Below are positions 1 through 40,043 of a stretch of 40,043 nucleotides of DNA, piece after piece (position 1 is the stretch's first letter; each line of letters starts with the position of its first letter). The notes under the pieces were generated by a model. The model made no database searches, was not told the DNA's origin, and worked only from the letters and a program-made list of their open reading frames with translations. The translations under genes and the position numbers were made by a program. Source of the DNA: a virus; the IMG/VR virus record IMGVR_UViG_3300020428_000028, positions 1 through 40,043 of that record; one strand, 5' to 3'.

Positions 1-741
1 AGCATGACGCATCCGATCATCGCTAAGGTTAGACAAACTAATAAGCGCACTCCTGCGGACACCACCCACCACCACAATCTCTGCAATTTTGCATACAATG
101 TCATGGCACTCTAAGCTTGTGAGCTTCCGACCAGCAGCATTCCTAAAAGTATTGACAGTGAAATGAAACAAAGCAACGAGAGGATCAGGGCCACTGCTCC
201 GCCCTCCGAAAGTTCGTAGCCTGTCGCCTTTTTTACGGAGGCGGCTAACATCCCAAGTAGGTATTTGACCCGAATACAAAAGGCTAACCAGCTCACGGAA
301 AGCTTTAGCCCAACCAATTTTAGAGTCTTGCACAACGACTGTAGTATCTGTTTCATGAAATTCCTCCGCCACTTCTGGCAATTTATTTACTGATTGACGT
401 TCGACAGAGAAGCCTACTCCTGTGCCGCACATAAGAACATATAATATCTCATCAAAAACTCTGATGTGATCTACTGCTACATAAGAACAATTGAATCCTG
501 CCATGTTGTCTCGGTCAAGGGCTTCGCCTGCTGTCATGAGGCAACGCATTGAAGGCATTACTTCTAAGTTATAGATAGCATGATACAACAAGTCTGCTGT
601 TTTTTGATCTATTTGATCCCTGTCTTGCCAAAAGTCTACATATCTTTGCACTGTTTCTTCCCAAGTCTCTCGCCTATTATCTTCTTCACGCCAGCGAGCA
701 TAACGTGATTTGTGTATGTACTGCTGATAACTATCCATCAT
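1..741 (-). CDS. nrdJ: Adenosylcobalamin-dependent ribonucleotide reductase, class II (3' part missing)
   Basis: Reduces ribonucleotides to deoxyribonucleotides with coenzyme B12, supplying precursors for phage replication. The frame is open from the ATG at 741 to the left window edge, giving the first 247 residues. Family landmarks are clear: MPSMRCLMTAGEAL at about 62-75, FNCSYVAVD at 83-91 with a redox cysteine at C85, YVLMCGTGVGFSVE at 101-114, and VVGGVRRSALISLSNL near the end of the visible part. This is the monomeric RTPR-like (Lactobacillus leichmannii) pattern rather than class I NrdAB. An AAGGA Shine-Dalgarno precedes an ATG-ATG pair; I chose the first. The start overlaps the stop of the upstream 47-aa gene, so the two are translationally coupled at the distal end of the replication operon. 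The catalytic glycyl/thiyl half is outside the window. Confidence 0.93.
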   Translation of the reverse strand, partial: MMDSYQQYIHKSRYARWREEDNRRETWEETVQRYVDFWQDRDQIDQKTADLLYHAIYNLEVMPSMRCLMTAGEALDRDNMAGFNCSYVAVDHIRVFDEILYVLMCGTGVGFSVERQSVNKLPEVAEEFHETDTTVVVQDSKIGWAKAFRELVSLLYSGQIPTWDVSRLRKKGDRLRTFGGRSSGPDPLVALFHFTVNTFRNAAGRKLTSLECHDIVCKIAEIVVVGGVRRSALISLSNLSDDRMRHA

Positions 742-881
742 TCTAATATTTCCTTTTCTATTTGTGATTTAATGTTTTTGTTTTCTTTGCGTCTAACACT
801 TTTAAGTTTGGTAGATGTCTGAACTTTGTTGTATTTCTTTTTCCTATCAAACCTATCTCGTCTTTCATCTTTCCTATCCAT
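738..881 (-). CDS. Small basic protein, 47 aa
   Basis: Unrecognised short ORF between the DUF3310 gene and nrdJ. It begins MDRKDERRDRFDRKKKY and is very rich in Lys, Arg, Asp and Glu, with no hydrophobic segment, so it is probably a soluble and possibly nucleic-acid-binding peptide. A GAGAAGGGAT ribosome-binding site precedes the ATG. The start lies inside the last codons of the upstream gene (8-nt overlap) and the stop overlaps the first ATG of nrdJ. This tight head-to-tail packing supports a real coding sequence. Function unknown. Confidence 0.7.
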   Translation of the reverse strand: MDRKDERRDRFDRKKKYNKVQTSTKLKSVRRKENKNIKSQIEKEILE

Positions 882-1194
882 ATCCCTTCTCGTTTAGTTC
901 TATAAGTTTATTCAAATACCAGATAGCTTTTCGAGCATCCTCAACTGGCTTGTGCTTTTCAAAAAGTCTACTGCCTGTGTATTTAAGAATGTTACCATGA
1001 CAGTAGTCAATAGCTCCCTGTCTGCCAAGCACATCTATAATGTAGTCGATGGTTTCTATTTCTCCAGCATTGTAATGTGGAGGATGATCAACGGCATCTC
1101 TAATTGCTTTAGATGCTCTGTCCCAATCAGCAGGACTAGCATCGTCTATACTTGACATATTATCTCCATCGTAAGCGTTAAGTTTCATCGTCAA
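874..1194 (-). CDS. DUF3310 protein (T7 gp1.7-related family)
   Basis: A 106-aa protein with the DUF3310 signature: HPPHYNAGEIETIDYI (about 37-52), then YCHGNILKYTGR-like and VEDARKAIWYLNKL in the C-terminal half. The family includes T7 gp1.7, a nucleoside monophosphate kinase; whether this shorter protein has that activity is inference from family membership and from its position beside ribonucleotide reductase. The start lies within the 3' end of the endonuclease I gene. An internal Met at residue 13 is an alternative start that would leave the domain intact. Confidence 0.85.
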   Translation of the reverse strand: MTMKLNAYDGDNMSSIDDASPADWDRASKAIRDAVDHPPHYNAGEIETIDYIIDVLGRQGAIDYCHGNILKYTGSRLFEKHKPVEDARKAIWYLNKLIELNEKGYG

Positions 1195-1651
1195 AAGTCT
1201 CTCTCTTTAGTGGGTTAATCCAAGAATCAGGAATAGAATCTTCACTGAACCATTTAAAATCATTTGCTGTAGCCCATTCGCCATGCGATCTTTTAGTCCC
1301 ATCTTTTCTCCGCTTTGCGGCTGGCATTGGTGCGTTGGGGTTTGCAAACAAGAACACAAGCTCAGTGTCAGGTGGCAATACTTTAGCTACCCAAATGTAT
1401 TTACTGTATTCTGCATAGTCCCAGAATCTTCCTTTAGCTTCAAGCAAAATTTTCTTACCGTCAATCTCTCGTAAGAAGTCGGGTTCGTATTTGTGTTCTA
1501 CAACATAGGAAACTGTGTCAGTATGGAAATCCCAATCTTCAAGTATTGTATTGTGAAGAAGACATTCCCAATTAGAATCATAACCTTTTGGTACGTTCTT
1601 TTCAACAGGCCGTTTAGCTCTTATTTTTCTAAATCCTTTTCTTACTTTCAA
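1178..1651 (-). CDS. Endonuclease I (T7 gp3-like Holliday-junction resolvase)
   Basis: Resolves branched DNA and, in T7, helps degrade host DNA. The 157-aa length is close to T7 gp3 (149 aa). The catalytic PD-(D/E)XK set of T7 endonuclease I is visible in order: E29 in SNWE, D58 in YEPDF, then E71 and K73 in ILLEAKGRF. The basic N-terminus (KVRKGFRKIRAKRP) is typical of junction-binding enzymes. The ATG overlaps the stop of the upstream 63-aa gene by four bases (ATGA). A second, unrelated resolvase (endonuclease VII) lies in the same operon. Confidence 0.93.
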   Translation of the reverse strand: MKVRKGFRKIRAKRPVEKNVPKGYDSNWECLLHNTILEDWDFHTDTVSYVVEHKYEPDFLREIDGKKILLEAKGRFWDYAEYSKYIWVAKVLPPDTELVFLFANPNAPMPAAKRRKDGTKRSHGEWATANDFKWFSEDSIPDSWINPLKRETFDDET

Positions 1652-1839
1652 TGAACTTCTCCATACCTTTCGGCTAGTTTAGTTTCTATTCTAATAGATA
1701 AAGAAGCCGCAAACGTATCGTCTAAGTCTTCAAACTTCCTATCTCTATCGCCAAGTAACCACAAGCCGACTGCAATCATCATAGTTTCTAAGTCTTCGTA
1801 GTTATTATAATCTAGTTGAGCTTTGTCTACAAGATCCAT
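1648..1839 (-). CDS. Uncharacterised acidic protein, 63 aa
   Basis: Unrecognised. The sequence is mostly helical and acidic (MDLVDKAQLDYNNYEDLETM at the start), with a short hydrophobic patch MMIAVGLWLLG that is too short and too charged on its flanks for a clear membrane span. Its start lies inside the end of the upstream 92-aa gene and its stop overlaps the endonuclease I start by ATGA, so it is part of the replication operon and probably co-translated. No function can be assigned. Confidence 0.7.
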   Translation of the reverse strand: MDLVDKAQLDYNNYEDLETMMIAVGLWLLGDRDRKFEDLDDTFAASLSIRIETKLAERYGEVH

Positions 1840-2105
1840 TGTATTTTCCTATAGTCAATATCTTCTATTTTAATGTTGGGAAACTTTCTGTGGAAAGCTT
1901 TTATTTTTTTAAAAGTCCAACGCAAACTGTAAGGCTGTAATTTAAATGCGTCATTTATATAAAGATAAGTTTGGTCAGGCAACATCTCAAGGCAATTTTC
2001 TTTTGTTATTTTACTAGCCTCTTGTTCATTGACCAAACTTTTGAGCCAATCAACTAATATAATATTAGCTTGCGCTCTAAGTTGTTTAGATTTTTTACCG
2101 TTCAT
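1827..2105 (-). CDS. Uncharacterised protein, 92 aa
   Basis: Unrecognised soluble protein beginning MNGKKSKQLRAQANIILVDW. The basic N-terminus followed by helical segments and a Lys/Arg-rich middle (FKKIKAFHRKFPNIK) would suit a nucleic-acid-associated role, but that is only a composition argument. It sits between the Cas4-like exonuclease and the 63-aa gene, overlapping both (ATGA with the exonuclease stop), and shares their operon. Confidence 0.75.
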   Translation of the reverse strand: MNGKKSKQLRAQANIILVDWLKSLVNEQEASKITKENCLEMLPDQTYLYINDAFKLQPYSLRWTFKKIKAFHRKFPNIKIEDIDYRKIQWIL

Positions 2106-2959
2106 AGTAGCTCCTCTACTTTAGGTTCTGCAACTACCTTTGTTAAGTATACTAGACCTTTAGAATACTTAAAGGTTCTAAGTCCTTGGCCATCGTTAGC
2201 ATCCTTATGGCATTCGTATTTGTACTTGCACCACGAACAACCTTTAGGGAGTTTCATGTTGCCTTTTATACCGTCAGCAATAGTATCATAGCATAAGTCT
2301 GGAGCAGTGTCTAGCTCTAATGCAGGAATAAGAGTATCTATTTTATCAGGGATATTCATTTTGTTTTCTTTATCAGGCAAGTGCATACACAGCTCACCAC
2401 TTTCTTTGTTCATTACAAGAAAGCCACCGTTGCTTGTGCCTTCAGCCGCTTCGTAAGCCGAGAGCTGACCAAGATAACCAAAGGGATCATCGTTTGCTAA
2501 GCCGTTGTTCTGGAACTTATTGAATGCAAACCTTGAGGCTGTCTTGACATCTACCACCTCACCGTTTATCTTACAGTCCATGTGGCCTTTGATGCCCTTG
2601 ATGTCTACTTCTTTCTGTTCGTCAGTTACTGTATGGCCAGACATGCGAACAAGCATAAGAACTATTTCTTCCAGTAGATGGCCGTACAAAAACTTTAGTT
2701 GTGTTGGAGCATCAATGTCACGCTTAACGCTTTCGTCTCTTTTCTCAAACCAAAGCTGTCGTGCTGGTTTGCCAACATTAGACATCCGAATAGTGAAGTC
2801 TTTGTTGCGCTCTTCTGGCTTAGCCCAACTAAGAAGAGCTTCACGAATTCCTTCAACAGTTAAGTCAATATCTTTTTCTGTTAGTGGTAAAGCCACACCG
2901 TCTGAAAGACTTTGAAGATGTGAATATATGTCTGGTACTACTTTAGTTAGATCACGCAT
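2102..2959 (-). CDS. Cas4/RecB-like PD-(D/E)XK exonuclease
   Basis: A 285-aa nuclease of the PD-(D/E)XK superfamily, likely used for host DNA degradation or recombination. The core motifs appear in order: YGHLLEE (92-98), GHMDCKINGEVVDVKTAS with D128, D137 and K139, then GQLSAYE (164-170, the RecB QxxxY motif). The C-terminal tail has CSWCKYKYEC (C241, C244, C250), which resembles the cysteine cluster that holds an Fe-S centre in Cas4 and AddB. A fourth ligand could be C129 or C223; I cannot decide. Overlaps its neighbours by a few bases on both sides. Confidence 0.85.
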   Translation of the reverse strand: MRDLTKVVPDIYSHLQSLSDGVALPLTEKDIDLTVEGIREALLSWAKPEERNKDFTIRMSNVGKPARQLWFEKRDESVKRDIDAPTQLKFLYGHLLEEIVLMLVRMSGHTVTDEQKEVDIKGIKGHMDCKINGEVVDVKTASRFAFNKFQNNGLANDDPFGYLGQLSAYEAAEGTSNGGFLVMNKESGELCMHLPDKENKMNIPDKIDTLIPALELDTAPDLCYDTIADGIKGNMKLPKGCSWCKYKYECHKDANDGQGLRTFKYSKGLVYLTKVVAEPKVEELL

Positions 2960-3509
2960 ACTTTGTTCCGTCCATTAAGTTTAAGGCTTCTAGCGGTGGA
3001 GTGTTCCAAATGTTTACTTGAAACCCATATCTTTTTCCGTTGTGTATTGGCATTACTCTATGCCATCTTGATGGGTCAAACACAACAAGTCTATTATACA
3101 CTGGTTCTATTCTTTCTGTAATTAAATTATCCTGTTTTCCTTGTTGATTTATTTCAAGATAGCCGCCAGTAAGTTTATGCGGGTAGCCATAGAACACAGT
3201 GCTTGTGTTTGCACACACAGTTTTTCCTGTTGAAACAAACTCTAATTCATTTTTATCTTGATGCCAGTTAAGTGTCTCAACAGGGCTTAATATATTTCCC
3301 CAATACTCAAAGCAACCGTAACTTTCAGGATCTAAATGCCCCCAGATATTGTGGATAAGTCTTTTCCAAATATTGTCAAGCTCGCCTGTGCCATCCCACC
3401 ATTCTGAGAGATAAGTTTTTTCTTCATCTAAATCTAACCAAAGCTCTTTATGCCTCAAGTCTTTTAAAAGTTGAGAGTCTTTGTCTAAAAAATTATCTTT
3501 AAGATACAT
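2952..3509 (-). CDS. 2OG-Fe(II) oxygenase, prolyl-hydroxylase-like
   Basis: Non-haem iron dioxygenase of the 2-oxoglutarate family, 185 aa. The metal triad is visible as H83 and D85 (NWHQDKNE) and H150 (DPSRWHRVMPI), with R160 (GKRYGFQVNIW) placed to bind 2-oxoglutarate. The strand TVFYGYPHKLTGGYLEI between them fits the double-stranded beta-helix. Such enzymes are common in marine phages but their substrate is usually unknown. Here it lies between endonuclease VII and the exonuclease, fused into the replication operon by overlapping stop and start codons. Substrate (protein or nucleic acid) cannot be inferred. Confidence 0.88.
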   Translation of the reverse strand: MYLKDNFLDKDSQLLKDLRHKELWLDLDEEKTYLSEWWDGTGELDNIWKRLIHNIWGHLDPESYGCFEYWGNILSPVETLNWHQDKNELEFVSTGKTVCANTSTVFYGYPHKLTGGYLEINQQGKQDNLITERIEPVYNRLVVFDPSRWHRVMPIHNGKRYGFQVNIWNTPPLEALNLMDGTKYA

Positions 3510-3934
3510 TACTTTAACTCCTTTAAGTATTTAATAGCTCGCCAAAGAGTTTGTGTCGCATCATCAAAGCCGCCTAATGCTCTGTTGCATTTATGACATA
3601 GCCACCCTCTAAACTTTCCTGTCTCATGGCAATGATCAAGTACCCATGATCCGTTCCTTGTATTGCCTGTACCCTTAACTTCTTCTGCGTTCTTGTTACA
3701 AATGGGACAGTGATAGCCTTCGGGTGGCATACCATGTTCTTCTCGTAAAGCTTTACGCACCTTCTGCATTTCGTTATTGCAACTACGGCATTCAGCTCTA
3801 AGATAATTACCACCAGACGCAAAATTAAAAGCGTCAAGCGGTAAAAACTTTTTACATTTACTGCAAGTCTTTCCGTCCTCGCAACCGAGATCGGAGTGTT
3901 CGTGTAACATCATATCTAATGCTTGTTGTTTCAT
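3509..3934 (-). CDS. Recombination endonuclease VII (T4 gp49-like)
   Basis: His-Me finger resolvase, 141 aa. The diagnostic stretch is LDHCHETGKFRGWLCHKCN at 99-117, with D100, H101, H103 and N117 as catalytic and metal residues. A structural zinc site is formed by C76, C79, C113 and C116. A second CxxC pair set (C24, C27, C49, C52) at the N-terminus suggests an additional zinc ribbon that T4 gp49 lacks. The gene is coupled to DNA polymerase upstream and the 2OG oxygenase downstream by one-base contacts. Together with endonuclease I it gives the phage two independent branch-resolving enzymes. Confidence 0.92.
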   Translation of the reverse strand: MKQQALDMMLHEHSDLGCEDGKTCSKCKKFLPLDAFNFASGGNYLRAECRSCNNEMQKVRKALREEHGMPPEGYHCPICNKNAEEVKGTGNTRNGSWVLDHCHETGKFRGWLCHKCNRALGGFDDATQTLWRAIKYLKELK

Positions 3935-5697
3935 TAGTGTGTCTCCGACCAGTTAGCTCCTACCTGATACTCGCCATCAAGAGGACATTTTAATGCTAAG
4001 GATTCTCCAGCTTCCATGATTGCTCTGACACCTGCTTTACCTACAGCATCGGCATCATCCTGATGGCATTCAATCTGCCACTCATCATGTACGTTGGCTA
4101 CAAACTTAGCTCGTAGTTTATTTCTTTTAAGATCATCTGCAAGAAACACTAACGCTTGCTTCATTACTATAGCACCAGCACCCTGCAATAATGTATTCAA
4201 TGCGGCATGTTCTGATCTTACAGTTAGCTTACGTCCGTCAAGCCCTTTGACATATCCTCCTTTTGCTTGGCGTTGTACTCGTGACGTAAGAGACTTAAAT
4301 GATGGTAGATTATCAAAGAATGATTTTCTAAGTCCTTTGCCATGCTCTCTACCTCTGCCAACCACCTGTCCAAGCTTTGCATCTCCAGCTCCGTATAGGA
4401 GGGCATAGATGAAAGTCTTTGCCTGATTTCTTGATTCAAGCCCACCAAGTTTTTGATTAAAGGTGTGTATGTCTCCGTTAAGGATTTCATTTGTATACTC
4501 CTCATCGTTCATGTAATGTGCAAGCATCCGTAATTCTAAACCGCTTGCATCTATACCTACTAATTTATGTTTGTCTGGAACAGTCCAACAACTACGACAC
4601 TCCTTGCCATAAGGCGAGTGAGAGCTAGGTATCTGTGCCATGTTGGGATGAGAGTGAGTCATGCGGCCTGTTACAGCACCGTTAGGATTAACGTACCCAT
4701 GAACTCTACCCTCATCTGTCATCTCTTTCATCCAGCTATTGACTTGAGCCAAGCGTTTCTGTACCATTAGATACTCAGCGATAAGCTGAGCTTCTGGTAT
4801 ATCTTTGATCTTGCTTAGTGTACCCTCATCAACTATCGGCTGACCAGTAGCAGTATGCTTCTTAGGCTTCCAACCAAACTCAATCAGGTACTCGCCTATT
4901 TGTTTACGAGATCCAAGATTAAACTCCACTACAGTCTCACGTTCGATAGGCTTTGATGGCGCTAACGACAATTGAAACCACTCAGCGTCAGTAAGTCTCA
5001 CTCCTTTACCGTCCTGATCTTTTGCCAGTTTTGACAGCATGTTAGACTTAGTGCGCTGAGCAGATAATAATTGAACTGTTACTTTAGGTTTAAACACTTG
5101 TTGTACTTCCGCTACAATCTCCGCAAGCTTCTCCTCGAACTGTGCGATAAGAGTCATAGCTAACTGCTGGTCAACAACAAAACCATTCTCTCGTTGATCA
5201 TTTACAATCTTAGCAACGTCATGCTCTAGCCGAACTGACTGAGCAGTAAAGCCTTTAGATTCAAACTTGAGAGCATTGTAAACTTTAAGATTAAGGAGTA
5301 CATCATTACGGCAGTACTCTAGCATCTCAGGATTGTAAGCATCCCAAGCACCTTCGCTTTGACCGTAGTCTCCTTTCTTGAAGCCAAGTCGATAGCCCCA
5401 AGACTCAAGGCCATGACCACCCTCACGAGTAGGCTTGAACAAGCGTGATAGTACTAACGTATCTACAATCTTTTTATCTGACAAGTCAATGCCAGCTACT
5501 TTCTTTACAGCAGGAATGTCATAGCCAATAATATTGTGGCCTATAAGTTTGTCTGCTGATTGGAGAAGCTTATAGCCTTCCTCAACTTCAGGACAGCCAA
5601 AGCTATAAACATCTTTAGTATCTACATCTATTGCTACAATGCAGAATATTTGTGTCGGGTCAAGGCCATTAGCCTCTATGTCGAATAGTAAATTCAT
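3934..5697 (-). CDS. DNA polymerase, family A, with 3'-5' exonuclease
   Basis: Replicative polymerase of the T7 gp5 type, 587 aa (T7: 704). Exonuclease motifs: D6/E8 in LFDIEANG, D60 in GHNIIGYD, and Y128-D132 in EYCRND. Polymerase motif A is GIDASGLELR (D383), motif B RNQAKTFIYALLYG (R423, K427, Y431), and motif C VHDE (D538, E539). Position 431 aligns with E. coli Pol I residue 762 and is Tyr, as in T7 and other lytic phages. The region between exonuclease and thumb is shorter than in T7 where the thioredoxin-binding loop sits, so thioredoxin-dependent processivity is uncertain. No DnaJ-like zinc domain (CxxCxGxG) is present. The start overlaps the helicase stop by ATGA. Confidence 0.97.
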   Translation of the reverse strand: MNLLFDIEANGLDPTQIFCIVAIDVDTKDVYSFGCPEVEEGYKLLQSADKLIGHNIIGYDIPAVKKVAGIDLSDKKIVDTLVLSRLFKPTREGGHGLESWGYRLGFKKGDYGQSEGAWDAYNPEMLEYCRNDVLLNLKVYNALKFESKGFTAQSVRLEHDVAKIVNDQRENGFVVDQQLAMTLIAQFEEKLAEIVAEVQQVFKPKVTVQLLSAQRTKSNMLSKLAKDQDGKGVRLTDAEWFQLSLAPSKPIERETVVEFNLGSRKQIGEYLIEFGWKPKKHTATGQPIVDEGTLSKIKDIPEAQLIAEYLMVQKRLAQVNSWMKEMTDEGRVHGYVNPNGAVTGRMTHSHPNMAQIPSSHSPYGKECRSCWTVPDKHKLVGIDASGLELRMLAHYMNDEEYTNEILNGDIHTFNQKLGGLESRNQAKTFIYALLYGAGDAKLGQVVGRGREHGKGLRKSFFDNLPSFKSLTSRVQRQAKGGYVKGLDGRKLTVRSEHAALNTLLQGAGAIVMKQALVFLADDLKRNKLRAKFVANVHDEWQIECHQDDADAVGKAGVRAIMEAGESLALKCPLDGEYQVGANWSETH

Positions 5698-7361
5698 AGC
5701 TCTTCCTCGGCATTGAATTGGTTAGGGTCGTAGTCGTCTACTTCTCTAAGTCTACCAGACTCGTTGTCGAATAGCAAGTGTGTAGCTACTCCAACGTCTC
5801 CAGTGTACCTAGACTTTAAGACTCTTACTCGTGTGGTAGATGCTTCGATCTCATCGTCAGCTTGCTGGTTGCGCTCTAAAGATATAACGCAATCAGACAA
5901 CTGTGCGATACTTTGTGATCCACGTAGATGTGATAAACCTGTCTCGATACCATTCTCGTGACCACGATTACCGTCAATGCGTCTAAGATGGGAGACAAGA
6001 ATCATGCCTGCACCTGTCTCTTCTACAAGGGATCGTAGTCTTGTCATGATAGAGTCAATGTTCCTACGCTCATCGCCTTCTGTGTTTGCTGATACAAGCA
6101 TATGCAAATGATCTACTACAATCCATTTACAGCCGCAACCAACAATCATAAAGCGCAACTTGCTGAAGATACTGTCGATGTCGTTGACACCGAAGTGCGA
6201 ATGAATCCAAACTCTGTCAGCATTGCTGTTGGCAAATACATTGTTGAACATAGTATCTAGCTCTTCTGCGCTGTACTTGTCACGAACACTGTCGATGTGT
6301 AGCTTTGCGCTGGCTTCGATAGACAGTATACCATCTACTGTCCTACGCCAATCTTCTTCCAAAGCTACAATACCTACGTTATCTTCTGTGTTTTGTATCA
6401 ACCAATGCTCTAGCTCACGAGTAACACTTGACTTACCTAAACCAGTTCCGCCACACAGCGTAACCAATTCGCCTGCCCTTAGCCCTTCAAGCTTACTGTT
6501 TAAGCCGTGCCACGGAAATGGAATAGATGTTTTGCGTTCTCGATTGTTGAACTTTTCTTTCTGCTCAGTGATGTTCATGACACCTGATGGCGTATACATC
6601 TTAGCAGACCACCAGAGTTGAACAAACTCTTGCCTACGATTCTGCCGTAGCATATCGTTAGAGTCTTTTATCTCAGCAGGTAAAGAAAAGATCCTAGCCT
6701 TTGCAGGACTAAGGACTCGTGCTACTTTCTTTGCAGCTTCACGACCGTGCTTGTCATTGTCAAAAGCTATGATAACATTCTCGAATGATTCAAGAAATTC
6801 TAAGCTATCCTTAACATCTCGTACAGCACCTGCCGCACCTGATCTTATAGATACGACAGGCCATTTGCTACCTAGTAATTCATAGGCGGCCATTGCATCG
6901 CACTCACCCTCCACAAGTGTAATGTATTTACCGCCAGCCTTGAACAGTTGCTCTCCGAAAAGACCAACACCTTTGGGCGAAGAAGTCCATGCAAAAGATT
7001 TGTCTTGCTTTCTAATCTTACAAGCAACTTCTTCGTTGTTGATGAAGTAAGGATAAGAGTGGTCAATGATCTTACCAAAACTTTCCTTACTGGTTACGCC
7101 ATACTTCTTGGCAGTTGCTAAACTAATACCTCTGTCTGTAAGCTCGTTGAAGTTTCTATGTACGAAGCCCTCTTTGCTTGCACCTTGATGAACTGTAAAG
7201 TCGATGGTATTATCCTCTTGAGTTTGTTGTACGTCCGATGTACTGTAGTCTTTAAAAAATGTGTTGCAACTAAAGCAGTATGCAGACCCATCATCGTTTA
7301 TAGATACTGGATCGCTCCCGCCACATGAGTGGCAGGGTTGATTATGTTTAACAAAGGCCAT
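5694..7361 (-). CDS. Primase-helicase (T7 gp4-like)
   Basis: Bifunctional replisome enzyme that unwinds the fork and primes the lagging strand. From the ATG at 7361 it is 555 aa. A zinc-binding primase head has C10, C13, C29 and C32 (PCHSCGGSD and YCFSC). The TOPRIM fold follows, with E151 in LVEGECDAMAAY and D201/D203 in IIAFDNDKHG. The RecA-like helicase has Walker A GGTGLGKSS (304-312) and Walker B WIVVDH (413-418), then ILVSHLRR. A longer frame opens at 7409, but AAGGA lies 8 nt before the ATG at 7361 and the zinc head starts right after it, as in T7 gp4. The upstream neighbour ends 17 nt before this start. Confidence 0.96.
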   Translation of the reverse strand: MAFVKHNQPCHSCGGSDPVSINDDGSAYCFSCNTFFKDYSTSDVQQTQEDNTIDFTVHQGASKEGFVHRNFNELTDRGISLATAKKYGVTSKESFGKIIDHSYPYFINNEEVACKIRKQDKSFAWTSSPKGVGLFGEQLFKAGGKYITLVEGECDAMAAYELLGSKWPVVSIRSGAAGAVRDVKDSLEFLESFENVIIAFDNDKHGREAAKKVARVLSPAKARIFSLPAEIKDSNDMLRQNRRQEFVQLWWSAKMYTPSGVMNITEQKEKFNNRERKTSIPFPWHGLNSKLEGLRAGELVTLCGGTGLGKSSVTRELEHWLIQNTEDNVGIVALEEDWRRTVDGILSIEASAKLHIDSVRDKYSAEELDTMFNNVFANSNADRVWIHSHFGVNDIDSIFSKLRFMIVGCGCKWIVVDHLHMLVSANTEGDERRNIDSIMTRLRSLVEETGAGMILVSHLRRIDGNRGHENGIETGLSHLRGSQSIAQLSDCVISLERNQQADDEIEASTTRVRVLKSRYTGDVGVATHLLFDNESGRLREVDDYDPNQFNAEEEL

Positions 7362-7377
7362 AGGGATTTTCCTTGCA

Positions 7378-7605
7378 TTAAGTTTCTGTTTCCTCTTCTG
7401 TTTCCACAAGAGCTTCTTCGGACACTAACTCTTTTACTTTATTTGTAAGAGCTATCGAGCTTGCTCGTAAGATGTCTAGTTTCCTAGACACCTGTACGAT
7501 TTCTCCTTGTACTTCTTGGAGCAAGGAACAAGCCAGTGTTGCTTCGTCAGAAAGCTTATCAAGATCATAAACTTTACTGTCGATTGTTACTGTGTTGTCT
7601 ACCAT
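7378..7605 (-). CDS. DUF6447-like small protein, 75 aa
   Basis: Begins MVDNTVTIDSKVYDLDKLSD, the pattern seen in small phage proteins of the DUF6447 type (a short beta hairpin followed by a DxLSxEA helix). The rest is one long helix with heptad-like spacing, and the tail is acidic (VETEEETET). The family has no established function. It is encoded between SSB and primase-helicase, overlapping the SSB stop in TAATG, so it may act with the replisome; that is inference from position only. SD AGGAG precedes the ATG. Confidence 0.78.
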   Translation of the reverse strand: MVDNTVTIDSKVYDLDKLSDEATLACSLLQEVQGEIVQVSRKLDILRASSIALTNKVKELVSEEALVETEEETET

Positions 7606-8036
7606 TAAAATTCTCCTTCCATATCATCGTCATCAAATGAATCAAATTCAGCACCGTCTGGGCTACCGATCTCAACTAAACTAATTACCTGCATAGCTTG
7701 CAGGTCTAAGCCTTTAAAAGTTTTGCCTTTCCAGTTAGACTCCCACTCTTTGTACTGAACTTTAACCTCAGAGCCGTTACCTACCTTGCAGTCTATCGGT
7801 TGCTTAAACTTATCAACAAGCTTTGGAGCAGGGCGAATCATGCCATTTGGCCCATTGACTTTACGTTTAATTACAATAGCTTTACCCTCATCCATCTCCT
7901 TGATGGTGAAGCCACGCTCTCTAAAGTCTTCTGCTGTTTCGTCAGAGACTACTAGATTAACTGTATACACAGGCTCGAACGTGGTGTTCGGGTTAGTGAT
8001 GCTTGCCCAATATGCAGTACCTTCTAAAATTGCCAT
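7605..8036 (-). CDS. Single-stranded DNA-binding protein
   Basis: First gene of the replication operon, 143 aa. The body is beta-rich, as in an OB fold: AYWASITNPNTTFEPVYTVN, then KAIVIKRKVNGPNG and KVQYKEWESNWKGKTFKG. The C-terminus is an acidic tail ending DSFDDDDMEGEF, the feature by which T7 gp2.5 and related SSBs contact polymerase and helicase. Length and organisation match SSBs found just upstream of helicase in marine podoviruses. GAGGA precedes the ATG, and a consensus promoter lies 39-68 nt upstream. Assignment is from architecture and context rather than a single catalytic motif. Confidence 0.85.
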   Translation of the reverse strand: MAILEGTAYWASITNPNTTFEPVYTVNLVVSDETAEDFRERGFTIKEMDEGKAIVIKRKVNGPNGMIRPAPKLVDKFKQPIDCKVGNGSEVKVQYKEWESNWKGKTFKGLDLQAMQVISLVEIGSPDGAEFDSFDDDDMEGEF

Positions 8037-8074
8037 ACTATTTTCCTCGTTAGTTTATGTTTAATGAAGCGGCT

Positions 8075-8104
8075 ATTATAACACAGCCAGAAATAAAGTG
8101 TCAA
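8075..8104 (-). promoter_or_regulatory. Consensus sigma70 promoter of the replication operon
   Basis: On the minus strand TTGACA (8099-8104) and TATAAT (8075-8080) are both perfect and are separated by 18 nt. Transcription would start near 8068, leaving a leader of about 30 nt before the SSB gene. It lies in the 76-nt gap after the MazG stop. This explains how the operon from SSB to ribonucleotide reductase can be expressed by host RNA polymerase. Confidence 0.9.
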
Positions 8105-8112
8105 CTATTTTT

Positions 8113-8451
8113 TTACCTGTTCCCGATTGAATCATGGTCGTAATCATCTTCAGACTTTATAAAGATTCCGTCAACCATTGTACCTTTGCGGTGCTTAATA
8201 TCATTGTAAGCGTGATCAACGCAGTCTTTAATAGAAATATTATTGCGCTCTGCTATGTTGACTAACACTACAATGATGTCGCCTATATCATCTATAGGTG
8301 TCCTGCCTTTACAAATACTATCTGATAGTTCGCCTACCTCCTGTATTAATTTTAATACTTGTTGTTTATCGTCTGAGCCTGTGATTAAATTGCGAGCGTA
8401 GTGCCACTCGACAATGTTACCTATTGAATGTTCCAATCCTGTCTCTATCAT
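8113..8451 (-). CDS. MazG-like nucleotide pyrophosphohydrolase
   Basis: Expected to hydrolyse NTPs to NMPs; phage MazG proteins are thought to adjust host nucleotide pools or alarmones. The MazG all-alpha signature is present: KLIQEVGELSDSICKG (ExxE metal site), then DDIGDIIVVLVNIAE (second acidic motif DxxxD-like) and CVDHAYNDIKHRKGTM. The frame extends to an ATG at 8472, but AGGAGG sits 4 nt before the ATG at 8451 inside that extension, so I start at MIETGLEH (112 aa). The gene ends just before the promoter of the replication operon. Confidence 0.87.
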   Translation of the reverse strand: MIETGLEHSIGNIVEWHYARNLITGSDDKQQVLKLIQEVGELSDSICKGRTPIDDIGDIIVVLVNIAERNNISIKDCVDHAYNDIKHRKGTMVDGIFIKSEDDYDHDSIGNR

Positions 8452-8459
8452 TGTACCTC

Positions 8460-8636
8460 CTAACCTATCCAACCTAAGTTTACCATACCTGATGCCATAA
8501 TAAAACAGCAGGTGATTAAATTAAAAAGAACCCACACTGTCCTGATGCCAGCAACTATGTCGGCTTCTTTATTATCCTTGCCAGACTTCTGCCCAAGGCT
8601 CAAAGCCCATAGTCGCCAAGCTCTTTTAATCATCAT
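8460..8636 (-). CDS. Small membrane protein, 58 aa
   Basis: Basic N-terminal half (MMIKRAWRLWALSLGQKSGK, then DNKEAD) followed by one hydrophobic span (about IRTVWVLFNLITCCFIMASG) near the C-terminus. This N-in single-span topology, with the W- and K-rich head, recurs in small genes of marine phages and has no known function; a role in membrane remodelling or host takeover is only a guess. The frame is open to 8690, but GAGG lies directly before the ATG-ATG pair at 8636/8633. The start overlaps the stop of the 52-aa gene upstream. Confidence 0.75.
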   Translation of the reverse strand: MMIKRAWRLWALSLGQKSGKDNKEADIVAGIRTVWVLFNLITCCFIMASGMVNLGWIG

Positions 8637-8784
8637 AGCCTCGCTTCTTCTGCTCTTTCTTTTTATCCACATGGACTGAAGTCTTTGCATGGTCTGGCGT
8701 TTTCTTTCTTACGCTAAAGATTCTATCATAGTTAGAATCAAACGTCAACTTATTTGTTGGCCGTTGTCGGCTACCTTTACTCAT
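8626..8784 (-). CDS. Small basic protein with FDxNYDRIF motif, 52 aa
   Basis: Short hydrophilic protein starting MSKGSRQRPTNKLTFDSNYD and continuing RIF, then a very basic C-terminus (DKKKEQKKRG). The central NYDRIF is shared with the 52-aa protein at 23403-23561 in the structural module, which has the same length and similar Lys-rich tail, so the two look paralogous. Function unknown. The ATG overlaps the stop of the upstream 52-aa gene (ATGAGTAA), and the downstream membrane protein starts within its last codons. A GGAG lies about 10 nt upstream. Confidence 0.75.
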   Translation of the reverse strand: MSKGSRQRPTNKLTFDSNYDRIFSVRKKTPDHAKTSVHVDKKKEQKKRGYDD

Positions 8785-8935
8785 CTTCTACTTTCTCCAA
8801 GCTAATATAAATTGTATTTTCTCTATCAAGTAAGTCGCCATGAAAGAGACGAGCGTGTTCAGCATTACCAAACAACATCTCCCAATCTTTTTCAGTCCCA
8901 TCACTTTGGGATGTACCCCATTTAATTAAGATCAT
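8777..8935 (-). CDS. Uncharacterised protein, 52 aa
   Basis: Unrecognised. Starts MILIKWGTSQSDGTEKDWEM and has a mixed beta-alpha composition with an acidic end (LEKVEDE). No signal peptide or membrane segment. Its ATG lies within the last codons of the upstream 49-aa gene (14-nt overlap) and its stop overlaps the next start, placing it in a run of four tiny coupled ORFs. A GAGGAAGATGAAG purine-rich stretch upstream could serve as ribosome-binding site. Confidence 0.65.
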   Translation of the reverse strand: MILIKWGTSQSDGTEKDWEMLFGNAEHARLFHGDLLDRENTIYISLEKVEDE

Positions 8936-9071
8936 CTTCATCTTCCTCGTCAACCATTAAGATTATTTCAAAGCCACCGTCAAGCTTTTCAAACTTCCAC
9001 TGCCAGTTCTCGCCATGATATTTGCTCAGCAAACTATCTAGTTCATCTAAAAAAGTTAAGTCACCTTTCAT
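8922..9071 (-). CDS. Uncharacterised acidic protein, 49 aa
   Basis: Unrecognised. Starts MKGDLTFLDELDSLLSKYHG and ends in an acidic run (VDEEDEDDLN). The profile is helix plus short strands. An AGGAGATAGAT ribosome-binding element precedes the ATG, one of several near-identical initiation sequences in this block. It is the first ORF after the 187-nt hairpin-rich non-coding stretch, so that stretch forms its leader on a read-through transcript. Confidence 0.68.
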   Translation of the reverse strand: MKGDLTFLDELDSLLSKYHGENWQWKFEKLDGGFEIILMVDEEDEDDLN

Positions 9072-9258
9072 ATCTATCTCCTAATTAAAGTGGATGGAGA
9101 TGCTGGCGTAGCTTCTATAAATTTCCTCACCCGTCACAGCTCACGCAGTCTCCACTACGGATTTAAAGTTTACTCTTGGTCGTTTGCTTGTGGTAGTAAA
9201 CCACCTCCTCATCGAGTGACCAAGCCCCGACTAGCCAGTTACTAGCTGGCGTGTTCGT
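9072..9258 (-). ncRNA. Hairpin-rich non-coding stretch, candidate structured RNA
   Basis: 187 nt without a credible ORF inside an otherwise gapless operon. Three helices are visible. (A) GCCAG 9234-9238 with CTGGC 9246-9250. (B) CTTGGTC 9175-9181 with GACCAAG 9218-9224, enclosing GTGGT/ACCAC (9190-9194, 9200-9204). (C) a long helix of 9096-9113 with 9138-9153: GGAGA/TCTCC, CTG/CAG, CGT/ACG and AGCT/AGCT, about 15 pairs with small bulges. No T-run follows any of them, so they are not ordinary terminators. It could be a processed small RNA or a cis-acting leader of the 49-aa gene. Strand is inferred from the surrounding operon. No match to a known RNA family is claimed. Confidence 0.5.
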
Positions 9259-9366
9259 TTACTCATCGTCATCTATATCATCTAATAAGTTACTTAATAA
9301 TATTAAAGCACAGCTAAGTCCATATAGAAGAACCATTAAAAATCCTAAGCCCAATAGTTCAGCCAC
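9259..9366 (-). CDS. Tiny membrane protein, 35 aa, GTG start
   Basis: Nearly all of it is one hydrophobic helix (residues about 3-27, LLGLGFLMVLLYGLSCALIL and following) with an acidic C-terminus (LLDDIDDDE). The start codon is GTG; AGGAGG lies 8 nt upstream inside the last codons of the preceding oxygenase gene, and the stop and start overlap as TAGTG. These signals make it credible despite its size. Function unknown; small phage membrane peptides often affect host envelope or lysis, but nothing here shows that. Confidence 0.65.
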   Translation of the reverse strand: MAELLGLGFLMVLLYGLSCALILLSNLLDDIDDDE

Positions 9367-9947
9367 TATCTTTTCCTCCTGTCGCCCAGTTTAATTGGAG
9401 ACTTATCTATCGTTGGATAGTCAGTCCATATAGTTATAGAATATTTCTCACCGCTTGTAAGCTTATTGCAAAAGTGCGGATGAGTTATACTGGCTGGCCA
9501 CATAACAAGCTCGCCTACACCCATGTCTTTATTTGAAAAGACTTCTTCGGGAAACATCAACTCTCCTCCCTCGTAGTCGTTGTTTAGTTTTATACTACCA
9601 CTTACATAACTTTCATCCCGATGAAGCGGCAAGAATGTTTGAAGCCCTGCCGCATACTTTATAGCAAAGATCTGATGTGGGTCAGGTATATCTGTATACA
9701 TTAGTTCTTGCAGTTGCGGAAACACTAAAGCTTTTAAGCCCATCTGAATGGTGTCAAAAAAATCTGGTAGCTCTTCTTTAAAGTATATGTCTTGGGTAAA
9801 GTAATCCTCATCGTCTGCTTCAGATCCCCAAGTATTTAACTCATTGCATTTGTTTAAAATGAATTCGCTAAACTCTTTAGTTAAAAAGGGCGTAGTGAAT
9901 ATATAAGGTGCTTTCTGTTCTATCTTAGGGTCTTCAAAAAAATTCAT
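9366..9947 (-). CDS. 2OG-Fe(II) oxygenase, PLOD/prolyl-hydroxylase type
   Basis: Second dioxygenase of the window, 193 aa and clearly different in sequence from the one at 2952-3509. Metal ligands are H109 and D111 (LPLHRDESYVSGS) and a distal His in SITHPHFCNKL (H156 or H158). The beta-helix strand LNNDYEGGELMFPEE and the closing GEKYSITIW match the lysyl/prolyl hydroxylase-like subfamily. The usual 2OG-binding Arg is replaced by Lys168 in the visible alignment, which is tolerated in some families. A GGAGGAAATAG ribosome-binding site precedes the ATG. Substrate unknown. Confidence 0.87.
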   Translation of the reverse strand: MNFFEDPKIEQKAPYIFTTPFLTKEFSEFILNKCNELNTWGSEADDEDYFTQDIYFKEELPDFFDTIQMGLKALVFPQLQELMYTDIPDPHQIFAIKYAAGLQTFLPLHRDESYVSGSIKLNNDYEGGELMFPEEVFSNKDMGVGELVMWPASITHPHFCNKLTSGEKYSITIWTDYPTIDKSPIKLGDRRKR

Positions 9948-10139
9948 CTATTTCCTCCACCCGACTGTCTTGCCCTCGCACTGAGCGAACCAAAAGTTTA
10001 TGTCGTCTGCTATCTGCTGTGCTGTAGCGTCACCGTCTATAATCTTGATGTCCTCAGGCTTAACCTTTACAGACCAGTACTTTTCTTTTACATCTTCGTA
10101 AGTAGTGATGTCACTGCCATCCATATAATACTGTAACAT
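9948..10139 (-). CDS. Uncharacterised protein, 63 aa
   Basis: Unrecognised soluble protein starting MLQYYMDGSDITTYEDVKEK. It has a beta strand pair (YWSVKVKPEDIKIIDG) followed by a helix with tryptophans (IADDINFWFAQ). GGAG lies 8 nt before the ATG, within the end of the upstream 59-aa gene. It is directly followed by the 2OG oxygenase gene with no gap. No function can be assigned. Confidence 0.7.
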   Translation of the reverse strand: MLQYYMDGSDITTYEDVKEKYWSVKVKPEDIKIIDGDATAQQIADDINFWFAQCEGKTVGWRK

Positions 10140-10141
10140 TA

Positions 10142-10321
10142 TTAAAGCTCCACTAAATCATCAGGGTCTAACCAAGCTGTAACGTGTGAACAATCCTCAT
10201 CTGGCATGATGAACTCAATGACATCACCTTTCTCGTCACACAATTCATCACCAGTTTCAGGGTCTATTTTATAATATGTTAGTCGCCAAACACCTACGCC
10301 ATATACTTTTTCGTTACTCAT
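10142..10321 (-). CDS. Uncharacterised acidic protein, 59 aa
   Basis: Unrecognised. Starts MSNEKVYGVGVWRLTYYKID and is rich in Asp and Glu (ETGDELCDEKGD, LDPDDLVEL), with a predicted small beta sheet. The ATG is preceded by GGGAGATAGATT, the recurrent initiation element of this gene block. Spacing to both neighbours is 2-3 nt. Probably one of many small early proteins aimed at the host; that is inference from position. Confidence 0.68.
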   Translation of the reverse strand: MSNEKVYGVGVWRLTYYKIDPETGDELCDEKGDVIEFIMPDEDCSHVTAWLDPDDLVEL

Positions 10322-10324
10322 AAT

Positions 10325-10567
10325 CTATCTCCCGTCTACTCTTATAGATATAAACTCTGGATCGTTCGGGTCTGTTATAGTTATAACATTACCATCGTCA
10401 TCTGTTTTGGTGGCGTATATATCTAACCCAAGCTCTTCAGTGTGCTGGTTGTAGTATATGTTTACATCAAACAGATCACCGCTCAGCTCGAATGTTTTCC
10501 ATTCGTCTATGTCAGCTAACTGATCTTTGATAAAGTCCATTACTTCATTACGTGTCATTTGATTCAT
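10325..10567 (-). CDS. Uncharacterised protein, 80 aa
   Basis: Unrecognised. N-terminal helix (MNQMTRNEVMDFIKDQLADI) followed by beta strands (FDVNIYYN, LGLDIYATK, PEFISIRVDG) and many acidic residues. AGGAG is placed 10 nt before the first ATG; Met4 is an alternative start. The ATG overlaps the stop of the upstream gene by ATGA. Function unknown. Confidence 0.72.
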   Translation of the reverse strand: MNQMTRNEVMDFIKDQLADIDEWKTFELSGDLFDVNIYYNQHTEELGLDIYATKTDDDGNVITITDPNDPEFISIRVDGR

Positions 10568-10869
10568 GCGTAACTATCTCCTATGTATTGATCATCCATC
10601 AACGGCACAACTTCAGTTGCGAACTTCTTAGTAAATACTATTTCAAGCTCCCAGATATTTGGGTTGGAATTAGACACAAACAAATTGTGCATAGACTTTA
10701 CTTTGAAAGCATCGCTCAGTGTAAAGTCTTGAAAGAAATCACTGCGGTAAGTCTGTATCACAGCTTGAATAGTTGCTTTGGGGTAGTCCCAATCTGTTAT
10801 CTTAACATCAGCAGACTCAAAGCCGTCAAAGAATTTCTCTGCGGCAGGTATAGATAAAGCACTTTCCAT
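10564..10869 (-). CDS. Uncharacterised protein, 101 aa
   Basis: Unrecognised soluble protein starting MESALSIPAAEKFFDGFESA, with alternating strands and helices and no motif I can name. GAGGAG 6 nt before the ATG is a strong ribosome-binding site and spans the end of the upstream gene. It overlaps the 80-aa gene downstream by four bases. Part of the run of small genes between DUF932 and the 2OG oxygenase. Confidence 0.75.
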   Translation of the reverse strand: MESALSIPAAEKFFDGFESADVKITDWDYPKATIQAVIQTYRSDFFQDFTLSDAFKVKSMHNLFVSNSNPNIWELEIVFTKKFATEVVPLMDDQYIGDSYA

Positions 10870-11079
10870 TTAAAACTCCTCGCCTTGTGTGTAGCATTTA
10901 CCAAACGTGATTGAAAAGAAAGGGAGCAAGACTATTGCCCCCACGAATACACCAGCTTCGATGTCATCATCAAGCGATTGACTAATCCAAACAGCTTTAC
11001 CTTCGTGGAATTCTAAATCAATTCCACAGCCGTTCCGAAAGTTAAACGCTAATGATCTATTGAATAATTTAAATGTCAT
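10870..11079 (-). CDS. Small membrane-associated protein, 69 aa
   Basis: Starts MTFKLFNRSLAFNFRNGCGI and has a hydrophobic C-terminal segment (AGVFVGAIVLLPFFSITFG) that could span or dip into the membrane. The frame extends five codons further to a TTG at 11094, but the ATG at 11079 has GGAG 9 nt upstream and overlaps the DUF932 stop by ATGA, so I chose it. Function unknown. Confidence 0.7.
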   Translation of the reverse strand: MTFKLFNRSLAFNFRNGCGIDLEFHEGKAVWISQSLDDDIEAGVFVGAIVLLPFFSITFGKCYTQGEEF

Positions 11080-12023
11080 GCGGCAATACTCCAAGTATCT
11101 ATAGCAGTTCTTACAGTCTCTCTGCGCTTATGCAATCGAGCCGCAAGATTAGCAGGGTTAGCATTCTTAGATGATGGTGCATGACTAGACCAATCAGTAA
11201 GAGCATTGTAGACTGCCCATTGATTCGATCCGAAAGCAGGGACATAATGCTCTATAAATCTATCCCAGATGTAAGTAAGATTATTATTTGTTCTTGAATC
11301 AAGCATGATTGCAAATGGTGAGGCATATTTATACGCATCTTCTTTCATTTTATCTAAAGCAGATGTAGCATTGACTGTTCTGGCAAAGAACTTAAACGCA
11401 TCAGCCTCAGACATTTCTGTCTTCATCCAAGTACTCCACTGTTCTCTTTCGTTCTCGAAAGCATCAAGGCATTTGACTATTACGTTCGAGCCATGCTCAA
11501 TATCTAAACCTTTCATGTGCTTAGATTTATACACTGCAACAGTACCAGAAGTAAAGACTTGAGTATTCAAGCAAGCCGCTTGGTGCGCCCCAACACTAAT
11601 CATGAACGGCCAAGTACTATCAAGTGACGTAGTAGCTAATAGCTCTAGCGTTGCTGTGTCACCGTCTGGAGTAGGGTAAGTATGATGCGGCATAGTATAT
11701 CTTACATAAGTTCTACCGCCATTGTGAGACATCTGAATGTCTTCAGTGATGCCTTCAAGATTAAGATCAGATCGCTCTATAATCTTACGGGCAGACTCGA
11801 TCATATCTCTAGGAGCTACTGGCACATAGCGTTTGCCATGAACACCAAGCTCTGAACCATCGTCATCACGATAAACAATACGCTTACTGCAAGTCTTTTC
11901 ACCGTATGGAGTATCGTAAGTCAAAGCACCCTCGAAGATTCCAAAGCCTGCTTCGCCATAGCCATTAAGTCTTATGTTATCCATTGCTGATTTGTTGCGG
12001 TACATATTAAATACATTGTTCAT
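11076..12023 (-). CDS. DUF932 domain protein
   Basis: A 315-aa protein of the DUF932 (phage/plasmid-like protein) family. Features typical of it are the beta-rich N-terminal half (GKRYVPVAPRDMIESARKII, then SHNGGRTYVRYTMPH), the central LLATTSLDSTWPFMISVGAH segment, and the C-terminal helical part with WDRFIEHYVPAFGSNQWAVY. The family occurs widely in phages and plasmids without a proven biochemical role. It is the largest gene of the 8.6-12.5 kb block. AGGA lies about 8 nt before the ATG, and a 10-bp hairpin lies in its leader. Confidence 0.85.
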   Translation of the reverse strand: MNNVFNMYRNKSAMDNIRLNGYGEAGFGIFEGALTYDTPYGEKTCSKRIVYRDDDGSELGVHGKRYVPVAPRDMIESARKIIERSDLNLEGITEDIQMSHNGGRTYVRYTMPHHTYPTPDGDTATLELLATTSLDSTWPFMISVGAHQAACLNTQVFTSGTVAVYKSKHMKGLDIEHGSNVIVKCLDAFENEREQWSTWMKTEMSEADAFKFFARTVNATSALDKMKEDAYKYASPFAIMLDSRTNNNLTYIWDRFIEHYVPAFGSNQWAVYNALTDWSSHAPSSKNANPANLAARLHKRRETVRTAIDTWSIAA

Positions 12024-12060
12024 AGTTTTATTCCTATTTGCTAAGGGTTAAATTAATGTC

Positions 12061-12092
12061 GGCAGTTTTTGGTTTAAAGAGTAAAAACTGCC
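12061..12092 (-). repeat. Perfect 10-bp inverted repeat in the DUF932 leader
   Basis: GGCAGTTTTT (12061-12070) is the exact reverse complement of AAAAACTGCC (12083-12092), with a 12-nt loop. It lies 38 nt upstream of the DUF932 start, within the 161-nt gap 12024-12184. As RNA on the minus strand it would form a stable leader hairpin with a U-rich right arm, so attenuation or mRNA protection is possible. No long T-run follows, so I do not call it a terminator. Confidence 0.6.
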
Positions 12093-12145
12093 ATCGTGCC
12101 ATATAGAGCGTAACTTGGGACACAAACCTCTAGCGGTCTATAAGA

Positions 12146-12177
12146 CTATCAGAAAGCAACCGTTGACTCGCTGATAG
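12146..12177 (-). repeat. 7-bp inverted repeat upstream of the DUF932 leader
   Basis: CTATCAG (12146-12152) pairs with CTGATAG (12171-12177) across an 18-nt loop. It lies just after the stop of the 90-aa gene in the direction of minus-strand transcription. With the hairpin at 12061 it is the only structure I see in this gap. It may be a weak pause or processing site. Confidence 0.4.
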
Positions 12178-12184
12178 AATACTA

Positions 12185-12457
12185 CTATAGAATTGTTTCT
12201 TTACCTTCGTGATCTTTGATGCCGTTAAAGTATACACCTCGACCTTGCTTATGCTCTAAGCTAAAAGCCCACAAGCCACAGTGCATACTTCTAAAGCACT
12301 CGCCTTTTCGATATGATGGACTACGCTGTAAAGCTTTACGCTTTCTTAGAATATAAGAACGACCAAAGAACTTACCACGCTTATTAACTTTACCAAAGAC
12401 TAAGTATACTAAAGCTGATACAGTTACATTGAACACAGATAAGAATAAATTTTTCAT
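12185..12457 (-). CDS. Uncharacterised basic protein with N-terminal hydrophobic segment, 90 aa
   Basis: Unrecognised. An N-terminal hydrophobic helix (LFLSVFNVTVSALVYLVFG, residues about 4-22) may be a signal anchor. It is followed by a Lys/Arg-rich stretch (KVNKRGKFFGRSYILRKRK) and a C-terminal part containing HCGLWAFSLEHKQGRG. The frame is open to 12511, but GGAG lies 7 nt before the ATG at 12457 and the promoter -10 box (12493-12498) lies inside the longer version, so the shorter start is right. It is the first gene behind the 12.5 kb promoter. Confidence 0.75.
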   Translation of the reverse strand: MKNLFLSVFNVTVSALVYLVFGKVNKRGKFFGRSYILRKRKALQRSPSYRKGECFRSMHCGLWAFSLEHKQGRGVYFNGIKDHEGKETIL

Positions 12458-12492
12458 AATATTTCTCCAATAGTTTATAAGTGTGAAAGAGT

Positions 12493-12521
12493 ATTGTAAA
12501 GGATTCGGCAATCGTTGTCAA
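12493..12521 (-). promoter_or_regulatory. Strong sigma70 promoter for the middle minus-strand block
   Basis: Minus strand TTGACA (12516-12521), a 17-nt spacer, then TACAAT (12493-12498). Start expected near 12486, about 28 nt before the 90-aa gene. It lies directly after a long palindrome (12543-12602). It would feed the genes from 12457 down to MazG. Confidence 0.87.
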
Positions 12522-12542
12522 CCCCTCCAAGCTGACGTTTGT

Positions 12543-12602
12543 GACTTAATAAGCCCTTTTAAAACATTCACAAGTGAATGTGTTTTAAAAGGCTTATAAG
12601 TC
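12543..12602. repeat. 60-bp imperfect palindrome between two minus-strand gene groups
   Basis: The left arm 12543-12571 (GACTTAATAAGCCCTTTTAA and on to CATTCAC) matches the reverse complement of the right arm 12574-12602 with small bulges, leaving a loop of about 2 nt. It sits 10 nt after the stop of the 76-aa gene and 21 nt before the -35 box at 12521 in the minus direction. It may be a bidirectional terminator without U-tail, an operator, or a cruciform. The core CTTTTAAAAC resembles the other palindromes in this block. Confidence 0.75.
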
Positions 12603-12612
12603 ATTTAGATAA

Positions 12613-12843
12613 TTAATAAGTAACTGTCTCGACCTCATCGTGAGTCACCATAACTATTCTAGCACCGCACGATAACAATGGCTTGTCGGTCGTTGACTGT
12701 ATCACCTCGACCTCGCCCTTGACTATAGCCTTATGGCAGTACACATTAGACTTGCTAGTCTTTACTGTTATAGCTGGCTTGTTTTCGCCATGCTTCAGGT
12801 TAGACTTTATAACGTGTTGATTTACATGGATATATGTTTTCAT
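12613..12843 (-). CDS. Conserved phage protein, 76 aa
   Basis: Starts MKTYIHVNQHVIKSNLKHGE and continues with KPAITVKTSKSNVYCHKA and DKPLLSCGARIVMVTHDEVE. This beta-rich layout recurs in small proteins of many phages and some plasmids; no function is established that I know of. GGGAGATAGACT precedes the ATG. It ends the first minus-strand gene group, directly before the palindrome at 12543-12602. Confidence 0.78.
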   Translation of the reverse strand: MKTYIHVNQHVIKSNLKHGENKPAITVKTSKSNVYCHKAIVKGEVEVIQSTTDKPLLSCGARIVMVTHDEVETVTY

Positions 12844-12846
12844 AGT

Positions 12847-13092
12847 CTATCTCCCAGACGTTACAGTTTTATATAATTCACCATAGTCAGCATCATAAGA
12901 CGGATCAGCTTCGCATATTGCATCAAGTAATTCGTCATAATTAAGATACCTATTGTGATTATTATCTAAGCAGAACATAGCAGTACCAATGCTAGTACAC
13001 CAAATTTCAGTAACAGTCTTGCCATTTAGTGTATCGCCTACTGCAATATAATCATTAAGCACATCGCCATTAAATTTAATTTCTTTAGTCAT
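12847..13092 (-). CDS. Uncharacterised acidic protein, 81 aa
   Basis: Unrecognised. Starts MTKEIKFNGDVLNDYIAVGD, has a small beta domain (GKTVTEIWCTSIGTAMFCLD) and an acidic helical C-terminal half (YDELLDAICEADPSYDADYG). GGGAGTATAGACT precedes the ATG. Separated by only 3 nt from each neighbour, so it is co-transcribed with them. Confidence 0.72.
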   Translation of the reverse strand: MTKEIKFNGDVLNDYIAVGDTLNGKTVTEIWCTSIGTAMFCLDNNHNRYLNYDELLDAICEADPSYDADYGELYKTVTSGR

Positions 13093-13095
13093 AGT

Positions 13096-13710
13096 CTATA
13101 CTCCCAGTAGATAGTTTATGTGTACTTCAGAGACATGATTACCATCACGCCATTTTGGTGACTTCGTTGCTAGATTATCGCACCACTCATCCCATAGGGA
13201 TTCAGTACCATAATCATGGCAGATCGCTATATAGTTTCTAAGCTTAGTCTCGTTGGCTTGTAAGCCCTTGATAGTCTTAGGATTCTTAGCCAGTACGAAT
13301 ACTTTAGGATCTAGTTTATACATTCTGATATTGTGAACATCCATACAGCCAACCAAACCCATAGTCAATTGACATAAGAATCCAGCTTTAGGTAAACCTA
13401 ATCCATCGACTCGCAAAAAGACTTGCATTAAACTATATGCCTTATCATCATTTGACTTATGGCTATTCGCTATAGCTTTGACCTGAGCATATAACTTATG
13501 CTTATTAGAATCTAAATACTTATAAGTCTTTGACTTAACACCCCACAAATACTTAGAATTAATACCATTTTCCTTGACATCTTTTAACTGGTCACCACAA
13601 CTTAACCAGTTTTGTTGGATGCTAACACTAACCAGCATCGCAACATCCATTAGATTATTAGCGGATGCCATAGCATATTCTTGACATTGGATTGCATGAG
13701 TTTGATACAT
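13096..13710 (-). CDS. Protein with HhH-GPD (DNA glycosylase-like) motif, 204 aa
   Basis: The stretch LRVDGLGLPKAGFLCQL (99-115) followed by GCMDVHNIRM (121-130) resembles the helix-hairpin-helix plus catalytic Asp of base-excision glycosylases of the endonuclease III superfamily (LPGVGRKTA and VDTH). K108 would correspond to the Schiff-base Lys and D124 to the catalytic Asp. The rest is helical, as in that superfamily, and no 4Fe-4S cysteine cluster is seen. It could repair or process modified DNA, or simply use HhH to bind DNA. The frame extends to a GTG at 13731, but GGGAGG lies 10 nt before the ATG at 13710. Motif resemblance only; the homology needs a profile search. Confidence 0.6.
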   Translation of the reverse strand: MYQTHAIQCQEYAMASANNLMDVAMLVSVSIQQNWLSCGDQLKDVKENGINSKYLWGVKSKTYKYLDSNKHKLYAQVKAIANSHKSNDDKAYSLMQVFLRVDGLGLPKAGFLCQLTMGLVGCMDVHNIRMYKLDPKVFVLAKNPKTIKGLQANETKLRNYIAICHDYGTESLWDEWCDNLATKSPKWRDGNHVSEVHINYLLGV

Positions 13711-13745
13711 TTTTGGATTGCCTCCCGACACTTGGAAATAAAATA

Positions 13746-13792
13746 ACTTTTAAAATACATAATCGCTTTAGGCTCTTATGTATTTTAAAAGT
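13746..13792. repeat. Perfect 17-bp inverted repeat upstream of the HhH gene
   Basis: ACTTTTAAAATACATAA (13746-13762) and its exact reverse complement (13776-13792) flank a 13-nt loop. It lies between the 50-aa gene and the HhH-like gene, 36 nt upstream of the latter. Like the palindromes at 12543 and 14548, its core is TTTTAAAA. It has A/T-only tails on both sides and could end or attenuate minus-strand transcription, or be bound as DNA. Confidence 0.8.
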
Positions 13793-13813
13793 ATTTTAAC
13801 AGATATTTATTTA

Positions 13814-13966
13814 TTAATCAAAGTCCCATTCAGTCATTTCAAATTCATCTTCTACCGCTATCAATATATCTAAAGGATTAGATATAGTCCCATCTTCCTG
13901 CTGAGTCTCTGCAATAGAGAACATATAGTCTGTTAGATATGCTGATTGTTTTGTTGGATTGCTCAT
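13814..13966 (-). CDS. Small acidic protein, 50 aa
   Basis: Unrecognised. Starts MSNPTKQSAYLTDYMFSIAE and ends in an acidic, aromatic tail (DEFEMTEWDFD). GGGATATAGACT precedes the ATG, one of the recurring initiation elements. It is the first gene after the early terminator at 13999-14031 and is followed by a 17-bp inverted repeat. Function unknown. Confidence 0.68.
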   Translation of the reverse strand: MSNPTKQSAYLTDYMFSIAETQQEDGTISNPLDILIAVEDEFEMTEWDFD

Positions 13967-13998
13967 AGTCTATATCCCGTAGATGCGTTAATAGAATT

Positions 13999-14031
13999 AA
14001 AAAAAAACCCCGATCACTTTCGTGACCGAGG
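13999..14031 (-). terminator. Intrinsic terminator after the early 162-aa gene
   Basis: On the minus strand CCTCGGTCAC, a GAAA tetraloop, GTGATCGGGG and nine T residues follow in order. The ten pairs include two G-T. It begins 11 nt after the stop of the 14042-14530 gene. This is the clearest terminator in the window, and it cuts that gene off from the rest of the early block unless it is read through. Confidence 0.93.
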
Positions 14032-14041
14032 CGGTATAGAT

Positions 14042-14530
14042 TTATTTAGATTGAATAGATTCTAAAATCATTCCGATGCCAGCTTCAATGTCGCCAACCT
14101 TAGAGACTAAAGTCTCAAAGCGATTTTCCATATCGTCTAATCGGGCATTGATCTTTTTGACGTTAGAGTTTTCGGCATGAACCTTAACAGGTTCAACTGG
14201 CTTAGCCGTTCGTTCGATATAATCTATCACTTCAGGCTCAGGCTTAGACTTCTTTGAAGTCTTTTTAGCTTTCGGCTTCGGTGCTGTCTTAGACTTAATG
14301 CGTGACTGAATAGATTTTGGCACTGTCTCACATTCAAAATAGCTTTGAATGTCGGCATGAGTCAGTTTGGCTTCGCCATGCTGAGAGTTTAAGATGGCGT
14401 TATAGACTTTCGTAAGTCCGTAGCGCTCAGATTTTTCTGCGGCACACAGCGAAGCAAAGCGATTTGCGACTGCCCAGATTTGCTTTGAAGTGGCGATTCG
14501 ATTCGAGTCGATTTCAGCGAAGTTTGTCAT
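14042..14530 (-). CDS. Early protein with Lys/Pro-rich linker and C-terminal coiled coil, 162 aa
   Basis: First gene transcribed leftward from the divergent region. Residues 1-80 form a helical domain starting MTNFAEIDSNRIATSKQIWA. Residues about 80-115 are a linker rich in Lys, Pro and Ser (PKPKAKKTSKKSKPEPE). The end is a heptad-patterned helix (INARLDDMENRFETLVSKVG) that may form a coiled coil. No enzymatic motif. The position, directly behind the early promoters and with its own terminator, suggests a regulator or host-takeover factor; this is inference. Start chosen at the only ATG with a nearby purine stretch (AGAGGA). Confidence 0.82.
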   Translation of the reverse strand: MTNFAEIDSNRIATSKQIWAVANRFASLCAAEKSERYGLTKVYNAILNSQHGEAKLTHADIQSYFECETVPKSIQSRIKSKTAPKPKAKKTSKKSKPEPEVIDYIERTAKPVEPVKVHAENSNVKKINARLDDMENRFETLVSKVGDIEAGIGMILESIQSK

Positions 14531-14547
14531 GGCGATTTTCCTCTAGT

Positions 14548-14635
14548 TGGTTTATTAAATTACTTAAAGATTCTAAAAAATACCTTTTTCACTTTAGTTC
14601 AAAAGTATTTTTTAGAATCGTAATTTAATAAACCA
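14548..14635. repeat. Very long near-perfect palindrome (16 + 15 bp arms)
   Basis: Left arm 14548-14583 and right arm 14605-14635. TGGTTTATTAAATTAC pairs exactly with 14620-14635, and GATTCTAAAAAATAC (14569-14583) pairs exactly with 14605-14619. A 5-nt bulge (TTAAA, 14564-14568) sits on the left side only. The loop is 21 nt. It occupies the leader of the 162-aa early gene, starting 17 nt before its ATG. The stem is almost pure A/T, unlike a normal terminator, and would form a long leader hairpin in RNA or a cruciform in DNA. Confidence 0.9.
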
Positions 14636-14638
14636 CCT

Positions 14639-14682
14639 TCACCTTACTTTAAAACAGTTATTAAAGTTTTAAAGTAAGGTGA
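14639..14682. repeat. Perfect 17-bp inverted repeat with T-tail
   Basis: TCACCTTACTTTAAAAC (14639-14655) is the reverse complement of 14666-14682, with a 10-nt loop (AGTTATTAAA). On the plus strand TTTTTT follows immediately (14684-14689), so in that direction it looks like an intrinsic terminator, although no plus-strand gene lies upstream. In the minus direction it is part of the early leader. It lies 4 nt from the palindrome at 14548-14635. Confidence 0.88.
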
Positions 14683-14771
14683 TTTTTTAACCAGCTTCAT
14701 AAACTTAACCAGACTTCTAAGCTCTGCTTAGTTAATGCTACAAGCCATTGAAATCTTTGAAGACTTCCGAG

Positions 14772-14916
14772 AAGATTCTAAAGAATCTTAAAAGTCTCTA
14801 AAGCTCCACAATTTGTAAACTAGAGCTACGCTCTTTAAAGGCTTTGAAGCCCTTTGAAGACTTTTAAAGTCTTTACAGGCTATGCAGAGGTGTCCGTCAA
14901 GACTTTTAAAGTCTTT
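14772..14916. repeat. Cluster of short palindromic boxes in the early leader
   Basis: Two identical 18-bp copies of AAGACTTTTAAAGTCTTT lie at 14857-14874 and 14899-14916 (42 nt apart). A third palindrome AAGATTCT-AA-AGAATCTT lies at 14772-14789, and many partial CTTTAAAG/GACTTC relatives lie between and beyond (for example 15029-15043). Such spaced palindromes look like binding sites for a dimeric protein, or replication-origin iterons. They lie downstream of both minus-strand promoters. Confidence 0.7.
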
Positions 14917-14953
14917 AACGTGCGTGTGAGCTTGAGGGTAGGCAGGTGGCCAT
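14915..14953 (-). other. Possible 12-codon leader ORF
   Basis: A short frame (MATCLPSSSHAR, stop TAA) begins at an ATG 6 nt after a GGAGGGGG tract, so it has a strong purine-rich ribosome-binding site. It lies just downstream of the promoter at 14981-15011 and overlaps the first palindromic box. It could be a leader peptide, or the purine tract may serve a structural role instead. Weak evidence. Confidence 0.25.
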
Positions 14954-14954
14954 A

Positions 14955-15054
14955 CCCCCTCCCCCCTATATATACTCAATCTTATACATTTTCGGTGAAA
15001 AGAGGTGTCAACCAGTTTGTGCCGCAGCTTTAAAGAGCTTCAAAGGGGAGGGGG
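14955..15054. repeat. C-tract/G-tract inverted repeat around an early promoter
   Basis: CCCCCTCCCC (14955-14964) is the exact reverse complement of GGGGAGGGGG (15045-15054). The 80 nt between them contain the minus-strand promoter at 14981-15011. The G-rich side continues GGTAGGGTGTGG, so a G-quadruplex or triplex is also conceivable on the plus strand. The extreme composition stands out in this AT-rich genome. Confidence 0.6.
14981..15011 (-). promoter_or_regulatory. Second leftward early promoter
   Basis: Minus strand TTGACA (15006-15011) and TATAAG (14981-14986) with a 19-nt spacer, which is long. A TG dinucleotide directly precedes the -10 box, giving some extended -10 character. It reads toward the 162-aa early gene through a leader of more than 400 nt. 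Weaker than the promoter at 15113-15141. Confidence 0.6.
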
Positions 15055-15112
15055 AAGTGAGGTAGGGTGTGGTGAGTGCTATAACTATATAACGGTGGGG
15101 ACGTTAATATCT

Positions 15113-15141
15113 ATTATAATGATTATTTAAGGGTTTGTCAA
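15113..15141 (-). promoter_or_regulatory. Consensus leftward early promoter
   Basis: Minus strand TTGACA (15136-15141), a 17-nt spacer and TATAAT (15113-15118): a perfect sigma70 promoter. Its -35 box is the mirror of the -35 box of the rightward promoter at 15173-15178, within a 10-bp inverted repeat. It reads toward the 162-aa early gene with a leader of about 575 nt. The gene-free stretch 14531-15208 holds this promoter, its neighbours and the palindromes listed separately. Confidence 0.9.
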
Positions 15142-15172
15142 GTGTAAGTATATAACTTTTAGGAATAAAGAC

Positions 15173-15201
15173 TTGACAAAACTGTAAACTAGCTATATAA
15201 T
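15173..15201 (+). promoter_or_regulatory. Consensus rightward promoter of the packaging/structural genes
   Basis: TTGACA (15173-15178), 17 nt, TATAAT (15196-15201): perfect match and spacing. The -10 box ends 7 nt before the terminase small subunit ATG at 15209, so transcription should start at or within a base or two of that ATG. No other rightward promoter of this quality was noticed in the structural block. Confidence 0.92.
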
Positions 15202-15208
15202 AAGTAAT

Positions 15209-15607
15209 ATGAATAATAAAGATCTAACAGAAAAACAAGAATTGTTCCTTAAACACTTACCAACCGTAGGAGGTGATCCGAAAAGAGCAGCAGAGTTAGC
15301 TGGTTATTCGGAATCCAGCTATCCTGCTGTGGTTAAGGCATTAAGATCGGAGATATTGGAGCTTGCTACAGGAATATTGGCTCAATCTGCACCAAAAGCA
15401 GCCATGAAGCTAGTAGATATTATGGATAGTAACGCTCCTGTGCCTCAAGCGAATGTAAGAATACAGGCAGCTCAAACGATCCTAGACCGTGTAGGCTTGG
15501 GCAAGAAAGAAACGCTTGATGTAAATGTAAATAGTACAGGCGGCTTGTTTATACTCCCCACAAAAAAAGAAACAGTAATAGAGGGAGACTATGAGGAGAT
15601 CGAGTAG
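15209..15607 (+). CDS. Terminase small subunit
   Basis: DNA-recognition subunit of the packaging motor, 132 aa. The N-terminal part (LTEKQELFLKHLPTVGGDPK, then RAAELAGYSESSYP) matches the helix-turn-helix of Terminase_2-type small subunits. The middle (AAMKLVDIMDSNAPVPQANVR, then IQAAQTILDRVGLGK) is the usual oligomerisation helix pair. Its place two genes before the large subunit agrees. There is no Shine-Dalgarno upstream; the promoter places the transcript start at the ATG, so the mRNA is probably leaderless. No alternative in-frame start would keep the HTH intact. Confidence 0.88.
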   Translation: MNNKDLTEKQELFLKHLPTVGGDPKRAAELAGYSESSYPAVVKALRSEILELATGILAQSAPKAAMKLVDIMDSNAPVPQANVRIQAAQTILDRVGLGKKETLDVNVNSTGGLFILPTKKETVIEGDYEEIE

Positions 15608-15821
15608 CACTATTCCGTTTGGTTACAAACTAAACGATGAAGATACTGCGACTTTAGAGCCTGTAGAAAAAGAATTGGAGGCTTTAAACGAAGTAGTTCC
15701 TTTGATTCAAGACAAAAGCTTGTCATTGCGTGAAGGAAGTTTATATATTTCGCATTTAACTGGCAGAAGTTTAAGTCATCAAGGTTTAAAGAAGATAGTG
15801 GAGAAGCGAAACTTTGGATAA
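15591..15821 (+). CDS. Small helical protein between terminase genes, 76 aa
   Basis: Starts MRRSSSTIPFGYKLNDEDTA and has PVEKELEALNEVVPLIQD, then LSLREGSLYISHLTGRSLSH and a basic tail (GLKKIVEKRNFG). The order GYK...LEPVEKE...LSLREGSLYIS...TGRSLSHQGL resembles the helix-turn-helix region of resolvase/recombinase-type proteins, so DNA binding near the packaging site is likely, but there is no catalytic domain. It overlaps the small subunit gene by 17 nt and the large subunit start by 8 nt. Comparable small ORFs precede terminase large subunits in related marine phages. Confidence 0.75.
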   Translation: MRRSSSTIPFGYKLNDEDTATLEPVEKELEALNEVVPLIQDKSLSLREGSLYISHLTGRSLSHQGLKKIVEKRNFG

Positions 15822-17478
15822 GCCAGATTGGGAACTTAATCCAGAGAAGTATGCTACAGACTCAGACGGTAATTTTATCCTGAAAGTGGATGGGACTCCA
15901 AGAAAGAAGTCAGGTAGAGCAAAAGGGTCTAAAGGAAGAGGCTATAACTTTCATTCTGAAACTAAAGCAAAGCAGGCTGCAAAACGTACAGTTCGAGATA
16001 AGCAGAAAAAAATAAAGCAGGCTCAAGATAAAATAAGTAGACATAAGAAATCAATTGAAACTACTAACAAGGCTTTAAAAGAAGAAGGCGTACTTAGCTC
16101 AGAAGAGCTAGAGGCTCTGCCAAAGTCAATAAGATCAGAAGCTAACGAGAATGTAATCTTCAAGGCTAATGAAGGGCCACAAGAAGAGTTCTTAGCTTCA
16201 AGCGAAACAGACGTATTGTTTGGTGGAGCAGCAGGTGGCGGTAAGTCCTATGCGATGCTAGTAGATCCGTTGAGGTACGCACATAGGTCAGCGCATAGGG
16301 CATTGATACTTAGGAGGTCTATGCCAGAACTCCGAGAGCTTATAGACAAAAGCAGAGAGCTGTACCCTAAAGCCTTCAAAGGTGCAAAGTACAAAGAAGT
16401 CGAAAAGCTTTGGAACTTCCCAAGCGGAGCAAAAGTAGAGTTCGGCTTCTTGGAACGAGATGCAGATGTATACCGCTACCAAGGCCAAGCCTATAGCTGG
16501 ATTGGCTTTGATGAGATCACGCACCTGCCAACAGAATTTTCATGGAACTACTTAGCGTCACGTTTACGAACAACTGACCCTGAGATAGTTCCTTATATGC
16601 GCTGCACAGCAAATCCAGGAGGTACTGGAGCGCATTGGGTGAAGAAGAGGTACATAGACTCATCTCCGCCTAACGAAGCTTACAGAGGCTCTGACGGCCT
16701 TACACGCAAGTTCATCCCAGCAAGATTAGATGATAATCCTTATCTAGCTAAAGATGGACGCTACGAGCAGATGCTGAAAGCACTGCCGCCAACTCAGCGC
16801 CAGCAGTTACTAGAAGGTAACTGGGACGTTGCAGAAGGAGCAGCCTTTACAGAGTTTGATAGGAACTTACACGTAGTTACTCCTTTTGACATTCCAATTA
16901 ACTGGGAGCGTGTAAAAGGCATTGACTACGGTTATGCGTCTGAATCAGCTTGTGTATGGGGAGCAGTAGACCCAAGTGACGGTACATTAGTTATTTATCG
17001 TGAGCTGTATCAAAAGAATTTACTAGGTACAGACTTAGCAAGTTTAATAACAAACATGGAACTAGAAGATCCTTTTTCAGTCTCAGGTGTGCTTGACACA
17101 GCTTGCTGGAACAGGACAGGAACAACAGGCCCAACAGTAGGAGAGACACTTGTTCGTGCAGGTCATAAGCTACGAAGGGCTGATAAGAACCGTATTCAAG
17201 GAAAGATTCAAATCCATGAATACTTGAAGATTACTCAAAGCGGTAGACCACGCATTCAAATATTTAATACATGCCCGAACCTGATACGAGAACTTCAAAG
17301 TATTCCTCTGGACAAATCAAACCCAGAAGACGTAGACACAAAAGCGCCAGATCATGCTTACGATGCTTTAAGATATTTAATAATGTCTCGGCCTCGTATG
17401 AGTAATCCTTTAGACAGGATGCGAGATCTTAAACGAGAACAGAGCTACGCTCCTGTAGACACAACATTTGGATATTAA
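15814..17478 (+). CDS. Terminase large subunit
   Basis: Packaging ATPase and nuclease, 554 aa. Walker A is GGAAGGGKS (137-145), Walker B YSWIGFDEIT (D233, E234), and the coupling motif CTANPGG (264-270). The RNase H-like nuclease has D371 (KGIDYGY), D428 (VLDTACW) and D513 (PDHAYDALRYL). A basic N-terminal extension of about 110 residues (KKSGRAKGSKGRG, then a KQ-rich helix) precedes the ATPase. The start is TTG at 15814, 10 nt after GGAG and overlapping the previous stop; no ATG lies between it and the conserved part at a suitable place. Confidence 0.96.
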   Translation: MDKPDWELNPEKYATDSDGNFILKVDGTPRKKSGRAKGSKGRGYNFHSETKAKQAAKRTVRDKQKKIKQAQDKISRHKKSIETTNKALKEEGVLSSEELEALPKSIRSEANENVIFKANEGPQEEFLASSETDVLFGGAAGGGKSYAMLVDPLRYAHRSAHRALILRRSMPELRELIDKSRELYPKAFKGAKYKEVEKLWNFPSGAKVEFGFLERDADVYRYQGQAYSWIGFDEITHLPTEFSWNYLASRLRTTDPEIVPYMRCTANPGGTGAHWVKKRYIDSSPPNEAYRGSDGLTRKFIPARLDDNPYLAKDGRYEQMLKALPPTQRQQLLEGNWDVAEGAAFTEFDRNLHVVTPFDIPINWERVKGIDYGYASESACVWGAVDPSDGTLVIYRELYQKNLLGTDLASLITNMELEDPFSVSGVLDTACWNRTGTTGPTVGETLVRAGHKLRRADKNRIQGKIQIHEYLKITQSGRPRIQIFNTCPNLIRELQSIPLDKSNPEDVDTKAPDHAYDALRYLIMSRPRMSNPLDRMRDLKREQSYAPVDTTFGY

Positions 17479-19653
17479 ATGGAAAATAATAATACATTAA
17501 TGCAGAATAGCGACCAGATATATTACGCTCCAGTAGAGGGCGAAACTGCTATGAAGCTAGAGTTAGAAAATGATGTTAGGAATAGGTTTGTAGGTTTAAT
17601 TGAAGATCGTTTTGAATTAGCTAAGAATGCTAGGGATCATGATGAAGACAGGTGGCTGAAAGCGTACCACAACTTTAGAGGCTTATATCCTAAGCACGTT
17701 AAGTTTCGTGAGTCTGAAAAGTCTAAAGTATTTATTAAAGTAACAAAGACAAAAGTTCTTGCAGCCTTTGGTCAGCTTGTAGATGTAATCTTTGGTACTG
17801 GTCAGTTTCCAATAGGCGTAAGAGAAACTAACATACCAGAAGGTATTTCAACGTATCAGCACTTAGATATGTCTGGAGCTGATATAGAAACTTCTAAGCC
17901 TGACGAAGAAAACAAAAAAGAAAAGAAAGAAATAGATCCTTTTGATATTGGATTCAAAGGAGACGGTAGAACATTAAGAGCAGGAACTACTTACGACTCA
18001 GGCGAATCTTTTTTTGAAGACGAACTTAAAAAAGGAGAAGCTACTTTTGTAAATGGGCCTTCTCCCGACCCTAATGTTTTAGAAATCTCTCCAGCTAAAG
18101 AAGCTGCTCGCAAGATGCAAAAGCTTATACACGATCAGATAGAAGAATCAAGTGGCTCAAGCGAGTTACGCAATGCAATTTTTGAGTCTGCTTTATTTGG
18201 CACAGGAATTATTAAAGGCCCATTTAATTTTAATAAAGAAATAGGCCGATGGAATACTGACGAAGACACTGGAGATAGGAATTATAGTCCTGTAGCTGTA
18301 CGTGTTCCACGCATTGAGTTTGTTAGCATTTGGGATTTTTTCCCAGACCCTAATGCAACAACAATAGAAGAGTGCGAGTTTGTTTGCCACAGACACAAAA
18401 TGAATAAGTCTCAGCTACGAGCGTTATCTAAGATGCCTTATTTTAATAAAGGAGAGATTCGTGAGTGTTTGCAGATGGGGCCAAACTATGAAGAAGAGGA
18501 TTACGAATCTGAATTAAAAGACGATAGGCGCTCAGAAGATTATGGTTCAGGACAGTATGAAGTTTTAGAATATTGGGGAATCATAGACGCAGAGTATTGT
18601 CGTGAAGCTGGAATGGAACTTCCAAAAGAAATAGACGATTTAGATGAAGTACAAGTAAATGCTTGGATCAGTAACGGTAAACTTCTGCGTTCAGTTGTAA
18701 ATCCTTTTACTCCGCATCGCATACCGTACAATGCTTTTACATACGAAAAGAACCCGTACAGCTTCTTTGGTATTGGCGTTGCAGAAAACATGGACGACTC
18801 TCAACAGATTATGAACGGCCACGCACGTATGGCTATTGACAACCTTGCGCTTAGCGGCTCTCTTGTATTTGATGTTGACGAGTCTGCGCTTGTAGGCGGG
18901 CAGTCAATGGACATCTATGCAGGTAAAGTATTTAGACGACAAGCAGGCATGGGTGGTCAAGCAATACACGGAATTAAATTCCCTAATACATCTCAAGAAA
19001 ACATGATGATGTTTGACAAGTTCCGACAGCTTGCAGACGAACAAACAGGCATTCCAAGCTATAGTCACGGTCAAACAGGCGTACAAAGCATGACACGAAC
19101 TGCGTCAGGGATGTCTATGTTGCTAGGTGCAGCGTCATTAAATATTAAAACAGTAGTTAAAAACTTAGACGACTTCTTGTTAAAGCCTCTTGGTGAAGCT
19201 TATTTTCAATGGAACATGCAATTCTTTGAAGGCCCATTGCAAATAGAAGGCGACCTTGAAGTAAAAGCTATGGGTACAAATAGTCTAATGCAAAAAGAAG
19301 TACGCAGTCAACGACTAACAACTTTCTTACAAACAGCGCAAAACCCTGCCATTGCTCCATTTGTTAAGATGTCTAAAATAGTAAGTGAGCTTGCTTATAG
19401 TTTAGATCTCGATCCCGATGAAATACTCAATGATCCAGAAGAAGCTAAGATAGCGGCACAGATTATAGGAGCGCAAAATGCTGGACAAGCAACTGGCGGC
19501 CAAGCTGGCGGCCCTGACCAACAACAAGCAGGTATGGGAGGCGGTGCAGGAACACCTGAACAACCTCAAGACGCTGGAGTTACAGGCACTGGTGGCGGCA
19601 CAATCGGAACAGGAAATGTTCCGCAGGCAGGGGAGAGTGAATTCTCTGGATAA
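17479..19653 (+). CDS. Portal protein (head-tail connector)
   Basis: Dodecameric ring through which DNA enters and leaves, 724 aa. Recognised by its order and by conserved blocks: FVGLIEDRFELAKNARDHDE, then FESALFGTGIIKGPF, IEFVSIWDFFPDP, YEVLEYWGIID, and the stem/crown-like SQQIMNGHARMAIDNLALSG. The last 65 residues are a low-complexity Gly/Gln-rich tail (GGQAGGPDQQQAGMGGGAG). That tail is double-coded: the gene at 19478-19708 starts inside it in another frame. The ATG follows the terminase stop without a gap. Confidence 0.93.
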   Translation: MENNNTLMQNSDQIYYAPVEGETAMKLELENDVRNRFVGLIEDRFELAKNARDHDEDRWLKAYHNFRGLYPKHVKFRESEKSKVFIKVTKTKVLAAFGQLVDVIFGTGQFPIGVRETNIPEGISTYQHLDMSGADIETSKPDEENKKEKKEIDPFDIGFKGDGRTLRAGTTYDSGESFFEDELKKGEATFVNGPSPDPNVLEISPAKEAARKMQKLIHDQIEESSGSSELRNAIFESALFGTGIIKGPFNFNKEIGRWNTDEDTGDRNYSPVAVRVPRIEFVSIWDFFPDPNATTIEECEFVCHRHKMNKSQLRALSKMPYFNKGEIRECLQMGPNYEEEDYESELKDDRRSEDYGSGQYEVLEYWGIIDAEYCREAGMELPKEIDDLDEVQVNAWISNGKLLRSVVNPFTPHRIPYNAFTYEKNPYSFFGIGVAENMDDSQQIMNGHARMAIDNLALSGSLVFDVDESALVGGQSMDIYAGKVFRRQAGMGGQAIHGIKFPNTSQENMMMFDKFRQLADEQTGIPSYSHGQTGVQSMTRTASGMSMLLGAASLNIKTVVKNLDDFLLKPLGEAYFQWNMQFFEGPLQIEGDLEVKAMGTNSLMQKEVRSQRLTTFLQTAQNPAIAPFVKMSKIVSELAYSLDLDPDEILNDPEEAKIAAQIIGAQNAGQATGGQAGGPDQQQAGMGGGAGTPEQPQDAGVTGTGGGTIGTGNVPQAGESEFSG

Positions 19654-19708
19654 TTTATTAACATTAAAAGAGCAAGTTGCAGAAGCTCGTAAAAGAATAG
19701 GGGACTAA
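19478..19708 (+). CDS. Small helical protein overprinted on the portal 3' end, 76 aa
   Basis: Starts MLDKQLAAKLAALTNNKQVW and is one long amphipathic helix region with SEQEMFRRQGRVNSLDNLLT near the end, a pattern (short helix pair with R-x-QG-x-x-x-x-L-x-x-LL) seen in small proteins after podovirus portals. The first 176 nt overlap the portal gene in a different frame. AGGAG lies 6 nt before the ATG (19467-19471), and the remaining 55 nt are not covered by any other gene. A role in head-tail assembly is inferred from position. Confidence 0.8.
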   Translation: MLDKQLAAKLAALTNNKQVWEAVQEHLNNLKTLELQALVAAQSEQEMFRRQGRVNSLDNLLTLKEQVAEARKRIGD

Positions 19709-19713
19709 ATAAA

Positions 19714-21306
19714 ATGCCAAACGAAGAAGAAATGAAGGTCAAGTACGCAGTAGGTTCTGTAGCTCAAAAGGCTGCGGAGGGTTCAGACTCTCTGCTAGAA
19801 GCAGCTAAAGAAGACGTTAATCGAATTAATCGTGGGCCTGCGGAAGATACTCTTCTATCGACTCCTGATCGTGGTACTCCAGAAATGCAAGGCGCAGAAG
19901 AAATAATGGACGATCCAGAAATGGACGCTGATGACGAACTAGACATACCCGTGCCTGTCCTTGCGTCAGTTTGGTTTTCTGAAAATACAGAGCCGCCTAA
20001 GCAAGAGCAATTAGAAGATTTTGAAGATGCTTTTGTAGACGCAGTTATTGACGACTCCCCTGTTTTTGAATTCCAAGATAAGGTCTATAGCATAGATAAA
20101 GCTTCTAAGATGGAAATCGAAGAAGATCTGGCAGAAGAAAGAGAGCAGTTTTTCTTTGGTGGCTTTACTAAAAAAATTGGTAGAATGATTGGCGGCAAAA
20201 AGAAAATGAAGAAAAAGCTAAGCGGAGGCTTTAGAGGAATCTTTGGTCGTTTAGCTAAAAGAATAAAAGAACAAGAAAATCCACGAGGCACAAAAAAATT
20301 AGTATCTGATGCACAAGCAGACGCAGCAAAAGCAATGGCTACTGCACAATTTTCAGGTAATCCAATGTTACAAGGAGATTCTGCTCGTCAAGCTCAAGTA
20401 GGCGTAGCTACAAAACTAGGAAATGTAGTAGCTCAAAAGTTTCCTAACGCTGCTCGAAGAGAAAGAAACAAGGGCAGAAGCGGTTTCTTTGGAAGACTTG
20501 GAAGTATTTTTGGAAGGCGCAGAAGACCTATAAGAAATACTTCCCCTTTACTTGCGTTAAGTTTTTTTGGAAATAAATTTAGAGTGCCGATCGGAACTAA
20601 AAAACAGTCAAAAAAACTAGGAAATAAACTTTTTAAAAAAGTAAAAAGAAGTTTTAAAAAAGTAGCGAAGCCGCAGCAAGAACAAACTTTTTCTAATTTT
20701 GGAAGAAAAAAATTCGGCAGAAAAGTTATAAAATCAATTGGTAGATTTGGATTTGACGAAGGCGGTATGCCTGTAGACACTTATTCAAATATTCCGCCTG
20801 AAGAAATGGAAGCAGTAAAAGCTTCGCAACTTCCAGACAGTGAAATGGAAGCAAAGTACGAAGAGTTTGTACTAGACGAAGCGTTGAGTCCTGTAGATCA
20901 AGACTACTTAGCATCTGCCCTTGAGCAAGACGCTAAGCTTGCTACGCTTTTTGATCGAGTAATGGACACAGCAACAGAATTTTCTGGTGCAGGTGCTGTA
21001 GAAGGCATCGGTACTGGCACATCAGATTCGATACCTGCTAGGTTATCGGACGGTGAATTTGTTTTCACCGCAAAGGCTGTAGAGCAGTTAGGCGCAGATA
21101 ATCTTCAAATGATGATGGATCAAGCCGAAGCTGAGTTCGACAGTCGAGAAGGTCAAGCATATGGAGGAAGTATGCGAGACGGCTATGCGTATGGTAGTAT
21201 GGTGTCAGATGACGAAGACGATTCAACTATGTTTGAGGATGACGAAGACATGAGTGAAGAGTTGAAGTCTATGATGCTTGATGCGAACCAGATGCCTAGA
21301 GCATAA
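19714..21306 (+). CDS. Virion-associated protein with cationic central block, 530 aa
   Basis: Acidic N-terminal third (1-145), a strongly basic Gly/Phe/Lys/Arg block (about 146-347), and an acidic C-terminal third. The basic block repeats amphipathic pieces such as GFTKKIGRMIGGKKKMKKKL, RSGFFGRLGSIFGRRRR and KLFKKVKRSFKKVAK. The motif GIGTGTSDSIPARLSDGEFV (431-450) plus FTAKAVEQLG occurs in many phage structural and tail-associated proteins. The gene lies between portal and scaffold, so a capsid-internal or connector-associated protein is likely. The block could bind packaged DNA or membranes. Exact role unknown. Confidence 0.75.
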   Translation: MPNEEEMKVKYAVGSVAQKAAEGSDSLLEAAKEDVNRINRGPAEDTLLSTPDRGTPEMQGAEEIMDDPEMDADDELDIPVPVLASVWFSENTEPPKQEQLEDFEDAFVDAVIDDSPVFEFQDKVYSIDKASKMEIEEDLAEEREQFFFGGFTKKIGRMIGGKKKMKKKLSGGFRGIFGRLAKRIKEQENPRGTKKLVSDAQADAAKAMATAQFSGNPMLQGDSARQAQVGVATKLGNVVAQKFPNAARRERNKGRSGFFGRLGSIFGRRRRPIRNTSPLLALSFFGNKFRVPIGTKKQSKKLGNKLFKKVKRSFKKVAKPQQEQTFSNFGRKKFGRKVIKSIGRFGFDEGGMPVDTYSNIPPEEMEAVKASQLPDSEMEAKYEEFVLDEALSPVDQDYLASALEQDAKLATLFDRVMDTATEFSGAGAVEGIGTGTSDSIPARLSDGEFVFTAKAVEQLGADNLQMMMDQAEAEFDSREGQAYGGSMRDGYAYGSMVSDDEDDSTMFEDDEDMSEELKSMMLDANQMPRA

Positions 21307-21450
21307 CCGTAAGGCTACCTGATTTTTATCTCAGCCCCTTACACAATCATATAAACCTAGAGGCCACCTTTTAAGTTCAAGCCCTTATGATGTTTAGCTA
21401 ACATTATAGCCACCTTGAAAGACTAAAAGCCCCAAAAGGAGAGCGACAAA
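21307..21450 (+). promoter_or_regulatory. Intergenic leader of the scaffold gene with degenerate 48-nt repeats
   Basis: This 144-nt gap holds three degenerate units about 47-49 nt apart, each starting with GGCTACCT-like octamers (21313, 21362, 21408) followed 11-13 nt later by AGCCCC or AGCCCT. In each, the first GGC can pair with the following GCC, giving small hairpins. An AAAAGGAGAGCG ribosome-binding site precedes the scaffold ATG. I see no promoter or terminator. The spacing may set the high translation level needed for capsid genes; that is speculation. Confidence 0.45.
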
Positions 21451-22305
21451 ATGACAGAACAAGTAGAGCAACAAGAAGTAGATGAACCAAAAGCAAATCC
21501 GTATAATAAGGAAAAGTCTTGGCACACGCCAGACGCTCCCAATAAAGGACACGCTGATTCTTTATTCTTTAATGATTCTCAACAGGCCACCTCGGAAGAA
21601 GCCCCTGAAGAAGAAGCACCGAAGAAAACAAGAACTAACTATAAAAAACGATACGATGATTTAAAAAAGCACTACGATGAAAAGGTAGCTAACTTTAAAC
21701 AAAAAGAAGCTGAACTGACAGCAGCAGCGAATAGTAGAGGGGACTCTGACTACGCTCCGCCTAGAAGCCCAGAAGATCTTGAAGCGTTTAGACAACAGTA
21801 CCCTGACTTGTACGAGACTGTAGAAACTGTAGCGCACATGCGTACCGCAGAAGAAACAGAAGCTTTGCGTCAGCAATTAAGTGTTCTTCAACAACGAGAA
21901 CAAGGAATTGCACGTAAAGAAGCTGAAGCCTCTCTACAAGATCGTCATCCTGATTTTAATGAAATTAGGCAGGACGATAACTTTCATGCTTGGGCAGAGA
22001 CTCAACCAGATCAAATTCAAGGTTGGATCTACAAGAACCCAGACAATGTAGAGCTTGCAATTAAAGCTATTGATCTTTATAAGCTAGAAGCTGGCATCAC
22101 TACTAAAAGCCCTAGACGTACTGCATCCAAGTCGCAATCTTCTGGATCTGCCGCAGACATGGTATCTACTCGAACAACTTCGATAGATTCTAAAGAGCCA
22201 AAGATCTGGACACGGAAAGAAATTAACTCTCTTTCTATGGCCGACTATGACAAGTATGAACAAGAAATAGATCAAGCCATTATGGAAGGAAGAGTTGTTT
22301 CTTAA
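21451..22305 (+). CDS. Scaffolding (capsid assembly) protein
   Basis: 284 aa, highly charged and mostly helical, directly upstream of the major capsid gene as scaffolds usually are. The N-terminus is disordered and acidic (TSEEAPEEEAPKKTR). The middle is coiled coil (YDDLKKHYDEKVANFKQKEA, and LRQQLSVLQQREQGIARKEA). The C-terminus (about 265-284) is a short helix ending MADYDKYEQEIDQAIMEGRV, the usual coat-binding end. No enzymatic motif. Assignment from order and composition. Confidence 0.87.
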   Translation: MTEQVEQQEVDEPKANPYNKEKSWHTPDAPNKGHADSLFFNDSQQATSEEAPEEEAPKKTRTNYKKRYDDLKKHYDEKVANFKQKEAELTAAANSRGDSDYAPPRSPEDLEAFRQQYPDLYETVETVAHMRTAEETEALRQQLSVLQQREQGIARKEAEASLQDRHPDFNEIRQDDNFHAWAETQPDQIQGWIYKNPDNVELAIKAIDLYKLEAGITTKSPRRTASKSQSSGSAADMVSTRTTSIDSKEPKIWTRKEINSLSMADYDKYEQEIDQAIMEGRVVS

Positions 22306-22339
22306 AACTTTTAACTCTTTTATATAAGGAAACATTATC

Positions 22340-23341
22340 ATGGCTAAATTTCAGAACTCCACTGCTGCCAATAGCAACTTTAATATGGGTACAGCAGGTC
22401 AAACTAACGGTTTCTTCTTACCAGAAGTCTACTCGAAAAAAGTACAAAACTTTTTCCGTAAAGCTTCGGTAGCTGAAGCAATTACAAACACTGACTATGC
22501 AGGCGAAATCTCTGCGTTCGGTGATTCTGTAAACATTATCAAAGAACCAACTATCAGCGTAAGTGCTTATTTGCGAAATAGTGATGTAACTGAAACTCGT
22601 CTTACTGACGCAGAAACTCAGTTAGTTGTTGATCAAGCTAACGCATTTAAATTTATCGTAGACGACATTGAAACTAAAATGTCTCACGTAAACTTTAAAG
22701 AAGTTGCTTCGTCTTCAGCAGCATATGCTCTTAAAGATGAGTTTGATAAAAACATCTTAACTGCTATGTTAGCAGGCGCTAGTGGCTCTTTCACACCTCA
22801 TGGCGGATCAGGCACTTCTGATCACATCATCGGTGATGATGCTGCTCACAGTAACGGTGGTAGCTTAGCGCAAGGCGCTGCTCCAATTGATGTTGGTTTT
22901 AACACTGACGAAACAGATCCTCTTGATCTTTTAGCTCGTATGGCTCGACTTCTTGATGAGCAAAACGTACCAGAAGAAGGACGTTACTTTGTAGCAGCTC
23001 CTGAGTTCTACGAGATCTTAGGTCAGTCTGGTTCTAAGTTAATGTCTGTAGACTTTAACGCAGGCCAAGGCTCTATCCGTAATGGTCTAGTAAGCTCTGG
23101 CAAGTTGCGTGGCTTTGAAATGTATAAGTCTAATAACATCCCTGCTACATCTACTGGCGGTGTTGTTAAGCAAGTACTAGCAGGTCACATGTCTGCTGTT
23201 GCTACAGCGCAGAGCATCACAAGCACAGAGGTTCTTCGTGATCCTACTAGCTTTGGTGACATCTGTCGAGGCTTACATGTCTTCGGTCGTAAAGTATTAA
23301 GACCAGAAGCATTAATTAAAGCTTTCTACAGCACAGACTAA
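22340..23341 (+). CDS. Major capsid protein
   Basis: 333 aa, the size of T7-like HK97-fold coat proteins. Starts MAKFQNSTAANSNFNMGTAG. Blocks consistent with the fold are the N-arm to E-loop region (AGEISAFGDSVNIIKEPTIS), the spine helix (KFIVDDIETKMSHVNFKEVA), and the P-domain end (GLHVFGRKVLRPEALIKAFY). An AAGGAAAC ribosome-binding site precedes the ATG. It is followed by a strong intrinsic terminator and preceded by the scaffold gene, the classic arrangement. Confidence 0.93.
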   Translation: MAKFQNSTAANSNFNMGTAGQTNGFFLPEVYSKKVQNFFRKASVAEAITNTDYAGEISAFGDSVNIIKEPTISVSAYLRNSDVTETRLTDAETQLVVDQANAFKFIVDDIETKMSHVNFKEVASSSAAYALKDEFDKNILTAMLAGASGSFTPHGGSGTSDHIIGDDAAHSNGGSLAQGAAPIDVGFNTDETDPLDLLARMARLLDEQNVPEEGRYFVAAPEFYEILGQSGSKLMSVDFNAGQGSIRNGLVSSGKLRGFEMYKSNNIPATSTGGVVKQVLAGHMSAVATAQSITSTEVLRDPTSFGDICRGLHVFGRKVLRPEALIKAFYSTD

Positions 23342-23359
23342 TAGCAAGTAAATAAACTT

Positions 23360-23387
23360 GAGGGGCGTAAAAACCCCTCTTGTTTTT
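23360..23387 (+). terminator. Intrinsic terminator after the major capsid gene
   Basis: GAGGGG (23360-23365), loop CGTAAAAA, CCCCTC (23374-23379), then TTGTTTTT. It lies 18 nt after the capsid stop. Partial termination here would make capsid transcripts more abundant than tail transcripts. Confidence 0.9.
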
Positions 23388-23402
23388 AAACAGGAGTAAA
23401 GA

Positions 23403-23561
23403 ATGCCAGCAATAGCAAGTGTAAAAGAACCACTTAGAGTAGGAAGCAAACAAAGAGTAAGAGTAAACTCTAAGTCATTTAGTGGCGAAGCAAAACAAAA
23501 GTACGATAATAATTACGACAGAATTTTCAACAACACGAAGAAAACAAAAGAGGCTAAGTAA
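23403..23561 (+). CDS. Small basic protein with NYDRIF motif, 52 aa
   Basis: Starts MPAIASVKEPLRVGSKQRVR and ends with KYDNNYDRIF followed by a Lys-rich tail (NNTKKTKEAK). AGGAG lies 6 nt before the ATG and the stop is directly followed by the next ATG, so it is a genuine gene. It has the same length and the same NYDRIF core as the protein at 8626-8784 in the replication block. Related tiny proteins occur after capsid genes in marine phages; the role is unknown, perhaps a minor head component. Confidence 0.8.
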   Translation: MPAIASVKEPLRVGSKQRVRVNSKSFSGEAKQKYDNNYDRIFNNTKKTKEAK

Positions 23562-24332
23562 ATGGCAAAGACGTTTTTAGAACTTACAAATATTATTCTT
23601 CGTGAAATGAATGAAGTAGCTTTGACTGCAAGCACGTTCGTAAATGCAGTAGGCATTCAACAACATATAAAAGACTGCATAAACAGATCTTATTTAGATA
23701 TTATACTAGACGAACCTCAATGGCCTTTCCTTGCATTAGGAGAAAGCGGAGCATCAGACCCTATGTACGGTAACGTGTCTGTAGACACTGTAGCTGGCAC
23801 ACGCTGGTACGAACTCAAAGCATCAAGCAGCTCGGTTCAAGACGACTACGGCTCTATTGATTGGGATAATTTTTATCTTACTACAGTAGGCGTAGGTGGA
23901 GAAACAGCTCCCTACGTTTCTAAGAACTTGCACTTTGCAACTACAGAAGATTGGACTCGCTTTAGACGAGAAACTGAAAACGCAGACGATGCAGACCAAG
24001 CGGTAGGTGGCGAGCCTACTCACGTTATACGCAGTCCAGACTCTAGGAAGTTTGGCCTTAGTCCTATCCCCGATAAAGCTTATAAAGTATGGTTCTTTGC
24101 GTGGACGCAACCTACAGAGCTTTCTAACTATACTGATACTCTTGTCATACCAGACACTTATACTAACGTAGTTTTAGCAAAAGCTCGTTACTACTGTTGG
24201 CAGTTTAAAGACAATCCTCAAGCAGCTTCTTTTGCTTTGGAAGACTATTTAAAGTCATACGATCAAATGCGCTCTAACTTACTAGAACCTACGCCTACCT
24301 ATATTACAGACGACAGAGTGAGATTTATTTAA
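23562..24332 (+). CDS. Head-tail adaptor / tail tubular protein A-like
   Basis: 256 aa, directly after the capsid group. Starts MAKTFLELTNIILREMNEVA, then a helix-rich region (IKDCINRSYLDIILDEPQWP) and strands with aromatic residues (GSIDWDNFYLTTVGV). The C-terminal half has LVIPDTYTNVVLAKARYYCW and an extended helix (QAASFALEDYLKSYDQMRSN). This helix-beta-helix layout is that of adaptor proteins that sit under the portal (T7 gp11 / P22 gp4 role). Identification is from order and layout, not from a single motif. Confidence 0.8.
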   Translation: MAKTFLELTNIILREMNEVALTASTFVNAVGIQQHIKDCINRSYLDIILDEPQWPFLALGESGASDPMYGNVSVDTVAGTRWYELKASSSSVQDDYGSIDWDNFYLTTVGVGGETAPYVSKNLHFATTEDWTRFRRETENADDADQAVGGEPTHVIRSPDSRKFGLSPIPDKAYKVWFFAWTQPTELSNYTDTLVIPDTYTNVVLAKARYYCWQFKDNPQAASFALEDYLKSYDQMRSNLLEPTPTYITDDRVRFI

Positions 24333-24333
24333 G

Positions 24334-26052
24334 ATGGCGCAAACTCAACCGTTTGGCTTTGCTTGTAAAGGCGGCCTTGACATTAACCAAAGTCAGTTTA
24401 TGCTTCAAGCAGAAGCAGGTACGGCTGTAGAGTTAGTTAATTTTGAAATAGATACTGATGGTGGTTATAGAAGAATAAACGGTCATTTAGGAATTGGCAC
24501 GACTGCTTCTCCAAACACAGGCAGAATACTAGATTATACAGATTCAAATGCTGTAAAAACAGACAAGATATTAGGCATTACAGGCTATGCTGCTGGAGGC
24601 GTTGCTGCTTCAGGCACTAACTTATATTTTGTATCAAGAGCAGATTCTGGAACTTTGTGGGTTCCGTTAAACAGAATATCATCTGTGTCAACACTTAGTT
24701 ATTCTACGCATACAGGATTTCTATCAACTAATCCAAATCCTAGAACAAACCAAGAAAAGATTCATTTTAAACACTTTGAAGGCTCTTTAGCTGGCAACGG
24801 ATCGCTTGTTGTTTGTGATGGAGTAAACAATCCTGTAGTCATTGAAATAACAGGAGGCAGTAATCACAATATAAATTCTTTATCAAGAACTTATGCCTAC
24901 ACTGAAATTCCAGTAGGCAGAGCAAGAACTGATACTGACAACAACATACATCCTCAGTTTTCTGAAGTGCATCAAACAAGATTATTAGTATCAGGAGATC
25001 CTAGTACTCCTAACACAGTTTACTACTCAAGTGTTAATTTTCAAAATACAGATGATTGCAACGGTGGCTCAGTTACAGTTGAAGATAAAGTAACAGGTCT
25101 TAAATCGTTTAGGGGCGATGTTATTATCTTTTGCGAAAATAGTATATACAGACTTAAAAGTTTAGGGGACGCAACCAATCAATTAGTCGAGCCTGTCTCA
25201 AAAAATATAGGTTGCCTTGATTTCCAGACTATTCAAGAAGTAGGCGGTGACTTAGTGTTCTTAGCTCCTGACGGAATAAGAACTCTTGCAGGCACAGAAA
25301 AAATAGGCGACACTGAATTAGGGTCTGTAAGCCGCCAGATACAGACTTTAGTCAGAGACAACATCGTAAAAAAATTAAATACTTTAACACTTGCAAGCGT
25401 AGTAATAAAAGAAAAAGCGCAGTATCGTTTGTTCTATACAGCAAAAACTGGAGAAGATCCGTCAGGTAGTAAAGGAATAATTGGAACTATTACAAACGAA
25501 GGCTTTGTATGGTCAGAGACTTTAGGCATACAATGCACTGCTATTGAATCTGTGTTTGATCCTGTTACTGGACTAGAGACAGTTTATCATGGCGACAAAG
25601 ACGGTTATATTTATACTCATGAGTTTGGAAATGATTTCTATAATGCAGGCACGAAAAAAACTATTTTTGCAGCTTATAAGACACCTTTCTTAGATTTTGG
25701 AGATGCAGGAACAAGAAAGACTTTAAACTACTTAAAGATTTCAATGCGTCCAGAAGGGAACGTCCAGCCTACTTTGCGTATACGCTACGACAACTCAGTA
25801 GCTCACATACCACAGCCTGACAATATAATAATGGACACAGTTCCTGCTCCTGCTGAATTTGGAGTAGCTGTTTTTGAAAACGCACCAAACGTAGCGGGCA
25901 ATATTTATGGTGGCACAGCAGATCCTTTAGTAAGGCAGTCTGTTCAAGGAAGCGGTTATACAATGAACTTTAGATTGTTTAGCGATGACAATAACGACTC
26001 TTACACAATTAACGGCATATATGCGGATTACTATCCGTCTGGAAGGAGATAA
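24334..26052 (+). CDS. Tail tube / nozzle protein (tail tubular B or P22 gp10-like role)
   Basis: 572 aa, beta-rich throughout. The N-terminal block KGGLDINQSQFMLQAEAGTA with VELVNFEIDTDGGYRRINGH is typical of podovirus nozzle proteins. The repeated beta segments (GSLVVCDGVNNPVVIEI, LKSFRGDVIIFCENSIYRLK, GGDLVFLAPDGIRTLAG) look like propeller blades. The end (SDDNNDSYTINGIYADYYPS) is also conserved-looking. It follows the adaptor gene by one base and precedes the tail fibre gene, as in T7 (gp11, gp12, gp17 functions). Confidence 0.83.
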   Translation: MAQTQPFGFACKGGLDINQSQFMLQAEAGTAVELVNFEIDTDGGYRRINGHLGIGTTASPNTGRILDYTDSNAVKTDKILGITGYAAGGVAASGTNLYFVSRADSGTLWVPLNRISSVSTLSYSTHTGFLSTNPNPRTNQEKIHFKHFEGSLAGNGSLVVCDGVNNPVVIEITGGSNHNINSLSRTYAYTEIPVGRARTDTDNNIHPQFSEVHQTRLLVSGDPSTPNTVYYSSVNFQNTDDCNGGSVTVEDKVTGLKSFRGDVIIFCENSIYRLKSLGDATNQLVEPVSKNIGCLDFQTIQEVGGDLVFLAPDGIRTLAGTEKIGDTELGSVSRQIQTLVRDNIVKKLNTLTLASVVIKEKAQYRLFYTAKTGEDPSGSKGIIGTITNEGFVWSETLGIQCTAIESVFDPVTGLETVYHGDKDGYIYTHEFGNDFYNAGTKKTIFAAYKTPFLDFGDAGTRKTLNYLKISMRPEGNVQPTLRIRYDNSVAHIPQPDNIIMDTVPAPAEFGVAVFENAPNVAGNIYGGTADPLVRQSVQGSGYTMNFRLFSDDNNDSYTINGIYADYYPSGRR

Positions 26053-26058
26053 AATAAA

Positions 26059-29000
26059 ATGGCAGGATATTCACAAATAACGTCAGGCGGTCAATCAGGC
26101 TTAGTAGCTGGAGGCGTAATACAGCATACTTTATTTACAGAAGAATTCACAGCAATAGTAAATGCCTTTAATGCGACTACAGGCCACACACATGACGGTA
26201 CTGCTGGCGAAGGCGGCATTATAACTACGTTGCGTTCAAACCCTTTGACCTTTGGTGCTGTTGATACAAATGACGTAGTTATTACATTTGAAGGCGGAAG
26301 CGGCAATGACGGTGTTCTTACTTGGGATCAAAGCGCAGACAAGTTTATATTTTCAGATACTGTAGACATTGCAGGAAATCTTAACGTAACAGGCACTGCT
26401 GATTTTGGAGAATCTAACTTTACAAATGTAGGCACTATTGCTCTTGATAGTATTAAAGGCGATGAAGATGGCGACACCTCTATAACCTTCTCAGGCTCTG
26501 ACGTAATTACAATGAAAACAAGCGACACTACTAGATTCGTTGTAAACAGTGCAGGCGTTGCCGTTACAGGCACATCGACATTAACAGGCGCAACGACAGT
26601 AGACGGAGACTTGACTGTCTATCATGAAGACTCAGACAGTGATGGCACGGTAGCTGGCCCAACTTTAACAATTCAAAGAAAAACAAGCGGTGCGCATCCG
26701 CAAGTCAACGATAACTTGGGACAAATTATATTTAAAGGCGAAGATGGGGGCGGTGCTGATACTGATTATATTAAACTATTAACGTCAATAGCCGATGCAA
26801 CTGCTGGCAGTGAAGATGCTAAGTTTGCAATCCAAGGCATAAAAGGCGGAGCAAACAAAAACATTGCGCTGTTTAGATCAGGCTTAATTAGTTTTGGTCA
26901 GCGAAACACCAATGAAAGTCAGCCAGTAGAATTCAATGGCCCTTTTTACAGCAGAGTTGGTGGTTTGTCTGGAAGTCGTTTTGCTCACAGCGAGCAAGGT
27001 TTAAACTTAGAAGGCGCATACACTGTCCCAATTAAGAACTCACGGACAATAGACACTATCACCAATACGTCTGCTGGAACAGCTTGCCTAGTAACAACTG
27101 ATCTTGATCATGGCTTTTCAGACAATATGCTTTTGTATGTCGATAACACAACCATTGATATACTAGATGGCAAAAGCTTTTTTATAATGACAGTTGCTGG
27201 TCAGCCTAAACAACTTACTCTTCATAACGCTTACGATGGCGCAGATCCTCAACACTCTGGAGCTGCGTCAACAACTGGCAACATTGGTGGCTTAGGTTAT
27301 GGTTTAAGAATACACAATACTCAAACTGATTCTAACCACGAGCAAGATTGCCACATTGAACTAGGCGGCAATGATGATGTATTTATTGATCTTAAAAAAC
27401 CAAATGACAATGACTATGATTTACGGGTAGCACACCTCAGTGATAACGTAAGCTATGTGTCATCAAAAACAGGCCACTTAGTATTAAAAACAGAAACAAA
27501 TGGCTCGTCTGTTTTGCTCCAGCACGAAGGCCCAAACACTAAACTACAAACTACTGACACTGGTGTAACCGTAACAGGCACTGTAACCGCTGACGCTCTT
27601 ACAATGGGTGATAATGAAAAGATTACTCTTGGAGCTGGCGGTGATTTAGAAATTTATCATAATGGTTTAAACTCTGTTATTGAAGAAAAAGGAACTGGTA
27701 ATCTTTTTATCAAAGGAACTGATCTTATTTTAGAAGACACAAGCGGTAATAAATTCTTCAAAGCTGTGTCAGGAGGCGCAGTACAACTTTGGCACAATTC
27801 GGCTAGTCATACCGATTCTAAATTAAGTACCACAGATACAGGTATAGACGTAACTGGCGAAGTTAAGGGCGACAGCTTAGACATTGACGGCAATTCAGCG
27901 CTTACTGGCACAGTCACGATTGATCCACCCTTAGTTAAAAGCGCACCGCAAGGGCTTGGTGCTAAAGGCGTTATTATGAAGCAGGGCGACTTGCGAATGA
28001 AGGTCGATGGTAATTATGATGCAACTAATGCCACAGACGTACTAGGCGGCTCACTGCAAAATAACTCAAGGATTATCTTTGACTCAGAGCAACACGAACA
28101 TATTCAATATGAAGGTAAAGGCTATCAAAAACCCGCATTTGTTATACAGGCAAATTATGATGCGTCAAATACAGCTTATGGTAGCGTAGGAACTGATGCC
28201 CAAGCATACTTAAACGCAAACATATCGCAGTTAGGCAACGGTGATTTAACTATAAGCTCTGGCAAGTTGCATTTAAGAGGTAAACTTTCCACCGACACCA
28301 GCACCGCTGATGGCAAAGTAGCAGGAGACGGCTATTTAGAACACGAATCTTACATGGCTATTACAATAGATGGCGATGCAACAAACGGTACACTTACTAA
28401 TTTACATTTTGGTAAAGCTACCAACAGCACTCAAAACATAAGACTACAACCCAGTGCGGGCGGCATTATTGTTGAGGGCATGGGAACTGCTGGGTCGCCT
28501 ACAGCTTCCAAAGATAATAGCGGAACAATCGGCACATTTGATGATGAAGACTTATTAACTTTAGCAAATCAAAAACTAACAATCAAAGGCGACACTACTG
28601 CTGGAGGCATTGGAGACAGTGATCATGCTTTAGTTGTTGAAGGTGCTGTTACGATAAAAGGCACTAGCGATGGCGGCCAGTTAATTATTGAAAATTCTGG
28701 AACTTCAGGCAGCGACAACCCCGACATTGTTTTGTTTAATAACAACACAGGCAGCGGTGCTGACGGTGACAAGTTAGGCGGATTGCACTTCTATGGCAAA
28801 GACAGTGCAGGCAACCACACTAACTATGGCAATATTGTTGCAGAAATAGTTGAGTCTCAGGATGGCTCTACAGAGGCAGGTAAAATTGTCATTAGACCAC
28901 GAACAGCAGATAGTGCTGGAACAGATATTTTGACCATAGGCGGGACAGAGGTTCAAGTACCTGACGACATAAAAATGGCGTTTGGAGATAACAGTGATTT

Positions 29001-29892
29001 AGTCATTAGCCATAAGTCTGCCAATGGTAATTCTGTTATCAAAGAAAGTGGCTCAGGCAACCTTATACTTCAAGCAGATGATCTTACTTTAGAAGATACA
29101 AACAGCAACCATTTTATAAAAGGCGTTGAAGGCGGGGCAGTGCAAATCTGGCACAATGCGGCTAGCTATGCTACGGCAAAACTAGCTACTACAGCTACAG
29201 GTATAGATGTAAACGGCACTGTAAGTGCTGATGGAGTTGCTTTAGCCGATAGTAAAATAGCTGGTTTTGGTACTTCTGAGGATAGAGGGCTTAGCTACAA
29301 TAATATTGCTCTAGGTAATCATTTTGACTTAGAAATATATCACGATGGTGTTAATAGCTATGTAAGAGATTTTGGCTCTGGTAATCTTGCTATACAAGGT
29401 ACTGACGTATCTATAAGAGACAACTCTGGTAATAGACGAGTTTATGCCGTTGATGGCTCTACTGGTAAGACTTTCCTTTATTATGGCAATGATTCTACTG
29501 CTAAATTAACTACTGAAGCTACAGGTATAGACGTTAATGGCACTGTGACTGCTTCTTCTTTAACGGCCAGTTTAACTGTAGCGGTTGAAAGCGCAGCTAA
29601 AGATGCCACAGCAATGACAGCTCTTATTGGCAAACGAATCATACACACAGGCGGAGCAGTAGCTTATACAATGCCTGACGTTGGTGCTGGTGACGTAGGA
29701 AAAACATGGACTATTATGAATAACGGAACTGGTTCTTTGACTATTAATCGAACAACAAACTCTGAGTTCTTTGAATTAGTAGCAGGCCTAACAAGCTCAG
29801 CAACTACGTCTATAACTTTAGTTAAAGGTGGTGCGGCTGAGTTTATTGTTCAAGAAGCTAATAAAATTGTAGTTGTCGGTTCTGGGATCTAA
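26059..29892 (+). CDS. Tail fibre protein, 1277 aa
   Basis: Receptor-binding or side-fibre protein. The N-terminal part includes FNATTGHTHDGTAGEGG, common near the virion-attached end of marine podovirus fibres. The shaft is rich in Gly, Thr, Asp and Ser with repeated VTGT/IDVNGTV elements. A module with DLEIYHNGLNSVIEEKGTGN, then FIKGTDLILEDTSGN and GAVQLWHNSASH occurs at about 517-597, 971-1061 and, more diverged, 1086-1170. The C-terminal about 100 residues (LIGKRIIHTGGAVAYTMPDV onward) form a different beta domain, as in trimeric fibre heads. No chaperone or lyase motif is visible. Confidence 0.93.
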   Translation: MAGYSQITSGGQSGLVAGGVIQHTLFTEEFTAIVNAFNATTGHTHDGTAGEGGIITTLRSNPLTFGAVDTNDVVITFEGGSGNDGVLTWDQSADKFIFSDTVDIAGNLNVTGTADFGESNFTNVGTIALDSIKGDEDGDTSITFSGSDVITMKTSDTTRFVVNSAGVAVTGTSTLTGATTVDGDLTVYHEDSDSDGTVAGPTLTIQRKTSGAHPQVNDNLGQIIFKGEDGGGADTDYIKLLTSIADATAGSEDAKFAIQGIKGGANKNIALFRSGLISFGQRNTNESQPVEFNGPFYSRVGGLSGSRFAHSEQGLNLEGAYTVPIKNSRTIDTITNTSAGTACLVTTDLDHGFSDNMLLYVDNTTIDILDGKSFFIMTVAGQPKQLTLHNAYDGADPQHSGAASTTGNIGGLGYGLRIHNTQTDSNHEQDCHIELGGNDDVFIDLKKPNDNDYDLRVAHLSDNVSYVSSKTGHLVLKTETNGSSVLLQHEGPNTKLQTTDTGVTVTGTVTADALTMGDNEKITLGAGGDLEIYHNGLNSVIEEKGTGNLFIKGTDLILEDTSGNKFFKAVSGGAVQLWHNSASHTDSKLSTTDTGIDVTGEVKGDSLDIDGNSALTGTVTIDPPLVKSAPQGLGAKGVIMKQGDLRMKVDGNYDATNATDVLGGSLQNNSRIIFDSEQHEHIQYEGKGYQKPAFVIQANYDASNTAYGSVGTDAQAYLNANISQLGNGDLTISSGKLHLRGKLSTDTSTADGKVAGDGYLEHESYMAITIDGDATNGTLTNLHFGKATNSTQNIRLQPSAGGIIVEGMGTAGSPTASKDNSGTIGTFDDEDLLTLANQKLTIKGDTTAGGIGDSDHALVVEGAVTIKGTSDGGQLIIENSGTSGSDNPDIVLFNNNTGSGADGDKLGGLHFYGKDSAGNHTNYGNIVAEIVESQDGSTEAGKIVIRPRTADSAGTDILTIGGTEVQVPDDIKMAFGDNSDLVISHKSANGNSVIKESGSGNLILQADDLTLEDTNSNHFIKGVEGGAVQIWHNAASYATAKLATTATGIDVNGTVSADGVALADSKIAGFGTSEDRGLSYNNIALGNHFDLEIYHDGVNSYVRDFGSGNLAIQGTDVSIRDNSGNRRVYAVDGSTGKTFLYYGNDSTAKLTTEATGIDVNGTVTASSLTASLTVAVESAAKDATAMTALIGKRIIHTGGAVAYTMPDVGAGDVGKTWTIMNNGTGSLTINRTTNSEFFELVAGLTSSATTSITLVKGGAAEFIVQEANKIVVVGSGI

Positions 29893-29901
29893 AGGTTAAA
29901 G

Positions 29902-30339
29902 ATGGTAGGAACTACAGGAGTTATTGCAGAAGCGCAACATAAACAAGTATTAACTGTAGGCGTAGTTTCTGATAAAATTTTAACTGCTTATGGATTTACA
30001 AGATCTACAGGCATGGGTTCAATTAATGATAACAATGTTTATCTTAATGGAGTGTCTTATCGGGTAGAAAATTTAAATGCTACAAGCCTTGCAACAAGTT
30101 TGTTAGCATTAAAAAGACTAGACGGAACTAATCCAACTACAGGTGACAAGCTTACAGTTTTTGAAAAAGTTGAAGTTCTTCCGCAGCATGGAACTATTAC
30201 TACTATACTAGATCCAGCAACTGTCACTTCCTGTTATGTTGCTGGAGATACAATAACTTGGTCATGGGGCTACCCAAACAATACTTCATTCGGCACAACA
30301 GCAGGAGCTATTAGCTCAATAACTTGGTACGAGCCTTAA
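29902..30339 (+). CDS. Uncharacterised beta-rich protein after the tail fibre, 145 aa
   Basis: Starts MVGTTGVIAEAQHKQVLTVG and contains YGFTRSTGMGSINDNNVYL and VTSCYVAGDTITWSWGYP. It is mostly beta strand with small polar residues, like an accessory fibre or tail-tip protein. AAAGGTTAAAG precedes the ATG. Its place between fibre and the next small genes supports a virion or fibre-assembly role, but nothing specific can be said. Confidence 0.7.
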   Translation: MVGTTGVIAEAQHKQVLTVGVVSDKILTAYGFTRSTGMGSINDNNVYLNGVSYRVENLNATSLATSLLALKRLDGTNPTTGDKLTVFEKVEVLPQHGTITTILDPATVTSCYVAGDTITWSWGYPNNTSFGTTAGAISSITWYEP

Positions 30340-30340
30340 T

Positions 30341-30865
30341 ATGTATAATTGCACTTTAATAGAAAAAGTTGATGATACTATTTTTGAAAGTATCTATCAA
30401 CAAAACAAAACAAAAATAGATCTTAATATGGGCTTTGCAGGAACAAGCTTTGACACAGACGAGAAAAAAATAGAATTAATGAAAATTAATTTTAATGAAA
30501 ATATAGAAGGTTCTGTTCTTGTTCAAATTGCTAAGCAGTCAGACAATGAAGTTGTAGGATATATTAAAGGCTTAGGAACTGGAACGACTTTAAAGTTTAC
30601 AAATGCTGTGTTTAGAGATGATTTAATAGGAGATAGCTACGGAAACGATTTGTTTATAGATACTCATTCTTTTTGGAAGTCTCTTGGTTTTAAAGAATTA
30701 AAAGCCTGTTTAGTTAAAACAGCTACAGAAGTTGTAGAATTTACAAAGAATGAATGTCATCAGCCAGAGCTATTTCAATTTAGAGCTGAAGACGAACATC
30801 CAAAAGTACATGAAGACGAGGAGTTCCCCGACTTAACTCTTGTAACTTTAAAAATAATTAACTAA
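30341..30865 (+). CDS. Uncharacterised protein with possible acyltransferase-like fold, 174 aa
   Basis: Starts MYNCTLIEKVDDTIFESIYQ. The layout (N-terminal helices, then VLVQIAKQSDNEVVGYIKGL strands, then DTHSFWKSLGFKELKACLVK and a closing strand LTLVTLKII) is reminiscent of the GNAT fold, where FWxxLGF-type stretches are common. The acetyl-CoA-binding Q/RxxGxG/A loop is not clear. So it may be a degenerate or unrelated protein. It starts 1 nt after the previous stop. Confidence 0.6.
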   Translation: MYNCTLIEKVDDTIFESIYQQNKTKIDLNMGFAGTSFDTDEKKIELMKINFNENIEGSVLVQIAKQSDNEVVGYIKGLGTGTTLKFTNAVFRDDLIGDSYGNDLFIDTHSFWKSLGFKELKACLVKTATEVVEFTKNECHQPELFQFRAEDEHPKVHEDEEFPDLTLVTLKIIN

Positions 30866-30881
30866 AGGTATATATAAAACT

Positions 30882-31067
30882 ATGACAATCAAAGACCTGT
30901 TAGCTCGAATAGAAAAGCATGAGGCGGAGTGCGCTATACGCTGGAAGAATGTTGAAGACCAGCTTAAAAGCGGTGGAGCAAAGATGACACGCCTTGAGAC
31001 TAGGATCTACGGCTTTAACGCAATACTGCTAACAGGCATTGTTGCAATCTTATTTAAAATAGTTTAA
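30882..31067 (+). CDS. XhlA/holin-like membrane protein, 61 aa
   Basis: N-terminal charged coiled-coil helix (MTIKDLLARIEKHEAECAIR, then WKNVEDQLKS), a short basic linker with TRLETRIYG, and one hydrophobic C-terminal span (FNAILLTGIVAILFKIV). This layout matches haemolysin XhlA-like proteins, which assist holin-mediated lysis. It is the only lysis candidate in the window; no endolysin is visible. AAAGG lies about 12 nt upstream, which is weak. Confidence 0.72.
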   Translation: MTIKDLLARIEKHEAECAIRWKNVEDQLKSGGAKMTRLETRIYGFNAILLTGIVAILFKIV

Positions 31068-31088
31068 AAGAATAAAGGAACTAAACTA

Positions 31089-33359
31089 ATGAGTAAATAT
31101 TTAAATGCTTTAAAAAATAAAAGGTCTAAGTTTCATGGAGGCGGCCATAATAACCTTGCGGATGGGACTTGGAGTCCTCATGATCCAAACGAAAGAGCGC
31201 ATGTAGACAAAGAACTTGAATATTTAGAAAGTGATGCAGACTTTGATAATGATGGTAAAGTTTCTGAAGCAGAAAGACATAAAGCAAGGCAAGCTCTTGG
31301 AAGAACAAAAAATACAAAATATGACATGGACAGAACAAATGCTGCTGGTACTGATGTAAGGGCAGGAAAAGACGGCATAACTTCAAAAGAAAATAGGAAC
31401 TTAAAAGAAGGCGACATAGCTCTTCAAGGTACAGACAGTTCTTTAGCACGGCAGAAAAAAGATAATGAGTTCTTAGTTAATAAAGGATATGATCTTAATA
31501 ATGATGGTGTAGTATCTAATCAAGAGCATGTAGCAGCCAAAGAAGATAAAGCTCTTTTAAGAACTGAGGAGCAAGTAAAAAAAGGACAGAAGGATCGTAA
31601 GCTAGGCTATGATACAAAGTATGCTCCAGTAGATATTCATACTGAAAAACAAGCAGACAAAGCTACGGTAACTGATGCAAAGACAGGCCTTGCTGCGGAT
31701 ATTTCAAAAGATGATGAAGCGGCTGCTCCTTTTTTAACTGATACAGACGACATTCAACAAATTTCAACAACCCCTACTGCAATAACATCACAGACTGTAT
31801 CGGCTGAAACCTTAGCGCCTGCAGCAGCACTTAAAGCAAGTCAAGCGGCATCTAGCGATCCTGTAAAAGCAAGTAAATATCAAGCAGTAATGGCTGTAGA
31901 TTTAGTAGGTCAAATGACTCCTGCTGAAAGAAACCAAGCGGCTGGCGAATTTCAAAACAGTCCTGAAGTAAAAGAATATAATAGGCTTTCTACTGAACTT
32001 CAAAACAGCCCCGCTTACAAAAATGCTGCAAAGAAGATTAATCTTTTAGTTGGCGCTGGCGTAGATCCTGAGTCTTCTGAATTTAAACAAGCTATAAAAG
32101 AAATGGAAACCCTTCAAGCTCCATTAGTAGAAAAATCAAATAAACTTGCAATAGCTCAGCAACAACACATAAAAGATTTTAAAAAGAATCTTTTAGGAGA
32201 AGTCCCGCAAGGTACTGCCGTTTCTGTTTTAGATGCAATAGACGTTACTAAAAAACAAACTACTGCTCAGGCAGGCTCTAAGTTAGCAAACGAAAATGGC
32301 GTAGACAGTGAATTAAGTGACGCTATTGCAAATGATCCTGTAGGCGCTTTAGATAAAATGGACGGCACAGACATTGAAAGTCGTGCAAATATAGCAGACC
32401 TTCCAGAAGAAGCTCTTATGTCTACGCAACTAGACGGTTTACTTGCAGGCATGGAAGAAGGAAAGACTCCGCTATGGGCAAAGCCAGCAGTAGATAAAGT
32501 AAATGCTATGATGGCTGCAAGAGGCATGTCTGCTTCTACTGTAGGCCGAGATGCTTTGTTTAGTGCTATTATTGAAAGCGCAATGCCTATAGCACAAGAC
32601 AATGCTAAAGCCTTGCAAGCACGAGCAGCTCAAAAATTAGATGCTGCTGTTCAATTTAAAAAGCAAGAAAAAGACTTCGAGCAACAAATGAAGATAACAA
32701 ATCTTCAAAATCAACAACAAGCTTTTATTCAAGGTCGAGAGCTAAGACAACAAACTATGCTTGCAAACCAAGCGGCTCAAAACGCTTCTTTGCAATTTAA
32801 TGCGTCAAGCCAACAGCAGACAGATCAGTTTATGGCTTCAATGAAAAACAACATTAATCAATTTAATGCTACTCAAGATAACGCAATGAAGCAGTTTAAT
32901 ACAGCCGAAATAAATAAAATGAATGCAATAAATGTAGGGAATAAATTACAAGCAGATCAATTTACTGCCAATTTACGACAAGACGCTGAAAAGTTTTATG
33001 AGTCTAATGTACTTCAACGTGAACAATTTAATGCAACGAATGCTCAAGCAGTACAGCAATCGGATATAGCTTGGCGCAGGAATACAAACACTGCCGCTAC
33101 CGCAGCTTTCAATGCTGCAAATCAGCAAAATGTTCAAAACGAATATAACTTAACAGCTCTTGATCAGGCTCAAGTATGGTTACAAATAAGAGACAACATG
33201 GCTTATATACGACAAAACTACGAGAATGAACAACAACGCATAGCTCAACTGTACGCAACTGCAATAGGTAACGAAGCGTCTATGGGAGCAGCTAAATCAT
33301 CTGTAACAACGGCTAATCAAAAAGCGTCTGCTGATTTTATTGATACCCTGTTTAGTTAA
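31089..33359 (+). CDS. Internal virion protein with EF-hand calcium loops, 756 aa
   Basis: Large structural protein. Two canonical EF-hand loops lie near the N-terminus: DFDNDGKVSEAE (51-62) and DLNNDGVVSNQE (135-146), with acidic or Asn ligands at positions 1, 3, 5 and Glu at 12. A degenerate one (RAGKDGITSKEN, 91-102) lies between. The middle is Ala/Gln-rich helix. The C-terminal 250 residues are a long Gln/Asn-rich coiled coil with FN-containing repeats (QFNATQDNAMKQFNTAEINK). The position after tail genes and the length suggest an ejection protein like T7 gp14-gp16. AAAGGAAC precedes the ATG. Confidence 0.8.
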   Translation: MSKYLNALKNKRSKFHGGGHNNLADGTWSPHDPNERAHVDKELEYLESDADFDNDGKVSEAERHKARQALGRTKNTKYDMDRTNAAGTDVRAGKDGITSKENRNLKEGDIALQGTDSSLARQKKDNEFLVNKGYDLNNDGVVSNQEHVAAKEDKALLRTEEQVKKGQKDRKLGYDTKYAPVDIHTEKQADKATVTDAKTGLAADISKDDEAAAPFLTDTDDIQQISTTPTAITSQTVSAETLAPAAALKASQAASSDPVKASKYQAVMAVDLVGQMTPAERNQAAGEFQNSPEVKEYNRLSTELQNSPAYKNAAKKINLLVGAGVDPESSEFKQAIKEMETLQAPLVEKSNKLAIAQQQHIKDFKKNLLGEVPQGTAVSVLDAIDVTKKQTTAQAGSKLANENGVDSELSDAIANDPVGALDKMDGTDIESRANIADLPEEALMSTQLDGLLAGMEEGKTPLWAKPAVDKVNAMMAARGMSASTVGRDALFSAIIESAMPIAQDNAKALQARAAQKLDAAVQFKKQEKDFEQQMKITNLQNQQQAFIQGRELRQQTMLANQAAQNASLQFNASSQQQTDQFMASMKNNINQFNATQDNAMKQFNTAEINKMNAINVGNKLQADQFTANLRQDAEKFYESNVLQREQFNATNAQAVQQSDIAWRRNTNTAATAAFNAANQQNVQNEYNLTALDQAQVWLQIRDNMAYIRQNYENEQQRIAQLYATAIGNEASMGAAKSSVTTANQKASADFIDTLFS

Positions 33360-33372
33360 TTAGGAGAAAGAA

Positions 33373-34857
33373 ATGGGATTAAAATTTAAACTTAAATTTA
33401 AAAAATTTAAAAAGTCTGTAAAGAAACGTATAAAGAGCGTTGGCAAAGTAATTAAAAAAATAGCCAAAGCTACAGGCATAGACAAAGCTGTGCGTTGGGT
33501 AGGCGGCAAAATTAAAAAGGCTTTTAAATCTTTTGGAAAGTTTATGGGCAAGATAGGTGTCGTAGGTCAGATAGCTATGATGTTTATACTTCCTGGAATT
33601 GGTGGAGCTTTAATGAAAGGTCTTTCAGCTTTTAGTCAAGCTGCAATAGGCGCAAGTAATTTTATTGTTCAAGGAGTTGGGCATTTAGCTAAGTTCGCAC
33701 ATACAGCAATAAGTACGGTTGGTAACGTATTTAGCAATGTTACAAAAGGTGTAATGGACACGCTTGGGAACTTTGGTAAAACGCTTGGAAAGAAAATGGG
33801 CTTTGATACTGGAGGCGCACAGAACTTTTTTGGTTCAGGCGACAGTGCTTTTAGTCGAAGCTTTACCAATAAAGACGTTAGCCGTTTTCAAAATTTAACT
33901 TTAGGTGAAGACGCTTATCAGAAAAAACTTCTTAGCGGAATGGAAAAAATAAATGCTGAAGCTGCTTTAAAGGCTTCTAATATTCAAGTAGTAGAAAGCA
34001 AGCCAGACTTTGTTAAGGGCGCACCAGACGCTTCTCAAGTTTATGGAGATACTGTTCCTACAATAGATTCTACTATGGGAATGACAGACCAACAAATTAT
34101 AGAGTTTAATAAGACAGCTATTGATGGTGGAGTTACTGTAGCAAACCCTGACGGAAGTTTTAGTCTTTTAGATCAGCAAGTAGTTACTCCTGAAGTAATG
34201 GAAATACCTGTAGGGGAATTAGGCACAACTGGATCAAATCCTTTTCTTGATTCTAGGGGCGGTTTTGAAGCTGTTTCAGATAGCGTACTTTCGCCTGAAT
34301 TAACAATGGATCAAAAAATAGCTCAAGGTTATGCAGGAAAAGGAGCAGATCTTTTAGCTTCTCAACAAAATGCAGGAATGAATTTATCAAATCAAAGTTT
34401 ATTAGATAAAGCTAAAACAGGAATAAGTGATTTTTATCAAGACTCTAAAGCTGCGGTAGGTAAAAAAGTTGGTGAAGGTATTGATTTTATTACAGATCCC
34501 GAAGCTATAATTGATAAAGGCGTTGAGCTAGGTGGAGATGCAATAGGTAAAGCGGTTCAAGTTTATGGAACAACACGAGCGCAAGAAATGGCTTTAGTTG
34601 CTGAGCATGGAGAAGGCTTTAGGACTCCTGTTGATAACAGCGTAAGTAATGTTTATAGAACTTACATACCTGAATTTACTACAGCAACTATGGGGCAAAC
34701 AGGTGCAGGCTATGCCGACACAACTAACCAGTACGAGTCTCTTGCTTATAGTGGACAACAATACGGAAATACAGCTTATCAATTAGACACTGGTTGGAGT
34801 TCTTATATAAACAGAGTAGGGCAAGGCTCTCAATTTAATGCAAGTAGTTGGGGTTAA
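33373..34857 (+). CDS. Internal virion protein with cationic membrane-active N-terminus, 494 aa
   Basis: The first 60 residues are extraordinarily Lys-rich and amphipathic (MGLKFKLKFKKFKKSVKKRI at the start), followed by a hydrophobic Gly-containing stretch (QIAMMFILPGIGGALMKGLS, about 66-85) and more amphipathic helix. This resembles membrane-inserting peptides. The remainder is acidic and Gly/Ser-rich, with a tyrosine-rich end (TNQYESLAYSGQQYGNTAYQ). It probably belongs to the DNA-ejection set that forms a channel in the host envelope; inferred from composition and order. GGAG precedes the ATG. Confidence 0.75.
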   Translation: MGLKFKLKFKKFKKSVKKRIKSVGKVIKKIAKATGIDKAVRWVGGKIKKAFKSFGKFMGKIGVVGQIAMMFILPGIGGALMKGLSAFSQAAIGASNFIVQGVGHLAKFAHTAISTVGNVFSNVTKGVMDTLGNFGKTLGKKMGFDTGGAQNFFGSGDSAFSRSFTNKDVSRFQNLTLGEDAYQKKLLSGMEKINAEAALKASNIQVVESKPDFVKGAPDASQVYGDTVPTIDSTMGMTDQQIIEFNKTAIDGGVTVANPDGSFSLLDQQVVTPEVMEIPVGELGTTGSNPFLDSRGGFEAVSDSVLSPELTMDQKIAQGYAGKGADLLASQQNAGMNLSNQSLLDKAKTGISDFYQDSKAAVGKKVGEGIDFITDPEAIIDKGVELGGDAIGKAVQVYGTTRAQEMALVAEHGEGFRTPVDNSVSNVYRTYIPEFTTATMGQTGAGYADTTNQYESLAYSGQQYGNTAYQLDTGWSSYINRVGQGSQFNASSWG

Positions 34858-34862
34858 TAATA

Positions 34863-35549
34863 ATGGTTGATGAAGAAGTTAAAAAAGAACAAGCACAAGA
34901 AGAATTAGATTACGATACTTATTCAAAGCAAGCAATGATAGATGGGCCTATTGCTGGACAGTCTTTATTAACAGACCCAGCAAGTCCTCGACCTGACGAA
35001 AAGCCTCCGTTTTTTACGGCTCTCAAACCTGCTTTAGAATATGTGTGGTCTAAATTAATAGAGCCTGAAAAATATACAAAAGTTATGCAGCTTTTAGGCG
35101 CTGAAGTTCCTGTGCTTAGTTTAGCTAAAGGCATGTTGTTTGTAGGCGTAAGAGATGGTAAATGGAACCCTGACATGATGTTACTTTTGTTAGAGCCTGT
35201 TTCTTATATGCTTATTGCCCTTGCAGAACGTCAAGGAATACCTTTAGTTATCTATGAAGGCGAACAAGACGATGAAGAAGCTGAAGAAGATATGATGGGA
35301 GTTTCTATTGAAGAGGAGCAACTTGCAGATCTTAGACGTAGCGCAGAGTCTAGTCGAGTACCAGAAGGTATTTTGTCTGCAAAGATGCAAGCAGATTTAG
35401 AATCTATTCCAAAGCGTTCAGGTTTTGAGGTAGATGAAATGAACACAGGCGCTTCTGGAGAAGAACGCCCAAGCACATCTGATGAGCCTATGCCTGAAGC
35501 GGAACGGCCAGCAGAGCCTCAAGAAAGTTTAATGTCTAAACCAGAATAA
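34863..35549 (+). CDS. Uncharacterised acidic virion-module protein, 228 aa
   Basis: Starts MVDEEVKKEQAQEELDYDTY. A central hydrophobic/helical region (VMQLLGAEVPVLSLAKGMLF, then MMLLLLEPVSYMLIALAERQ) is flanked by acidic, Pro/Ser/Glu-rich, probably disordered ends. The longer frame opens at a TTG (34848) inside the previous gene; I prefer the ATG at 34863, which lies directly after the previous stop. No family recognised. Sits between two internal virion proteins. Confidence 0.72.
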   Translation: MVDEEVKKEQAQEELDYDTYSKQAMIDGPIAGQSLLTDPASPRPDEKPPFFTALKPALEYVWSKLIEPEKYTKVMQLLGAEVPVLSLAKGMLFVGVRDGKWNPDMMLLLLEPVSYMLIALAERQGIPLVIYEGEQDDEEAEEDMMGVSIEEEQLADLRRSAESSRVPEGILSAKMQADLESIPKRSGFEVDEMNTGASGEERPSTSDEPMPEAERPAEPQESLMSKPE

Positions 35550-35563
35550 AGGAAATATATAAT

Positions 35564-37558
35564 ATGTCTATTCAAGATGTAGGTCAGTCGTTATTAGCTA
35601 ATGTTCGTGAGCGCAAAGATCAACAGTATGAGCAATATAAAAAAGATCAAAGAGATGCTCAAAGAACTGCGGATCGCAAAGAGCGTCAAGAGAAATTGCT
35701 TAATTATGGAATTGGGTTTTTAGTTGATGTAGGCAATAACATTGTTGCTAACAAAACAAAAGATTTTTTAACTTCTGAAGATCAACTTGCAAAAACAGCG
35801 AGCATTAAAAATGCTAACGCTTTTGCTCAAGACTATGCAAACACAGAAGCGCAAATAAAAGCTTATAGTGGCACTTCTCAAGATTATTTTGCTGAGCAAG
35901 CTTTGCCTACCGTTCAAACTTTAATTAATACTAAGTATAGCGTAGGCTATAACGAAGCTGAAAAGCAAGCCGCTACGGCAGCTTTATCTATGAAGTATGG
36001 CAAGTCGCTCTACGATGCTCATGAACTACAAAGAGGTGTTTACGATAGGCTAGTTGCAGGAGACGTAAACTTTATAGAATATAAAAAAGAAATAGCTGAT
36101 CTTCAGCCTACAACTATGCTAGGCGCTTTAAAACAAAAAGCTGCTAGTTTGTTTAGTAAAGGCGAAGACATTGGTTATCAGACAGCAAGATCAATGGGCA
36201 TGTTAGATATTGTAGATAGCGCATTAGATACTGATGACGATGGTATAGTTAGTGCGGAAGAAAGAGGCAAAAAAGCTTTTTATAATGTTTATCGGCAGTC
36301 AAAAAATAATATTTTTGCTACCCACGATCTTCTTCAAGACCTTAAAGACGCAGGAATTAACATATCTAAAGCTACTCCAACGCTAGGTAAGCCTACTAAT
36401 ATTTATACAGTAAATGACTATGGAGAACAAAGACAAGTATCTATTCAAGAAAAAACAATTAATGGCGTTTCTGTTGGTTGGTATGAAGTAGGAACAGGCA
36501 ACCCTTTTACAAGTCAAAATGGTGAAAGCGTTGACGTTTTAAAAGAAGCGGCAGTAGTACAGTTAGCTAAAGTTAAATCAATACAGCCTCAAATTAATGA
36601 ACTTATAAACCAAAACGATGATGCAAGAGACGCTTGGTCAATAGCCATGAATGCTTTAATAGGAGATGCTTCAGATTCAACAGTACAAAAAGAACGTACA
36701 GAATTTGTTGAACGCAGAATGTTTTGGCCTATTACTAAGACAGCTAAGAAACTTCAAAATACTTATGGAGTAAGTAACCGAGCAGCAATGCAAATAGCTG
36801 TTGAGATGCACACTTTAAACTATGGGTTTATTGCAGAAAAAGGTGGTTTTTTTCGTCAGAAAGATGAAGTAGACATGAGCATGAGCTTGATGCCTGATTT
36901 AAAATGGAACAGTCAGCTTGCAGCCGCAGCGGTCTATAATATAGAACAAGACCAAAGATGGAGTTCGTATGTCCGAGTAAATGACTCGTCAGTAGGAGCA
37001 AATGATGGCCTTATGACTTCGTTACTTAATGAGCCTCCAAAAGACATGTCCCTTAAACAAGTAGAGGCTTTTATTGGTGATGTAGAAGAAGGAGGCAAAG
37101 GTGGTTTCTTAGGTCAGGCTAGGTTTAGAGGTATGCCTTTTTACAGTGAAGTAACAAACCAAATAAAAGTACAACAAGTTAAAAACATTACTCAAGCTGA
37201 AGAATCTGTAAATACTTCACAAAGAGATTCGGTTGATGAAGTTGTTCAGTACTCTCAAGACGAAGCTAAACATTGGTTTATACAACATTTTGGAGCAAGT
37301 AGAGATTACGAAGATGCTATTAAAGCAACTCCAGAACAGCAACAAGCATTGATTAGAGCAACTGGTGGCGATGTTTATTTAAATAAACGTAGAAACAGAG
37401 AGCTTGTTCATCAAAAAGCTTACGATTGGATTGGTAATAAATTATTAAAAGCTAAAGCTATTAGCGAACTAAGTCCTACTGATCAGTTGCTTTATAGAAG
37501 AAGCGAAGACAAAGACGCTTTCTTAGCTAATATTTACGGAGAAAAATTCAATGGTTGA
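35564..37558 (+). CDS. Internal virion protein with one EF-hand loop, 664 aa
   Basis: Starts MSIQDVGQSLLANVRERKDQ with a long charged helix (11-45) and a hydrophobic patch (LLNYGIGFLVDVGNNIV). A canonical EF-hand loop DTDDDGIVSAEE lies at 222-233. The rest is helical with no peptidase or transglycosylase motif that I can see. AAAGGAAATATATA precedes the ATG. It overlaps the next gene by 8 nt, so the two are probably made together, as ejection proteins are. Confidence 0.78.
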   Translation: MSIQDVGQSLLANVRERKDQQYEQYKKDQRDAQRTADRKERQEKLLNYGIGFLVDVGNNIVANKTKDFLTSEDQLAKTASIKNANAFAQDYANTEAQIKAYSGTSQDYFAEQALPTVQTLINTKYSVGYNEAEKQAATAALSMKYGKSLYDAHELQRGVYDRLVAGDVNFIEYKKEIADLQPTTMLGALKQKAASLFSKGEDIGYQTARSMGMLDIVDSALDTDDDGIVSAEERGKKAFYNVYRQSKNNIFATHDLLQDLKDAGINISKATPTLGKPTNIYTVNDYGEQRQVSIQEKTINGVSVGWYEVGTGNPFTSQNGESVDVLKEAAVVQLAKVKSIQPQINELINQNDDARDAWSIAMNALIGDASDSTVQKERTEFVERRMFWPITKTAKKLQNTYGVSNRAAMQIAVEMHTLNYGFIAEKGGFFRQKDEVDMSMSLMPDLKWNSQLAAAAVYNIEQDQRWSSYVRVNDSSVGANDGLMTSLLNEPPKDMSLKQVEAFIGDVEEGGKGGFLGQARFRGMPFYSEVTNQIKVQQVKNITQAEESVNTSQRDSVDEVVQYSQDEAKHWFIQHFGASRDYEDAIKATPEQQQALIRATGGDVYLNKRRNRELVHQKAYDWIGNKLLKAKAISELSPTDQLLYRRSEDKDAFLANIYGEKFNG

Positions 37559-40043
37559 TTCTTTAGCTCAAAGAACATTAGACTTATATGCTCAAAGAGA
37601 GGCGGGAGGAGAAATTACTCCTGAAGATACTTTAATACAAACACAAGAAGAAGCAAACAATATTCAACGGTTATTAAAACAACCAAGAGACGTTACTGCT
37701 TTTGATCAAGATCCTGAAGTTCTTAAAGACTTTGAAACTGTAACAGACTACTTTGGTAACAACCAAACTTTCATGAGTGGTCTGCTTGATCCTGCAAGCA
37801 TGTTTAATGATAGACCTTCTGAAGCTATGAGAGACGAGTTTAGAATTTCTACGCTTGCAAACAGAGCTATGGATATGAAAGATGCAACTCCAGAAGTTAA
37901 AGAGGCGTATAATAGACTTCGAGAAAAGTGGGAAGGCGCAGACATTCAAGGCTTTGACGAGTGGGCGGGTTTTGTAAAAGACTATGGCATAGATCTTATA
38001 GCTAATTTTGAAACAATACCAATGATAGCTGCTGCTTTTTATTCAGGCGGAACTGCCCCTGCTGCTGCAAATGCAACGGTTAGGAAAGCTCTTCATAGCT
38101 CTTTAAAGAAAGGAGCTACAGCGGCCAGTAATAATCCGTTTAAGTTTGGTGCGGCCTATGGTGGTACGTTTAGTGGTGCTGCGGATATAGCAGCTCAGAA
38201 TTTAAACATGAACTTAGATAATCAAGAAGAGTTTAGCTACGGTCAAAATGCTTTGTCTACTGGTCTGGGCGCTGTGCTAGGTGGGGGCATTAACTGGGGC
38301 TTGTCTAAAGTAATTAGCAAAGCGGCAACAAGACGAGCAGAGCGAGCGACCGATAATAATAGCGTTCCTTTATCGCAATCAAGAGGCTTAGAACTTTTTG
38401 ATGAAGGAATAGAAGGCGAGTGGATTCCTGCTTCTGGCGATGAAATACTTGATGGAGTAGATCAACTACTTGCAGGCAATAGATTTGCAAGAGAAGTAGA
38501 TCTTGATGATATAGATCTAGGAGACTTTGATGAAATCTTAGACGACTTTGTAGCTGATGTTGGTGGCGGTCAAGCTACACGAGATCAGTTAGATGAAGTT
38601 GTACTAGGCGAATTAAAGTCTGGAGCAACTGGAGAAGTTATAAAAAATAATATAGCTTTTGCCTTGTGGAAAACATCTACCGAGTTAATTGGCACAATGT
38701 TTGGTGGCAAGTCTTCAGGTATTCTTACAAGCTACGTGCCTTATTCAAAGACTGCTGAGACTTTAAGGCAGCGTTTGTCTTTTGACTTTGGCATAAAAGC
38801 TACTCAAAAACAAGACGAAGTGGTAGGCATGGACTTTGCTGAAGTAGCTCGAAGATATACTGGTATTTTTAGAGAAAGGTATAGAGAAGCTTTAGCTCCT
38901 GTTGGTTTAGATTCTGTAAATGGTTCAATTGAAGACAGCGTTAGTGGTGCATTAAATAGAGCTATTCGTGGTCAAATGTCTCCAGACATGACTATAAATA
39001 CAGCGGCAAAAAACATACAGAACATGTTTAAGCAGATAGGTGAAGAGCTACATGCGGCAGGTGTAATAGACGAAAAAGTAGAAAACTACATTCCTCGTAT
39101 GTGGAACGGCAAAGCTATTAAAAATAACAGAGATGAGTTTGAGCGTTTGTTAGTTGAAGAAGGCGAAGCTGATAGTTTAATAGAAGCACGAAGAATTGTA
39201 GATGAAATGCTAGATATTAAAAATCAGTTAGATGGTGGGACAACAGGGCATTTCTTTTCTTCTAAGCGTAAATTTACAGATATAAAAAATGAAGCTAAAT
39301 TTACAGAGTTTTTAGAAGACGATTTGTTAAGCGTTATTGAAACTTATAACTTTCAAGCTGGTAAGTCTTTAGCTAAAGTAAAAGTATTTAAAGCTAGAAA
39401 CGAAGAAGAGTTTAAAGAACAATGGTTAAATCCTATAGTAGCTGAAATGCAAAAGGCTGGAAGAACTTTAAGTCCAGCAGATAGAAAAAGAATTGTAAAT
39501 CTTTATCGACTTACTACTGGAGAAAACGTAGAGCGTTTTGGCAACTCGCTACAAACAGGAGTAGATGGGTATCAGTTAGCTACTCGTTTAGCAATGCTTC
39601 CATTAGCTACAGTAGGTAGTGTAACTGAGATACTTATTAATCTTGGTAAAGGAGGAGTGTTAAATACTGCTAAAGGTTTTAAAGAAGCCTCCGAAGTAGC
39701 TTATAAAACTATTACAAATGACCTGCACTCAGAACTTAAAAACAGACATGGTTTAACAACTAATGAAGTATGGCGAGAGTTGCAGTCTTTTGGAAAAGCA
39801 ATGGATCAGTCTGTAGGTCAAATAGGTAATCGTCTCGCAGGCGATGATTTAATCCACGAAGGGATGCAAGAAGTAAGCAATAAGTTTTTCCGTTTAAACT
39901 TGCTAGATCAATGGACAAAGTTTGTTCAAATATCTTCGTATGCTACAGGTAAAAATTTAATTGAAGATAATTTAAGAGCTATAGCTGCTCACGGATCTAA
40001 AGCTAGAACAGGCAAAATAGATTCAATGCTTGGCGAATTAAAT
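37551..40043 (+). CDS. Large internal virion protein (3' part missing)
   Basis: Open from the ATG at 37551 to the right edge: 831 residues visible. Starts MVDSLAQRTLDLYAQREAGG. A Gly/Ala-rich hydrophobic region (about 145-265, including NFETIPMIAAAFYSGGTAPA and GLGAVLGGGINWGLSKV) may enter membranes. Long helical segments follow, including FSSKRKFTDIKNEAKFTEFL. No lysozyme or transglycosylase motif is visible in this part. As the last and largest gene of the set it fits the role of T7 gp16-like ejection proteins. The start overlaps the previous stop (ATGGTTGA). Confidence 0.82.
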   Translation, partial: MVDSLAQRTLDLYAQREAGGEITPEDTLIQTQEEANNIQRLLKQPRDVTAFDQDPEVLKDFETVTDYFGNNQTFMSGLLDPASMFNDRPSEAMRDEFRISTLANRAMDMKDATPEVKEAYNRLREKWEGADIQGFDEWAGFVKDYGIDLIANFETIPMIAAAFYSGGTAPAAANATVRKALHSSLKKGATAASNNPFKFGAAYGGTFSGAADIAAQNLNMNLDNQEEFSYGQNALSTGLGAVLGGGINWGLSKVISKAATRRAERATDNNSVPLSQSRGLELFDEGIEGEWIPASGDEILDGVDQLLAGNRFAREVDLDDIDLGDFDEILDDFVADVGGGQATRDQLDEVVLGELKSGATGEVIKNNIAFALWKTSTELIGTMFGGKSSGILTSYVPYSKTAETLRQRLSFDFGIKATQKQDEVVGMDFAEVARRYTGIFRERYREALAPVGLDSVNGSIEDSVSGALNRAIRGQMSPDMTINTAAKNIQNMFKQIGEELHAAGVIDEKVENYIPRMWNGKAIKNNRDEFERLLVEEGEADSLIEARRIVDEMLDIKNQLDGGTTGHFFSSKRKFTDIKNEAKFTEFLEDDLLSVIETYNFQAGKSLAKVKVFKARNEEEFKEQWLNPIVAEMQKAGRTLSPADRKRIVNLYRLTTGENVERFGNSLQTGVDGYQLATRLAMLPLATVGSVTEILINLGKGGVLNTAKGFKEASEVAYKTITNDLHSELKNRHGLTTNEVWRELQSFGKAMDQSVGQIGNRLAGDDLIHEGMQEVSNKFFRLNLLDQWTKFVQISSYATGKNLIEDNLRAIAAHGSKARTGKIDSMLGELN

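Follow-up and report, generated by a model that had tools for sequence, protein, structure and literature searches.

The window, a 40,043-base virus record from IMG/VR (IMGVR_UViG_3300020428_000028), encodes a DNA polymerase whose best relatives among cultured phages are those of the Pelagibacter phages HTVC103P, HTVC104P and HTVC115P (48%). Because the polymerase is closest to these three, the window phage is termed pelagiphage-like here, a name taken from polymerase likeness, with a putative host at most. The stretch 9072-9258 is located in a block of minus-strand genes between an ORF of 35 aa (9259-9366) and one of 49 aa (8922-9071), upstream of the genes for a single-strand-binding protein, a primase and the polymerase, whose order is the same in the HTVC103P annotation. 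The RNA described below lies about 5.3 kb from the start of the operon and has a G+C content of 0.50 compared to 0.398 for the genome. Upstream of it a 2OG-Fe(II) oxygenase-like gene is encoded (9366-9947); the surrounding genes differ among relatives. Elsewhere in the window, the noncoding gap 14531-14787 separates divergent operons and is likely the promoter region for both. Relatives match this gap in inverted orientation too and it thus holds an inverted repeat.

Within 9072-9258 no minus-strand ORF of at least 30 aa was found, stops occurring in every minus-strand frame, and the plus-strand ORF 9090-9245 (GTG start, 51 aa) is lost in homologues. This agrees with an earlier note on this DNA, which had seen no credible ORF in the 187 nt and had named a conserved ORF as an observation that would speak against a structured RNA. 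Such an ORF was looked for and was absent, as the homologues differ by single-base indels. The folding energy of 203 nt was z = -1.03 for the minus strand and z = -1.65 for the plus strand, and that of the 5' 90 nt was z = -2.51. Since the whole stretch is not significant, folding energy was rejected as proof of structure and the case for an RNA rests on comparison: it is conservation with compensatory change, rather than energy, that raises the predicted structure above chance.

IMG/VR was searched by protein and by pattern, and eight further distinct contigs with homologues of the RNA core were identified. L001/L002, L004 and L016 belong to the same lineage as the window, and L021, L023/L024, L025 and L026 to others; L015, L017 and L020 are duplicates of the contigs of L001, L004 and L002, respectively, and the RNA cores of L023 and L024 are identical. 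The carriers span three genome types, namely the pelagiphage-like lineage of the window, a T7-like phage with an integrase, its own RNA polymerase and a ClpX-like protein (L021), and a lineage with a MoxR-like AAA ATPase and a different DNA polymerase (L023-L026). The RNA is nearly unchanged across no fewer than three marine phage types that differ in other respects, and in blastn comparisons of L021, L023, L024, L025 and L026 with the whole window it was the sole DNA similarity. A covariance model built from the nine sequences recovered exactly the known copies from the loci and no others at E up to 10, the sequences used to build it matching by construction. On the whole carrier records it found one copy each, plus a chance-level match in G002 (E 0.1).

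The RNA is missing from the relatives L003 and L013 and was not found in nine related cultured phages, HTVC103P included. Two strict patterns gave no match in 84,980 prokaryote genomes, a strictness which could miss distant relatives, and blastn against plasmids gave no homologue. Weak blastn matches to Hafnia, Citrobacter, Pseudomonas, Spiroplasma and Erwinia phages and to two plasmids covered 20-32 nt with E 0.2 to 2 and were taken as chance. L014, L018 and L019 were rejected as homologues, sharing a common 18-nt word only, and a second stretch common to G002/G003 and G005 proved to be a small protein gene. The window and L023 lineages have a small protein (xAPxGxHWMK..., about 50 aa) in common (L045:165-308, L041:3952-4104).

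The fold supported by the comparison is predicted to consist of five stems and two pseudoknots (Table 1). S1 and S2 form a predicted H-type pseudoknot that carries P3 and includes an A-rich linker, CAAACAAA (9189-9182). The variation in S1 comprises solely changes of the G-C to G-U type. S2 is changed on both sides in L004 (GGCC/GGCU) and L021 (GAUC/GAUU), the outer pair of P3b occurs in four forms (AU, CG, GU, UG), and P4 of L021 reads CGUGU/AUGCG, a compensated change. Pseudoknot 2 carries two double changes in L021 (GGGGU/ACCCU) and retains 4 bp in L023, L025 and L026. P5 encloses a variable arm which is 34 nt longer in L025/L026. The Shine-Dalgarno sequence of the next gene comes just after the RNA. 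In L023-L026 the core is extended on its 3' side by a second domain of about 150 nt, which is conserved among these phages and lacking in the window and L021; it possibly has a closing helix AGCGUG/CACGCU and also a hairpin AAGGU-7nt-ACCUU.

Table 1. Predicted elements of the structured RNA and adjoining features (coordinates of the window, unless a contig is named).
Feature	Coordinates	Strand	Elements and support
Whole structured RNA core	9095..9254	-	160 nt, 5' end 9254; homologues, model E 3e-38 or better
P1 hairpin	9234..9250	-	GCCAG 9250-9246 / CUGGC 9238-9234; paired 9/9, invariant
S1, first helix of pseudoknot 1	9212..9230	-	UCGGG 9230-9226 / CUCGA 9216-9212; paired 9/9
S2, second helix of pseudoknot 1	9178..9221	-	GGUC 9221-9218 / GACC 9181-9178
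P3 hairpin	9190..9204	-	GUGGU 9204-9200 / ACCAC 9194-9190; double-sided changes in 4/5 pairs (structural register)
P3b hairpin	9166..9177	-	AAG 9177-9175 / CUU 9168-9166; covariation
P4 hairpin	9144..9159	-	CGUAG 9159-9155 / CUGCG 9148-9144; loop UGGAGA 9154-9149
P5	9102..9140	-	GCUG 9140-9137 / CAGC 9105-9102; paired 9/9, one pair varies on one side
Pseudoknot 2	9095..9154	-	P4 loop UGGAGA 9154-9149 / tail UCUCCA 9100-9095; double changes
Shine-Dalgarno and start codon of next gene	9069..9082	-	AGGAG 9082-9078, start codon 9071-9069; sequence, ORF list
Second domain	L023:1800-1960, L024:4190-4340, L025:8280-8434, L026:8715-8867	-	conserved in lineage

In the unedited MAFFT alignment A1 (P1, S1, a 7-bp S2, P4 and P5) 97.0% of cells were paired and three pairs were changed on both sides, while slid versions of the structure were paired to 17 to 44%. 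RNAalifold without a supplied structure returned P1, S1, P4 and P5 together with a hairpin that replaces the upper S2. For the refined model each sequence was segmented by anchors. The model fits 9/9 sequences, with 99.1% of cells paired and double-sided changes in 10/36 pairs. The A1 count was equalled by 3/500 shuffles, the ten pairs of the refined register stand against a mean of 3.1 and its six pairs without P3 against 1.2, in both cases with 0/5000 shuffles as good, figures which are not probabilities because the register was selected for its fit and because the relatedness of the sequences persists in the shuffles. The compensatory changes are located in S2, P3, P3b, P4 and pseudoknot 2. 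P1 is invariant and therefore beyond a test by covariation, and in S1 and P5, which vary on one side only and in which most pairs hardly vary, covariation is uninformative. A longer-tail MAFFT alignment (A3) was left out, as it misplaced the 3' end of L025/L026.

The earlier note had drawn three inverted repeats, all of which are present as letters, and had stated that none is followed by a T-run, which is true on the minus strand. It correctly took the stretch for an RNA, but two of the helices that it drew are partly wrong. The 5-bp hairpin 9234-9250 is P1, and the enclosed 5-bp hairpin 9190-9204 is P3, kept in all homologues with strong covariation support. From the 7-bp helix 9218-9224/9175-9181 four pairs were kept (9221-9218/9181-9178), now as one half of a pseudoknot; the remaining three 3' positions pair better in the local hairpin 9177-9166, as P3b competes with the upper part of this helix and covaries better. 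The 15-bp helix 9096-9113/9138-9153 did not hold up: it has 14 pairs in the window and 7 to 11 in other lineages, without compensation, and its arms are divided among P4, P5 and the loop-tail pseudoknot. The covariance analysis that the note had proposed yielded compensatory changes, though none for the invariant P1 or for this last helix.

Comparison with known families gave no assignment, in line with the earlier statement that no RNA family was recognised. The Rfam 15 covariance models did not match the window at the gathering score, with chance hits only at E up to 10, and there was likewise no match in L021, L023 and L025. ARAGORN detected no tRNA or tmRNA in the window or the carrier loci. 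An intrinsic terminator (G+C-rich hairpin plus T-run) was not found on the minus strand, and on the plus strand there was one weak match at 9234-9250 compared to 0.9 expected. The previous view of a phage structured RNA rather than a terminator is consequently borne out by the homologues and their covariation. The TnpB zinc-ribbon domain PF07282 was absent from the eight carrier records, which are possibly fragments, with a positive control in six genomes, and the reverse transcriptase domain PF00078 indicative of retrons was absent from the carrier records with a positive control in three genomes. The RRXRR domain PF14239 (IscB) had no match in the carrier records, its control being empty as well, and the HEARO and intron models in Rfam did not match. 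We found no report of this RNA in the open-access literature and nothing related on small RNAs of pelagiphages. The sequence comparison indicates that the RNA probably represents a real, undescribed family of structured RNAs of marine-metagenome phages.

All copies run in the same direction as the operon and are encoded upstream of replication genes. The genes on either side differ. Downstream, seven different genes were found: the 49-aa protein of the window and genes whose products begin with MILIKWG (L001, L016), MSKGSR (L004), MRYYAIDG (L021), MASVRMT (L023), MKTKIHVNQ (L025) and MGTNEYL (L026). There is accordingly no consistent downstream gene class, which argues against a gene-specific riboswitch or leader. 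In L023/L024 the RNA is flanked by the AAA ATPase and MASVR genes, and in L025/L026 it is located further down the operon. Presence or absence among relatives and this changed position point to a putative exchangeable module of early operons. In L026 the slot which holds the RNA in L024 (AAA ATPase/MASVR) is occupied by about 270 nt of unrelated noncoding sequence (11300-11590, minus strand) without an Rfam match, a phage blastn match or unusual stability; it may be another RNA gene. A gene for a single-subunit phage RNA polymerase (PF00940) was not detected in the window record. Such a polymerase is present in the relative G001 (the RNA-less L013) and in the unrelated carrier G004 (L021).

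We tentatively favour the explanation, to which we give somewhat less than an even chance, that the RNA leaves the operon transcript and works in trans as infection proceeds. Transcription of the minus-strand early operon would yield a polycistronic RNA from which the compact noncoding RNA would be cut or protected; once freed, it would bind a protein or an RNA of the host or the phage early in infection, with a possible role in host takeover or counter-defence. The RNA has a structure supported by covariation, occurs in unrelated phage backgrounds, is present or absent among relatives, follows the direction of its operon and has no coding capacity. Its excision, its action in trans and its target are inferred. 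Counted in favour of an accessory module were the compensatory changes, the lone DNA similarity, the changing neighbours, the absence from L003 and L013, the change of slot and the higher G+C content. Neither a promoter nor a terminator of its own was seen near the RNA on the minus strand, so that a free RNA would need processing, and the fact that it always runs with the operon counts against action in trans, being compatible with a role in cis. More doubtful is the extended proposal of a doubly pseudoknotted, RNA-only accessory gene which would move between unrelated marine phages without a protein partner, occupy exchangeable early-operon slots and act in trans on a host component (defence system, ribosome or RNA polymerase).

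By analogy to the HK022 put RNA and the Bacillus EAR (epsC motif), the nascent RNA could instead bind the host RNA polymerase in cis and let it pass terminators in the long early operon. Such an element would be indifferent to the next gene, in keeping with the seven downstream contexts. All copies follow the direction of the operon and lie ahead of replication genes, and since the window record lacks a single-subunit polymerase gene, the host polymerase probably reads the operon. Of these two main readings we consider antitermination the less likely, and what speaks for action in trans is that the slots are exchangeable, that the RNA lies deep in the window operon, away from its start, and that the L021 phage has a T7-type polymerase; epsC and the other Rfam families also failed to match. 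Quite improbable is a translation switch in which the tail UCUCC pairs either with the P4 loop or with the Shine-Dalgarno sequence of the next gene, thereby masking it. The tails of the window RNA and of L016 can pair with AGGAGAU by 6 bp, about equal to the P4 loop, and the window energies are similar (-9.0 kcal/mol for the Shine-Dalgarno sequence vs -8.1 kcal/mol for the loop). In L001/L004, however, the Shine-Dalgarno sequence has become AGGAGC, an uncompensated change that leaves 4 bp of pairing. The tail of L021 has changed together with the P4 loop, its better partner (-6.9 vs -4.3 for the Shine-Dalgarno sequence). The start codons of L023-L026 lie more than 130 nt away, and the gene under control differs each time. 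Masking, not kept in L001, L004 and L021, was thus rejected as a general role, and of the small RNA or cis-regulatory leader considered in the earlier note the leader part is weakened by the seven downstream genes and the tail pairing which is not maintained. Less probable again is an element of mRNA processing or stability which separates upstream and downstream messages; the RNA is exactly intergenic and runs in the same direction as its neighbours, but the conservation of loop and junction (CAAACAAA, UAAAUCCGU) goes beyond the need of a simple stability stem. Least probable is a guide RNA that stands alone or is left over from a mobile element (IscB/TnpB omega RNA, retron or intron). The compact form, the pseudoknots, the variable flanks and the movement between genomes would fit, but the PF07282 and PF00078 searches and the HEARO and intron models were negative, and the flanks are complete genes instead of split exons. 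A CsrA sponge (GGA in loops) was dropped, since the P4 loop of L021 has no GGA.

In the phages that infect abundant ocean bacteria many small early genes have no assigned function, and noncoding RNAs among them are little explored. A strongly constrained RNA that spreads alone between phage types would mark a function useful in infection, and the 160 nt form a defined target that can be deleted, used as bait in pull-downs and studied for its structure. Annotators should bear in mind that, where phage operons are tightly packed, a gap of 150-300 nt can hide an RNA gene.

Among known systems, the c4 antisense-type small RNAs of phages are likewise noncoding RNAs made in a phage operon; the present RNA has no apparent complementary target and shows no match to them in sequence or structure. 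The omega RNAs of IscB/TnpB (HEARO) are similar in being compact, pseudoknotted and in a mobile context and differ by their nuclease gene, none of which was found here (the IscB control being empty), and by the missing Rfam match. The epsC motif (EAR) and the HK022 put RNA are structured RNAs within operons that are indifferent to the following gene. The present RNA shares the intra-operon position and the immaterial following gene, but sits deep in the operon and has no Rfam match, and the analogy is one of a putative mode of action. The entry of the epsC motif includes a pseudoknot (PMC2864571). The manA, wcaG and PhotoRC-II motifs derive from marine metagenomes and cyanophages (Weinberg et al. 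2010, PMC2864571). For manA a questionable pseudoknot and other contexts were described (PMC2864571), unlike the two supported pseudoknots and the inconsistent following gene class of the present RNA. Although the Rfam models of these three motifs do not match here, they are the nearest in kind, if not in sequence: structured RNAs found by comparison, mostly marine and carried by phages (PMC2864571).
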